From Cryptosporidium bovis (taxonomy: Eukaryota > Apicomplexa > Conoidasida > Eucoccidiorida > Cryptosporidiidae), in assembly GCA_009768925.2 (NCBI GenBank), contig VHIT02000034.1:496001-560000 (forward strand): a DNA stretch of 64,000 nt, in the 5' to 3' direction. The notes under the pieces are model-generated. The model made no database searches and was not told the origin of the DNA. It worked only from the letters and a program-made list of their open reading frames with translations. A program made the translations under genes and the position numbers. Below are positions 1-64,000 of the stretch, in pieces. Numbering within the stretch: position 1 is the stretch's first letter; each line of letters begins with the position of its first letter.

Positions 1-1858
1 AATAAATAGATATTCTGAGACGATGAACGGTTATGATGAGTTGGTTACATTTGGTGTAGGTGATATTGGCTCGAATTATTCAAATGTATGCAAAGAGTGG
101 ATAGAAGACGGAATATGTGACATTTATTGTGTGGATGATAAAATTGACTGTGAGAAAATATTGGAAAATAGAAAAAACATCAAATCAGAAGTAGCCATAA
201 AAAAACCAACTTACAATTATTTTGAAAGTAAATATATACATGTGACCTGTGAACTTGGTGGTGAGGACAATGAATGTTGGCAAAATTCAAAATGTATGAA
301 TACAGGTAATATTGGTATTGGTAATGAAAATCCAGCTACTGGTGATTATCATGGTTACTTTACAAGTGAAAATAATGGTATTGGTGTTGAGAATATTTAT
401 AATATCACGGTTTCAAAATACAACGTGGAGGACAAAGTTATTCATAAAAATTATAGAGGCTATTGTATATGTAATAAGGGGTTTAAACATCAAATAGTGA
501 GATTAATAGATAACATTAACGGAAATATATTATACAGGCACAGTTGTGAGGACATAGATGAATGCAGTGAGCAGTATAGACAATACAAAACAGAAGAAAG
601 GGAGCAAAAGGAAGGGGATATATATACAGGTTATAATACAAATCACGCAATTTATCCAACCATAGAGAGAGCAAGGGAGGTATCAAATGTATTAAGTTCT
701 CCATTTTCATCAATAAAAAAACATATATTAACCTCTAATGGACTAAAACGCCCATGCCACCCGTTAGCTGTTTGTATAAACAAAATAGGTGGCTATGAAT
801 GTATATGCAAACCAGGTTATCATGGTGATGGAAAAAAGTCGTGTGTTCAAAATAATGTTTGCGAAGACGATGTTTATGATGAGCTTTTTGACACTAATAA
901 CACAGATAGCAATAACAAATATGTTTTACACAGTAAATATATTAAAACAATTGGTGATGATAATAAAACCAGTAAGATCAAAGAATGTTCACTTGGATTA
1001 CACTGTATTAATGAAGACTATGCAAATTTAATGAAGAGTATAGTTCAAGATGATTTATTGTCTCTAAAAAAAACGGATTATTGTGGTTGTAAGCAAGGCT
1101 ATGAATATTCAGTAATAAAAATGAAGTGTGTGGATATAGACGAATGCAAACATAAAAAAAATGGTGATACAATGAATGTGTGCTCAGAAGATTCAATCTG
1201 CAAAAATACAATGGGGTCATATATATGTTCATGCCCACTAGGTTGGATAGGTAATGGTTATGTTTGTGTACCGAAGGAAGAAGAAAGGGACATAGCATTG
1301 AATATTCAAATATCAGGTTCATACGATAAATTTATACCATTTAATTATAATAATTTCAAGTCAATATTCAAACAATCAATACTGGATGTATTACATGATG
1401 TAAAAGAAGAGTATATAGAAATAGCTAATATAATACTTGATCAAGACAAAAATGTGGTTAATATTGTAGTACACTTTAAAAAAGGAATGAAAACAAAAAA
1501 AGATGATAATGGTGGTATTCATTCTAGTAAACACATAAATTTAGAAAAAAGTATTTATTTCATGAATGAATTAAGAAACAGTACATCATATTGGTACAAG
1601 TCAACATATATAGGGGCAAATTATGGGAATATGATAAATTCAAATAGGTTAAAAGCGAGTACCGTCTATATAAATAAGAGTAGTATGATAAATAAATTAT
1701 TGCTATTAACAATGTCTGAGAAGGCATACTTATTAATGAATTCGTCACCATATGGTAAAACAATAGTTATATTAATATTATTAACGGTATTATTTTGGAT
1801 AATAGTTATAGTGACAACAGTTATTTTTAGTATAAAGGCAAATAAAATCAACAATTAG
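1..1858 (+). CDS. EGF-domain type I membrane protein, 5' truncated
   Basis: The first ATG is at 23, but the frame is open to the left edge and the protein from that ATG has no signal peptide, so the true start probably lies outside the window. Seen: cysteine-rich blocks throughout; a calcium-binding EGF signature DIDEC at about residue 177 (counting from the ATG at 23); an EGF module at about 242-275 (CHPLAVCINKIGGYECIC); a second calcium-binding EGF at about 370-417 (DIDEC...GSYICSCPLGW). A cysteine-poor alpha/beta stretch at about 423-490 could be SEA-like. One transmembrane helix lies at about 578-603, followed by a tail of only about eight residues. Known: apicomplexan surface and microneme proteins combine EGF modules with a single C-terminal helix. 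Inference: a surface or secretory-organelle adhesive protein. It converges with the downstream protease, 72 bases between stops. Confidence 0.8.
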   Translation, partial: INRYSETMNGYDELVTFGVGDIGSNYSNVCKEWIEDGICDIYCVDDKIDCEKILENRKNIKSEVAIKKPTYNYFESKYIHVTCELGGEDNECWQNSKCMNTGNIGIGNENPATGDYHGYFTSENNGIGVENIYNITVSKYNVEDKVIHKNYRGYCICNKGFKHQIVRLIDNINGNILYRHSCEDIDECSEQYRQYKTEEREQKEGDIYTGYNTNHAIYPTIERAREVSNVLSSPFSSIKKHILTSNGLKRPCHPLAVCINKIGGYECICKPGYHGDGKKSCVQNNVCEDDVYDELFDTNNTDSNNKYVLHSKYIKTIGDDNKTSKIKECSLGLHCINEDYANLMKSIVQDDLLSLKKTDYCGCKQGYEYSVIKMKCVDIDECKHKKNGDTMNVCSEDSICKNTMGSYICSCPLGWIGNGYVCVPKEEERDIALNIQISGSYDKFIPFNYNNFKSIFKQSILDVLHDVKEEYIEIANIILDQDKNVVNIVVHFKKGMKTKKDDNGGIHSSKHINLEKSIYFMNELRNSTSYWYKSTYIGANYGNMINSNRLKASTVYINKSSMINKLLLLTMSEKAYLLMNSSPYGKTIVILILLTVLFWIIVIVTTVIFSIKANKINN

Positions 1859-1930
1859 AGTAAATCATATTTATTTAAATAATAAAAGTAAATAAAGATG
1901 AATAACATCAAATATTAACTGTTATTTCAT

Positions 1931-3904
1931 CTAGGCAAAAACTAAATTGTTCAGTATATTTGGGAATTTCCACGAATTTGATATTTTACCATTCAACTTG
2001 GTCCAATACATTTCGGACTCATCATCATCAGGTGGGATAAAGTCAGCGTCTTTTTTAGATAAATTATCGTATATATATCTCCTAATATTTGGATCATGTT
2101 TAGCTTTTGCAATTCCAACAGAAGAACCTATATTTGGAATATTTTTTGCATATGTAGTAAAATAAAACCTCATAAATAGTGAGCCAAGTAAGTATGAGTG
2201 GCCGTATTCAAGAGGAACATCGATTGACATGAATCCAGGTTTGCATTTACCTTGTTCATTTGGTGTTAAATATAAATCTGGAGTAATAACAAGTTTGAAC
2301 CCGTCCCTAAAAGTGTATGTAATATTTGGAAAATGTTCAAAAACCGTTCTATCAACGCTACTTTTATCAAAATGTATTTGTGAACAATCACCAAAAGGTT
2401 TGTATTCATCCGTGAAATGTTTATATTCATAATATGGAAGAGTGTAAAAAGACGTACCTGAATCAAAAATAACATATCCAGGAGTTCTATTAACAGTGTC
2501 AATTCTTTTATTATATTTTTTATATATGTAAACATCCATAGGTACGTCTTCCATATTACCAAACTTATTTTTAAGATATTCAGCTTCTAAATCGTCCCAT
2601 TCATAAGCTAAAGATCCTTGATCACAGCAGTATTTCGTATCGCCTATAAATAAAGATTCAATTTCAACTTGCCAGTAATTTTCCCTCACAACTTGGAGCA
2701 TGTGTATTTCACCATCATAAAGATTTGGGTCAATACCACCCAATAAAAGAAGTGCAGATAGGGAATGTTTATTGGAAATTTTATTTTTCTCATTTCTATT
2801 AAAATTGAAAAAATCAAATAATATATTGTTAATATTGACATTCTTTAAATTAGGTTTAATTCTGTAATCATTGATATATATAGAGAATGTATTTTCATTA
2901 ATAAGGCCTTCATTCTTAAGTCTTTCAATAAGTGGTAATTGCAATTTACTGGAAGAAGAAAGCTGAGTAAAACCCAAGCCCAGCACACCTTCAAGCTCAA
3001 TGGCATCAAACACATCAATTTTGCTATTTTCTGTATTTTGAACTTCATCAATGAGACCAATAACATGTTCATTAAGTTGGAAATTATCAAATTTGAGGGT
3101 GTCAAAAATAAGTTTGCCAAATATTTTACCTGTACCAAATATAACTGATATATCTTCGTATTTTGGTATTCTTTTAAAAGATTTTGATAAATACTTTGAA
3201 TATCTTTTTACTTTTTGGCAACTTGGTTGATTACATTCACTGCTTATTACCCATAAATTACTGCTACCAGTATCTATAATTGGCCAAAATTCTTGTTCAG
3301 GCTCGCCTATCTTAATTCTACATAAAAAGAGTGAATTCTTAGCTTCGTATAACGGTATTGTTATATTGGTTAAGTATAAATTATATGGTATGTTTTTATC
3401 ATTGATATCTTTGATATATATAGTTTTGTGTAATCTTTTCACACTTCTATATATATTGTTTAAATTATCTTTAATTAAGGATGAAGATGGCATTTGCTTA
3501 TGAGTTTTGTTATGGTACTCAACACCAATATTTATTTTCGTTTCATTATAATTGCTGTCGTTATATTCGTCATAGTAATGATGGTGTTCATACTCTTTAT
3601 CATTGCCACCGTTGCTATCATAATCGTCATTACCATTATTTATGTTATTAAAAATCAAATTCTCTTTTACTGATGGTGACCATTTATAAATGTCAGTTTG
3701 CGATAGATTTCCTGCGATTTCAATAACACCATCACCGCTTTCATTTAAATTACCAATTAAGATGAAGCTGTTGTTAATATGGTATTCTTGATTACATCTG
3801 TAGTGATAATTGATTACTACCCTTTTATCAATTAATATGCCAAAAATAATGAATAGATAGATGTATAACATGGTACATGAATTATGAAACATGTTCGATA
3901 GCAT
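1931..3904 (-). CDS. Pepsin-like aspartyl protease (family A1)
   Basis: The 657-residue product has a hydrophobic N-terminal signal or signal anchor (about residues 12-28), then a long Asn/Asp/Tyr-rich prosegment of about 150 residues, then a bilobal pepsin domain. The two catalytic motifs are DTGSSNLW near residue 211 and FDSGTSFYTLP near residue 481. The flap reads IFGTGKIFGK, with Phe where most pepsins carry the flap Tyr. Several cysteines in the second lobe could pair. There is no C-terminal membrane helix or GPI signal. Known: apicomplexan A1 proteases mature secretory-organelle proteins or degrade host protein. Inference: the long prosegment and Phe flap fit the maturase group (plasmepsin IX/X, TgASP3 type) better than a digestive plasmepsin, but this cannot be settled by eye. 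It diverges from the SNF1-like kinase gene. Confidence 0.9.
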   Translation of the reverse strand: MLSNMFHNSCTMLYIYLFIIFGILIDKRVVINYHYRCNQEYHINNSFILIGNLNESGDGVIEIAGNLSQTDIYKWSPSVKENLIFNNINNGNDDYDSNGGNDKEYEHHHYYDEYNDSNYNETKINIGVEYHNKTHKQMPSSSLIKDNLNNIYRSVKRLHKTIYIKDINDKNIPYNLYLTNITIPLYEAKNSLFLCRIKIGEPEQEFWPIIDTGSSNLWVISSECNQPSCQKVKRYSKYLSKSFKRIPKYEDISVIFGTGKIFGKLIFDTLKFDNFQLNEHVIGLIDEVQNTENSKIDVFDAIELEGVLGLGFTQLSSSSKLQLPLIERLKNEGLINENTFSIYINDYRIKPNLKNVNINNILFDFFNFNRNEKNKISNKHSLSALLLLGGIDPNLYDGEIHMLQVVRENYWQVEIESLFIGDTKYCCDQGSLAYEWDDLEAEYLKNKFGNMEDVPMDVYIYKKYNKRIDTVNRTPGYVIFDSGTSFYTLPYYEYKHFTDEYKPFGDCSQIHFDKSSVDRTVFEHFPNITYTFRDGFKLVITPDLYLTPNEQGKCKPGFMSIDVPLEYGHSYLLGSLFMRFYFTTYAKNIPNIGSSVGIAKAKHDPNIRRYIYDNLSKKDADFIPPDDDESEMYWTKLNGKISNSWKFPNILNNLVFA

Positions 3905-6905
<3,001 letters not shown>

Positions 6906-7668
6906 TTTAGTTTTTGGTGTTTAACTTGTACCTAATTTTAGTAAACAAAGCAAAATATGTATTTAGAATATTCTGTTTTTTCATATACTTAAATATTGAC
7001 AATAGTTATTGGAGAATATAAGGCGAGACTTATTCAAAACTTAAAAGTGAAGAGTGTGATACATTTAGAAACACTATTTAGTTTAAAAATACTTTAACTT
7101 TTCTTTATTTTAAATTACCTTTCATTATAATAGCTCTGCAAACATTATTAGCCATGTTCAAATTTTGTCATAGTTGGTATCAATAATACTAACAGCACAG
7201 CTGTATTGTTTATACTAATATTGTTACTGATTTTTGGTGCTAGTTTTGGCAGTAAATGACCATAAAGAGTGATGAGTTAAGCTAAAACAAGGTGAAAAAT
7301 TAAAAAATTGCCAAAAAAAGGAATTTAATGTATTTAAGATAAAAAAGATACTTTTAATTTACTTTTTCATTGCATTAGCAATCTCCCCTCTTTATCTAAA
7401 TAAATATATATTTTTTGTATTAATGTGAAAAATTTCAAAAAATAAATAATATATAAATAACAGTAAATAAATAACACTAACTAAATTAAATAAATAATTT
7501 CAATAACTTGAATAATTAATGTAGGCTTGCGAAAAGTAGATAATAGTGTCATGTGACTGTAACGAATTGAAAAAAGTTGTAAATTATATGATTTAAATAT
7601 AATAATAAATACAAGAGTTAAATTCTTTTCAAACAATATATATTATATATGATTAATAGTGGTTTTAA
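6906..7668. other. Intergenic region, no gene seen
   Basis: A 763-base AT-rich gap between two plus-strand genes, containing the 3' end of the SNF1-like gene and the promoter of the RMC1-like gene. Only short frames interrupted by stops and homopolymer-rich sequence were seen. Confidence 0.5.
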
Positions 7669-10635
7669 ATGATACTTTCTGATAAGGGATATATAGGGTT
7701 GAATGATAGACTGTTAAATGAATATGAGAAAGAAGAAACACTAGATACAGTAAGCGAGGAAAAAATAATAGATTCACAGTACGTGTACTTTAATTCAACA
7801 AATAAGGGAGAATTGTTGATATATAATAAGTTGTCAAATGTGCTATTTAGAGTAAGTGATGGTGCAATAGTAGAATACGAACTTCCAGAATTGTATAAAC
7901 AGGAATTTGACTCGAGGCCACTACGTTTGTTGCTGTACGTAAAAGATGAATTATCAATATCATTAGAGAAAGAGAAGATAGATACGGAAGGATATTTTTC
8001 ATATGTATTAGAAGATTTTGGTGATAGTAGAAAAATACTTGTATACAGAAAAATAAGAATAGTAGGAAGCAAAGTTTATAATGGGAAGTGTATATATAAT
8101 TGGGTAGAGAATGAGTATATGGAATGCAAAATATCACTTAATGATGAGGAATTAAGAGGAATTATTTGGTGGAACTTCGATTTAAATTTTCTTCATTCAA
8201 ATAATTTGGAATTATTTATAAACTTAAATAATAATAATGAATCAGTAGACAACAACTCACTGAATGATCCTTCGATACTACTAATAACCAGCGAGAAATT
8301 AAGGTTATATAGTTTAAAAGACAGGAGTATAACTTTAAATTGGGAAATAGTGGAAAAGAACTCAAGGGTATGGTATAATATTGAGTTTCAGTGTGTGTTA
8401 TTGCAGGTTTCACAAAATAAGTTATTGCCATATGTGAATATAGGACTTAAGGAAGACCAAAGACCGGTTCAGTTGCAGACTCTTGAACTTTCCATAAGCA
8501 ATAACTTGTTGCAAAAGGATATACTTTTGATAAGCATATACAATAACCTCTATTGCATGCACATAGATAACGAGAATAGTAGAATATCACTGAGAAACTT
8601 ACTCAATCACGAGAACAGTGATCTCGTGCTTGATATAAATGACTCTTTTAAAGAGTTTAATGTGATAAAGTTAGACAACTTGATTATTGTATTAAATTTA
8701 CATGGAGATAAGGCATTTTGTATTTACGATATTAAGCTTTTACTGAGTAAAAAGAACATAAAAAAAGGCTTAAGAAAACAAGAGTGTAGTAAAAGCAACA
8801 ATATTGAGGACTCAAATGACAGTGAAAGGAATTCTAGATGTGATAAAGATTCTATAAGTGACGGTTATTATATAGTTCCGTCATTGTTTACAGATAAATT
8901 TAAGAAAAATACGATAATATGCATGTACAAATACGATAATACGAATTACTATAAGAAACTAGTTGTTGATAGTAGAAATGCTTTAGATTCTAGTACTATT
9001 GTGCTTTTTGATTCAAGTATGAATGTAATTATGAGAATATTCGTGAACAGAATACAATATTCAAAATTGATTTTATCGGAAAAAGAATTATTGGGAAGCT
9101 TGGTTAACATAAATGGAAAGAAAGACGAGAAACTTCAACTTTTGCCATTTGTACTTAATAGGACTTTCACCAGTTATGGAAATGACACGTGGGATTTTGA
9201 ATTTATAAATAGAATTAAAGAGTTATATGAAATTGAAAAGAACGCACGTGGTAGTAGTAACAACAGGAATATAATGTCTCTTGTGATGTATGTATTGGAG
9301 TTAATTAAACTGAAACTGGACGTAAAACAAGACATAAAAAACATATTCTACTGGTTATTGTTGGACATGTTGTTTTACATGAAAAATGAACCACTTTTAC
9401 ATAATCTTTTGCAGTATCACATAATTCAAGATTCAAATAAATTACTTATCGAGTTGTTCAATCTTTACTTGTACAATACAAATTCGGAGAATGAAAAGAA
9501 AAAAGTTAGATTTGAATTAGACTTTTGTGAAAATGAAAAGTGTATTACTTGTTCTAATAAAATAAGTTTAAGGGAAAACTACTTTTCACTTAAAAACAAA
9601 CTGTGGTTGGAACAAATATGTTTAGATGTTGCATACAGACTTGGAAATATAGATATAATAACAAAAATACTTATGATTAGAAGAGAATATAGAGAAATAA
9701 TAAAACTTCTTCGATTTAATTCGCAACAAAAGATTGTGTTTAACTTAAATGATGACTTTAAAATCTTGGAAAATGCCATTTTGAAATCCTCTAAAAAATC
9801 TCAGGCATCTAAATTCCCCATTTATACAATTCTCTACAAGGTTGGAACCGACATAGATGAACTCAATTGCAATCCAAATATTTTGATTGATCTTATTAAA
9901 CAAGTAAAGTGTTGGATAAATGACTACAACGATCAAATTAATTTAATTATGGATAAAGTTAGTCTCTTTAAGCAGAAAAATAGCGATAATAAATTTGAAA
10001 AAGTCAATGTGTTTATTATTGGCAAACCTAATTTACACAAATGCAGTGTATGGCTTCCCGAACTTATAAATTTAGACACCAGTGAAAGCCATAGTGGGAA
10101 CGAGGGAGAGGGAGACGATTGCAACAGCATTCTAAGTAGTGATGGATGTGATTACATTGAAGACAAAAATACTAATTCAACTAAATGTGACTACATCTTT
10201 TGTTGTAAAAGTGATGACATTTGTCACGGAGAATATCAATATGGTTACTTTACTGATGATAAAACCATAGAAAGCAAAAGCAAACTGGACATTCATGATG
10301 ATAATTTCCGCAGAAATTGTCAGTGTGAACCTGCGAGTGATAAAAATAACTCAAATTTTTACTCTACTTATGAATCTGTTTATGTTTCTGCTGTTGAATC
10401 AAATGAAACTTTAACAAACAACCCAATAAATGAGGGTCATATTATCGAAAATGGAGACATTGAAACTGATTCAAATAATGATAATTTAAATAAGTCAATC
10501 TTAAACAATAGCGGAAAGTCCCCAATTCTCCATCTACAATCAAAAATTCTGATCCAAAATGAATACGATGAATTGGATTCTTCGTCATCCTCTTACACTT
10601 CCTCATCGCGATCAAGCTTCAACAGCTATGAATAA
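7669..10635 (+). CDS. RMC1 / Mic1-domain homologue (Mon1-Ccz1 Rab7-GEF subunit)
   Basis: 988 residues in one exon. The N-terminal ~370 residues are beta-strand-rich with propeller-like spacing and end in FNVIKLDNLIIVLN...CIYDIKLLL, which mirrors the segment closing the propeller of animal RMC1. The middle (about 540-605) is helical and matches the Mic1 domain in order: a VMYVLELIKLKLDV-like helix, then LLHNLLQYHIIQDSN, close to the LHQFLQYHVLSDS motif of RMC1. A further helical block (about 645-690) also fits. The last ~200 residues are acidic, Ser/Asn-rich low complexity. Known: RMC1 (C18orf8, Bulli in flies) is the third subunit of metazoan Mon1-Ccz1, the exchange factor for Rab7 on late endosomes. 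Inference: a late-endosome/vacuole trafficking role. The match is by eye; other propeller-plus-solenoid trafficking proteins are the main alternative. Confidence 0.68.
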   Translation: MILSDKGYIGLNDRLLNEYEKEETLDTVSEEKIIDSQYVYFNSTNKGELLIYNKLSNVLFRVSDGAIVEYELPELYKQEFDSRPLRLLLYVKDELSISLEKEKIDTEGYFSYVLEDFGDSRKILVYRKIRIVGSKVYNGKCIYNWVENEYMECKISLNDEELRGIIWWNFDLNFLHSNNLELFINLNNNNESVDNNSLNDPSILLITSEKLRLYSLKDRSITLNWEIVEKNSRVWYNIEFQCVLLQVSQNKLLPYVNIGLKEDQRPVQLQTLELSISNNLLQKDILLISIYNNLYCMHIDNENSRISLRNLLNHENSDLVLDINDSFKEFNVIKLDNLIIVLNLHGDKAFCIYDIKLLLSKKNIKKGLRKQECSKSNNIEDSNDSERNSRCDKDSISDGYYIVPSLFTDKFKKNTIICMYKYDNTNYYKKLVVDSRNALDSSTIVLFDSSMNVIMRIFVNRIQYSKLILSEKELLGSLVNINGKKDEKLQLLPFVLNRTFTSYGNDTWDFEFINRIKELYEIEKNARGSSNNRNIMSLVMYVLELIKLKLDVKQDIKNIFYWLLLDMLFYMKNEPLLHNLLQYHIIQDSNKLLIELFNLYLYNTNSENEKKKVRFELDFCENEKCITCSNKISLRENYFSLKNKLWLEQICLDVAYRLGNIDIITKILMIRREYREIIKLLRFNSQQKIVFNLNDDFKILENAILKSSKKSQASKFPIYTILYKVGTDIDELNCNPNILIDLIKQVKCWINDYNDQINLIMDKVSLFKQKNSDNKFEKVNVFIIGKPNLHKCSVWLPELINLDTSESHSGNEGEGDDCNSILSSDGCDYIEDKNTNSTKCDYIFCCKSDDICHGEYQYGYFTDDKTIESKSKLDIHDDNFRRNCQCEPASDKNNSNFYSTYESVYVSAVESNETLTNNPINEGHIIENGDIETDSNNDNLNKSILNNSGKSPILHLQSKILIQNEYDELDSSSSSYTSSSRSSFNSYE

Positions 10636-11091
10636 CTACCACAGAAACGAACAAACAAATTTATAACACGTTAATTACCGAAGCCAATATTCGACCATAT
10701 TTACTCTAGAAATCTAAAATTAAGTTCGAATTAAACAAGATGATAAATGCGAAGTAAACACAAATATAAACATTATACATTTACATTTCATGTAGATATA
10801 TATATGTGTACACCTATATGTATATATACCTATATGCATGTGTAGATCTACAATTTAAACACCGAAAACCTGAAATAAACGCTTTAATTATAGTTGTAAT
10901 TTCAAATACCCGGTATTTTTAGAGTAAACATTAGGTCAATTAATCATAGTCCTCACTGAGTTATGTACTGCCACAATTCTCCCCATCGGATCTTACTGTA
11001 AATATGCAGATATGTGCCCTTATTAAATTCAACTTGCTTTTTCCCTTTTTGATGTTGCTTTCTCTTTTCCGCACCGTTATAATAAAACAAA
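10636..11091. other. Convergent intergenic region with TA repeats and palindrome
   Basis: The gap between two convergent genes holds 3' ends only. It has a TATATGTG/TATATACC-type microsatellite at about 10793-10845 and a 15-base palindrome AAATACCCGGTATTT at 10904-10918. A minus-strand frame over about 10953-11085 reads like protein but has no ATG, and I treat it as the 3' UTR of the SFT2 gene. Confidence 0.45.
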
Positions 11092-11628
11092 TTAAATAGG
11101 CAGTGGAATGTTGCTGTCTCTGGCAAATGGTATTCTGTTCTTAATTCCACTAAAAACATTGCTGCTTATATAGTTTAGTGCACTATATCCACCGGGAAAA
11201 TTAGTAATTAAGAACGAAATAAGTGCAATTATCTGTACTATTGAAAATAATAACGTTAATATATAGCTTTTCAATATTAATGTTGCGTATAGTGTTAGTG
11301 ATAAACTTGTAACATATATAAACGAAAATGGCAACCTTTCTCTCTCAACCATGTATTTAAAGAAGCCATTTATTCCCTTTAATATAGCAAATCCAGACAT
11401 AAAAAAAAATGAACCAAATGTAAACAGTATTGAAAATTTATGGGGAGATACAACTATTATAGGTAAAAACATGAATGATAACGACAAAAATAAGAACGAT
11501 GTACCCATACATAATATAAATGTTAGTATTTTTTGGGGATTTAGTGAATCAGTTGTATCTTGGACCTTCTGATGTGCTTTGTATATCACATTTCTAGCAG
11601 AATCCGTTGCAATCTTTGCAAACATCAT
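11092..11628 (-). CDS. SFT2-family vesicle transport protein
   Basis: 178 residues from the first ATG (11628). An upstream in-frame TTG at 11631 is not a plausible start. Four hydrophobic helices lie at about 35-57, 63-87, 97-121 and 122-146 with short connecting loops, followed by a conserved-looking tail with FPGGYSALNYIS. The preceding N-terminal soluble helix and the QKILTFILCMG entry into helix 1 fit the SFT2/GOT1 layout. Known: Sft2 and Got1 are small tetraspanning Golgi proteins acting in fusion of endosome-derived vesicles with the Golgi. Inference: Golgi membrane protein. The product length fits the family. Confidence 0.8.
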   Translation of the reverse strand: MMFAKIATDSARNVIYKAHQKVQDTTDSLNPQKILTFILCMGTSFLFLSLSFMFLPIIVVSPHKFSILFTFGSFFFMSGFAILKGINGFFKYMVERERLPFSFIYVTSLSLTLYATLILKSYILTLLFSIVQIIALISFLITNFPGGYSALNYISSNVFSGIKNRIPFARDSNIPLPI

Positions 11629-13187
11629 CAATACACACCCTTGCTATAACTGTCCGTTTTACTATTATGAATCTATTTTTATCTTGCTTTTTTTCTCTCT
11701 TTTTATACAGTTTAATTTTCAATAATCAGCACTTACACTTTCACCCGCCTTAACAGCAATTTTCCATTACCGCCTGTTTTTTCCCATTACCTATAGTTTC
11801 TCATTTTTACACAAAACCGGAAGACAGATTACTTTCGAGGCAGTTTAAATATGTCGTAATAAAAGTAGTTTTAAAATGGAACCAAGTAGAGCACATAAGT
11901 ACAACAGGCCTGAAAGTAGTGGATTTGTCATTTGAGGGCCAAATTTCCACACGCACACAACAATCATTATCCACTCATCTTTCCTTTTGGATTAACTTAA
12001 TTCTTTTTCAATTTACAGATTGAAGTATGACTTTATTGGTTTGTATGCATATTTAATAATAAGCTCTACATTCCGTGCCGAAAAGCGAAACAAATTACCT
12101 ATAGAAAAAAAGTACTACTTATCTGTTTAATTTCACACATATATTTGAAACTTAAATCAGATTGAAAATTTAATGTTTAAGTGCAATGTACAATTAAAAC
12201 ACAATAAAAAAGTGCACCACGGAAAATAGTGGTTTAAATGTAATGGTGAATGTATAGATATCAATTTAGGTGCATTTGTTGAAATAAACGAGGCAAACCT
12301 CCGCCTAATGATTAGCACAAATTAGTGTTCTTCTACTACATAATTTCATTTAAAACCTAAATAGAATGCCTTGACATTCTCCTCTAATGTATGAAATTGA
12401 ATTATTAATTTTTATTCTCTTGATTTGTCAAGGCAGGGATACGCCGTTATCTTTTTATTACTCACAATTAATTGAGTAAAACCAAAATTAAAACAGAAAA
12501 TATTAATATTCAATATAGTTGTCTAAATGTTTATTTTAATCTTAAAAAATTTTGTTGACTCAATACGAATTCATCTATCTGCCACGTCAAAATTACTTTT
12601 ATTGCTATAAATTATTAAAATACTTTTTGGCGGTAAAACGTTATCTCAATTATTTATTTTGTTAATATGTATTAGTTAAGAAAGTAAAATGAAAATAAAT
12701 TAAGGTAATAATAATAATAATAGCAATAATATTATTATTAGAAAGGAAAAAAGAGAAATAGAACTTAAGTATTTTCTCTGGATGTTTTGTTAATAAGGTA
12801 TATTATTTAAATTAATACAATCGCGATATAGTTCAATATCCATTTGTTTACCCTCAAACAGGTTTAGTCGTTAATAAATTCGGAAGAGGAATAAAGCGAT
12901 TTTTCCTATAATATATACAATTAATATAAAAAAGAAACTTATAAGATAAATATCCTCTTCTTAATTAACACTAGGAAAAAAGAGCATTAAAATTACCGAG
13001 GTGCAAGATTTTACCTAAATCGTCTTATCAAAACCAATAAGAAAAGCATCTTAATAATTAAATGTATCTGTAATTGGTATTCAAAGTACAAATATTAATA
13101 GAAGATATAAAGTAAAACTGTCACGTGCACTTTTTTATTAATGGAAAAATTAAAAACTCATTAAAAAGGTTAAAAACAAAAGAAGAA
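11629..13187. other. Long divergent intergenic region (SFT2 / CK2 alpha)
   Basis: At 1,559 bases this is the longest gap in the window. It contains a perfect 9-base inverted repeat, GCCTTGACA at 12367-12375 and TGTCAAGGC at 12426-12434, with a 50-base loop. An E2F-like TTTTTGGCGG lies at 12624-12633. A 19-codon ATG frame starts at about 11877 and lacks a convincing splice donor. A structured RNA or a small spliced gene is possible, but I cannot support one. Confidence 0.4.
12624..12633 (+). promoter_or_regulatory. E2F-like GGCGG element upstream of CK2 alpha
   Basis: TTTTTGGCGG followed by TAAAA lies about 555 bases upstream of the CK2 alpha ATG. It resembles the E2F half-site TTTGGCGG. The distance is large for this compact genome, so assignment to the gene is weak. 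Confidence 0.25.
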
Positions 13188-14261
13188 ATGAGTAATAATA
13201 AAAATAATAGTGGAGGAAACGGTAACAGTAGTGTTGGAAACAACAATGGCAATAGTGATAATTCAATGAGCAAATGGCCCTTACCTAGATTGTATTCTGA
13301 TGTAAATGTATATAAACCTAGAGAATATTGGGACTATGAAAATTTTCAAATTGAATATAACACTCCAAACAATTATGAAATTGTCAGAAAAGTAGGTAGA
13401 GGAAAATATAGTGAAGTTTTTGAGGGGATAAACACATTAAATAATGAAAAGGTAATAATTAAAGTATTAAGACCTGTAAAAAGAAAAAAGATTAAACGTG
13501 AAATTAAAATACTATATAATTTAAATGGTGGTCCAAATATTATAAAATTAATAGATATTATTAAAGATTCAAGTAGTGGAACAATAAGTTTAGTATTTGA
13601 ATATTTGGACAACGTTGACTTTAAAACATTATTCCCTTCTTTCTCAGAATATGACATTAAATATTATATATATCAAATATTAAAAGCACTAGATTATTCC
13701 CACTCACAAGGTATTATGCATCGTGATGTTAAACCACACAATGTCGTAATAGATCCTAAGAAAAAAGAATTGAGATTAATTGATTGGGGTTTGGCTGAGT
13801 TTTATCACCCAAGACAAGATTATAATGTTAGAGTCGCAAGCAGATATTATAAAGGGCCTGAACTACTAATTGATTTTCAGTATTATGACTACTCACTTGA
13901 TATATGGAGTTTAGGTTGTGTATTGGCCGGTTTAATATTTAAAAGAGATCCATTCTTTTGCGGTGTTGACAATAATGACCAACTAGTTAAGATTGCTCGC
14001 GTACTTGGAACCGATGGATTGTTTGATTATTTAGCAAAATATAAGAAACAACTCGAACCTTATTTTGACGACTTACTTGGTAGGCACACTAAAAAACCTT
14101 GGAGTAAATTTATTAATAGCGAAAACCAGCATTTAGTAAATCCCGTTGTTATAGATTTATTAGATAAGATGTTGGTTTATGATCATGCCGAAAGAATATT
14201 ACCAAGAGAAGCTTTAGCTCATCCTTATTTCGAAAGAATCTATAAAGAGGAAGGTAAATAA
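13188..14261 (+). CDS. Casein kinase 2 catalytic subunit alpha
   Basis: The first in-frame ATG is at 13188, giving 357 residues. A longer frame begins at a GTG (13125), which is not expected to start translation in a eukaryote. Seen: an Asn/Gly/Ser-rich leader of about 30 residues; CK2-type [15 protein letters not shown]; glycine loop GRGKYSEVF near 69; [17 protein letters not shown], the basic CK2 cluster; HRDVKPHN near 178; the CK2-diagnostic [10 protein letters not shown] near 199 instead of DFG; and [15 protein letters not shown]. Known: constitutively active acidophilic Ser/Thr kinase, usually with a beta subunit. It lacks the long C-terminal tail of vertebrate alpha. Confidence 0.97.
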
Positions 14262-14383
14262 ATACTATAAATTGAGCGTTCTTTAAATATAGCTTGGTTA
14301 TCTTGTTTGTATTCAAGTAATAATGGTCATAACGTGATAATATTAAAATAATATCTGATTTTTTTAATTATGCATAAAAATAT

Positions 14384-15818
14384 TTAGTTTTGTTCAGGTG
14401 ATGAATCACTTTTATATTCACTATCTTCATCTTGAATGCTCTCTAAATGTTTAATTAATTCTTTATTCACTTCATTTAATTTTAAATTATCAAATGATTC
14501 TGATTTCTTCATCAGTAATTTTGTCTCTAACAACGGAACTGACTCATTCTCGTTATTTTTTTGATTATAACCTGATTCTTCCAATTCCTCACTTAAACTT
14601 TTTCTTTTCAGTGGTTGCCTTGATTTATTTGTCTTCCTTGTTACTGGAATGGTCTTTCTTAATAAAGGTAAATCTATTCCCAACATTGGACTTTCAAATG
14701 AATGCATAGTTGCTAATTTGTTACTTACTAATAATTCTCTCGAATTGTTTTCTGAATTTTTATTGTTAATATTATTATTGTTGGCATTATTATATTCATA
14801 GTCGCTATTTGAATTACTTGTTCCTCCCACTTCTATATCATAATTGTCACCTTTCGATGCTATTTCTAGTATTTCACTCATATATCTTTTTAATTGTTCA
14901 ATTGAAACGCTTGCATATGTTGGTAATAAGTTACCTACACCCTTAACAAAATGTGTTTTTATTTTCTTTTCATCATATATGCTTATTAATTCCATTATAT
15001 CCCTTGTTGGCACAATTTTATCATTCAAACTTTGTACTATCATTAAACATTGAAAACGATCTGGATCAAAATCAAGTCTACCAAGTGTAAATCTCTTGTA
15101 ATTCATTATTGATGGAGAAAACATAATCACTGGCACTTTACTTATTCTTGAATTTACCTTACTCATACTGACCGCAGAAAAATCAGATGTTATTATTATT
15201 TCTGGTTTAAATGCAAGTATATTTTTCTCGATTACTTCTTTCGCAATATTTACACATTTTTTTAAAACTATTATTCCAGTAATTCTGTAAAATATTATAA
15301 CTATTAGTAACTTTTATTCAAAAATTAATTTTTTTTCCATCAATTTATATATATTATATTCGAACAATAAGAATGCTTTAAACTTACTGAGGAAAGAAAT
15401 AGCGATATTTTCAATAATATACCAAAGTAAACAACAACTTCAATTATTCTGAAACAGATTTTTATTTCGCAATTCATTAATTAATATATGCATATATACA
15501 CACTTTCAGCAATTCTTACTTACATTAGTATTAATAATAGTATTGCAGAGGTTATAACATATGCTGTCTTTGATTTTACAATATTTGAATGATAATTTAA
15601 GTCAGGCGATCTAATATATGAAATTCCAACTATTTCCTCTATTTGTTTTTTTCTGTGAGATCTATAATTGTCGTACAATCTTTTTGGAATTTTATTGAAA
15701 TCAATTATCCAAGTAAATATTTGATAAATCAAATTTACTTTATTCTCATAACTCACCCGTGAAGGTATAGTACTCGTGTTCCTTTTAGTTCATTCATGGC
15801 TTTTTTTTGTATGTTCAT
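14384..15818 (-). CDS. Alpha/beta-hydrolase-like protein, three exons, catalytic residues apparently lost
   Basis: I join three exons: 15818-15757, 15661-15524 and 15284-14384, giving 366 residues in frame. Exon 1 starts at an ATG and ends in RVLYLHG, the oxyanion-strand motif of alpha/beta hydrolases, then a GTGAGT donor. Exon 2 (GISYIRSPDL) ends at a GTAAGT donor; exon 3 follows ATTTTACAG. Both junctions keep frame (phase 2). Exon 3 has the nucleophile-elbow strand PEIIITSDFSAVSM, where a Gly-x-Ser-x-Gly is expected but Asp replaces Ser and the glycines are absent. It also has the acid-loop motif SLNDKIVPTRD and then FVKGVGNLLP, where Asn replaces the catalytic His. The C-terminal ~180 residues are low-complexity. 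Inference: hydrolase fold, probably not an active Ser hydrolase. The exon 2 acceptor is the least certain site (a second CAG nine bases downstream is also in frame). Confidence 0.6.
15285..15523 (-). other. Intron 2 of the alpha/beta-hydrolase-like gene
   Basis: Donor CTAAT/GTAAGT at 15523 and acceptor TTTTACAG ending at 15285, 239 bases, phase 2. The donor creates an in-frame TAA that makes exon 2 look like a finished ORF. A possible 61-base cassette lies inside (TTTCAG acceptor, TCA/GTAAGT donor) but would break the frame. Confidence 0.6.
15662..15756 (-). other. Intron 1 of the alpha/beta-hydrolase-like gene
   Basis: Donor CACGG/GTGAGT at 15756 and acceptor ATTATAG ending at 15662, 95 bases, phase 2. 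An alternative in-frame acceptor CACAG ends at 15653. Confidence 0.5.
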
Positions 15819-16503
15819 TTCATAATTTTGATTGAATATAGTATTTCAAATAATTTACATTGATCTTATGTTTAATGGTTAATGTATCTTTTTTTTATTG
15901 TCTGTTAATAATGGTTTATCTTTTTATTATCAAAATATCACATATTTAAATATGTATATTCTTTATTTATATCTAAAAAACGATGAAAATAAAACAAGTA
16001 TTCAAGTAAGGTATCATGAATTACGTTTAATTTTTTTCTAATTATACTGTATTTAACTGTGTGTATGCATTCTAATTTGCCAGAAATTCAAAATATGACT
16101 CGTTCTTTATTATGTAATGGTAATTCTCAGTTGCCGCCACACGTGGCGATACATGCAGAATACCATTCCCCACATGCATCTGCGAAGCTAAAAGAATTTA
16201 AGGTAATGTAATTGCTTTGTAAAGCATAAAATAAGAGTAATGGAACTTAAATTCGAATAAAGTTGAGTGAAAATACACAGAAGTAACCAGTAAGCGAACG
16301 AATTACAAGTTCACAGTAATATAATTAAGAAAAAATAAATAAATGTATATGCGGTAATCACTTTGCCCTTCAAATAGTGTAGTAAATTTATTTTATTGTT
16401 AATAGCAGTATTCGTAGTATGACTTTTGCAAATGTAATTTAATGGGACATAGATGATTAAAATTAATTAACTATTTAATGAAAATAGGTTTATAAAATGT
16501 GAA
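15819..16503. other. Intergenic region holding a candidate hidden gene
   Basis: A 685-base region between two minus-strand genes. Most is AT-rich, but 16065-16202 is an island of higher GC with coding-like codons on the plus strand (see the separate entry). It includes CGCCACACGTGGCG at 16136-16149 and two ATGCA-type motifs at about 16150-16180. Confidence 0.45.
16065..16422 (+). CDS. Candidate two-exon tail-anchored microprotein
   Basis: Exon 1 (16065-16202) opens at an ATG, uses balanced codons and encodes 46 residues including QLPPHVAIHAEYHSPHASA, unlike the AT-biased noise around it. It ends AAG/GTAATG. Joining to a TAG acceptor ending at 16377 adds 14 residues, CSKFILLLIAVFVV and a stop, which would be a hydrophobic tail anchor. 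Total 60 residues. I recognise no family. The donor is not the GTAAGT consensus, and without splicing exon 1 would simply end two codons later at TAA. Inference only: either a small tail-anchored protein or a short upstream ORF/non-coding RNA. Confidence 0.33.
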
Positions 16504-18765
16504 CTAAAAGTGAAATTTATTAATGTATTGGGAGTTTTGTTTAATTGTATTATCAATACCAGCTTGTTTTTGATTTCCAATAAAAAAGTTGTTAATATAG
16601 GAAGATGAAGACGAATTATGTTGATATCTAAACTGTGAGGGATTTCCGTTGCACAATGAAGATGTTGTAGAGAAACAACTTTCAATGCCATTGGTGTTTG
16701 GATTTAAAACAATCTGTGGTTGAAGTGAATCATCTCTAAAGACATTTTTTTGAGTAGAGGTGAAGTTGATTGGTTTAAGAGAAGTTCCCCCAGATACAGC
16801 CTTTTGTTGGCCTTGTTTAAAAAAAAACTTATCTGAATCGTTATTAACAATGGGAACATGATAATCATGTGATAAATTATTATTAAAACCAATGTTGTTA
16901 TCATATCCAACAATGCCATTAATAAATCCCTGGTCGTGTTTACTGGAAACAGAACCTGGAATTAAATTTAAATAATTTTGGTCACTTTGACTACACATTT
17001 TAATATTTCTTAGACTAACATTGCTATTCGTATTTTTCTTTGAAATATTAACCTTAGATACATGGTGTTCATCTAATAAAGCATTATTCTGATAATGGTT
17101 ATTCGAATTTGTGTTGAAGCCACCAACATTAATCAAGTTAATATTTGAAATATGGATTGAATTGGGTATTATATTAGACTTTATAATTGAAATAATTTGT
17201 GGATGCCAAATAACAGAAAAGTTACTGTTGAAACATTGAATCAACTGTCTTATGCATTCCGGATGAAATAATGCTTTTTTAATTGTCCAACGTGTTTCTG
17301 GATTCGGATCAGTAAATCCAATAAATATTTCCCACATAAAACATTGACTTTGTTTAAATCCAGAATTAATGTCGCCGTCATTGTTACCACATTTTTGTCT
17401 TGATTTACTTAGTACCTTGTTATTGAAATCATTTCTTATAAGTTCAACTACTTTTAATATATATGGAGCGGCTTCTGTTACATCTAGTCCTTTTTGTCTA
17501 CATATGAATCTTCCTGTTAAAAATAACAATAAATTCATACCAATAGCGTAGTTGTCTATCTTTTCAGTTAAAGGTCCTTTAAATGTAAGGACTTCTGGAG
17601 GGTTAATTTCTAATGTTCCAGGCCACTCTAAAGGATTTAAGTGAAGTCTATTGGTTCTTTCACTCCACCCAAAATCACCTATAACTATCTTCTTATCCGA
17701 GTAACGAAGAATATTAGTCGGTTTTAAATCCCTGTGCACCACTCCTCTGTCCTGTAAAAACAACACGCTTTGTATTAGTTGAATAAAGTGTTGAAATGCT
17801 TCAATTTCACCTACACAACAATTTTCTCTCCAAATTGTACCATCATCAACATAATCTTGTACTAATAAACTGCCTTCTGGACCAATAATGATTTTATGCA
17901 ACCTAACTACTCCTGGACATTGACTTATAATCAAATTTTCAATTTCAGATTGAAACATTCTTTCTATTCTATCTACTGTATCCAATGGATATGTATGTGG
18001 TTCTAATAACTTTCCAGCATATTTTTTTCCTGTTACTTTGTCCTTTAATAACCAAACTTTTGCATATGTCCCTGTTCCAATCATTTCCAATCTTTCATAT
18101 GACCTATACACAGTACTTTGTCTTTCTTCTATTATTTTTTCCCAATTTGGAATTTTTTTATACCATCCTGGATCTCTAAAACCACCTATATTCACTTTTT
18201 TGTCTATTTCACTCAATACACACTTACTATCCATTGAGTCTTTTTCCCTATTATCTTTAATTACTGATAATTCTTCATCTCTTTCATATTTCATAAACAA
18301 TGTCTTTTTTTTTATTCTCAATTCTCCGCTTTCTGCTCTCGAAATACTATTCCCCAAAGATCCCGACACATCCCCGAGTTTTTGAACTTCTTTATCCATA
18401 TATGAAGATAATACCGCATTCTTGTTATATTGTATAGTGACATACTCTCCAGTAGAACCTGAACTGCTTGTATTTGCGCCATTACTACTTGTTTTTCTTA
18501 TTCTCTCAACTTTAAATAATTCATTCCCATCCTTGTACTTTTCATTAGATAATGAAGGGTTCAACATTCCTTTTTCAGAACAACCTGCTCTGAAGTTGTG
18601 TATAAATCTCCCTGTTTTTCTTTTGTTATCTTCATCTATTTTGCCGTTGTAATTATGAAAATTTTTGTTTCTAAGGTTGTATTCGTATACCTTTGAAGAT
18701 CCTTCTCTTGATGAACCGTAATTCTCTGAAGATAATTCATTACAACTTTCATGTATTGTATACAT
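16504..18765 (-). CDS. Ser/Thr protein kinase, unassigned family
   Basis: 753 residues. A basic Ser/Asn-rich N-terminal region (about 1-220) precedes a kinase domain with GTGTYAKVW near 227, YAGK lysine, VVHRDLKPTN near 341 and DFGWSER near 362. The segment after DFG is unusual: LEWPGTLEINPPEVL gives PPE instead of APE. The catalytic Lys, His-Arg-Asp and Asp are all present, so activity is expected. The substrate lobe is interrupted by a Lys/Asn/Asp insert, and the last ~250 residues are Asn/Ser-rich. DFGW also occurs in Aurora kinases, but the rest does not match well. I therefore leave the family open: probably an apicomplexan-restricted kinase. It reads in the same direction as the three genes upstream of it (19.8-26 kb). 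Confidence 0.85.
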   Translation of the reverse strand: MYTIHESCNELSSENYGSSREGSSKVYEYNLRNKNFHNYNGKIDEDNKRKTGRFIHNFRAGCSEKGMLNPSLSNEKYKDGNELFKVERIRKTSSNGANTSSSGSTGEYVTIQYNKNAVLSSYMDKEVQKLGDVSGSLGNSISRAESGELRIKKKTLFMKYERDEELSVIKDNREKDSMDSKCVLSEIDKKVNIGGFRDPGWYKKIPNWEKIIEERQSTVYRSYERLEMIGTGTYAKVWLLKDKVTGKKYAGKLLEPHTYPLDTVDRIERMFQSEIENLIISQCPGVVRLHKIIIGPEGSLLVQDYVDDGTIWRENCCVGEIEAFQHFIQLIQSVLFLQDRGVVHRDLKPTNILRYSDKKIVIGDFGWSERTNRLHLNPLEWPGTLEINPPEVLTFKGPLTEKIDNYAIGMNLLLFLTGRFICRQKGLDVTEAAPYILKVVELIRNDFNNKVLSKSRQKCGNNDGDINSGFKQSQCFMWEIFIGFTDPNPETRWTIKKALFHPECIRQLIQCFNSNFSVIWHPQIISIIKSNIIPNSIHISNINLINVGGFNTNSNNHYQNNALLDEHHVSKVNISKKNTNSNVSLRNIKMCSQSDQNYLNLIPGSVSSKHDQGFINGIVGYDNNIGFNNNLSHDYHVPIVNNDSDKFFFKQGQQKAVSGGTSLKPINFTSTQKNVFRDDSLQPQIVLNPNTNGIESCFSTTSSLCNGNPSQFRYQHNSSSSSYINNFFIGNQKQAGIDNTIKQNSQYINKFHF

Positions 18766-19782
18766 AATTAATTATATATGAATATATTCAAATTAATATT
18801 ACTATTGCTTATTCCTGATTATATCAATAATTATATTAATAAAATAATATATAATATATGCAGTTATAGATTAATATTTATGTGTTTATCCTGGTTTACC
18901 TTTGTTATATAAGCATAGATAATTGCACTATATTCGATATTTACCTTAAATATTTGTTGACTATCTTATATTAATTGAGTTTATCCCTCTTATTAATACC
19001 TAATATTTGTCAACTTAGATTGTTATGTTTATACCGTTTTTAGTTGTCACTGTTCACCTCCAAACAACTTGTGGACTCGACCCAAGTGCCTAATTTAGTT
19101 CCAATATTATATATCACAGATTAATAATAGCAATAATAATAATAAAATAAAAGCAAAGCTTCAATCTTAATATTTAGCACATATTTATAGTAAAGTTATT
19201 TATATGTAAAATATTAAAAATACTATTTTACATAAAATTAATTTACTATTGCAAACTTATTCACTATTGTATACACTTTATAGTGCTAATATTTATTTTA
19301 TTACGAGTATTATTATTATTATTAATATAAATATTATTCATATAATAATTTTTTCTAAATTGCTACTTTGCACCCTGACTTGAAGCCGTGTGACAGGCTG
19401 TCAGAGATCTACACTCCCGTCACTGCTCACTTTTCGTGATCCCATGACTTTTCTATTATTTTTTTAGCGGGTACAACGTATTAAAATTAAACAAAACTTG
19501 AATTATACTACCATGTATAATTTTATTCGCCTTCAATATCCTAATTGTGTCAATATTCTATCTTTTTTTGGAAATCTCATAATTTTTGTTCCTCTTACTA
19601 AGCCATAAACTATTTGCTTTACTTAACATGGCCTCAACCCTCCTAAATGTCTTACAACTCTTATCCAGAATTCTTTTTCCCAAAAGATAGATTCTTGTTG
19701 AAAATCAATGCTAGTTTTGTTCCTATTTAAACATATAAACATGCCCTTAGATTAGATAAAAGTGGCGCCATGGTGCCAATAA
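18766..19782. other. Long intergenic region upstream of the kinase, with GC-richer islands
   Basis: A 1,017-base gap between the 5' end of the kinase gene and the 3' end of the ribophorin gene. Two less AT-rich islands stand out: about 19050-19095 and about 19375-19450. The second contains the near-palindrome TGACAGGCTGTCA at 19391-19403. No ORF was supported. Promoter elements or a small RNA are possible. Confidence 0.4.
19763..19778. promoter_or_regulatory. TGGCGCCA palindrome plus TGGTGCCA
   Basis: TGGCGCCA (19763-19770) is followed immediately by the one-mismatch copy TGGTGCCA (19771-19778), just beyond the ribophorin stop codon. It matches the E2F-like palindromes at other gene flanks but is about 1 kb from the nearest downstream start. 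Confidence 0.35.
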
Positions 19783-21381
19783 TCAGTCGGTTTTTACATG
19801 TTTGTTTATATTTGTGTGGATATTAAATCTATTCAACAATATTACAATGATAAAAGGAATGAATACAAGTATTGATATGAGGAATGTTCCAGAATAGGTG
19901 ATTATCTTTGATTCAATCCGGTAATAAGCGCTAAATTTATAATCTAACAAAAATGGTTCTGGTATATAAAGTGAAGTTATGTTGTATTCCATCACCGGTC
20001 TTGGTTTAAAAACATCAAACCAACCAAAGTAGAACCCTATATTTGGGTTTTTTACTAGTGAAGGAATATTCGAATATCTTGGAAATTCCAATAATAAATG
20101 ATAAGCACCTTTGGGGAAGCGTATTTGAGTTGTAATATTTCTCGAAAATATTCCCTTTGCTGAAGGCATCATTGTTAAATTTAGCATATACATATTGATA
20201 TTTGAATCATAAAATACAAATGAATCTAATGGAAGATTATACTCAATTATGTAATCAAAGTTCCACCCTCCCATAAGCGGCGATCTTGGTTGAATTTGTA
20301 ACATTGTATGAGTATTACCTACTCTCCAAGCATTAGAGTATGATATATTTCCGATCTGATCAAAGTATTCCAGTCCTTCTGCATTATTTGGAAGTACATG
20401 GTCTATAAATAGGCATATATGAGTATTTTGTGGTAATACTGTTCCAGGTGCTCTCATCCTAGCAAATCCCTGACCAGATAAAAGCATTATCTCTTTTCTA
20501 TGAAATTCACCCTTGTTTAAGGCTCCTTTATTTGATCCTGAGTATTCCTCTCTCACGTTTATTTTCCCCCAGTGAGATATACTTATTGTTCTTAATACTG
20601 AATCGTAATACACCAAGTGCGAATTTAGTGAGAAATGAACATAAAATACTTCCTCGCTATTCTCGCTCGAGTCATTTTTGTCTTTGTTATTAACAACTGT
20701 ATATATTAATTTATTATTTTGTCTCTTCATTTCCAATGGTAAATACTTTTCTATAATTGTCTCTGGGAGAAATTGAATCACTAATTTCTCGCTTAATATA
20801 CTACATTTTAAACCGTTTGTATTAGTACTCCTTATTCTCAATAAATCTCTGAATTCCAGTAATTGATTGTCACCCAGTCTAATTGACTTGGGTTTTGGAG
20901 TCATGCTATTACCTATATGATATTCTATATAAAATGTTTTGTATTTATCGTTTACCTCACCTATTTCGACCTTGAATACTTTATTTGCATAGTCAGACTG
21001 TATAACATAGTTATTTGGATTTATTGATGAGAATCCAGATGATATAAAACCTATATTAGTATAAATATCGTCAGACACTCCAAATTCATATATAAAATCA
21101 TTAATGGTTTTTCCTTCAATACCTGTTTTTATTTTTACTTCCATTGTTACTTTTGTTACTCTTTTTGTTAAATAGTATGTTCTAGTAACTTCTGTTTGTA
21201 TTAAATCGTCTAAACCATTGCAACTAACTTTGAGAAAACTGTCATTGATTTCTAATATTATTAAAGCTGCAAGTAAATATACATATAAAGGACGAATACT
21301 AAGTAAATTTAAAAGCCACATTTTTTTGTTTGGCTTAATTTCTATTAACGAATTACTGGTATTATTCTTTCTCCCACTCAT
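19783..21381 (-). CDS. Ribophorin I (OST1), oligosaccharyltransferase subunit
   Basis: 532 residues. An N-terminal hydrophobic segment (about 25-45) serves as signal sequence. The lumenal part has the ribophorin I pattern: an N-terminal beta domain, VYYDSVLRTISISHWGKI near the centre, then ARMRAPGTVLPQ, and NISYSNAWR...LQIQPRSPLMGGWNFDYIIEYNLP, which corresponds to the FPLFGGW...YNLP block of ribophorin I. One C-terminal membrane helix lies at about 497-517, with a short basic tail. Known: ribophorin I/Ost1 is a non-catalytic subunit of the ER oligosaccharyltransferase and helps present substrates for N-glycosylation. Length is close to the usual. Confidence 0.92.
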   Translation of the reverse strand: MSGRKNNTSNSLIEIKPNKKMWLLNLLSIRPLYVYLLAALIILEINDSFLKVSCNGLDDLIQTEVTRTYYLTKRVTKVTMEVKIKTGIEGKTINDFIYEFGVSDDIYTNIGFISSGFSSINPNNYVIQSDYANKVFKVEIGEVNDKYKTFYIEYHIGNSMTPKPKSIRLGDNQLLEFRDLLRIRSTNTNGLKCSILSEKLVIQFLPETIIEKYLPLEMKRQNNKLIYTVVNNKDKNDSSENSEEVFYVHFSLNSHLVYYDSVLRTISISHWGKINVREEYSGSNKGALNKGEFHRKEIMLLSGQGFARMRAPGTVLPQNTHICLFIDHVLPNNAEGLEYFDQIGNISYSNAWRVGNTHTMLQIQPRSPLMGGWNFDYIIEYNLPLDSFVFYDSNINMYMLNLTMMPSAKGIFSRNITTQIRFPKGAYHLLLEFPRYSNIPSLVKNPNIGFYFGWFDVFKPRPVMEYNITSLYIPEPFLLDYKFSAYYRIESKIITYSGTFLISILVFIPFIIVILLNRFNIHTNINKHVKTD

Positions 21382-22012
21382 TCAAAGTATATTTCTGTTC
21401 GTTTTATATACAAAATCACGAACTGTTGCTATTTGTTAAACGTTGAGGCTTCTCACACGAGTTTATTTTAATAAAAATTTGTTTATTACTGTTTTCCTTT
21501 CTAGCAGTAGCCTTCCCTTAAAATATAACGAGTAACAATTAATTAAACTTATTTCTATTCTATTATCGCAATTGTTCTTATTTTTATTACTAGAATGATA
21601 ATGTTCGTTTACATATGCCGGTTTAATATGCCATATTAAATATTACATATATATGTATATATGTGTATATATAAATATATATATATATAAAGGTATCGAG
21701 TATACCGGTTAATATTTTTTAGATAAAAATTGCGTTTCAATACAATGTTAGTTGAAATGAGTTGATTTAAAGTGGATCTCCCGAAACTCTAACTTCTCTT
21801 TATCATTACTGCAAAATATAAGACAGTAATACGGTCAGATTAAGAAAAAAGATTGTGTTGCATAAACATATATCATCCGAATTAGCAGTTAAATATTATT
21901 CTATCAACAAAATTAAATTAAAGCTACTAATTAATCTAAAAGTGATAACAATAAGTACGATAAATAAGATCGTATTGAAATATATAGAGAAGGAATTTAT
22001 CAGTAATACTTA
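21382..22012. other. Intergenic region with TA microsatellite and ACCGG box
   Basis: A 631-base gap with an ATATATGTATATATGTGTATATATAAATATATATATATATA-type tract at about 21645-21690, beside GTATACCGGTTAATA at 21700-21714, a near copy of the box at 4163. It contains the promoter of the ribophorin gene and the 3' flank of the chaperonin gene. No coding potential was seen. Confidence 0.5.
21645..21690. repeat. TA-rich microsatellite
   Basis: An imperfect alternating TA/TG dinucleotide tract upstream of the ribophorin start. Likely length-variable. Confidence 0.7.
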
Positions 22013-23608
22013 TTACACCCCTTGCCTTTGTCTAGGAGCGCAACGTATAATATCATCAACCCTTAAAATAACTTCTGCAGCCTCTGTTGCAGAACAAATT
22101 TGGGAAAGCTTCGATTCATATGACTCAATAACTCCCAATTCTTTCATATCACCAGGCCCTACAGAATTAAAGTCAATTCCAAAAGACGTGTTACCTTTAT
22201 AATGCAGGGCTCTAAGCCTTGTAACTATCTCAGCACTGTCATAGCCGCCATTATCTAGTAGAATTGTTGGTATTTGTCTCAAAGCAGCAGCAAACGCCTC
22301 AATAGCAAGACTTCTTTTACCTTCAACTCTTTTAGCAAGCTCATCAACAGAAACACTCATCAACATCTCACAACATCCTCCTCCATATACGACACGACCG
22401 TTTTTCATCGTTTGACATAGTATTGCTAAAGCATCATGAAGACTTCTTTCCGCCTCATCTAATATATGAGAAGATGCACCTCTTAGTACTATTGTGCAGG
22501 CTTGATTCTTAGAACATCCTGAAAAACGAATAAACTCGTCTTCACCTATCATTATTGTATCCATTAATTCGCAGGTGCCTAATACCGTTTTCTCCGGATT
22601 GTCAAATGTACTCACAATATCTGCTCCTAGCACTGCACTCAGTCTTTCTACTCCCTCAAAATCAGCATGTTCTATAGCGACTATACCTGCTTCCTTAAAT
22701 AATTGATCGGGATAATTGTATATTAGTTGTCTATTTATAAATACGTTGCAACCATGTTTTAGTATTTTTTGAACTTTATTGTACATCTTCTTTTTTTCTG
22801 CCTCCTCTATTGCTTTTACTGTTTCCATACTCTCTACTGCAACTCTTGCTCCATATATCTTAACTTTATCTGTATCCATTGGCGTATTGGCAACAAGTAT
22901 TTTACAATTTCTCATTACTTTTGGTTGTCCTACGCCTATTTTCTTCTCTAAAATAAAACCTTCCTCCAAAAATGAATCCTCCAAGGATCCACCCACTTTC
23001 TTTATTATTTGTATATAATCTAAATTTAAATTATCACCCAATCTTAATATTGCATCTAGTGCCAAATTTGAAAAGTGTTCTTTTTCACACGTAAGTAATT
23101 TTGAACTTAATGTCGTTCTGGCTAAATTCAACAAATCTTCTTTGAATATATTTATTTTATCACTATTTGTAAATGAATTTTTATATAATGCCTTCCTAGC
23201 CTCTTCCAACGCCATCCTATAACCACTTATTATTACTTGTGGATGAATTTTTTGATCCAATAACTTCTCTGCTTGTCTTAGTAACTCCGATGCTAATATT
23301 ACGACTCCTGTCGTACCGTCTCCACAACTGTGATCTTGTTGCTTACTAATATCCACCAAAATTCTTGCTGCTGGATTATCTATCGATATTGACTTTAGTA
23401 TTGTTGCCCCGTCATTTGTAACTATTGGAGTTGAGTCAATTGGGCCCTCCTTTATTGGTTGTAATATTTTATCCGTCCCTTTTGGGCCAAATGTGGTCTT
23501 TAACAAGTCACCTATTGCTACTGCCCCTACTATTGATTGCAAACGTGCCATATCGCCTTTGCTCTCCTGAGCACCATCCTCCATTATTTTTGGTACAACT
23601 GTTGTCAT
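22013..23608 (-). CDS. T-complex protein 1 subunit beta (CCT2)
   Basis: 531 residues, the normal CCT subunit length. Seen: TFGPKGTDKIL, the NDGATIL nucleotide-binding motif, GDGTTGVVIL in the ATPase site, and GGGCCEMLM. The subunit is fixed by beta-specific stretches: RLQSIVGAVAIGDL, KIHPQVIISGYRMA, NRQLIYNYPDQLF, IAIEHADFEGVERL-like sequence, and VYGGGC. Known: the eight-subunit cytosolic CCT/TRiC chaperonin folds actin, tubulin and WD proteins. The first glycine-rich catalytic motifs look intact. Its promoter should lie in 23609-24244. Confidence 0.97.
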   Translation of the reverse strand: MTTVVPKIMEDGAQESKGDMARLQSIVGAVAIGDLLKTTFGPKGTDKILQPIKEGPIDSTPIVTNDGATILKSISIDNPAARILVDISKQQDHSCGDGTTGVVILASELLRQAEKLLDQKIHPQVIISGYRMALEEARKALYKNSFTNSDKINIFKEDLLNLARTTLSSKLLTCEKEHFSNLALDAILRLGDNLNLDYIQIIKKVGGSLEDSFLEEGFILEKKIGVGQPKVMRNCKILVANTPMDTDKVKIYGARVAVESMETVKAIEEAEKKKMYNKVQKILKHGCNVFINRQLIYNYPDQLFKEAGIVAIEHADFEGVERLSAVLGADIVSTFDNPEKTVLGTCELMDTIMIGEDEFIRFSGCSKNQACTIVLRGASSHILDEAERSLHDALAILCQTMKNGRVVYGGGCCEMLMSVSVDELAKRVEGKRSLAIEAFAAALRQIPTILLDNGGYDSAEIVTRLRALHYKGNTSFGIDFNSVGPGDMKELGVIESYESKLSQICSATEAAEVILRVDDIIRCAPRQRQGV

Positions 23609-24244
23609 ATTTACTAGTCTTAATCAAGAAAATAAAAAAGTACTATATTTAATTATTGAATTGCTCAGGTTTACTAATACAGTGATTGCTTGATACTTGT
23701 ATATTATTAAAAAAGGACAAATACGCTGTTGCCACCTAATCTACCAAAGCAGTCTCTTCTATTCTCTCTGCCTTTCACCACCACCAAAAATAATCCCTCT
23801 TATTTATTTCAGTTTTTTTTAGTCAGACTGAAACTTCAAGGAAATAATTGCCCCTCTTCTTACTTGTTCCCACCCCAACTTTTCTCATTTTTTTCTATTA
23901 TAATTTATTAAAACTCTTTGCCTTATTCACTAATAAGTCTATTATATTATTATTAATTTGTAATGGCCCGCCTAGACCTAATTTCTGTCTTAACTATACC
24001 GACATTTATGGCGCCTAATGTACCACAGGTATAAAAGGTCACACCAGAAATAACAAGTTCACACAATAAATGGTATATATGTTAGAAATAATGAGTGAGT
24101 TTGTGGTATAAATAATGAAGTAACCAAAATTACTATATTGACAACAATTTAACAACTGTGATGATAATAGTTTGTGGCTATAAAAAACTAAGTATTCATG
24201 ATATCGAATTAAATAGATAACAAGTTAAAATTTATTTTGTTTAT
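23609..24244. other. Intergenic region upstream of CCT-beta
   Basis: A 636-base pyrimidine-rich gap. It contains a GGCGCC element at 24010-24015 about 400 bases upstream of the chaperonin ATG. Short plus-strand frames here look like chance. Confidence 0.45.
24010..24015. promoter_or_regulatory. GGCGCC element
   Basis: ATGGCGCCT in an otherwise AT-rich gap, about 400 bases 5' of the CCT-beta gene and also close to the 3' end of the ecdysoneless-like gene. One member of a recurring set. Confidence 0.35.
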
Positions 24245-26044
24245 TTAGTATTTGTTTAAGATTGATGCAGGACCTAGAATACCTAATGTTTTTTCAATAT
24301 TAAGAGTATCCCTGCATACTTTTTCAACAAATTCTTCACCTTCTTCCGCCCCAAGTACAGGAACTGTTGTTTTTAGTGTTCTTCTTAGCTCTTCATCCAT
24401 TTGTTTCATTGATACTTCAAATTCTGCCAACTCATCTTCATCAATGCTTGCGTCTAGACTATAGTCTGTTAACTCGTCATTTTCGCCTTCGGATTCATTA
24501 TGGCAAAAGTCACTTTTATTACTGTTGCTGTCCTCATCGAAGGTATAGGAATCAATTTCCTCGAAATATGATTCTTTTTTTAAAAAATCAGAAAATGATT
24601 CTTTGCATTTAAAATTGGAGTTATTTGATTCGCTTCTGTTTTTAGATCCATATGAATAGGCTAATTGCACATCTTCGATTATGCTCTTTGTATACTCATC
24701 GTTATTTAGCCATTCTGTCGAATCATCAATAATATTATTATTTGAAAAAAGTTTATTTAATATGTTTTCATCATTTTCCTTGAATAAAATAAAGTTTCTC
24801 CACAAATCTTGAAAATGATGAGAATTGATTATATCCCCATTTTCCTTGTCAAATGTGCAAAATCCGCTCTTTTTGGAAAAAGAAATGAAGTAAGATTTAA
24901 TTTTTTTTTTGTCAACTAAACTCCAGTAGTCATTATTTGAATAAGTCCAACAAAAAATACTTAAACTATGTCTTGGATTTCTCATATATGCTATATATAA
25001 ACCAAAGGTAATTAAGCGTCCAAACAAGACCTCTCTTTCTAACTTTTTAGTGTCATCTGTGTACATCTTTGAAACTATATTCATCCAACTCTTTTTGGAA
25101 AATGCAATTGGTGTTTTTATTAACATTCCCTCATTAAATAGTTTAGAATATTGAGGTCTGGTAATACATATTCTTACTCTAACTAAGTTATTTGGATAAA
25201 ATATATCCATTAACTCACTATTTAAATCAGTTTCCCTTTCTAATTCTCTTATTTCTAAAGTGTCATTGCCATATTCAAATAAATGTTTCAAAGACACTGA
25301 AATTAGATAGTGAAATTTCAGTATCATCTCCGCAACTTTTATCGGAAGAATAACATTAAAGTTATGTCTTTTTTCTTTTTCATTTATTCTACTAATTAAT
25401 TCATATTTTTTCATAAATAAATCTGTATATTCATCCTCACAAACTTGAGTATCATTCATTATTTTATTTTCTTGTATATTCATATCATTTAGTTTTTTCA
25501 AGGCTGAACTCAATTTGATTTTCATAAATTTACTACTCATATCATACAATTTGTGGTCAATTAAATATATTCTTCCATTTAACGCAAAACATCTATTTTT
25601 TGAATTATATGGTCTTATACAACGTGGCAACTTGTCTGCTAAATGAACCAATATTGAATCTCCTGATTCATTAGATACGCTTAATGCCAAGTCGCCTATT
25701 TTTTCTGTTACTTTTATACCCAAGTAAATAGCATACCACTCATCCAAATAATTTTGGTTTACATTTATGGAAAATTTTACGCATTCAATATCTTCTATCC
25801 TCTCAAAACTAACAGAAAATGGAACTGTATCCCAATTGTATTCCAAAACGCCTAACTCTATCATTTTCTCATATATTTCAAACGATATATTTTTATTTAT
25901 TTTGTCATCTTTTCCTAGAAAAAAGAACCGCAGCTCCAAAACACCTTCGGAATCATTGTCTTCCTCATACCTACATTTCTGGAACTCAAATATCCTCCTA
26001 AATAAATCTTCATTGCCTTCATAAATGTCTGTTGAACAATTCAT
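24245..26044 (-). CDS. Ecdysoneless / SGT1 (ECD) homologue
   Basis: 599 residues. The N-terminal half matches ECD: ELRFFFLG, then YLDEWYAIYLGIKVTEKI, an acidic LVHLADKLPRCIRPYNSKNR-type block (the family has AADFLPKWLDP..NSTNR) and a strand GRIYLID. The C-terminal part is acidic and ends with FEVSMKQMDEELRRTL and LGPASILNKY, corresponding to the YMAQMDQEL and GPASNLL motifs of ECD. The middle is less conserved, with Asn/Ser/Glu runs. Known: ECD (human ECD/hSGT1, not the co-chaperone SUGT1) is needed for cell-cycle progression and for stability of the splicing factor PRP8. Inference: the same role in this parasite. A tandem GGCGCC site sits just upstream of its ATG. Confidence 0.82.
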   Translation of the reverse strand: MNCSTDIYEGNEDLFRRIFEFQKCRYEEDNDSEGVLELRFFFLGKDDKINKNISFEIYEKMIELGVLEYNWDTVPFSVSFERIEDIECVKFSINVNQNYLDEWYAIYLGIKVTEKIGDLALSVSNESGDSILVHLADKLPRCIRPYNSKNRCFALNGRIYLIDHKLYDMSSKFMKIKLSSALKKLNDMNIQENKIMNDTQVCEDEYTDLFMKKYELISRINEKEKRHNFNVILPIKVAEMILKFHYLISVSLKHLFEYGNDTLEIRELERETDLNSELMDIFYPNNLVRVRICITRPQYSKLFNEGMLIKTPIAFSKKSWMNIVSKMYTDDTKKLEREVLFGRLITFGLYIAYMRNPRHSLSIFCWTYSNNDYWSLVDKKKIKSYFISFSKKSGFCTFDKENGDIINSHHFQDLWRNFILFKENDENILNKLFSNNNIIDDSTEWLNNDEYTKSIIEDVQLAYSYGSKNRSESNNSNFKCKESFSDFLKKESYFEEIDSYTFDEDSNSNKSDFCHNESEGENDELTDYSLDASIDEDELAEFEVSMKQMDEELRRTLKTTVPVLGAEEGEEFVEKVCRDTLNIEKTLGILGPASILNKY

Positions 26045-26553
26045 TCTTTCCTTTTCACTACATTCCCGTCCTTAGTATTACTATTTTAAAAAATAGTGGC
26101 GCCGGCGCCATCTTCTTAGTGATACAATTTAGTATCGTCCTTAGATCACATGTAAATTTCAACGCTTATAAAGGTTTTCATCGGAAGGCTGAAGTTTTGT
26201 TCAAGGGTTGTTTATTCCAGACCAGGCGTTTGGCTCATGAAAGGTTTAATTGGGGTTGTATGTCAATTTTAAGTTTTAAACAAAAGAAAAATATCATGGG
26301 AGTGTCCGGTTTTAATATATTGTGCGCTTAGAAATCTATTTTAACACAGTAATAAGGTTTGCCAATAATAAAATAGGCTTGGAATTAATTTAACAATTGC
26401 TTTAATATTTTCACAACTACTGCTGTTTAATAATTATTTCTTGTTTTATCAAGAACAAGAAAAAAACTTATATCAATTCGTAAAGGCAATTAAATCAAGT
26501 AAAACAGGTACCCATATATATATCACCGGAACTTTAACACACTGTATAAACCT
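26045..26553. other. Divergent intergenic region (ECD / PIG-V)
   Basis: The 509-base gap carries a doubled GGCGCC at 26098-26109. A less AT-rich stretch at about 26120-26335 contains an ATG frame of about 99 codons. That frame's composition is not typical of protein here and I recognise nothing in it. A non-coding transcript is possible. Confidence 0.45.
26098..26109. promoter_or_regulatory. Tandem GGCGCC (E2F-like) upstream of the ECD gene
   Basis: Two GGCGCC hexamers abut exactly, 54 bases upstream of the ECD ATG (minus strand). This is the densest example of the motif in the window, at a position suited to core-promoter control of a cell-cycle gene. Confidence 0.5.
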
Positions 26554-27891
26554 ATGAAGTTAAATATAAGAAGAGTTGTGTTGTTAAGCGCATTTTCCCG
26601 TTTAGTTTGCATATTTATTTCATTTTTTGTGAATGATATATTTTCAGGCCTCAGAAATACAGGAATCTTGAATCTTTACCTGGATAATGAATCAAAAAAG
26701 TATCAAAATACCATTACGTGGAAATTTGTAAAATCATTCATTAATTGGGACGGCGAATACTATTTAAGAGTTTCTTATTTTGGGGACTATGAATACGAGC
26801 ACCAGCATGCCTTCTTTCCTCTCTATCCAATGATGGTTAACGTAATATCTAGATTATTTTATAAATTAAGTGAGTCTAGAATTATAATAAATATGATTGT
26901 TGGAGTATTTTTAAGTAATTTGGCTTTTATAATTGCCAGTGTTGGTTTATATTTATTTCAATGTGAATTAAACAAAAGAATTAAAATAAAAAATGTCGTG
27001 TTTCCAGGAGTATCTACATTATTTTTTATATTCCCATCTTCAAACATATTTAATTCTGCAATGTACAGTGAAAGTCTTTTCGCTTGTTTTAATTTTTGGT
27101 CAGCATTCTTTATTTTAAAAGCCGAGCATTATTCGAAGAAAAATGGCTTCTATTCGTTTAAAAATATTATTTATCTAATTAGTTCTGTACTATTTATGTC
27201 ACTCACTTCTGGAGTGAGATCTAATGGAATATTAAACTCAATTCCTTTATTTCTATACTTTTTATCGACAACTCCAACTCCTAGCAGAAATTTGAGTAAT
27301 ATCACACCATTTTTTATTCACTGGTCAATTGCTTTTACGCTCTTCATTACTTCCATATCTCCCTTTTTAGCCTACCTCACTTTCTCATATTTAAGATATT
27401 GTATCAACTTAAACATTCCACGTCCTTGGTGCTATAAGCAAATACCCAATATATATTCATTTGTTCAAGGCGAATACTGGAATAATGGACCATTTAATTA
27501 CTGGAAAATTCAAAAAATTGACAGATTTATTATTGTAATACCATGTATTACAGTCTCTTTCATGTCCTTAAGTATGTTCCTAAAATACTCAAAAAAAAAC
27601 AAATTTTCTGAAAACATACGTGCCACAATTAACAATGTTCTTCAAAACTTTAATAATGCATCTACATTCATTGGATATGCTTTTCAAATATATTTTCTCT
27701 TATTATCAATACCTATTTTCGGTTATATTGAGGTACTAATTAGACTTCTTAATTGCATTCCCGTTTTCTTCACTTTTATTGGATATGTTTACCACAGTTA
27801 CCCGAAATACTCCAAGTACATTCTTTTATTCCAAATATTTTCCTTCATTTTCGGAAATATTTGGTTTCCAAACTTCCTGCCATGGACATAA
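26554..27891 (+). CDS. GPI mannosyltransferase 2 (PIG-V)
   Basis: 445 residues with about eight membrane helices. The first lumenal loop holds the family signature INWDGEYYLRVSYFG followed by EYEHQHAFFPLYPM, where acidic residues are thought to serve catalysis. Later motifs include SNIFNSAMYSESLF and SGVRSNGILNSIPLF, both typical of PIG-V, and QGEYWNNGPFNYW near the C terminus. Known: PIG-V/Gpi18 adds the second mannose, alpha-1,6 linked, to the GPI precursor in the ER lumen. Inference: part of the GPI-anchor pathway that serves abundant parasite surface proteins. Length is close to the family norm. Confidence 0.9.
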   Translation: MKLNIRRVVLLSAFSRLVCIFISFFVNDIFSGLRNTGILNLYLDNESKKYQNTITWKFVKSFINWDGEYYLRVSYFGDYEYEHQHAFFPLYPMMVNVISRLFYKLSESRIIINMIVGVFLSNLAFIIASVGLYLFQCELNKRIKIKNVVFPGVSTLFFIFPSSNIFNSAMYSESLFACFNFWSAFFILKAEHYSKKNGFYSFKNIIYLISSVLFMSLTSGVRSNGILNSIPLFLYFLSTTPTPSRNLSNITPFFIHWSIAFTLFITSISPFLAYLTFSYLRYCINLNIPRPWCYKQIPNIYSFVQGEYWNNGPFNYWKIQKIDRFIIVIPCITVSFMSLSMFLKYSKKNKFSENIRATINNVLQNFNNASTFIGYAFQIYFLLLSIPIFGYIEVLIRLLNCIPVFFTFIGYVYHSYPKYSKYILLFQIFSFIFGNIWFPNFLPWT

Positions 27892-28202
27892 CCCGAATTA
27901 GATTATTGATTTTAGGCTATTTTATATTATATGTTTGTCTTATTCTATCTTTATCTTATCCATTGTATTCTTTATTTATTATTAATCACTAATTATTCTA
28001 TTAATAATAGATCTAAAACATTCAATTTTGGGGTATCAGTGGTGGCGCCAAAACCATTTTTTTCATTCACAAGTTAAAAGTTGGATTAAAAATTGCAATA
28101 ATTAATTTATAGTTTTTTTTGGTTGTTATATCACTGATATTTTATTTTACTTAAATTTTAATCTTTATATTTCTACTTATATTCTATTGAAAACTGTATT
28201 AT
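27892..28202. other. Intergenic region upstream of the MPP6-like gene
   Basis: A 311-base AT-rich gap with one TGGCGCCA palindrome (28043-28050). Nothing else was seen. Confidence 0.5.
28043..28050. promoter_or_regulatory. TGGCGCCA element upstream of MPP6-like gene
   Basis: GTGGTGGCGCCAAAACC lies about 150 bases 5' of the MPP6-like ATG. The reverse strand reads TTTTGGCGCCA, a close match to the TTTGGCGC E2F consensus. Confidence 0.5.
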
Positions 28203-28697
28203 ATGTCGAACAAGCAACTGAAGTTTTCATCAAATGTTTCAGCTGTAAGTTTGAAAATAGATGACAAACGAGAACCAGAATCTATTTTATTTAAAAATCA
28301 ATAAATAAATGATTACCTTAACTTTCATTTTTTACTTAAAAATTGTTATTAATAACTGAATCTATATTGCATTCTACATTTTTAGTTAAGATTCATTCAA
28401 GCTGCTCAGGCCAAAGTCAAGCATAATGAACTTAAAAAGAAGCAAGAGGAAACATTGGGGTGGTGTTTACCAGGGTATGAGGATATGAGAACAACAACTT
28501 CCGAACTTGCAAATAAGGACGGCAAACTAGAAAACATGCTCATATTATCTAGAAAATCCTTTAATTCATTCAACAAAAATGTAGAAAGAGCTAATAATGC
28601 TATTATATCTAGAAGAAAGAATCTGGAAAAAAAGATTGAAGAAAGCTATGAAGAAGAAGCAATAATGAATATGTTCAAAGGAAACAAAAAGACGTAA
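28203..28697 (+). CDS. MPP6/MPHOSPH6-like nuclear exosome cofactor, two exons
   Basis: Exon 1 is 28203-28244 (ATG, 14 codons, ends SNVSA) with a GTAAGT donor. Exon 2 is 28386-28697 after a TTTTTAG acceptor, in phase 0. The joined protein has 117 residues. KFSSNVSALRFIQ resembles the LS.NLLRMKFMQR start of MPHOSPH6. W..LPGYEDM and SRKSFNSFNKNVERAN fit the W..LPEL and MSFRGFNPEVEKL motifs in the same order. Known: MPP6 docks the RNA exosome and the Mtr4 helicase in the nucleus for rRNA and surveillance RNA processing. Without the first exon the remaining frame has no N-terminal ATG and would look like a non-starting ORF. The alternative is an unrelated small basic coiled-coil protein. Confidence 0.62.
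28245..28385 (+). other. Intron of the MPP6-like gene
   Basis: 141 bases, GTAAGT donor and TTTTTAG acceptor, phase 0. Confidence 0.7.
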
Positions 28698-28843
28698 CAC
28701 TTGTTTTTTTACATTATAAAATTATTCATATTGCTGCAATAAGTACTACAAAATATACAAATATATTAGTGTAATTCTACATTACTGAATTTTTAATTGT
28801 AAGGTACCTTGTATGTTCTCTACCTTTCTCTTCTCTATTCACA

Positions 28844-31800
28844 CTAATTTTCTTTTGAAACGTCCTCCCTCATATATTTAAGCAATTCTCCCAGAGTTGA
28901 AATGTTTGATCCATCGTTCTGATTGTCGTTATTATTGCTACCATCATTACTGGTAATATGAAAGTTATTAATGTTGTTATACTCACTTTTTTTGTAATTG
29001 TTAATACCTTTATAACCACTACTACAATAGCTGCTATTAGTACTGCTATTGTTACTAAAGCCAGTACCAATATAATTACTATTGCTATTGTAATAATAGT
29101 TTGTGCCATTATAACCAGTGATATAACTATTACTGTCATTACTTGCACAATTGTAACTACTGCTGCTACTACTACCAATATAGGAATAATTGTCGTTATT
29201 GCCACTGCTGCTTAAAATGTAGGAATTTTCATTGTGACGTTTGTCGAAATTACTTTCATATGCAGCATAGGAAGAATCATGACGAATGTAACTTGGACTA
29301 TTTAAATTTATGTTTTTTGAGGCCAAATTTCCATTCAAGGAGAGTAAATTGGAGAGAAGAGTTCCGGCAGAGGAAAACATGTTTTGTGGATTTGAAATTA
29401 GAAACTCCATTTTAGAATTGGTTTTAATACATTGTTTATTGCAATATTCAGCAATATTGAAAATTTGACTTTCATTGGGCAAAAGAGTAGATAATATTGA
29501 GATATCACTTAATTCACTTTTTGTCTCGTCATCTGAACATATTGTAACAATCCCAAGTAAATAATACTTAGAAATTGGAAAATCAAAGTTACTCGGCACT
29601 TTACAATCATTTATACTGTTTTTTTTGTTTAAATTGCAGGGAAACAACCAAAGTTTAATTTCTTCTGAATTTAATAAATTAAATTCAAAGACTTCGTAGT
29701 TACGCATATTATATTGAAAATGGAATATTCTATTGAAAACTTCGTCCTCACAACTGTTGATATTTTGACTCCAATTAGAGGACAAAAGAACGCATAAAGA
29801 CTTGTTTAGATCCAATTTCAAGTCGTTAAACAAAAATAATCTTCCATTAAACTGAAAATTCAGGTTTTTTTCGAGTGAATTTAGAATATAATCACTTTTC
29901 TTGCCTATTTGGTTTCCTATTTGGTAAAATCCAACTTCCAAAATGTTCCCTGAGCTATTTTTATCTATTTCACTGCTTAAATTAAGCCAGCCTAGCCAAA
30001 TAAATTTAATGTCACTCAAATATCCAATGTGTCTCTTTAGTCTCTCCGACATATTTTTCTTGTTCGACCCAACTGGATCAAAATCTCCAGATTTTTGGTT
30101 CGATTGGCTTGCTTGATCTAAAACACTTGATTTATTATATTCAGAGTCACCACTTATCATCTCCCCCTCGCTTATCCTAATTTTCTTGCAACTCTCAATA
30201 TCATTACCCTTCTTAGAATTTTGATCATTCACCCCATAGATGCAAGCTTCTCTTTTCTTTTTTAACGCCATCACCTCATTCCTCTCATAAATATCAAGCT
30301 CGCTTGCTTTTTGTTTTGAAACTTTGGCTTTGATGTCAGTACTACTTTTACTATCGGTTATACCACTTGCTGCAGAATTTTTATCGATATTTGAGCTCTT
30401 CTTTCGATGCCTATCTCTAATTGACCCACTGTTGTTTAAAGACATGCTGCAACTGGAGGACGGCAATTTGTGGTGAGAGTGACTGGAATTACTGCTTTTG
30501 GAATTACCTTCTCTACTGGAACTGCTTAATTCAATCATTATTTTTGTATGAGTGCTTGTATATTCGCTATTAATGTGCCATTTATTTTTGAAGTACTTAA
30601 TATAGGACGAATAGTTTGATAAGTCGATAAGATACAATTCATCCTCGCTCACTCTGAAATTCATTGACTCGAAAATTAATGTAAATATATAATCAACGGT
30701 ATTTTTGAGATATTTATCAACAAGAGTGAACAAATTAATGCAATTAGATTCTTTCGTCTCTGTAAATCCATTGTTGTAAATAAAGTCATCTTTTTTTTTT
30801 ATAAAATCGTAATTACAGTCCTTAATATCGTAAAAATAGTTGAAAACAAACTCAAGTAATTGCTTTGCGTATTTTCTAATTAAAAACAAAAAAACATTGG
30901 GTTTTAGTGGTTGAGATAAAGGAAGTATCTGCCACTTGTATTTGACTCTATCTATACTTTTTTCCAGTAAAAATATATTACTTAATGGTCCAAAGTCTTC
31001 CTTATTGTCAAATTCAAAATACCTTACTTTGAAATTCTTTTTTCCAGAAAAGTGATATACCAACCTATTGTCTTTCCTGCGTAATATGGTCAAAGATCCT
31101 ATTTCTAATGCTTTTTTCATACATTTTTCGGAGTCTGTAGTTACAAAAGCATCTTTTTTAAATATAAATTCCTTCTCCAGAAAACACTTGTATTCAGTTA
31201 AATATTCCCCTATATCAACAAAACCTCCCATAAAGGAAGCTAACAACTCCGTTTCTGGAACCTCTAAATAAAAGAAACTAGTATAAAGTAAACTCCTACT
31301 CAAGTAAGTCCCTACTTTGCCATTGCCACAATTATTTATGCTGTAGTTCCCTGAATTACTACTGCTTTTATCATCGTTTATAATGCAATTAATATGGTCC
31401 TTTTTGTTAAATGATAAAGATTCAATAAGGTAGTTCGAGTATGACAAATAACATTCAAGTGCGACAAATTCACAGTATTTATTTATTCCTAGCGTGCTTC
31501 CGTTAACTGCAACATTATTCCAAACTAAGCACTCATAATGAAGATCTTTAATTACCTTATATCCCAAAATTGGAACAAATACTGCCTCTTTTTGCACTAG
31601 GTCATTTTCCTCATTATTATCGTCTAAAGATTTGACATTATTTATTTCTTTTTTTTCGCTTGGTGAAATACCCCAAAAGTACCTTGTTCCAAATACTAAG
31701 TAATATCTAGTTATCCCTTTAAAATACTCAATATATGCCAGGGAAAGCTTGTCTGTTATTATTTTTGCTCTTATTATTAGAATTCTAAGTTTAAGTATTT

Positions 31801-34800
31801 CTTCCAAAAAACCTATATTATACAATATCATTTTCATGATGTCACCATCTTTAAAAGTTGAAGTGTATTCTTTACGGTCAATATTGGTTATTTTATTTAA
31901 AATGGTATGAATATCATTATCTAAAATGTGTGATTCATCATAATAATTCATCAATAAATCATAGTTATTGTAAGGTTTAACTCCATAAGTTTTGTAAATA
32001 ATCTCGTAGTTAGGTATCAACTTTGATAATTCATAACAAGATGCTCTTCTAATATCATCACGGCTTACATTAGGTGGTATCAACATCTTTTCCATAAGTA
32101 CTTTTATATCAGTATCACCATATAAATTATATTTATCATCTCTCTTATTTGCTGTTACATCTTTTTTAATTATTTCTAATATAGTTTCTGCTTTTTTCTC
32201 TAATTCAAGTATTCTTTCTTTTCTATTCTTAACTAAAGACAAAAATTTACCTATTGAATCTCTATTATTGTGGTTAACTATGTAATTTATTACGCTCTCT
32301 GATTTATTTATCAAGTATTCAAATACATCCAAAAATGTCTTTTTTTCGCTTAGTGGAAAAATTTTATTTATGAAAAATATATCTACATCTTCTTTATTCT
32401 TAAAAGGAGTAAAAAAGTATGCGTTTGATATTGTCTTAAAACTGCTAAATTCCTCCATTAACATTAATTCTCTCTCATGTATATAGTGGCCAAACATAAG
32501 CGAAATACCTTGTCTTTCTGGTTTTAAATTGTCCAAACAATAAACCAATCTAATTATTTCTTTAATTAAGTAATAGAATTCTTTCAAAATAATAGTTTTA
32601 CCGTTTTTTACAAAACTTGTATTCTTCATAATCTCATTCATACTATAGTTCATAATTGCTATTTTTTTCGCTAAATCAAAATTGAAGCTGCCATATTTGT
32701 TATTTATTAGTCTTGATTTACTCATCAAATTTTTAATATATATCCTAAATAGTATTATATTCGTGGCAAAATCAATAGTATCGTGAATAAACACAAACCT
32801 TTTGTCATTGATACATTCCTTTATTGTTTTATTTTTTCCAGTATTTACTGTTCTCAAAATATTACTGCACTCCGGTCTACATTTCAGTTCTAATTTAGTT
32901 CCTTCACTATTATTATTAATATTGTTATCCAAATTTGTATCAAAGTTAAAAGATGCAAAAGAAAATGTATTGTAACACTCTTTATTTTCAAATTCATGAT
33001 TGTTAAATCCTCCCTCATTTGAAATCCGAAGTAAAAACATTTCACTGAAACTATTCAAATTATTGTTTAGTGAATGAATATCATACGGATTTTGGCCGGC
33101 ACCTTTATAATAGTAATAATAATGCTCGCCTATTCTGGAATAATCATAATATAAATCGTATAAACTCCTCATTCTCCTCAAGTAGATTGAATTTAAAACT
33201 TCGTTATTTAACTTTATTTCTCTAGATAAATCAAATAACAGTTTTATATCAGAGTAAAATATACCACTTTTTTGATTTATTGAATACTTTATTGCTAATA
33301 TTACATTTTTTTTAGAAAGATAGACTAGTGTTATATCCTTTATAAAAGACCATTTATTCTTTGCCTTCTTTATTCTATCTATGATGGAATTTACATCGTC
33401 CTCTCCACAACTTTTACTCCCAAACTTGCTACTGTATTCAAAGTTGTCGCATTCGTCCGCCAATTTATCCAACAATCGCAGCTTATTTTCCACCTCTAAT
33501 TGCAACTCACCCTTTTCATATTCGTCATTCGATCCGCTTTCTGAAGTCTCCATGTCATTATTGTATTTTGCATTGCTCACACAACCGATACTTACTGAAT
33601 TTATTGGTTTAATGCCTCTAATTTGTTCAATTAAATTTGTAGGAAAATAAAGTAAAAAATTACTTGGTAAATTGGAATTATACAAACCATTTGTTGTTAT
33701 GTCCCTAAATACACCGTTGATATAATCATTAAATAGTTCAAATGAAAAGAATTCAATTATTCGCAATTTTAAATACATATCTACTGTTCTTTTGTATTTG
33801 TACTCGAATTCTTTTTCATATTTGATTCCTTTGTGAAGTTTCTTATTATCACTATATTCACACTCACTCGAATCATCATACTTTTGATCAAATTCAAGGC
33901 AACTATCACACTCTACTTCAATTCTACTCTTTTCTACAGTATTGTTACAGTAACAATTCTCAACCAAATTGTTTTCACCATTGTAGTAAGGATTGTTCTT
34001 TGAAAAGTCATAAAGTAGTATTTTCATTATTTTACTTCTATTATATAGTAATAATACGTCATAGTACCTGTTTCCGTTCAATGCTTTGTCTTTATTTAAA
34101 AAATAATCTTCCAAATTATCAAATAATTTATTCCAATCACAAACAAATTTTGCATAGTGACTTGAAATTCTAAAAATTAGAGTATATATAGCAAAGCCGT
34201 CTTTTAATCTCATTGGATTGAATATATTAGATATTTCCAAAAGAGTGTAATATGATGATGAGGGAATCATTAAACTATAATTAAGCCAGTCGCACAACTT
34301 CATGTTTACCTGAAGTTTTTTAAGTGAAATTCTGTACAAATTAAACAAAAATAAAATCTCTATATTTGAATAATAGTTAACCACGTCATTTAAAAACTCT
34401 AATTTATTATTTAATTTTCTCCTTCTCTCCAATATTAATTCAGACAAAAATTTAATTATCCCCCTATAATTAAAACTAGTTTTATTACTTATATTATCCG
34501 ATTCATCGTCCACAAAAATGATTTCTTTTCTCAACTTTACAATCCTGTGAATACAATCTTTGTCCTTAATAAAAACAGTCTTAATATTACATAAACCGTT
34601 GCTTACTCTTAATTTTTTTGAATGGTTTAAGGAAAAAAGCATCAAGTTCCTTTCCTCTTCCATTAAACTTGTGTATAATCTGAATAGACCCTCAAAATTT
34701 GAATTTCCTATTTCGCACACTTTATTACAAAAATCATTATCATCAGACAAAACATCATTCAAGCTATTATTATTTAAATCAATATTTCCGGAACAACTAT

Positions 34801-37800
34801 TATCAGAATTCATATTCGCTTTCAAATAATTACTGTTGCCAGAACAAGTACCATTTTCTTTACTATCAGTTTCAACTATTTTCTTATTATTAAATAATTC
34901 GTCAAATATTACATATTCATTACTTAGTTTAGAGGTTGTTTTGTTTGAGTATATTTTTTCCGGAGAATACGAGTAATAAAAGTCATTATCAAAGTTAGTC
35001 TCAAAATCTTTATTCACATACTTTGACAAGATACCACTGCTATAACTAATTGGTTGATGAAAGCAATAACTGTCATTATTACAATCTTTGTAAGCATCAT
35101 TGTAATTATTGTTTGTAAACTTATTCAATATCCTGCCCTTCAGTTCAAAGTTTTTATTATTTATTAAGTAAATAATACTGTCTATTTGTTTATTTAAACT
35201 CTCAAATTCCTCATAATCAGAAACTAATTTAGATACATTAAGTTTCGCGTGAACTTTTTTGTAGTATATATACTTTAAATCAAAATAATAGTCATCCAAT
35301 GTTCCCATAATATTCCTTCCGGATAAAAGGGAATCATTCATGTATAATGCCAATCTCTCTGTCAAGTAATTCATCAAATAATTGTACCACTTGTCATTCA
35401 TACACTGATCGTATTTCTCACTATTCGATTTGTCTTCCAAATATTTTTTAAAATTGTCGCCTTTACACTTCAATGTATTAAAATACCCAACGCTTAAGTG
35501 AACCGTGTTGTAGTCAACAAGTCTTAATTTTCGCCATATTAATAGCAGTTCTTTGTTATCTAAACACGAAAGCTTTCTTGGAATGTACTCTAAAAGGTCA
35601 ATGTAGTTGATCATGTTTTCCGAACTTGTTTTATTTTTATCTAAATTAATGTCCAAATCTTTGTTCATTTTATTTACATTGTGCAATATGTAAATACACA
35701 AAAATCTCTGAAATAGTCTAACCTCCCAATTATATGGAATTCTATATGTGTTATTAGAACCAAAAGAGTCATCTGATTCATTAACTTTAATTAAAGATGG
35801 CTTAATACACACACCTAAGTTGGTATTCACGACAATATTTAGTAAATAATCATAGTATTCACTTATAGTCCCATAGTCTTTAATTACGAACTGATTTGTG
35901 CATCTCTTATCGTTAGCAATACTATTGTTAAAATCATCTATAATAAATAAACAAATACCATCGTAGACTGTTTCTATTTTATCATTGTTACCTATTATAT
36001 AGTTCATTATTTTTAATAATCTTTGCTTATAATCCAATTTCAATATTAATGAGTCATCATCTGCTTTCATGTTTTCAATAATTAAGTAGAAACTTAAAAT
36101 ATTGTTGTAGTGATATACAAAAGTATCCAATAACATTTTCATTTTATCATTAGCATCTTTAACTAGTTTATTTAAATAGTTATTATTATCAAAACCGTTT
36201 AAATAAATTGTATTAGCAGCAATGACACTGTTTTTTGTTATTGTTTTATCGTTGTAGTTACCGTCAACAAATCCCATTTTATTCACAACCCTTTTGTCGG
36301 CAACACTTTCTACCGATAAACCATCATTGCAACTGTTTTTGTAGCTATCTTCTCTCTCTTTGTCATTAACCATTTTCCTCTTAGCTTTACTGTCCTTGTC
36401 CTTATCACTGTCAAAATCTCGATTATCAGCATCCAAGTAAAGTCTTAGGAGGTAAATTGTCTCAACTCTTAGTTTAGATGTCTTTTTTATATTGTTTTCA
36501 AAATAGTCAATTAAGGCAAAGTATATTTTTATCTTCTCTAGTAATGCAGAAATGCTGGATTTTTCAGGCAACAATCTAAATATTCCCCGTATAACGCCGT
36601 CAATGAAAAATAGCATTAACGAGAAAGTTAAGTTTGAGGAATTAATCTTATTCGCAAATTCTTCTAAATTTTCATATTCAATTCTAAGCCTTAAATATTT
36701 ATCTGCCGACCTTAATTTTGATAATATAACCTTGTTTCTTGCAAAATTTATGTTAATTGTTCTCATCTTACTAAAATATTTTTCTCTCTTATTATTCTCA
36801 ATATCAGTGAAATAACTACAAAATAATAAATACTTGTCCCTTATTCCCATATTATCACAAACCTGTTTGCTTATACTTCTATTGTTGTTGATACACTCCA
36901 AATAATTTGCACATAATTCGTTAATATCCCATATCCACGCCTCAACTTTTCTTATATTGCTCAACATTAATCTAATTTTTAAAGATAAAAGCTTTCTAGG
37001 AAAGTGATTACAGTAAATGTATCTATTTTTCATATTATCAGAATATACAGTAGATCCCTTCTTTATTTTGCCAGAGTTATGATTGAAACGAGACTTTTTT
37101 GGTAACAATATTGAATAATCAGATTGGATCTCTTTGTATTTCACTTTATTTGTGTCATTTATTGTATCACTTGAATTGCTATCCAACTTTAATTCATTAA
37201 CATATTCTACAAATTTTTCCAAGGATATAATCTCGTCGATAATATTTATGTTATTTTCAAGACTAAACAATTGATTAGAGTAAATACTAAAAGAATTACT
37301 ATCGAAATTATTGTTAATAACCATATAATCACTCCAATTTTTGTTTACATCAAAAAACATAGCAAGCTCCTTCCCAACTCTATTTTCAACTAATACAGAG
37401 TAATTTAGTATCTTTTTGCATCTATTCCTAGATAATACAGAATTTTTAGGCAACTCTCTGTCTACCTTATTCATCAAATATCTGAGCTTATCTGTGTCAA
37501 TTACTTTGTTATTCACCAATTTGTCAAGTTCACTGTTAAATCTGACCACTTTTCTGTTTATCCTAGTCAAAAAACTAAAAAGTTTTGAATTCACAAGTGG
37601 TCCTCCAATGCTTTCCATATCGGTTTTGTTTCCACTTCCTCCACTGCTCCCATCATTGTTGCTCCTTTTACTATTATTATTAGTGTTGTCACTGCAGTTA
37701 TTGTTGTAGATATCATTGTTACTACTAACATCGCTAATATTACTACAATTATTACGATAACAATCAGGAAACTCCCTTAATACTCTCGAAACGGTGTTCA

Positions 37801-39451
37801 TGTCTACTTCAGATATCCTCTTATTTTCCAGCAAATGTTTGTTTTTTTCTTCCCAATACATTATCCTACCCTTCTCTAAGAGCTCCTGAATTTCATCAAA
37901 ACAATAAAACGCATCGTTATCTATATGTTTCTTTAAATTGCAAAAACCTATATTACTTATTTTTAATTCTTTCACCTTATTACTTAAGCTAGAACAGAAT
38001 TTGGTTAACATATTCCTAAACTTAGCATTTACTGGAATATATTTAGACAGTTCAATCCATTTATTCATGCTCTTTAGAGAAGATATCCTATTATATTTTA
38101 ACCTCCTACTTATTAGAGACAAAAAACCAGATGATCTTAATGTCCAAATATCAGAGGTTACAAGTAGTGACAATAATGTTAAATTGCCAAGTGGTTTATT
38201 GTACAAATACTCTGGAACAAAAAAATAGTCTTTACTAATATATTCAAAGACATTACCTATGTAAACATCCAAGTTTCTCCCCTTTCCATATAGCTTCACT
38301 TCATTCCTAAATTCCGTTATCATTAACTCCCTAAATCAACATAATTGAGTTAATTTAAATCTCAAATGAACTCAAGACAAAAGAAAATAATAATAATATA
38401 TTCAAATAGTTAATATATGCAGTGTTGGACAGCCGACTGGTTGTGTAATTATAATCAAACTAAACAACTAATGAACTGTCCTGTATTGTTTATTATTCCA
38501 ACGGAACATTCGCACTACAACACTATTTTGTCATAGTGCAGCATTATTAAACATTAATTCCATTGGATTTTATTATAAATGAAATGAGAAAGCTTTTTTT
38601 AAATGGCAGTACAAAAGGTAGTTACTATTTCATTTTAGAATATTATCATTCTAATATCCTAGTGATACAATTACTACTGTTTGTAATTGCCAATGTTATT
38701 AATGCTATCATCACTAACAGTATCGCCATTATTATCACTATTTTACTAATATTATTATTTCATTTATCTTTATAGTTAAAGAAACTTACGTTAGTTTTGA
38801 ATCATAAACAGAAACCAAATTTATGTTGTAATGTTCATGACAATATGCCTCTATTGTCATATCACTCTTAATTCTAACATTTTTTCTACGATAATATTTA
38901 CTTTGCATTAAGCAATGTATATGAAAAGTTTTATTACAATCCCCGTGACTGCATACATGCATTACTCCAATATATACTTTACAGTAATAACAAGAATAAG
39001 GGTTTTTATAAGGTATTGTAGACACTACTTCAATACATGATAAATCTCTCCAGTTATTTATTGAGACATATTTAGATGAATATATAGCACAATCAATGTG
39101 AATCCAAATTGAATTATGACTCGAATGTTTGTAGTATTCCCTATATTCTTGTATACCTTGCTTCATTGGTAATAAAACTCTCTTTAGTACACCACCATTG
39201 AAGCAAACAATGCACCTGTAGTAATCATTAGACCTCTTACAATTCAACGAATATGCTCCCTTTAGCTTTGCCTCAAATTGGCATGGATCACAAACTATCA
39301 CCATACAGTCATCATCCTCTCCAAGACTCGAAACACCGTAACATATTCTATGAAAATAGCTTTCACAGCACTTGCATCTTACAAACTTTAATTCTTTATA
39401 CTTATGAAATTCAATTTCTCTACAAATCACACAATTGCTTTCATCTAACAT
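28844..39451 (-). CDS. Giant chromatin-type protein: PHD-zinc knuckle-PHD (PZP) at N terminus, SPOC-like domain at C terminus
   Basis: I join two open frames: exon 1 39451-38790 and exon 2 38330-28844, in frame, about 3,382 residues. The exon 1 frame starts at ATG 39451; a GTG 15 bases upstream is not a start. Seen: PHD finger at about 7-58 (CVIC...CKCC...HRIC...CDPC); C2HC knuckle at about 80-125 (CIVC...HIDC); second PHD at about 150-205 (CYYC...CSHGDC...HIHC...CHEH). The ~2,750-residue middle is helical, with Asn/Ser/Lys inserts and no domain I recognise. At about 2,995-3,150 FIWLGWLNL, NGRLFLFNDL, NYEVFEF, IKLWLFPCN and PISKYYLLGIV fit a SPOC fold. The tail is Asn/Tyr/Ser repeats. Known: PZP modules read histone H3; SPOC domains bind phosphorylated RNA polymerase II tails or RNA-processing partners. 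Inference: a scaffold linking chromatin and transcription. Confidence 0.72.
28870..29215 (-). repeat. Asn/Tyr/Ser/Gly low-complexity coding repeat
   Basis: The C-terminal ~115 residues of the giant protein are almost only Asn, Tyr, Ser, Gly and Thr, encoded by AAT/AAC/AGT-type repeats. Probably disordered and length-variable between strains. Confidence 0.8.
38331..38789 (-). other. Intron joining the PZP exon to the giant SPOC exon
   Basis: 459 bases. Donor CTAAC/GTAAGT, acceptor GATTTAG/GGAGTTAATG. Phase 2 on both sides (AC + G). The donor includes an in-frame TAA. The acceptor lies seven bases before an in-frame ATG, so both halves mimic complete genes. An apparent hydrophobic plus-strand frame inside (about 38584-38775) is low-complexity and starts only at TTG. 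Confidence 0.72.
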
Positions 39452-39847
39452 CAAAAATATTGTCACCCGATCCCTGAAACCTCTAAAATATTACGCAGAA
39501 CATCAAAGAGCTGCTTTCCTATCTTTATCTTGATGTTTGTGTAATAATATGCATAATTTGGTTACAATATTCACAAAATTTTACTTTAAATTCTTTTTTC
39601 TGTTATTTTCCGTCTTTTCTTTCAATGTCGCACTCACATATTTGTACTAATACTTAGGCGGGAACATATGCGATACCTTTTTATTTTTTAATGTTTAAAA
39701 TTAGCCTGAATCTTGAAATAATTACTGATTGAAAAGGAAAAAGTAATTGCCGTTACTAAAATAATAAGACAGATAGTTTTGAAATTTATTTGGCAAAGTT
39801 GAGAGAAAATATACGGAATTAAAAAGCCGAAGCTTAAAAAAAAGAAA
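39452..39847. other. Divergent intergenic region (PZP-SPOC / TRM5)
   Basis: A 396-base gap with a GGCGGGAA element at 39657-39664. No gene seen. Confidence 0.5.
39657..39664 (+). promoter_or_regulatory. GGCGGGAA, consensus E2F-type site
   Basis: Exact GGCGGGAA between two divergent starts, about 205 bases from the PZP-SPOC ATG and 184 from the TRM5 ATG. It can serve either gene. Confidence 0.45.
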
Positions 39848-41308
39848 ATGAATAGCTTTTGTCCAGAAAAAATACACAAAACTTATACTCTCCCCTATAT
39901 AAAAATTAAAAAAGAATTTTGTAACGTAATTCAGAGCATATTTAGGGAGAACGAATTGTTGTTTAAACTTCCAAAAGTTTCCCCGGTAATTAACGATGCA
40001 AATTCAACTGAGAATAGAATACTGCTACTTAGAGAAGACCTAAAAAAGAGCCGCCATGATCTTTTTAAAAGGATCAAATTGGATGAATGTAAGTATGAGA
40101 AAAAAGATTTGAGTGTGAGAAGACGGATAACTGCAACCAGTATAAATCAAAATAATGACACATATTTCAATGAACCAGTTAAAGGGTCAGAAAGCGACGA
40201 AAATATATTTTACATTATTGAATTGGACGAAAATTGGTTTATGCGACTTCCAAAAAATGTTTTTCATAAATTAAATGATATTAAATATGCCGAATATGGG
40301 GTGTTTATATTCAATGTAGGTTATAAATACCTGTCATACATTGAGTGCGTAAAACAATGTATTCCAGAGAATATTGAAGTTATTTCAAGTTTCGAGACTA
40401 TTGGACATATTGCTCACTTAAATTTAAACAGGGAAGTTTTCCCTTATAGATATGTAATTGGTAAGATATTGTTAGATAAAAATCCAGGTATTAAAACAGT
40501 TGTTACTAAAACAGGCAACATACAAAGTGTATTTAGAACATATCCATTGGAAATTATCGCTGGTGAAAACAACTTAACTGCCAAACTCAAAGAACAAGGC
40601 ATTATTTACAATATCGAAATAGATAAAGTTTATTGGAATTCAAGATTGTCAAATGAAAGGCAGACTATTACAGAATTGATACCCAAAAAATCTATCGTAT
40701 TTGATTTAACATGTGGTGTTGGTGCATTTACTATCCCATTAGTTAAATTAAACGAATGCCTAGTTTACTCAAATGATTTGAATCCTGATTCAATCAAATT
40801 GCTGGAAAAAAATATATTATTGAATAAATTACCTAAGTACAAAGTTGTTTTGTCACAAAAAGACTGTATTGAATGTATTCATTTCTTGCTCGAAAACAGA
40901 TTAAATATATCTAAATTGTTTAATTTGACAGACAACACTTACAACTTCGACAGAAACAATGGTGCTTTTTATTGGATATGCAATCTACCAGAACTTTCCC
41001 TAGACATACTTTCTGGTTTTCGCGAATTTTATATCAAATATAGAAATGACTATTCTAGCAATAAATACGAAAAAACCATAAACCGTTTTTATTTTTATTG
41101 TTTTTCAAAAAATCAAGACGATCCCACAAACTATATAAAGAACAGAATTAATCACTTCCTCGAGTTCCCTTCTGAAACAAGTAATTTTCATGAAAATGGT
41201 CTTCTTTTACCTATTAATCTGACTGTTCGCGAAGTAAGGGATGTGTCGCCAAACAAAAAAATGTTCTGTGCTCAGTTCGATATGATAATACCTATTCTCA
41301 TCCTTTAG
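39848..41308 (+). CDS. tRNA (guanine37-N1)-methyltransferase, Trm5 type
   Basis: 486 residues. Seen: a D2-like GHIAHLNLN motif near residue 195; a conserved YRYVIGKILLDKNPGIKTVVTKTG block; the strand YNIEIDKVYWNSRLSNER; SAM motif I VFDLTCGVGAFTIP near 287; SNDLNPDSIKLLEKNI (motif II); and CNLPELSLDIL, equivalent to the NLP motif of Trm5. Known: Trm5 makes m1G37 next to the anticodon and prevents +1 frameshifting; eukaryotic forms can act in cytosol and mitochondria. The related TYW2 enzymes share the fold, but the GHIAHLNLR-type motif and NLP loop favour Trm5. No mitochondrial targeting sequence is obvious. Confidence 0.9.
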   Translation: MNSFCPEKIHKTYTLPYIKIKKEFCNVIQSIFRENELLFKLPKVSPVINDANSTENRILLLREDLKKSRHDLFKRIKLDECKYEKKDLSVRRRITATSINQNNDTYFNEPVKGSESDENIFYIIELDENWFMRLPKNVFHKLNDIKYAEYGVFIFNVGYKYLSYIECVKQCIPENIEVISSFETIGHIAHLNLNREVFPYRYVIGKILLDKNPGIKTVVTKTGNIQSVFRTYPLEIIAGENNLTAKLKEQGIIYNIEIDKVYWNSRLSNERQTITELIPKKSIVFDLTCGVGAFTIPLVKLNECLVYSNDLNPDSIKLLEKNILLNKLPKYKVVLSQKDCIECIHFLLENRLNISKLFNLTDNTYNFDRNNGAFYWICNLPELSLDILSGFREFYIKYRNDYSSNKYEKTINRFYFYCFSKNQDDPTNYIKNRINHFLEFPSETSNFHENGLLLPINLTVREVRDVSPNKKMFCAQFDMIIPILIL

Positions 41309-42055
41309 TTTTAAATAATATATACTAATTTGCACAATTCTAAACCTATAAATTATACTAACTCATATTTCTCTTTATGTTTTTTTATTATTCATAACTT
41401 ACTATTAAAAATTTTAAGTTACTTGTATTATGTTATACACAAAAATTTTACCGCTCAAAAGCGGCATATTCTATTATATTTGGTTTTTATGAGACAAATA
41501 GTAATATATATTAAAGGCATTGATTGGATACCAATGGTATAAAGTTAAAAAATGTGAGAAATAAAGATTTTCAAAAATGAGGGAAAACATTGAATCCACG
41601 CCCCCATACTATATTGATTAATCTGGTTTTTTGAAGGCTATTTGTTTATTAGGGAACACACTTTACTTTTTAACATTCGATTTGGTACTGGATAATCCCG
41701 ATTTTGTGGTCCGAGAATTTGGATTGAAGTTATTTATACATTTGTAGATGTGTAAATAAATGCGCATAAATAAATAACTTATACATAAAGGTAGTTACAT
41801 GCATTGTATACAGATAAGTAATTGTATATAAATGTATGTATTGCACTTCTAAAAATTGTTTGCCCTTGCTGAATTGGTAACTAGGAGCAATTAAATGTGT
41901 AATTAGAATTATAAGAGAATATCAATAGTCGTTTGAGGGGAAAAGAAGAAAGTATCAAGTAAACCAGAAAAAGAATAAGTTTGTGTTAGTACATATAATA
42001 AATTATATTTCCTAATTAACTAATTAGTAATAGAGTCAATAATATATCTGATAAA
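41309..42055. other. Intergenic region between TRM5 and lectin genes
   Basis: A 747-base gap. It has a small hairpin CCGCT-CAAA-AGCGG at 41451-41464, about 140 bases after the TRM5 stop, and a 13-base palindrome ATACCAATGGTAT at 41529-41541. A 70-codon frame at 41330-41542 has no ATG near its start and poor composition. Otherwise AT-rich. Confidence 0.4.
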
Positions 42056-43519
42056 ATGAGTCACAATTTCCAGTTATTTCTTAAGGTCATCTTTCGATTA
42101 AATTTATCAGTATTCTTACTATTCTGTAATATTTCATTTCTAAATGAATCTATACTTTTTTTAGCTAGTGAGCCTTCATTAGCAGCACATCCATCTCATG
42201 AAAGTATAAGGCAACAAAAAATAGACAAAATAACAATGGTTAGGCATTCATTCGAATCCCCTTTAACCTTAGATACTACATTGGCGGAATGGGATCTAGC
42301 AATGGCTACAATACCTGTTAAAAAAAGTGTAGTACTCGTTCCGGGAGTCAAGAACAGAACAGGACAATTCTGGAATAAAGGTTCTTTAAATACATCTCAC
42401 TTTGAGATATACCTTACCTTTGAGGTTATCAGCGTTTCTCCAGATGTGAAGCAGGAAGGTGAGGGATTTGCCATGTGGTTTGTAAGCGAATCCTATGGAT
42501 CTATATATCCAAAATCAAGCGAGGATCTCGAAAATTGGAATTTACTAGGTTACAAGAACAACCCCAAAGGTATCGGAGTTTTGTTTTCATTTTTAGACAG
42601 AAATAACAAAAAAAATCCTTCAATTTCTCTTCTTTTGTCTGATGGTAACAAGGTATTTTCTCCCCATACAGACGTACCAACACATGTAGGTGTTTACTTC
42701 AATTTCGTAAATCTCGAAGAACCCCTTACATTTAGACTATATGTTTCTCCGGAAAGTGGGATTACTGGACAAATAAGAACAACGCCAACATCTAAATGGA
42801 TAGATTGTTTTAAAGCGGATTCGGCCGGCATACCGGAAAGTATCAAAAATGGTGGTTTTATTGGATTTACTTCTTATACGGGACCTGAGTCAAACGATCA
42901 ATCATTTAAAGCTGCAGATAGAATTTCTATCATTAATTTGAATGTATACAACCTTGATCTAAATAGAGCAGGCGAGGAAGTCGCTGACTCCCTTAAATAC
43001 GAGTCTGGATATAACAAAGACCATGTTGAGGTTACTGACTTGTTACGTGAAACTCACGTTCACGGTGATAAAGATGTATCTGAGGCTCTCAAAGCATTCT
43101 CACAGATTCTGTATAAACATATTACAGAAGCTACCCCTAGAGAGCAGGCTATACACAGAACTCTAAATACCCTTCTTTCTCAAGTTCAAAAACTTTCCAA
43201 TGAAGTTAAAGAAATGCAAAGGATATTAACTATACACACAGGTACTAATCACAGTGAAACACTCAATTTTGTTCAAACTGAAATTGTTGGTTTGAAAACG
43301 CTTTTTGATAGACATTCTAAACATCATACTAACTCTCTTATGGAGTTGGAAGGAACAATCAAAAACAAGGAGGATGTTGCAACTCAGGTTCATAATTCAA
43401 TAAAGAGTCAGTATTCAACAGCCTCTGTTGTATCTATTGCACTTATTATTATAATATTAGTTTTTGGACTCATTGTATGGAAAAAAGTCAGAGATATAGA
43501 AAAAAAACACCTTTTATAA
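42056..43519 (+). CDS. L-type lectin cargo receptor (ERGIC-53/VIP36 type)
   Basis: 487 residues. Signal sequence at about 10-38, then a legume-type lectin domain (about 65-290): HSFESPL at its start, EGEGFAMWFVSE, GIGVLFSFLDRNNK with the metal/sugar-site Asp-x-Asn region, and HVGVYFNFVN. A helical coiled-coil stalk (about 330-445) follows, a membrane helix at about 455-475 and a cytosolic tail ending KKHLL. Known: ERGIC-53 carries glycoproteins from ER to Golgi; its tail ends KKFF, combining retrieval and export signals. Here the lysines are at -5 and -4 with His at -3, a near-dilysine signal, plus a Leu-Leu export-type ending. Codons are less AT-biased than those of the neighbours, suggesting high expression. 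Confidence 0.9.
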   Translation: MSHNFQLFLKVIFRLNLSVFLLFCNISFLNESILFLASEPSLAAHPSHESIRQQKIDKITMVRHSFESPLTLDTTLAEWDLAMATIPVKKSVVLVPGVKNRTGQFWNKGSLNTSHFEIYLTFEVISVSPDVKQEGEGFAMWFVSESYGSIYPKSSEDLENWNLLGYKNNPKGIGVLFSFLDRNNKKNPSISLLLSDGNKVFSPHTDVPTHVGVYFNFVNLEEPLTFRLYVSPESGITGQIRTTPTSKWIDCFKADSAGIPESIKNGGFIGFTSYTGPESNDQSFKAADRISIINLNVYNLDLNRAGEEVADSLKYESGYNKDHVEVTDLLRETHVHGDKDVSEALKAFSQILYKHITEATPREQAIHRTLNTLLSQVQKLSNEVKEMQRILTIHTGTNHSETLNFVQTEIVGLKTLFDRHSKHHTNSLMELEGTIKNKEDVATQVHNSIKSQYSTASVVSIALIIIILVFGLIVWKKVRDIEKKHLL

Positions 43520-43764
43520 CTTGAAATTTTTATTATCCTTGAATGTTCTATTTTTTTAATTTGTCTTTAGTGTATTTTTTTCAGTGGAATAATCTCCGTT
43601 TTTCAAGATTATTCTCTTGAATTTTGTAACACTTCTTTTAAATTAAATCCAGTGTTCGATTTATGTATATTTGTTTCAGTATCGTGTACTTAACTGTGAA
43701 TATTCGAAATTGCCTTCCAACCACTGACTCCCCATATCTGATATTAAACTTTGGTTTTATGTGG

Positions 43765-45144
43765 CTATGATGCCTGCTTAGTCTCCTCACCGTCCTCAAA
43801 TTCACATTCTATTCCCAAACTAGAGAGTTTTTTTAGTACATTACCGTAATAGAATGGATCTGGGAACCCCTGTAGGGCAGGTCCACCACATGTGGATATT
43901 TTGTGTGGGATTATATTCCATTGAGTAATGTCCATGTTTATTCCTGTAGTAGAGTTAGTTAAGCTTGAGACCTTAAATGTATGACCCAATTTAAATGCCT
44001 TAGATAAACCCTTAAGTAATATTTTACCCTGTTCATCATAAGGTAGATAGGCTATTTTATATGTACCTATATACGGTTTGTTTGGATTTGGATGTCTATT
44101 ATTTTGTATACCATTTGGAATAAAATACTCTATTTCTATTACATTTATATTTGGATAGCTTTCTATCTCAATATTACCTGATTTGTACACAATGTACCTC
44201 ATTATTCCTGGTGGTGAAGACCCTTTCCCAAAACATTGTACTGTCATACAAAGCGGACAAAAAAGAGAGTTTTTACCCTTCAAATGTCCTATCATCTCAC
44301 TCAAACATTCATTATGATAAACATGTGAACATTTATTTAACCTTATCAAATTATCTTCTAATCTATGTAAACATAAGCAACAATCATCGTCTATTTTTTC
44401 ATTTATCAACTCAGTTTTAACTTTATTTATCTCATCTTCTGTAAAAACCTTTTGATGGCCTTCGCAAACATATTCTCCGGTTTCTATTATCAATGACAAT
44501 GCATCATCAAATTGAGCTATGCTTGTGTCCGTAAATTCCCATTCTAATTTAAAATCCATTCTCTCTTTTTCTACCCCATATTGAATTTCATCATAATTTG
44601 AATTGTCTAATAAATCAACCCTCTTTAAATATCTTCTGTATATTTTTCTTTCTTTTCCAGTTATTCTATTTACTTGCTTACACTCTATTGGATATATATC
44701 ATATTGGTTCCAAACTACATACCTTCCCGTTTTTGGTTTTGCCACTTGTTTTTTTAAGATAGAAACTGTTTTAAAATCATTGTTGTTGCTTTCCGTATTC
44801 TCTTTATTATCATTACTCACTTCGCTAATCACTTCTTTGTGTAAATCCCACTGCATATGCAAGTAAAATCTTTCTATTTGAGCTGATATATTTGGTTGAT
44901 ACAAATTAAGTTGACCATTATTGTCCGTCCAAAACCATACTGCTGATGATATATCTCTGCTTATTCTTCTATGGCGTTGCGTTATGAAATTAAACTGATA
45001 AAAGTGACGCAAATTCAACAAAAATGGTATACCTCCGACATTTACTATTATATTCACTTCCTTGCTTCTCCAAGACTTTTCTATTATTGCTGAGTTCTCT
45101 AACGAATAATATACCCATCCTTCATCTGACCACCAACGCCACAT
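43765..45144 (-). CDS. Deltex-type E3 ubiquitin ligase: WWE, WWE-like, RING, DTC
   Basis: 459 residues. The N terminus has a WWE domain (MWRWWSDEGWVYYS...IEKSW...NFITQRHRRISRD) and a second WWE-like unit split by an Asn-rich insert (VWFWTDNNGQ...YDIYPIECKQVNRITGKERKIYRRY). A C3HC4/H2-type RING lies at about 256-300 (CCLCLHRLEDN...CSHVYHNECL...CPLC). The C-terminal ~150 residues match the Deltex C-terminal domain: NRHPNPNKPYIGTYKIAYLP, LLKGLSKAF, TTGINMDITQWNIIPHKIS and GFPDPFYYGNVLKKL. Known: the DTC domain binds ADP-ribose, and RING-DTC units can attach ubiquitin to ADP-ribose; WWE domains also bind ADP-ribose forms. Inference: an ADP-ribose-responsive ligase. The His of the PHKIS segment corresponds to the conserved DTC pocket His. 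Confidence 0.88.
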   Translation of the reverse strand: MWRWWSDEGWVYYSLENSAIIEKSWRSKEVNIIVNVGGIPFLLNLRHFYQFNFITQRHRRISRDISSAVWFWTDNNGQLNLYQPNISAQIERFYLHMQWDLHKEVISEVSNDNKENTESNNNDFKTVSILKKQVAKPKTGRYVVWNQYDIYPIECKQVNRITGKERKIYRRYLKRVDLLDNSNYDEIQYGVEKERMDFKLEWEFTDTSIAQFDDALSLIIETGEYVCEGHQKVFTEDEINKVKTELINEKIDDDCCLCLHRLEDNLIRLNKCSHVYHNECLSEMIGHLKGKNSLFCPLCMTVQCFGKGSSPPGIMRYIVYKSGNIEIESYPNINVIEIEYFIPNGIQNNRHPNPNKPYIGTYKIAYLPYDEQGKILLKGLSKAFKLGHTFKVSSLTNSTTGINMDITQWNIIPHKISTCGGPALQGFPDPFYYGNVLKKLSSLGIECEFEDGEETKQAS

Positions 45145-45777
45145 ATTCTAAATCAATAATTACATACAGTATTATTGCCTTCAAACAAATAGATTTAAAT
45201 TACGCAGTTATCTGCATATATCTTGTTATGTTTATACATATATTACAGACTATTCGATGCAGATAATATTGTTGAAATTAATATTCCTTTTTTATAATGA
45301 GGGCAAATTACTATTTGTATTACTAAAATTAAGTGTTTAATACCAAATAAACAATCATGAGGAAAAAAGATGAAAACCTCACTAATGCAATATTTTATAG
45401 TCACTTTGTTACCACACTTTTTTTATTGACATTTTCAAATTTTGTGGTCTTATTTACAGAAAAAAAAAGATTTGGTGTTCACAAACTTGCTTTTAATTAA
45501 ACCTATCTCTAGCTATATTTAATGCGTTGAAACCATATTAGACCAAAAAACTCGCTTTTTCTTGTTCAAGCCGTGATTTTCTTAAATTCACGGTTTTTTT
45601 CCTAGTTTCGAGACCCCACACTTTGCAGCATAAAAGTCTGAATCTCCTAAATACAATATGCATGTCTGCATGCACAAACAAAAAATCAATAAATAAATGG
45701 TTTCTCAGAATAAGCAGTAATTTTAGCCTCAATTTTAAATAAGTTATACATTTATTAAGTCAATTAATGGAAATATA
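45145..45777. other. Divergent intergenic region (Deltex-type / CKK)
   Basis: A 633-base gap. It has a 6-base-pair stem CCGTGA/TCACGG (45571-45576 and 45588-45593) followed by a T-run, and the direct motif pair TGCATGTCTGCATGCA at about 45659-45674, of the TGCATGC type bound by some ApiAP2 factors. A minus-strand 64-codon frame starts only at TTG and is rejected. Confidence 0.45.
45659..45674. promoter_or_regulatory. TGCATG/TGCATGCA cluster upstream of CKK gene
   Basis: Two TGCATG cores within 16 bases, about 105 bases upstream of the CKK-protein ATG. TGCATGC-type sites are recognised by AP2 factors in apicomplexans; use here is inferred. Confidence 0.35.
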
Positions 45778-46857
45778 ATGTCATCATTCAGAATAAATAG
45801 AAATATGAATTTACCATACATAAGTTTGGATAGAATAGAGGAATTAAAAAGGCAACATAATGTATGTGAATGCAATTTAAAAAAACTTTACCAAACAAAC
45901 CAATGTCAAGCAAGTTATATTCCTGATTATAATGACCGATATTTTACGGAGTTAGGCGAAAGTAGAAGTTACTGCGAGTGTTTGATAAGTGATATTAGTC
46001 ATAACAATGGAAATAGGTGCGTAAATTTGAGAGAAATGAGAAAGGACTATTGTCATGCAGATTTTAAACAAAAAATAAGATCCAAACTGCTTAATAACAA
46101 TGAATTAGGTGGTTACCAACAAAAGTGTCTAAACAATTCGTCTAGAATAGGAGTTGACCTAAGTGAGTCACTTCCTTCCCTCTTTTTTCACAACAATTGT
46201 AATTTATGTGAATGTTTAAATAGCAGCTTAAAAAACACAAGACAAATGAGTGAAAGTGTAGAGTGTACAAAAAATTGCGAGAATTTAGATACACATCACA
46301 AAAATGGTTTTTTTGATGAGAGTAATGGATACGATGGCAATAACTCAGATATAGAAAACAATACAGACAATGAATATACAGGAGTTGCTTGTAGAAATTC
46401 TCACAAGACAAACCAAAAAAGAAAGGTGTTTCCGGGTGAAATCACGGATTCAGAAGACGATATGGAGATAGCAATAAATAGAAACAACAGAAAAATAGTA
46501 TTACTCGCAATAAATTGGATAAGTTTATCCGGAGAGCATAACAAAAAGATAAGAAAATTTATACAAGAATCAATGGAATCATGTGAATTAATAAACGTTC
46601 CACACTTCGTTATATTATTTCAATACGACGATCATAAAAGTGTAAGGGGCATATATACATATTCCAAAGAAGATAAAAAATGGTATTGTGTAATTGAAAT
46701 AACATCAAAGTGTCCAAGAATAATCGAAAAGGAGATGATTCATACACTTTATAAATTTGATACGTGCCAAAAAATATTTAAACCTATAAAACGACTAAGA
46801 AAAATAACAGATATAGTTGATGGTTTAAGCTTAAAGAATGAATATTTAAACAACTAA
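45778..46857 (+). CDS. CKK-domain protein (CAMSAP/Patronin-type microtubule minus-end binding module)
   Basis: 359 residues. The C-terminal ~120 residues (about 236-356) follow the CKK domain in order: NRKIVLLAINWISLSGEHN, KIRKFIQESMESCE, PHFVILFQYDD, VRGIYTYSKEDKKWY, IEKEMIHTLYKFDTCQKIFKPI and DIVDGLSL. The family pattern is an ALS.VCLAG..N helix start, a HFLILFRD strand, an ALY.Y strand and a Y.S..K.F..IPTK...DA.TI end. The N-terminal half is Asn- and Cys-rich and has three CEC motifs (near 30, 66 and 144). The calponin-homology and coiled-coil parts of animal CAMSAPs are missing. Known: CKK domains recognise microtubule minus ends. Inference: a minimal minus-end or basal-complex protein. 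The gene converges on the next with 13 bases between stop codons. Confidence 0.72.
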   Translation: MSSFRINRNMNLPYISLDRIEELKRQHNVCECNLKKLYQTNQCQASYIPDYNDRYFTELGESRSYCECLISDISHNNGNRCVNLREMRKDYCHADFKQKIRSKLLNNNELGGYQQKCLNNSSRIGVDLSESLPSLFFHNNCNLCECLNSSLKNTRQMSESVECTKNCENLDTHHKNGFFDESNGYDGNNSDIENNTDNEYTGVACRNSHKTNQKRKVFPGEITDSEDDMEIAINRNNRKIVLLAINWISLSGEHNKKIRKFIQESMESCELINVPHFVILFQYDDHKSVRGIYTYSKEDKKWYCVIEITSKCPRIIEKEMIHTLYKFDTCQKIFKPIKRLRKITDIVDGLSLKNEYLNN

Positions 46858-46870
46858 AACGATAACCATA

Positions 46871-49309
46871 TTATATATCAAATTTAAATTCAGATAATTG
46901 ATGCTGAAGAATATTATAGTTGTTTTGAACTCCCACTGTTCCCACTAACTTTTCAGGATGCAAAGCGGGGTGATTAAGCAACTCGAGAATGTTTGGTATC
47001 TTGGCTATGTTTTCATTTAATATTAACATAAGGAGTTCTTTCGTACATAATGAAACATTTTCTAACTTTGAAAAACAACCAGTATTGTTGGGATTATAGT
47101 ATTCATTCGACAAAGAATAATATAAAAGGGAGCCAATCATAAATATGTGTATTTTTTCTAATATGTTGGGCAGATCAGAAGACTGCTTAATATCAATTAA
47201 TTTGGATTTAAGAGTTTGAATATTCTTTATACTTAAAAGCTCCTGATCACCATTAATCGTCTCTCTCACAAATTTAGGGAGATAATTTATTAAATCGTCA
47301 TCTTTGTGATTTTTAATAAAATTCCTGCATCTCATCAAATTTGTTGGATAACTTTTTCTCAAATCAACATCATCATCTTGGAACAAATTCAAATTTATAT
47401 CCAAGTTAATTAAATCAATTGGGCCAATGGCGAAACAACATTCCTCCTTTCTAATATATATTTTGCTTGCTTTTATCGGAAATATAATACTGTTCATAAG
47501 TCTTTCATCATCCTTAGATGAATATATAAGTAAAAACAGCCTTAATAAGGATCTTGAGTACATAAGTGCAGTTGTTTCATTTAATACACCATTTAACTGT
47601 ACGTATGAATGAATATCATAACTTTCCAGGTGAGGATAAGTCTCAACTATGGTTGAATTCATGGAAGGGGGTGTTTGCCATTCAAATATTGCAGTGCAAA
47701 ACACCAATTCAGAAATTCCATGATTCAATTGTTTACTTTTAATTATATTTGTATTATTCAATGAAATGTTACAGCTTTGACTCAGAAATAACAAGATATT
47801 AATAGGTATTTCTTTTGATTTTAATTTGTTCATTTGTGTATTGTAAATACTCCTTATTTTTCGGAGTTTTGAAAATGAATCCCCAAGTATCAACTTTAAC
47901 TTGCATGTGTTTGATGATATAGATACATTTGGGGAGAATGTAGATTCACTATTACATTCATTTAACGATGGAAAATCAATTCTAAATAGTTTTAGTATGC
48001 AAGGAACAAGATCAACAAAATCAAAAGCTTTCCATACTATGCTTTTTCTCCCTATTCCTATTGGATTTAAAAACATATGACGATTATTTGATGTAAATGG
48101 AAAATTGGATAACGGAGATGACTCGAGTAATTTTATTAAATTCGAAAGTTTTATTAGTAAATTTCTCTTTAACATCAACGATTTCTCTCTTTCTTGTAAC
48201 TTACTACCCAAATATTTTGATAATACTGAACGGCACTGCAATGTCAATTCACTATCCTCATTCATTTGTCTATTCTCATTGTTGTCTGGTTCGTCACAAT
48301 ATGCATCATCTTCGCCATATCCCAATTCATAGTTAGATAAGAATCCACTATAGTCAGAATTCCCTAGGTGACTTGAAACCAATTTATCCTGGAGGTCAGC
48401 TATCTTGTGATGTTGGCTTACTATGTCCATTGCATCCATTCCCATAGACCAAGATTTACCTATATACTCGGTTTCAACAGAATTAGATTTATATAAAATA
48501 TCAAACTTTGGAAAACCTACTTTTGAACTCAAACTATTTACAATAATATGGATGTAATTCCTTTCTGATATTGCCAATTGTTTAAGCCTTGGCCTTAATA
48601 ATTGTATTCCTCTTTCCAATTCTTTCTCTATTGAAGACTGCAGCTCTATATTCAATCTCAAATCTTGTTCTAGTCCATCTAAATGTGAAATACAACTTTT
48701 ATGCATATCCATAAGCAACGCTATATCCTCCTGGTTTATTGTTTGGCTATTATCAACTTCAGATTCCTGAGCGTATTGATTATAAGGAAGAGGCTGACTA
48801 TTTGAATAAAATATTGGAGTGCCAAAGTTCTCTGTAAGTCCTACTGGGGACGAACCCGTAGCATTTGGTTCTGAGAAACGCCTTTCGAACAATTCAAGCT
48901 TTTCCAGATCAATTTTTGACCACAGCATACCTCTTAACCCCCTAAAATCTATTGGATCTTGTGTGCCTGAAACATCCGCCATTTCATTGTTCATTGATTC
49001 TATATCAGAGCTTTTATTTGATTTGAATTCCTGACTTGCTGGACATGCAACCACATCGCCACAACGACATACATCCTTGTTTACATTACTACAGCATTCT
49101 CTCTTTAAATTTAATTCACCTATTGTCTCTAGAATTTTCGGTTCTTTGAAATTTCTAGGGTAAATTGACACACCCGGAACCGGTTTATATCCTGTCCTTT
49201 TTGGAGCATCCCTTAGAAATAACTTTCTTATATCTATTGTGTGTGACTTCCTATTCCCATTTAACGAATCAAATTCTTTATCTTTTTTTATACGTTTCTT
49301 CTTGTTCAT
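46871..49309 (-). CDS. Tousled-like kinase homologue with degenerate kinase domain (pseudokinase)
   Basis: 812 residues. A basic N terminus, then coiled-coil stretches (about 195-260 and 365-410), then a kinase-like C-terminal domain. Its entry, KLSNLIKLLES...MFLNPIGIGRKSIVWKAFDF, matches the Tousled-like LLGRGGFSEVYKAFDL region and the helix before it. ILKLF preserves the beta-3 Lys. Beyond that the core is lost: no HRD and no DFG (the position reads AIGPIDL), while helical elements near the end (LPNILEKIHIFMIGSLLYYSL, LLNHPALHPEK) still resemble a kinase C-lobe. Known: Tousled-like kinases phosphorylate the histone chaperone Asf1 during replication. Inference: a non-catalytic scaffold derived from that family, or an extremely divergent kinase. 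The assignment rests mainly on the glycine-loop region. Confidence 0.6.
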   Translation of the reverse strand: MNKKKRIKKDKEFDSLNGNRKSHTIDIRKLFLRDAPKRTGYKPVPGVSIYPRNFKEPKILETIGELNLKRECCSNVNKDVCRCGDVVACPASQEFKSNKSSDIESMNNEMADVSGTQDPIDFRGLRGMLWSKIDLEKLELFERRFSEPNATGSSPVGLTENFGTPIFYSNSQPLPYNQYAQESEVDNSQTINQEDIALLMDMHKSCISHLDGLEQDLRLNIELQSSIEKELERGIQLLRPRLKQLAISERNYIHIIVNSLSSKVGFPKFDILYKSNSVETEYIGKSWSMGMDAMDIVSQHHKIADLQDKLVSSHLGNSDYSGFLSNYELGYGEDDAYCDEPDNNENRQMNEDSELTLQCRSVLSKYLGSKLQEREKSLMLKRNLLIKLSNLIKLLESSPLSNFPFTSNNRHMFLNPIGIGRKSIVWKAFDFVDLVPCILKLFRIDFPSLNECNSESTFSPNVSISSNTCKLKLILGDSFSKLRKIRSIYNTQMNKLKSKEIPINILLFLSQSCNISLNNTNIIKSKQLNHGISELVFCTAIFEWQTPPSMNSTIVETYPHLESYDIHSYVQLNGVLNETTALMYSRSLLRLFLLIYSSKDDERLMNSIIFPIKASKIYIRKEECCFAIGPIDLINLDINLNLFQDDDVDLRKSYPTNLMRCRNFIKNHKDDDLINYLPKFVRETINGDQELLSIKNIQTLKSKLIDIKQSSDLPNILEKIHIFMIGSLLYYSLSNEYYNPNNTGCFSKLENVSLCTKELLMLILNENIAKIPNILELLNHPALHPEKLVGTVGVQNNYNILQHQLSEFKFDI

Positions 49310-49794
49310 TTATATTTTAATTAGATTATTACCAGTAAGATCTAAAGTTAAGCCTCTAATTCATATTTAAACACGTTAATTATGTGAAATGTTAATTCTT
49401 TACCTATTACACCTGGTAGTCTTAGTAATATTTTTTCGTTTTAACCCACATTATACTTGCGATATATTCTAATAAATCAAAAACACATTTACCGGTACAA
49501 TATATGTATTTTACTTGTAAGTATTAATTAGGTACCGGGTATATTAACTTCAATACCGGCAAAATAATTATATTGGTAAGGTTAAATCAATTATATTTAT
49601 GCATTTATTTAAGAACAAAACTGAGGGGAAAAAAGATTAAACAAAATTGATCATTCTAAAAAGTAAATATTGTCTAGACAAACATAACATAATTTCTGCT
49701 TACTATCAAAAATAACTTATATAACTATTCAAATTCTTTACTTTATAGGTAAATGTTTTCCTATTTGTATAAGTACCATATTGCTTTTGCTTAT
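49310..49794. other. Intergenic region with three ACCGG boxes
   Basis: A 485-base gap 5' of the Tousled-like gene. TACCGGTA lies at 49490-49497, GGTACCGGGTATATTAA at 49531-49547 and ATACCGGC at 49553-49560, rare GC-containing boxes in AT-rich sequence 180-250 bases from the ATG. No gene seen. Confidence 0.45.
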
Positions 49795-52014
49795 TCAACT
49801 ATTGTATATCTCTACTTTTATGTCAGAGTTTTCTAAACTACATTTCTCCGGAATCAAATTTGTGGATCTCAACAGATAATTTGTTGTTTGTTGATTCACG
49901 ATTATTTCACCTAATATATAGTCTGAAACAAATTCACGATTACAATACCAACTTATTTTTATTGGACCAGTGTAAGATATGTTATTTTCTGAACTTAAAT
50001 CATCAATATATAATAATCTCAGTGATATCTCTGCTTGAAGCGTATTATCTTCGATGACAAAATTTAATACTTTGGGAACAAAATTAAACATTTCTATCTC
50101 AAATTGTGTCTTTTCTATATTCCGATTGTTGTAATGAAAACCTGTGAAAAAAGACCATTTTGCTAATATCTGAATATTATTTGCAAATATAACATTATCT
50201 TTCAAGTTTAACATGGAGATATGCGCTGCATCCTCAAATTCCATTTCCAAATTAATATTTATATCGTACCTATCAGTGTAAGGTGAAATAGTCACTGTAT
50301 TATATGTAACTCCATCAGAATAACCTATTTCTGTTTCACCATGACTTAAACTTTCATTAACATTATCAATATTGTTGTAGTTATTGCCGTCTATATTTTC
50401 TGAACTCGTTTTTTCATTATTTTTTGCACCTGAATCATTTAAGACAATATTTTCAATGTTATTATTTAGAGATGAAATTTTAAATAGTCCACCACCATCT
50501 AGAATGCCTTCTATATGAAGTGTTTCTATTTTCGGAATATCATTATTGCTAATTAAATACCCATAAAATGTTGTTTTCAATACCCCAGTCATTTTAACCT
50601 TATTATCTTGAGAAATAACTACAGAATGTACAGTGATTGATGGAATAGGTATTTGTCTAAGTGGAGGTGGAGGAAGAATAGCTAAATTTACAGTACTTTT
50701 TGCCGATCTAACAGCAGAGTCCAATAGAGTTGAAGAACTCCCCACACCATGAATATCTAAATTAATAACCTTTATAGGAATGTGATGACTTGTATTCTCA
50801 CCGAAATCAATTGATGGCATTAAAGTGTTAACTAACTTCCTATCATTAATAAAATTGTGCATGTTTAATGTACCATACATATTTAAATCAGTTTTTTCTC
50901 CAGAAAGAAATTCTGGATCATCTATTTTTAAAACTCCCAAATAGTTACCATTATGAAATACTCCAAAAAATATTTTTCCAAGATTTTTTACAAATATTCT
51001 CCCTCTATATTCATACGACATTTTTGATTTAAAAATAATATTTGAATTGTAATCAGTCTCTCTATCTAATGTTATATCCGTAAGTTGTATATTTGTTATA
51101 AGTTTTCTTAATGGCATCAAAATTGTAAACTTTCTAGTGACTAAATCTAATTTTCTTTTCGAAAGGTAATTAGGATTGCCAACATTAGCATTTATAGACA
51201 CCTCTGTCAAACCTTTTGTAAATATATCTTGAATAATTCCTGAGATTCCTTGCATATTTGTCGTATTTGAAGTTGTTTCAATCAAAATATCCATTTTATC
51301 TGACTCGAAAATATTCAAATAATCCGGACTGTTAATTTTAGCAATGGGAAGAGAATTCCATTCTATTTGCGAATCTTTGAAGTCAAAATGCATATTTGAA
51401 TGTTTATATATGTTTTTTTCTCTTAAAGGAGCATTAATCCTAACCAGCACTGATGTTTTCATTTTCTCAAATTCGCTTTCCGGAACAAATTCTATATTTA
51501 TGTTTTCCACATCAAATTCTAATCCCTGAAATAATGCATAATCCAAATTCGGATATGTCTCAAAATAGAAAAGTGTGCCCAGTATCGCAATTATAAATAC
51601 AAAACTCAACAAAATAGAAAGTATTGCATATGTTAATCTTTTCGAAAATGGTAAAATACTACCCTGAATGTCATCTCTTGTGTTGTTTTTACTTTGGTTT
51701 TCCAATTTACAACTAAAATTCGCATCACTTTCCAACTTTTCCTCTCCTTGAATACCATTTGCCCCATTTGACGCAACTTGTGGGGTTCTTATGTCTACTA
51801 CACTATCTGGAGAACCTATCACCGTAGTTGGACTAAATTCACCATCTAAATATAACTCACTTGCAGGTGATTGAATCCTCAATGATAATATATCTCTTTT
51901 CTCTTCCCACGATCTTGCATCAAAGTACCTGTTAGAAGGTGGTGAAATAGTGGATAATGATGGTGTTCTGACTGCGTCCAATATATCCTTTTCTTTAGCA
52001 GTATTAACATCCAT
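49795..52014 (-). CDS. Single-pass membrane protein with long beta-rich ectodomain (LEA2/DUF3712-like?)
   Basis: 739 residues from the first ATG (52014); an in-frame TTG at 52026 is rejected. About 125 cytosolic residues with SP/TP motifs (for example TPSLSTISPPS) precede one helix (about 125-148). The ~590-residue ectodomain is rich in beta strands with repeating units such as VLVRINAPLREKN...FKDSQIEW and FIVKNLGKIFFGVFHN-like stretches, plus a low-complexity Asn/Ser/Glu insert. The layout (short N tail, one helix, repeated beta modules) is that of LEA-2/WHy or fungal DUF3712 vacuolar proteins. I do not recognise a specific family. It is divergently paired with the next gene, which has the same architecture. 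Confidence 0.75.
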   Translation of the reverse strand: MDVNTAKEKDILDAVRTPSLSTISPPSNRYFDARSWEEKRDILSLRIQSPASELYLDGEFSPTTVIGSPDSVVDIRTPQVASNGANGIQGEEKLESDANFSCKLENQSKNNTRDDIQGSILPFSKRLTYAILSILLSFVFIIAILGTLFYFETYPNLDYALFQGLEFDVENINIEFVPESEFEKMKTSVLVRINAPLREKNIYKHSNMHFDFKDSQIEWNSLPIAKINSPDYLNIFESDKMDILIETTSNTTNMQGISGIIQDIFTKGLTEVSINANVGNPNYLSKRKLDLVTRKFTILMPLRKLITNIQLTDITLDRETDYNSNIIFKSKMSYEYRGRIFVKNLGKIFFGVFHNGNYLGVLKIDDPEFLSGEKTDLNMYGTLNMHNFINDRKLVNTLMPSIDFGENTSHHIPIKVINLDIHGVGSSSTLLDSAVRSAKSTVNLAILPPPPLRQIPIPSITVHSVVISQDNKVKMTGVLKTTFYGYLISNNDIPKIETLHIEGILDGGGLFKISSLNNNIENIVLNDSGAKNNEKTSSENIDGNNYNNIDNVNESLSHGETEIGYSDGVTYNTVTISPYTDRYDININLEMEFEDAAHISMLNLKDNVIFANNIQILAKWSFFTGFHYNNRNIEKTQFEIEMFNFVPKVLNFVIEDNTLQAEISLRLLYIDDLSSENNISYTGPIKISWYCNREFVSDYILGEIIVNQQTTNYLLRSTNLIPEKCSLENSDIKVEIYNS

Positions 52015-52914
52015 ATTTATCAACAATTAAATGAAAGCAAAACCCTAATATCCATTCAAAATAAATCAAATTTATTATTTGAATCCAACTTAAATATATA
52101 GTATAAATATTCTACAAAAAATAATACATTTATAACTTAGATCCCTTTATTTATTTTCTCAATTTATCAGCAAGTAATAATTTTAACAAGATTAATTTTA
52201 CTTGTCTATAGGCTTTTTAATTTTTTTCAATATTTATATCCGTATCGTTCTATTCTACTGATCTTAGCCTCCATTACTTTCCGAAACCTGCAAATATTTA
52301 CAATTTTTTTGTGGTGAATACTTATTCTCTGAAAATGCATTATAATCTTTAACTTTATAACTTTTTATCATTGATGCACTAATATAATGACTTCAGAAAG
52401 CGCTAATAGCAAGTTACCTTTTAACTTTTTTTTATCTCAATTTCTTTTCATCGCCCTCATACTATTGTCCACATTGATTTAATGCCAATTTAATGCATTA
52501 AAAAATTAAAAAAACTAGATAAATCAGAGATTCTAATAAACCAATTTCCATGAGATATAGTTAGAAATAGAATAACATGTTCCATTTTTCAAATAATTCG
52601 TTGTAACTAAAAACCATTTTAAAAAATGAAAATTTTAATTACCACGTAATTTGTGCATGTATACATGCATATAAAAAATTATATGCATGTATACATGCAC
52701 TCACAAGGATCATTTTATATTTTAATATTATTTTAAAAACATAATAGTTTTTTTTGTTAAATGCCTGAGTAAATAAAATCAAACAACAGTAAGAGTGAAC
52801 CTTATTATCACAAATATATGACTTTGGGTGCTATTGAGATTTGACTAAATATTTATTTATTAATACTGAGATTTAAATTTGTAATACAATAAAAAATTAT
52901 GGTTGAATGAAATT
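52015..52914. other. Divergent intergenic region with nested palindrome
   Basis: The 900-base gap between two architecturally similar divergent genes. Its main feature is the perfect inverted repeat at 52653-52700. It is otherwise AT-rich with homopolymer runs. Confidence 0.6.
52653..52700. repeat. 48-base nested palindrome with TGCATG cores
   Basis: Two perfect 22-base arms (52653-52674 and 52679-52700) flank a 4-base AAAA loop. Each arm contains the 14-base palindrome GCATGTATACATGC, so four TGCAT-type half-sites occur symmetrically. It sits about 215-260 bases from the plus-strand ATG and 640-690 from the minus-strand ATG. Confidence 0.85.
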
Positions 52915-55900
52915 ATGACAGAATTTGAAAGCAATAACAAGAGGACTAAAATAAATGTTGATAATTCTGTTTCAAATGATATGGCTACTATTAATAGCAG
53001 TGTTCAGGCAAAGTCAACAAGTGATGGTAATACCATATTTACAGAAGAAACAGAGTCCTCAATGCTAACAATTTTAAGAAATTCAAGAAGAGAAAATATT
53101 TTTGATGGGAGAATAAAACTATACTACAAAGACAAAATTTTGAATAAAAAAGAAAAGAGAAATACAACACCAAGGTCGAGAAAGTATATTATATCAAAAA
53201 ATGATTGTTCTACCTTTTGTAAATTAAGGTATAAATTGTTTAGAAATTTGATAATAATTCTCGGGGTCCTACTTATTTTGGCTTCATTTTTTGGGATATT
53301 TCTGTTCCTGTTACTTCCAAAGATTGCGGAGATTTTAATAAGAAAATCCGACTTATTTGTAAAAGAGGTAGATATATTAAATGTGAGCAAGCAGAATGAT
53401 GACCCTTCATTTGAATTAAATTCAGTTATAAATTTCGGTAAATCGTCCTCAATTAACTATATTAAATTCATCCATTCTTTATTGAACATAAGTTATATTA
53501 TATCTAATGAAAGCAATACAGTAACTAGACCATTAGGGAAATTATTTGTCTCTCAAGTATCAAACAGGGGAAATGGTGATTATTCAGCAAAAAGTAGATT
53601 TACAATAACAAATAATGATTCACTTGGGATATTAATTAAATATTATACTTCAGATATTGGCAACCATAGCAAACCTAATATTGATTTGAAAAATAATCAA
53701 AAAATTATTTTCAATGTTAAAGGATTAATGTCTTTAAAAATACTTGGAATTAGAATTAACAATATTATTGTGGAGAAAGAAATAGGTTCCAATTCACTCG
53801 AAAATGTTACAAATAGTGGTAATAAAATTAAAAGTTTATCATTTAATAGTAATGATAATAATATAATAATTCACAATAAGTGGTTGAGTGTCTATGATGA
53901 TGATGATATCAGAATTAATTTCGAAATGGAGGTAGATATATCAAAGTTACTAGGTGGTAATGAGGCATATGTCAATGGACAAGATGAGATATCGAAAAAA
54001 AAATTCATAATGCCATCAATTATGATGAATAATATTGGAGATTTATGGTTTAATGTATTAATTGGCAATGAATTAATTTGCCGTTTTATTTGGTTTGATT
54101 TTAATATCAAACCAGAGAGCAATATATGGACGTTTTCAATTGATTTTCCAAATAAAATTTCAGATAAATTAAAGGGAAAAATCATGGATTCCGTTATAAA
54201 TGGAAATAATGATTCAGATATTGTATTGGAAATAATAGGTGATTATTCAGAAAATGAAGCATTTAACGAGATAATTAAGAATATTAATATAAAATTACCA
54301 CTTAAAATATTATTTAATGTGTTTAAATCTGAAATGAACGGCCAAAAATTAACGGGTTCAAATATCTTAGACAAAATAATTAGATATTTAAAGGTTGGAA
54401 GAATTAAACTTATAAACGACCCACAAAGTTTAAGAATGAGAGGAGATATAAAAGTTGGATATGTTAATCCTATAGGGAATTCACTACCAATTGTGATGAA
54501 TGAAGTATCATTAAATTCAGTTCTTACTGATGAATTAGAAGATAACTATGGTAATGTTCATATATATATTAAAAAAAAACCAGAAACAAGCATGCGCAGA
54601 TTATTCGATATTTCTAATCATAACAAGAATACAGTTATAGACCTACTTTATAATGATGATTTATCTTTTTCATCCAACGGTATAGAACATCGAACTGATT
54701 CCAGAGGTCAAACTCCAAAAAAAGGCAGCATAGAGAAAAATAAATATAACCATATGGAAAAATGTAAAAATGAGAGAATTACGAAAAAGAATAGACAGCT
54801 GGTATTAAGACCTTGTTATAATATAAATGAATTTGAGATGGAATTAAGTATTAACACAGATAAAGTAAAATATGAAATAAAAAATGAATGGATTGAAAAC
54901 GTTGTTAGAAGAAATAGGAAATTAGCACTGAAAAATTCATTATTAAGTGTAAATGCAACAACTATTTTTGGAAACTCATTATTTAAAAATATTAGAATAA
55001 AGCGTAATTTGTTAGGTAATAGCAACAAGATTCAATTTGCAGCCAATAATCAGATATATTTGGATGATGATGATTATAATTTTGATGATTATTACAATGA
55101 TGAAGATGATTATCCCAAAAGTACTAGTGAAAATTTTAAGGCTTTAGATGTAAAAAACATGACAAAATTAATTAACATTGACGATTTAAAAATACTTGGT
55201 GAGGGTTACAACAATAGTTGGATAGTAAGAGTGTCAATTAATGAAACGAATATATTAAACAAATTTGGTGTTGATAAATTAGAAATAGGCTCATTTGGAT
55301 TTATTATTAGTTATAGCAACGTAACAATTGGATTTATTGGTACAAATAATTTCACAATAGGCAGCAATTCAAAATTGACACTAATTGGTGCGATTAAACC
55401 AGAGGTCGATCCTACAACTAATGAAATTAATAAATCAATAATAGATATGATAAATTCAATTTTGAAAGGAAATGTAAACAAAATACAAGATAGAAATCTA
55501 ACATTAGAATTTAAATCAGATCAACAAGAAAAGGAAATGTGCGTCAAATATTTCAATTATACAAAATATTTATCAGATGAGGATATTAGTTATTGGTTTA
55601 AAAACAAAAAAATGCCTTATTTAAATAAAATGTTGACAAAAAATGGAAACAGTAAGAAAACTTGGTTTGAAAAGTTTTTGAATGATCAGAAAATAAATAT
55701 ACCTATAAACCTAATGAATGAACTAAATAATTTTAGTATTCAAAAATATGTAGATAAAATTGTGGATGACAATTCAGATTTAATAAGTAATAGCCTATGC
55801 CTTGTTCAGTCATTTTTGAATGAGGATATCATAGTAAATGATGATAACAAAATAAGTGGAAACAAAATAAGTGAAATAGTTACTAATAAACTAAAAGAAT

Positions 55901-56910
55901 ACAATATAAAAATAACGAATGTCTCATTTCAGATATTTTTATCAACTAGAGAAAGCGACTTAATTATACCAATAAATGGATTATTTAATATTAATATTCC
56001 AAGATCAATAACAAAAAACCTGTTCGTAAACATATTGTACATTAATTATAAATTAGAATTATACGATAAGGATAATGAAAGAAAAATACTATCGTTTGAT
56101 AATCTTCAAAATTTCAACAGTATTAACGATGAGATAATAAATGGAACGTCAATAAATATAGATGAGAATAAAGACTTTAATTTAGATATAAAAATGGAAA
56201 ATACTGTAATATTATTAGAAGATCGAAATAATCAATTAATGAATGCAATAAAAACAGTTTTTGGATTACCAAAGTCTCAAAGTGAGCAAGTTAATAATAT
56301 TGAATTAAGAAGTTATATAGGTATTGGAATTCAAACATCAATTGGAATTATTAAATTAAACGATATAAAATTATATGGTACTATTCGAATGCCAAATTGT
56401 AGAAAAAGATTAATGAAGATGGAGGACAAAATAAACAAGCAAATAAACATCAATTCAATATTTAAAGTTGAATCTATTCAATTACAAAAAATTAGATTAA
56501 TTATACCACCTAGAGGAATTGATATTCAATTGAATACAGTAATTAATATTCCTAACTATATCGATAATTTGATATTTGATATTATTATTGGTCAATGTAT
56601 ATTTGAACTCAAAAATAATGATGATAATTTACTAGCAATAATAAAAACACCAAGGCAAATAATAATTGGTAACAATAGAAGAACCGAGCCAATTTGTCAT
56701 GGATTTATTCCAGCAAAGTCATGGCTTCCAATGATGAATTTATTAGGCAGTGAAGAAGATAATACTGAAAAAATACATATCAAAGCAATAAATACACCAC
56801 ACGGCATACCATATTGGTTAATACCATTATTTGATTATTACAAATTACCGGCATCAAAAACATTTAGTAGTTTAGATGCAGCAGAGTTTAGTTCAGTAAC
56901 CTTCTCATAA
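52915..56910 (+). CDS. Large single-pass membrane protein with long beta-rich ectodomain
   Basis: 1,331 residues from ATG 52915; an in-frame TTG at 52903 is rejected. A cytosolic N tail of about 107 residues with a basic cluster (KKEKRNTTPRSRKYI) precedes a strong helix (about 108-135) and an ectodomain of ~1,195 residues. The ectodomain is Asn/Ile/Lys-rich with recurrent units: two strands, then a small-residue turn, then an amphipathic helix (for example SNVTIGFIGTNNFTIGSNS). An acidic Asp/Tyr run lies near 715-740. The C terminus ends without an anchor. The same layout as the minus-strand neighbour suggests ancient paralogy, though identity is low by eye. Inference: a lumenal or vacuolar single-pass (type II) protein, LEA2/DUF3712-like; function unknown. 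Confidence 0.75.
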   Translation: MTEFESNNKRTKINVDNSVSNDMATINSSVQAKSTSDGNTIFTEETESSMLTILRNSRRENIFDGRIKLYYKDKILNKKEKRNTTPRSRKYIISKNDCSTFCKLRYKLFRNLIIILGVLLILASFFGIFLFLLLPKIAEILIRKSDLFVKEVDILNVSKQNDDPSFELNSVINFGKSSSINYIKFIHSLLNISYIISNESNTVTRPLGKLFVSQVSNRGNGDYSAKSRFTITNNDSLGILIKYYTSDIGNHSKPNIDLKNNQKIIFNVKGLMSLKILGIRINNIIVEKEIGSNSLENVTNSGNKIKSLSFNSNDNNIIIHNKWLSVYDDDDIRINFEMEVDISKLLGGNEAYVNGQDEISKKKFIMPSIMMNNIGDLWFNVLIGNELICRFIWFDFNIKPESNIWTFSIDFPNKISDKLKGKIMDSVINGNNDSDIVLEIIGDYSENEAFNEIIKNINIKLPLKILFNVFKSEMNGQKLTGSNILDKIIRYLKVGRIKLINDPQSLRMRGDIKVGYVNPIGNSLPIVMNEVSLNSVLTDELEDNYGNVHIYIKKKPETSMRRLFDISNHNKNTVIDLLYNDDLSFSSNGIEHRTDSRGQTPKKGSIEKNKYNHMEKCKNERITKKNRQLVLRPCYNINEFEMELSINTDKVKYEIKNEWIENVVRRNRKLALKNSLLSVNATTIFGNSLFKNIRIKRNLLGNSNKIQFAANNQIYLDDDDYNFDDYYNDEDDYPKSTSENFKALDVKNMTKLINIDDLKILGEGYNNSWIVRVSINETNILNKFGVDKLEIGSFGFIISYSNVTIGFIGTNNFTIGSNSKLTLIGAIKPEVDPTTNEINKSIIDMINSILKGNVNKIQDRNLTLEFKSDQQEKEMCVKYFNYTKYLSDEDISYWFKNKKMPYLNKMLTKNGNSKKTWFEKFLNDQKINIPINLMNELNNFSIQKYVDKIVDDNSDLISNSLCLVQSFLNEDIIVNDDNKISGNKISEIVTNKLKEYNIKITNVSFQIFLSTRESDLIIPINGLFNINIPRSITKNLFVNILYINYKLELYDKDNERKILSFDNLQNFNSINDEIINGTSINIDENKDFNLDIKMENTVILLEDRNNQLMNAIKTVFGLPKSQSEQVNNIELRSYIGIGIQTSIGIIKLNDIKLYGTIRMPNCRKRLMKMEDKINKQININSIFKVESIQLQKIRLIIPPRGIDIQLNTVINIPNYIDNLIFDIIIGQCIFELKNNDDNLLAIIKTPRQIIIGNNRRTEPICHGFIPAKSWLPMMNLLGSEEDNTEKIHIKAINTPHGIPYWLIPLFDYYKLPASKTFSSLDAAEFSSVTFS

Positions 56911-57154
56911 AATAATTAATTAGTATAGTTAAAAAACATTTTAGTGAAACAAAATATTAGAATTAAATAGAGTGAAATAATAGTGCAAATATTTAGATTA
57001 AAATCCTTCATGCGGGTTACAGTAATATAATTTCATGTTAAAATGAACGAATAAATATATTAAATATTTAAATATTAATTGAAAATAACTGGTATATATA
57101 CTTTTTTCGTTTTATTAAATAAAAATAAGTTATAAAACTATATTATTTATTCAC

Positions 57155-59062
57155 ATGGATGACTTATTTTTGGCAGAATTTCATGGTTATATTGATGAAA
57201 AAACATGTGAAATAGCAGAATTAAGTATCAATTACATCAAATCATTAAATAGCTGTTTAAAAAAGCTAAAAAAGAATGATGGTATATTGGAAAGTTATTC
57301 TCATTTACGTGATATAATAGAAATAATAAGAATATGTTTGTTGCATGGCATATTAATCGATGAAAAAAGTTTCGAAAATATAACAAATGATGAACAAAAT
57401 CCTAATAATCATAATAATAGCCTCTTTCACTTTGTAAGATTGTTTCCAGAATTGGAAGATATTGGAAACGTAGATGATATGTGTTTTATAGCATTTTTAC
57501 TAGTGAACAGGGTATTAACAGGATTATTAGAGTCAATAAATAATCCAATTACAAAATGGAATCAAATAACAAAATATTATCATCATGCAAGTATATTAAG
57601 ATACAATGATTTCATGAATGACTTTAAAGTAATAATAAACAGTTTTGAAATAAATATAAAGATAAAAAATTTTCATCTACCAAGCAATTGGTTAACATAT
57701 TTTGCAAAATTATCACTCAGATGGAATAATTTAGGTAATGATGAATTGGACATAATAATTGTAAATAATAATATAACGAAAGAAAACAATAAGAAAACGA
57801 CTCAGGAATATTGTGGAAAAGAGCAGTTACTATTATCTAATGAAAACAAAATAACTGGGGAGTCATCTTTAATATATATATTAAATAACAAATTAGAAAA
57901 TAAATTTTATGAAAATGCGGATAGTTCAAATTCAAGCTCAATAAACTCAGGACCAAAAGTAACTGGTTATAATTCAAATACAGAGTTTGAAGATGAAGGT
58001 GAGATAATATACGATGAAAATGAGAATATACCAAAATTAATATATAATGATAATAACATGAAAGACATACAAGAATTACTTGATTTTATATGGAATCCGG
58101 TATTGGATGGTACAATACTAACAAGAATAAATGCTAATAACAATGCCAGTTTGTTATATGATAAAATGGAAGAATTTAAAGAAAAAGAAAACTATTTTAG
58201 TGTTCAAAATAACGATAACAATAACATGACAATTACAGAAGAAAAATTGGATATAACAGAAAAAAAACGGATAGATATAGACAGTAAAAGTAAACTAATA
58301 ATGGAAAACCCTATGGAACTAATTAAATATAAAGAAAAAGATACTAAAGAATGGTATCTATACTACTATAGTGTGCCTGCAAGTCATGAGGAGGAAATAC
58401 TAATATTGAATATGCAGGGTCATAAATGTTATAATACAAATTGTAAAATGAATTTTAATATAAACAATAATTTGAAAATAAATTTTTGTTGTTTTACTGG
58501 TTATTTTTATTGTGATGGATGTTTTGGTAGTAATTCATATTCAATATTACCAGGTTTATTGGTTAAATATGGCAACTTAACGCCAGTACCTGTTTCAAAA
58601 TATTCGAAAAATAAATTAGAAAAATTGGAGGATATACCGTTGATAAGTATAAATATATTAACTGCTGAAATATGGAGGTCAAATAAATATATAAAGCAAT
58701 ATGTATATTTAAAAACATATTTAAAATCACTATTTCAAAGCAGTAATAATAAATACAAATTAAACAAGAAATGTCAATATAAGGAATCAATAAAAAGAAG
58801 ACTTGAGAGGGAACACGACGTAAAGCAATACGATAAACCAGGATATTTCTCAATAAAACAATTAATAGAAATAGCATATGAAGTATTGTCACAAAATGTA
58901 GTAATGTATTCAAACGAAACAACACTACAAACATCAGTAAAAGAACTAACACAAATAACAGTAAATTGGAGAAAGCACCTGAGTAAGTGTATAAATTGTC
59001 AATTTGAAAAAAGAAGTAGCATGACAATGAGTAATCACCATTTATTTAAACACAAAATGTAA
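57155..59062 (+). CDS. RUN plus Rubicon-homology (DUF4206) protein, PLEKHM1/Rubicon/DEF8-like
   Basis: 635 residues. The N-terminal ~190 residues are helical and end MCFIAFLLVNRVLTGLL...ITKYYHHASILRY.DF, the pattern of the last RUN-domain helices. A low-complexity linker follows. The C-terminal domain (about 415-630) fits the Rubicon-homology zinc fold: CYNTNC, then INFCCFTGYFYCDGCF (the family has RFC.YTG.YFC..CH), then a proline-containing ILPGLLVKYGN stretch, VSKYSKNKLEKL, DIPLISINIL, and a final CINCQF...HHLFKH. Known: RH domains bind Rab7 and RUN domains bind small GTPases, linking late endosomes, lysosomes and autophagy. Inference: a Rab7 effector. With the RMC1 homologue at 7.7 kb this gives two Rab7-axis proteins in one window. 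Confidence 0.75.
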   Translation: MDDLFLAEFHGYIDEKTCEIAELSINYIKSLNSCLKKLKKNDGILESYSHLRDIIEIIRICLLHGILIDEKSFENITNDEQNPNNHNNSLFHFVRLFPELEDIGNVDDMCFIAFLLVNRVLTGLLESINNPITKWNQITKYYHHASILRYNDFMNDFKVIINSFEINIKIKNFHLPSNWLTYFAKLSLRWNNLGNDELDIIIVNNNITKENNKKTTQEYCGKEQLLLSNENKITGESSLIYILNNKLENKFYENADSSNSSSINSGPKVTGYNSNTEFEDEGEIIYDENENIPKLIYNDNNMKDIQELLDFIWNPVLDGTILTRINANNNASLLYDKMEEFKEKENYFSVQNNDNNNMTITEEKLDITEKKRIDIDSKSKLIMENPMELIKYKEKDTKEWYLYYYSVPASHEEEILILNMQGHKCYNTNCKMNFNINNNLKINFCCFTGYFYCDGCFGSNSYSILPGLLVKYGNLTPVPVSKYSKNKLEKLEDIPLISINILTAEIWRSNKYIKQYVYLKTYLKSLFQSSNNKYKLNKKCQYKESIKRRLEREHDVKQYDKPGYFSIKQLIEIAYEVLSQNVVMYSNETTLQTSVKELTQITVNWRKHLSKCINCQFEKRSSMTMSNHHLFKHKM

Positions 59063-59461
59063 TATGTAAATAAATCAAAAAAAATTAAATTAATAATTAA
59101 TTATAAAATCAAACAGAAACGTTATTTTTTTTTATAACAAAATCTTGGGTTGTAATACCAAGTACTTCCCCCCAAGTAATTTTAAATATCTAAAATGCAA
59201 AAGGGGAAAAAATGCATTAAAGATTTTAATAAAAAAATACGCATATATATAAATAAACATATTTAGATTTATAGCTTTAACTTTAATTTAAATAATTATT
59301 TGTGTAACTGTGAACTGAATATATATATTTTTTAATAAAATAGTTTCTAGGAATACTTTTATTTTTGTGAATATTTTCTTTTTTTGAAAAAAGAAAATAT
59401 CTATCTCCAATATCTGTAAAGAAAGAGTATATTAAAGTATTAAACTAATTTAATTAAATAG
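59063..59461. other. Intergenic region with 5'-leader hairpin
   Basis: A 399-base gap. It contains AAGTACTTCCCCCC at 59160-59173 and a near-perfect A/T hairpin at 59371-59400 close to the downstream ATG. No gene seen. Confidence 0.5.
59371..59400. repeat. 14-base-pair hairpin in the 5' leader
   Basis: Arms 59371-59384 (ATATTTTCTTTTTT) and 59387-59400 are perfectly complementary with a two-base TG loop. It ends 61 bases before the ATG of the metacaspase-like gene and so would probably lie in its 5' UTR or core promoter. Confidence 0.7.
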
Positions 59462-61531
59462 ATGTGGTGTCTTCCCAAAAAACTACCAGATATACACAAC
59501 AATATAGGAGTAGAGAGAGACTTTTCAGCAACAATAAATAAGAAGGCATTATTGGTATCGGGTGAAATAGAGGATCTAAAAGGATGTACGAATGACATAA
59601 TAGAGTATGCAATAATATTATCTAAAGTATATAAATATAGAGAAATAAGAATACTACAAAGCGAATTTTCCGAAAGACTATATGGTAACTTTCCGTCAGT
59701 AACGCTTAATCAGTTAGAAGGAGGTACAATCATACAGATAGTAAGGCTAACAAAAAAGTCGTTAATAGAAGGATTTAGATGGTTGATTTTTTCACCATTA
59801 GCTGTAAACGAGTATATAAACACGGATTATTTTGAATATTATAATAATGAATTCAATATGAATAACAAAATTATAAATTCCTACTATAAAGGAAATGAAT
59901 TGGTATTTGCATATTCAGGAAAGTCTAAACTTATTGAATTACTCAACATTGATGAAAATGAATTGATATATGAACCCCAATTTTACATATCTAAGGAAGA
60001 GCAGGTATCTTTTTCTGAGTTAGAGGATATAATAGCACTAAACAAAATAAGAAATAGTATAACTAATATAACTTGTTTTATGGATTGTGAATATGGCCAC
60101 TTGTTTTTATTAAATTATACAAGGGAAATATCATTGGATTTGAGAAATGGTATAAATTTAGAGAATAATGTAGAAATCAGGCATTCAAGGATTAAAACAC
60201 TACCAAATATAAACAGTTTACATAATACCGAAAAAGAGAATAAAGTCTACAATAAAAGTGAGAAAAATAAGGTTAACGACACAAATGAGAATTTAAAAGT
60301 AAATACAAAAACAGAAACACGTAAAAAAAGTGATAATTTAAAGCCAATAATACTGGGTGTCAAAAAAAATATATACTGCGATCCAAATATATCAGTAGTA
60401 ATATTTTCATCTTGCTTACCGAATCAGATGTCTCAAGAACTATCGGTTTGTTCTAATAATGGTTTAAGTTTATCTATAATATATAGAGGATTATTCTCAT
60501 ACAGTTTCCACTCTTTTATAAAGCAAAATCTAATGGCCTATAATTCAAGCAATTACAACTTAGGAGATTATCATATACACAAGGGAGTATATAACAATAG
60601 AGATGTGTTTAACATAAAGAGTGAGAATATTTTTAGTTTCACTCTTGAATATGTGTTAGAAGAACTTAAAAATAACATGTCATACTTGATAAATAGGAAT
60701 CAATTAAATGAGCAGTTTCCATTGTTAACGACATCACCTAACATAATACGTGGAAGAAGTAAATTGTTTCAAGTGTCTTTTAATGCTCATATTTACAATA
60801 CATCTTGTTATTATAATACAACGAATAATGCCAACAATAGCTATAATTACAATTTGCACAATAGAAATATTACATATGAATATGGATCGACACAGGGGTT
60901 CGGTGACAATAGTAATATATATAACATTAAATCATCCAGGAGCCTTGGATATGTATTTCCTTCTGTAACCTCTACCCAAGCGAGAAAAAAAGAGACACAA
61001 TTAACTTTTCCAACACAATTTTCAATGGAAATAAATGAGCAGCAGAGAGTTAAAACTGAAAACAATAACAAACTGTTACAAGACACGGCAAACTATAAAT
61101 CACGCAGTGGAATTTTTGGGGGTTTTCTAAGTAGTAATAAGAGAATATATGTACCAAACAATTTAGAAAGCAGTTGTAATTCCTCGATTAAATATGATAC
61201 ATTTGATCAAGATGGTACGCAAGGCGAATATTCCACTCACTCATCTGAATTTGTACTTTTGAGTGAAATAAGCAAACTAAAGAATGAACTTGATATCATA
61301 AAAAAATCATTTATAAAAGATCGAAACATTAGATCAGCCTTCGAAGAGTGCAATAATGATCATTATTATAATTATAATAATAAAGGTAACATCAATCACA
61401 GCTACTTGCAACAGCTTTATAACACCAACTCGGTTTTTAAAAAAAGCATTAGAAGTTCAATTGGAGTAGGTCGCATTAATAGTAACGTTAGTATCGGAAG
61501 TAGTCACTTCAGGACTTTCACTTCAAAATAA
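59462..61531 (+). CDS. Metacaspase-like protein lacking both catalytic residues
   Basis: 689 residues. The p20-type core is recognisable: NKKALLVSGEIEDLKGCTNDI at about 27-47 (metacaspases have ALLIG...L.GC.ND), then a GFRWLIFSP helix and NELVFAYSGKSK. In that last motif the family has YSGHG, and Lys154 stands at the catalytic His. Next, ITCFMDCEYGH lies where DSCHSG is expected: Asp208-Cys209 precede Glu210 at the catalytic Cys position and Tyr211 at the His position. The p10-like strand VVIFSSCLPNQMSQEL and GLFSYSFHSFI are preserved. The C-terminal third is Asn/Tyr/Ser-rich with a short coiled coil (about 600-625). Known: type I metacaspases are Arg/Lys-specific cysteine peptidases. Inference: a pseudo-metacaspase with a scaffold or regulatory role. 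Confidence 0.75.
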   Translation: MWCLPKKLPDIHNNIGVERDFSATINKKALLVSGEIEDLKGCTNDIIEYAIILSKVYKYREIRILQSEFSERLYGNFPSVTLNQLEGGTIIQIVRLTKKSLIEGFRWLIFSPLAVNEYINTDYFEYYNNEFNMNNKIINSYYKGNELVFAYSGKSKLIELLNIDENELIYEPQFYISKEEQVSFSELEDIIALNKIRNSITNITCFMDCEYGHLFLLNYTREISLDLRNGINLENNVEIRHSRIKTLPNINSLHNTEKENKVYNKSEKNKVNDTNENLKVNTKTETRKKSDNLKPIILGVKKNIYCDPNISVVIFSSCLPNQMSQELSVCSNNGLSLSIIYRGLFSYSFHSFIKQNLMAYNSSNYNLGDYHIHKGVYNNRDVFNIKSENIFSFTLEYVLEELKNNMSYLINRNQLNEQFPLLTTSPNIIRGRSKLFQVSFNAHIYNTSCYYNTTNNANNSYNYNLHNRNITYEYGSTQGFGDNSNIYNIKSSRSLGYVFPSVTSTQARKKETQLTFPTQFSMEINEQQRVKTENNNKLLQDTANYKSRSGIFGGFLSSNKRIYVPNNLESSCNSSIKYDTFDQDGTQGEYSTHSSEFVLLSEISKLKNELDIIKKSFIKDRNIRSAFEECNNDHYYNYNNKGNINHSYLQQLYNTNSVFKKSIRSSIGVGRINSNVSIGSSHFRTFTSK

Positions 61532-61963
61532 TTATTGAGTATCGTAACATAATTCACAGCTATTTAATTTTTCAAGATTAGAGATGAAAGTGTGTGTAAA
61601 CACGCATTCTATGCAATGACTCGTCAGTATTCAGAAAAAACTGAAGTCAATGAAGAAAAGAGGAATTTCATTTTCTTTGATTTACCATCATTTAACATTA
61701 CTATAGATAAAGTATTTGACAGTATTTAGTAAATTGTTTTTAATTTTTATTTGTTTTTTTCAAATAATTTTAACCTATCCGCTTTCTCTATCGTTTAATA
61801 AACAAAAGTAAAAAATGACAGTGATGGCGCCATGTGTGGGGAGAAGTACTTTCAACATGTAATAAAAAAATAAAAAGCTGATTTGTACAAATAAGCCGAA
61901 AATAAAAGTTAAATAAATAAATAAATGTAATAAATCAGTAATAGTGAGTTGTAATGTTATATT
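61532..61963. other. Intergenic region upstream of the Aurora-like kinase
   Basis: A 432-base gap with a TGGCGCCA palindrome at 61825-61832 and GGGGAGAAGTACTT at 61838-61851. No gene seen. Confidence 0.5.
61825..61832. promoter_or_regulatory. TGGCGCCA element upstream of the Aurora-like kinase
   Basis: Exact palindrome 132 bases before the kinase ATG. The adjoining GTGTGGGGAGAAGTACTT adds a second box whose reverse complement resembles the sequence at 59160-59173. Confidence 0.5.
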
Positions 61964-64000
61964 ATGAATTATGAATACAGCTATGATAACTATATAGACA
62001 AGTTACCAAATATAAACCGATTTAAACTTGAAAGTGGAATAACCACAGATGAATATAAAAAGTATATAAAAAAAGTATCAGAAGAAACTAGAATGGACAA
62101 AATATCAGGTATTTTGAAGTATAATGTAGATAATATTAGTTGTAATAAAGCAACCAAAAACGAGAGTAAGTGGAAGCCAATAGATTCAGACACATTTTAC
62201 GGAGATAGTGGGCCATTATTATCAAAGTTATATACAGTTCCGGATGAGTTAAGAAATTTTTTTGAAATTTATGACGGCACAGAGGGAGTTTTAGGTAGGG
62301 GAGCGTATTCTAGTGTATTTAAAGTTCGCAGTCGTAGAAGTGGAAATGTATATGCATTAAAAGTAATGAGTGTGGAACACTTTACATGTAGGGGTCTGGG
62401 AAATCAATTAAGAAGGGAGATTCAGCTTCAATCTCAATGTTATCATCCAAATATTGTTCAACTATATAAATATATGGAGTATTGTGGATATGTTTTTTTA
62501 TTATTGGAATATGTAGATACTAATTTATTTAGTGTAATTCACAAAAAAAAGAAGAATCAAGTAATAGACACTTCAGTGAGGCGTAATATGTATTCCGTAA
62601 ATGGCAATATTAGAAATGGGGATCCAAATCATTTGTTTTCAAGGAATGAGGTAATTAGTTTTACTTCCCAGTTGTTAAAGGCAGTTAATTACTTACACGA
62701 GATGAATATAATCCATAGAGATATAAAACCTGAAAATATATTGATATCTAAAGATGGCAGAATAAAACTAGGTGACTTTGGTTGGTGTGGTGACCTAACG
62801 AGAAAATGTTCATCAATTGCAGGTACTTTCTGTTATATGGCTCCAGAAGTTTTAAAAGGTGAAAAACAATCAATAAAAGTTGATTCCTGGAGCGTTGGAA
62901 TAGTGTTGTATGAATTATTTACAGGAGGTGTTCCTTTTGTTCCAGATAATACTTCTACGAGTGAAAGTGGTGGGAATAGTTTTCACACGATTTCGATGTT
63001 AAAATCTATTAGAGAAATGTCTAGAGAATCCAAACCTAACTCTTTTCCATCAGATGCTTGGCACCTTTGTTGTTGGTTACTGAGAACAAATAGTAATGAG
63101 AGGGCTTCCCCTATTCAGGCCTTGAATCACCCCTTTCTGTCTGAAGGGAGTGCTGTTTCTCCAATACCTATTGAAATTGATCATGCTAGAATTTCCAATG
63201 ATAGTGTTATTTTCCAGCCTACACCTGGAAAAAAAAAGGAAGTTGTCTACAATGTTGATACAAATAACAAAAAATATGGAAATTACAATACTAATTCAGA
63301 TTGGTCTGGAATACCGTCATCCATGCTTTTAAATGGAGTTACTTACACGGCATTACCCTTGGTAGCCGTTCCAACTCCAACAAACAGAGTAGGACCAAAA
63401 AGAGAATCCAATATTAAGAGAATGTTTACGGAGATACCTTCATTTTTAACTTCTAATAATGAATATGTAAATATTAATTCAGATTATGACTTATTGAATC
63501 GCAAAAACTGCAAAATAACAAATAATAGCGGTCATACTCAAAGTCATTTCCTTCAAAAACATATAACTGGAATTCCTCCATTTCAATATTATAGAAACCT
63601 TGACGAAAGAGTGAGGGAAGAAAGAAGAAAGTTTTCTCCAATTAATTATAGTTCGGAACAAACTCATTCTTCTGAAAAAGAATGGGTTAAACAAGAAAAA
63701 AAGAACCCATTTTACCATGAAAATAATTCCGAAGAGAGTTTAGGAAGAAAAATAAGGCACGAATTTTCCAATACCGATAATTATTACAATGTGATGGAAT
63801 ATGAACCAGCTTACAATTCTGAGAAGGAACTTCTATTATATAACAATGGACTTGTAGAAAAAACAATGAATAATCAAAATATCAATCCTTTGAAATACAA
63901 AATTAATCCTAAAACCCAGATTCCTCCACATCTCCTTCCTCAATATTCTGGAGGATTATTGAGGCAAACCAAACAAAATAGATATATTAGTCAACCACCG
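61964..64000 (+). CDS. Aurora-like Ser/Thr protein kinase, truncated by the window edge
   Basis: The frame opens at ATG 61964 and remains open to the last base (679 codons), so the C terminus is missing. Kinase motifs: GRGAYSSVF near 111; YALK lysine near 132; REIQLQSQCYHPNIVQLY; HRDIKPENIL near 252; DFGWCGDL near 271; AGTFCYMAPEVLKGE near 294; VDSWSVGIVLYELFTGGVPF. DFGW, the REIQLQS helix and KVDSWSVG resemble Aurora kinases, but the activation loop differs (RKCSSIAGT against RRTTLCGT), and an insert of about 30 residues with a Lys-rich run separates the lobes. Known: Aurora kinases control mitotic spindle and cytokinesis events. Inference: an Aurora-related cell-division kinase with a long Asn/Lys-rich C-terminal extension. 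The alternative is a parasite-specific PLK/Aurora relative. Confidence 0.82.
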   Translation, partial: MNYEYSYDNYIDKLPNINRFKLESGITTDEYKKYIKKVSEETRMDKISGILKYNVDNISCNKATKNESKWKPIDSDTFYGDSGPLLSKLYTVPDELRNFFEIYDGTEGVLGRGAYSSVFKVRSRRSGNVYALKVMSVEHFTCRGLGNQLRREIQLQSQCYHPNIVQLYKYMEYCGYVFLLLEYVDTNLFSVIHKKKKNQVIDTSVRRNMYSVNGNIRNGDPNHLFSRNEVISFTSQLLKAVNYLHEMNIIHRDIKPENILISKDGRIKLGDFGWCGDLTRKCSSIAGTFCYMAPEVLKGEKQSIKVDSWSVGIVLYELFTGGVPFVPDNTSTSESGGNSFHTISMLKSIREMSRESKPNSFPSDAWHLCCWLLRTNSNERASPIQALNHPFLSEGSAVSPIPIEIDHARISNDSVIFQPTPGKKKEVVYNVDTNNKKYGNYNTNSDWSGIPSSMLLNGVTYTALPLVAVPTPTNRVGPKRESNIKRMFTEIPSFLTSNNEYVNINSDYDLLNRKNCKITNNSGHTQSHFLQKHITGIPPFQYYRNLDERVREERRKFSPINYSSEQTHSSEKEWVKQEKKNPFYHENNSEESLGRKIRHEFSNTDNYYNVMEYEPAYNSEKELLLYNNGLVEKTMNNQNINPLKYKINPKTQIPPHLLPQYSGGLLRQTKQNRYISQPP

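Follow-up and report, generated by a model that had tools for sequence, protein, structure and literature searches.

A spliced giant protein of Cryptosporidium bovis with an N-terminal PZP module, a probable C-terminal SPOC domain and a candidate H/ACA snoRNA in its intron

The minus strand of the window, by which we mean the whole 64,000-nucleotide stretch of DNA analysed here (GC content 24–35% per 2 kb, from a genome of 9.06 Mb in 43 contigs), carries a gene of two exons adjoining a gene for a PIG-V mannosyltransferase. The exons sum to 10,149 coding bases, a multiple of three, and encode 3,382 residues with a single terminal stop. Elsewhere in the window, positions 43765-45144 of the minus strand encode WWE and Deltex C-terminal domains with a borderline RING match, that is, a Deltex-type ubiquitin ligase. 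The parts of the two-exon gene are the following.

38790..39451, minus strand: exon 1, 662 bases, 220 codons (MLDESN...SKL) and the first two bases, AC, of a Thr codon, encoding the PZP module
39281..39433, minus strand: first PHD finger, C4HC3 (C7 C10 C26 C29 H34 C37 C54 C57), eight of eight invariant in 7 rows
39089..39214, minus strand: zinc knuckle, C2HC (C80 C83 H118 C121), assigned by pattern, invariant in 7 rows
38831..38992, minus strand: extended PHD (C154 C157 C167 C172 H177 H179 C180 C204 H207), PF13771, nine of nine invariant in 7 rows
38331..38789, minus strand: intron, 459 bases, GTAAGT...ATTTAG, phase 2 on both sides, 25.7% GC
28844..38330, minus strand: exon 2, 9,487 bases, from the last base of the Thr codon through Glu-Leu-Met... 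to the stop
30113..38326, minus strand: about 2,740 residues that align across 7 species, abundant in N, L, K, S and I and lacking any recognised domain
29513..30028, minus strand: SPOC-like domain, joined residues about 2989-3160, from profile comparison
29333..29425, minus strand: short, mostly invariant motif KTNSKMEFLISNPQNMFSSAGTLLSNLLSLN, 3' of the SPOC-like domain, seen as a run of invariant columns

The same protein is annotated as a single model in C. ryanae (FG386_000137, 3,360 aa), C. ubiquitum (cubi_02641, 2,814 aa) and the chipmunk genotype I (2,807 aa, named 'protein with two PHD Zn fingers'), and single annotated proteins are likewise present in C. canis (2,758 aa) and C. felis (2,753 aa), all five with an extended PHD; these models are predictions, with which the gene was compared at the protein level. 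The spliced product aligns end to end with all five, with weak conservation of the middle in the four that are more distant, and the two halves of the gene share 91-92% identity with proteins of C. xiaoi. With one protein in five congeners, the fusion itself is already known as annotation. The congener protein names and precomputed Pfam lists examined hold no SPOC domain, and in titles and abstracts among the matches listed the protein is not described as a PZP-SPOC protein, nor is the intronic RNA discussed below described.

In exon 1, a C4HC3 PHD finger, a C2HC knuckle and an extended PHD follow one another in the order of a PZP module. Across the seven aligned rows 21 Cys/His positions are invariant, among them all 20 ligands that PHD, knuckle and extended PHD should have, a complete zinc-ligand pattern in which the ligands are assigned by pattern and eight of the nine invariant Cys/His of the extended PHD would be ligands. 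The extended PHD is matched by Pfam PF13771 (2.8e-12) and PF13832 (9.1e-11), above cut-off (47.1 vs 29.1 bits), and its closest PDB matches are chains of Jade-1 (E 4e-07) and Jade-3. The assignment of the N-terminus as PZP is firm as far as sequence comparison carries it. PZP modules of JADE, BRPF and AF10 bind the histone H3 tail and the nucleosome, and by analogy with this family the module described here would be expected on the same surfaces. Zinc-ligand pattern and PHD-knuckle-ePHD order are those of JADE1/JADE3, BRPF and AF10, whereas the rest of the window protein is a huge stretch without further Pfam match. The source genome holds four other large open frames of 1,753-2,216 residues with extended-PHD matches (contigs C8, C13, C18 and C23; loci L002-L006), one of them with two such matches, which make up a small group of giant ePHD proteins.

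Within exon 2, the Pfam search returned nothing beyond a sub-threshold DUF, and for the middle region neither a Pfam match above cut-off nor a PDB match was obtained. SPOC domains, which fold as a seven-strand barrel, are known from the Spen family (SHARP/MINT, RBM15, FPA) and, combined with a PHD, from PHF3, DIDO and Bye1. At the C-terminal end of the window protein, where residues 3001-3200 share 37-43% identity with the four more distant species, semi-global profile comparison with SHARP/RBM15 at gap costs 6-10 gave Z values close to the one for a known SPOC pair, and 0 of 171 decoys reached Z 3.5 in the script comparison with SHARP/RBM15, made at one gap setting. In the alignment, the opening W.G, the FPC and the closing hydrophobic strands follow in order, with FPCNL opposite FPPCEF. 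By profile, SHARP/RBM15 lie closer than PHF3, the comparison with PHF3 not being specific.

These agreements argue against an alternative in which the fusion is real and the C-terminal domain is some other beta-barrel or an unrecorded Cryptosporidium domain. We regard this alternative as unlikely, though it has to be taken seriously: the Pfam search of the protein gave no match to PF07744 at cut-off, the PDB search and hhalign gave no support, the local-alignment Z and the Z at gap cost 11/1 were weak, and single-sequence comparisons were uneven. A search of the whole genome with PF07744 was also without match, in a run whose controls were equally silent. In addition, the Arg that anchors phosphoserine (R1248 of PHF3, R3552 of SHARP; absent from SPOCD1 according to PMC9834408) is not conserved, its column holding Arg in the window protein, C. 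xiaoi and C. ryanae and Ile, Ile, Val and Met in the other four, at an alignment position that is uncertain and in a family where some SPOC domains lack the Arg. We therefore describe the C-terminal domain as a probable rather than proven SPOC domain, moderately supported by the comparisons. Of the two ends that the preliminary description had proposed, the N-terminal PZP module is borne out by the Pfam match, the invariant ligands and the Jade chains, and the ePHD was recovered by HMM search above cut-off; the C-terminal SPOC agrees with the element order and with one kind of profile comparison, but it is without a match at cut-off in Pfam or in the PDB. The short motif at 29333-29425 of the minus strand, SKMEFLI.N..MF.SAGTLLS.L.S.N, matches no known family, and the giant protein also has a short conserved C-terminal end.

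In length the intron exceeds the C. parvum mean of 99 bases (PMC4637869) more than fourfold, and its predicted fold reaches -118.2 kcal/mol compared with -79.5 kcal/mol for 100 shuffles (z -7.1). No second copy of it was found in the source genome. Grammar scans, folds and a weak Rfam match to SNORA19 locate a candidate H/ACA snoRNA in it, and a second strongly folded element lies nearby.

38420..38567, minus strand: H/ACA snoRNA candidate
38567-38497, minus strand: 5' hairpin of the candidate, 71 bases
38496 or 38491, minus strand: hinge H box of the candidate, AUAAUA or AAACAA, respectively
38481-38427, minus strand: 3' hairpin of the candidate, 55 bases
38425-38423, minus strand: ACA box of the candidate, one base past the helix, followed by a three-base tail CUG to 38420
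38604..38692, minus strand: 89-base imperfect hairpin, from the fold of 38590-38725

Both hairpins of the candidate were seen when the whole intron was folded and again in the fold of 38424-38575, with an H box in the hinge and the ACA three bases from the 3' end, which is assumed from the position of this box. We consider it very probable that this element is an H/ACA snoRNA. The other reading, that the intron is merely long and structured and the layout accidental or a decayed relic, can draw on the Rfam score, which for SNORA19 is 27.3 bits (E 0.027 in the 651 bases searched) and below the gathering cut-off of 80, no match at gathering score being present in the whole window, and on the 3' pocket, which the predicted fold shows as partly closed. 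It is nevertheless quite improbable, since two hairpins, H box and an ACA one base past the helix coincide at a single place, and the arms of the 3' pocket (GUUCAUUAG and CCAGUC) are close to the SNORA19 consensus in the Rfam alignment. A scan that required -14 kcal/mol or lower for each hairpin, a hinge with an H box and an ACA at most two bases from the helix gave candidates in none of 200 dinucleotide-shuffled intron sequences, and with an additional rule on the two outer pairs it returned exactly one candidate, 38420..38567, from overlapping pieces of both strands of the window. As these rules were written after the candidate had been seen, the scan measures rarity and is not an independent discovery. 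Two conserved rRNA strings, used in seeking targets of the guide pockets, had no match in the source genome. The stretch 38590-38725 folds at -36.2 kcal/mol (z -5.65); its hairpin, for which no accepted family was matched, may be another small RNA.

The snoRNA candidate, a point missed by the preliminary description, is a possible reason for the length of the intron. A comparable arrangement is yeast snR191, an H/ACA snoRNA in the NOG2 intron (PMC8476143), which likewise combines an H/ACA layout, an intron of a coding gene and an intron-poor genome, whereas the host here encodes a chromatin-type protein and does not belong to the ribosome-biogenesis genes, and the snoRNA is predicted. According to the same source, intron-poor fungi retain introns bearing snoRNAs (PMC8476143). 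For C. parvum, one review names four H/ACA snoRNAs without confirmed targets, cgd5_1585, cgd7_2033, cgd7_3425 and cgd7_5104, whose gene numbers place them on chromosomes 5 and 7 (PMC12246861). The adjoining PIG-V gene is given as cgd6_5100 in C. parvum (PMC9713705), and therefore, if gene order is kept, the candidate would lie on chromosome 6, outside the four named there.

Four donors and seven acceptors near the ends of the two frames form 28 GT/AG pairs, 10 of which give open joins without a stop; in-frame joining of the two frames is thus not rare by chance and on its own weak evidence. Only the join 38789/38330, with its consensus GTAAGT donor, reproduces the C. ryanae junction, where ...NSELTESTITEYTREM... 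of C. ryanae and ...DSKLTELMITEFRNEV... of the window align without a gap and with equal residue count; the same donor joined to the acceptor at 38306 is also open but falls 8 residues short of C. ryanae. It is the comparison with congener proteins, and not agreement of reading frame, that raises the junction above chance and establishes the exon structure. The alternative of two separate genes, one for a PZP protein of 221 residues and one for an independent protein of 3,159 residues, corresponds to the C. xiaoi deposit (RS030_162550 and RS030_162549, divided at the junction of the window) and might be suggested by the second frame's own ATG and the stops of both frames. It is highly improbable in view of the five congeners holding both parts in single predicted proteins, the ungapped flanks and the perfect donor. 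The C. xiaoi annotation probably divides one gene into two.

A single spliced protein is consequently also what we retain from the preliminary description, whose donor CTAAC/GTAAGT, acceptor GATTTAG/G, phase and summed length were all reproduced. The unspliced first frame, there given as 222 residues, is present but consists of 221 residues plus a stop. The description of the intron as hidden in a stop codon holds in so far as the TAA lies in the donor, the G of GTAAG completing a codon that TAA then follows, but this follows in the ordinary way whenever a phase-2 intron has a GTAA donor. Since the C. xiaoi frame and a further 220-residue frame of a relative (P0004) end at the same column as the first frame, the congeners presumably keep the intron.

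We propose a model in which one gene would yield two kinds of product, a protein and a snoRNA. The pre-mRNA would undergo a single splicing event near the start of the coding region, giving the 3,382-residue nuclear protein, and the excised intron would be trimmed to an H/ACA snoRNA guiding pseudouridylation. The PZP module would engage chromatin, the SPOC-like domain would hold a peptide from a partner in transcription or RNA processing, and the long middle would keep both ends apart as a putative scaffold. Nuclear location, binding of histone and partner, and processing and target of the snoRNA are features that we infer. Taken as a whole, the combination of a spliced PZP/SPOC-like nuclear protein and an intronic H/ACA snoRNA in one gene seems to us reasonably likely. 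An extension in which splicing would produce the snoRNA and the PZP-SPOC giant, and unspliced RNA a free 221-residue PZP reader ending at the donor TAA, is very doubtful; the column at which the short frame stops is shared by C. xiaoi and P0004, and, if true, a single splicing event would determine how much full-length scaffold, competing short reader and snoRNA are made relative to one another.

Compared with PHF3, DIDO and Bye1, the window protein similarly carries a PHD-type reader and a SPOC-like domain at opposite ends, but it has a PZP instead of a single PHD, and no Pfam match to the central TFIIS-like domain was found in exon 2 or in proteins P0006-P0008. The best profile agreement of the C-terminal domain is with the Spen family, from which the window protein differs by its PZP and by the lack of a Pfam match to RRMs, in it as in proteins P0006-P0008.

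If gene order is kept, the intronic candidate would add to the four H/ACA snoRNAs that the review names for C. parvum, and it could account for an intron of this length in an intron-poor genome. Gene control in Cryptosporidium is described in that review as incompletely understood (PMC12246861). A giant protein common to at least seven species, with a histone-reader module and a likely SPOC domain, would be a candidate for linking chromatin to transcription or RNA processing in these parasites.
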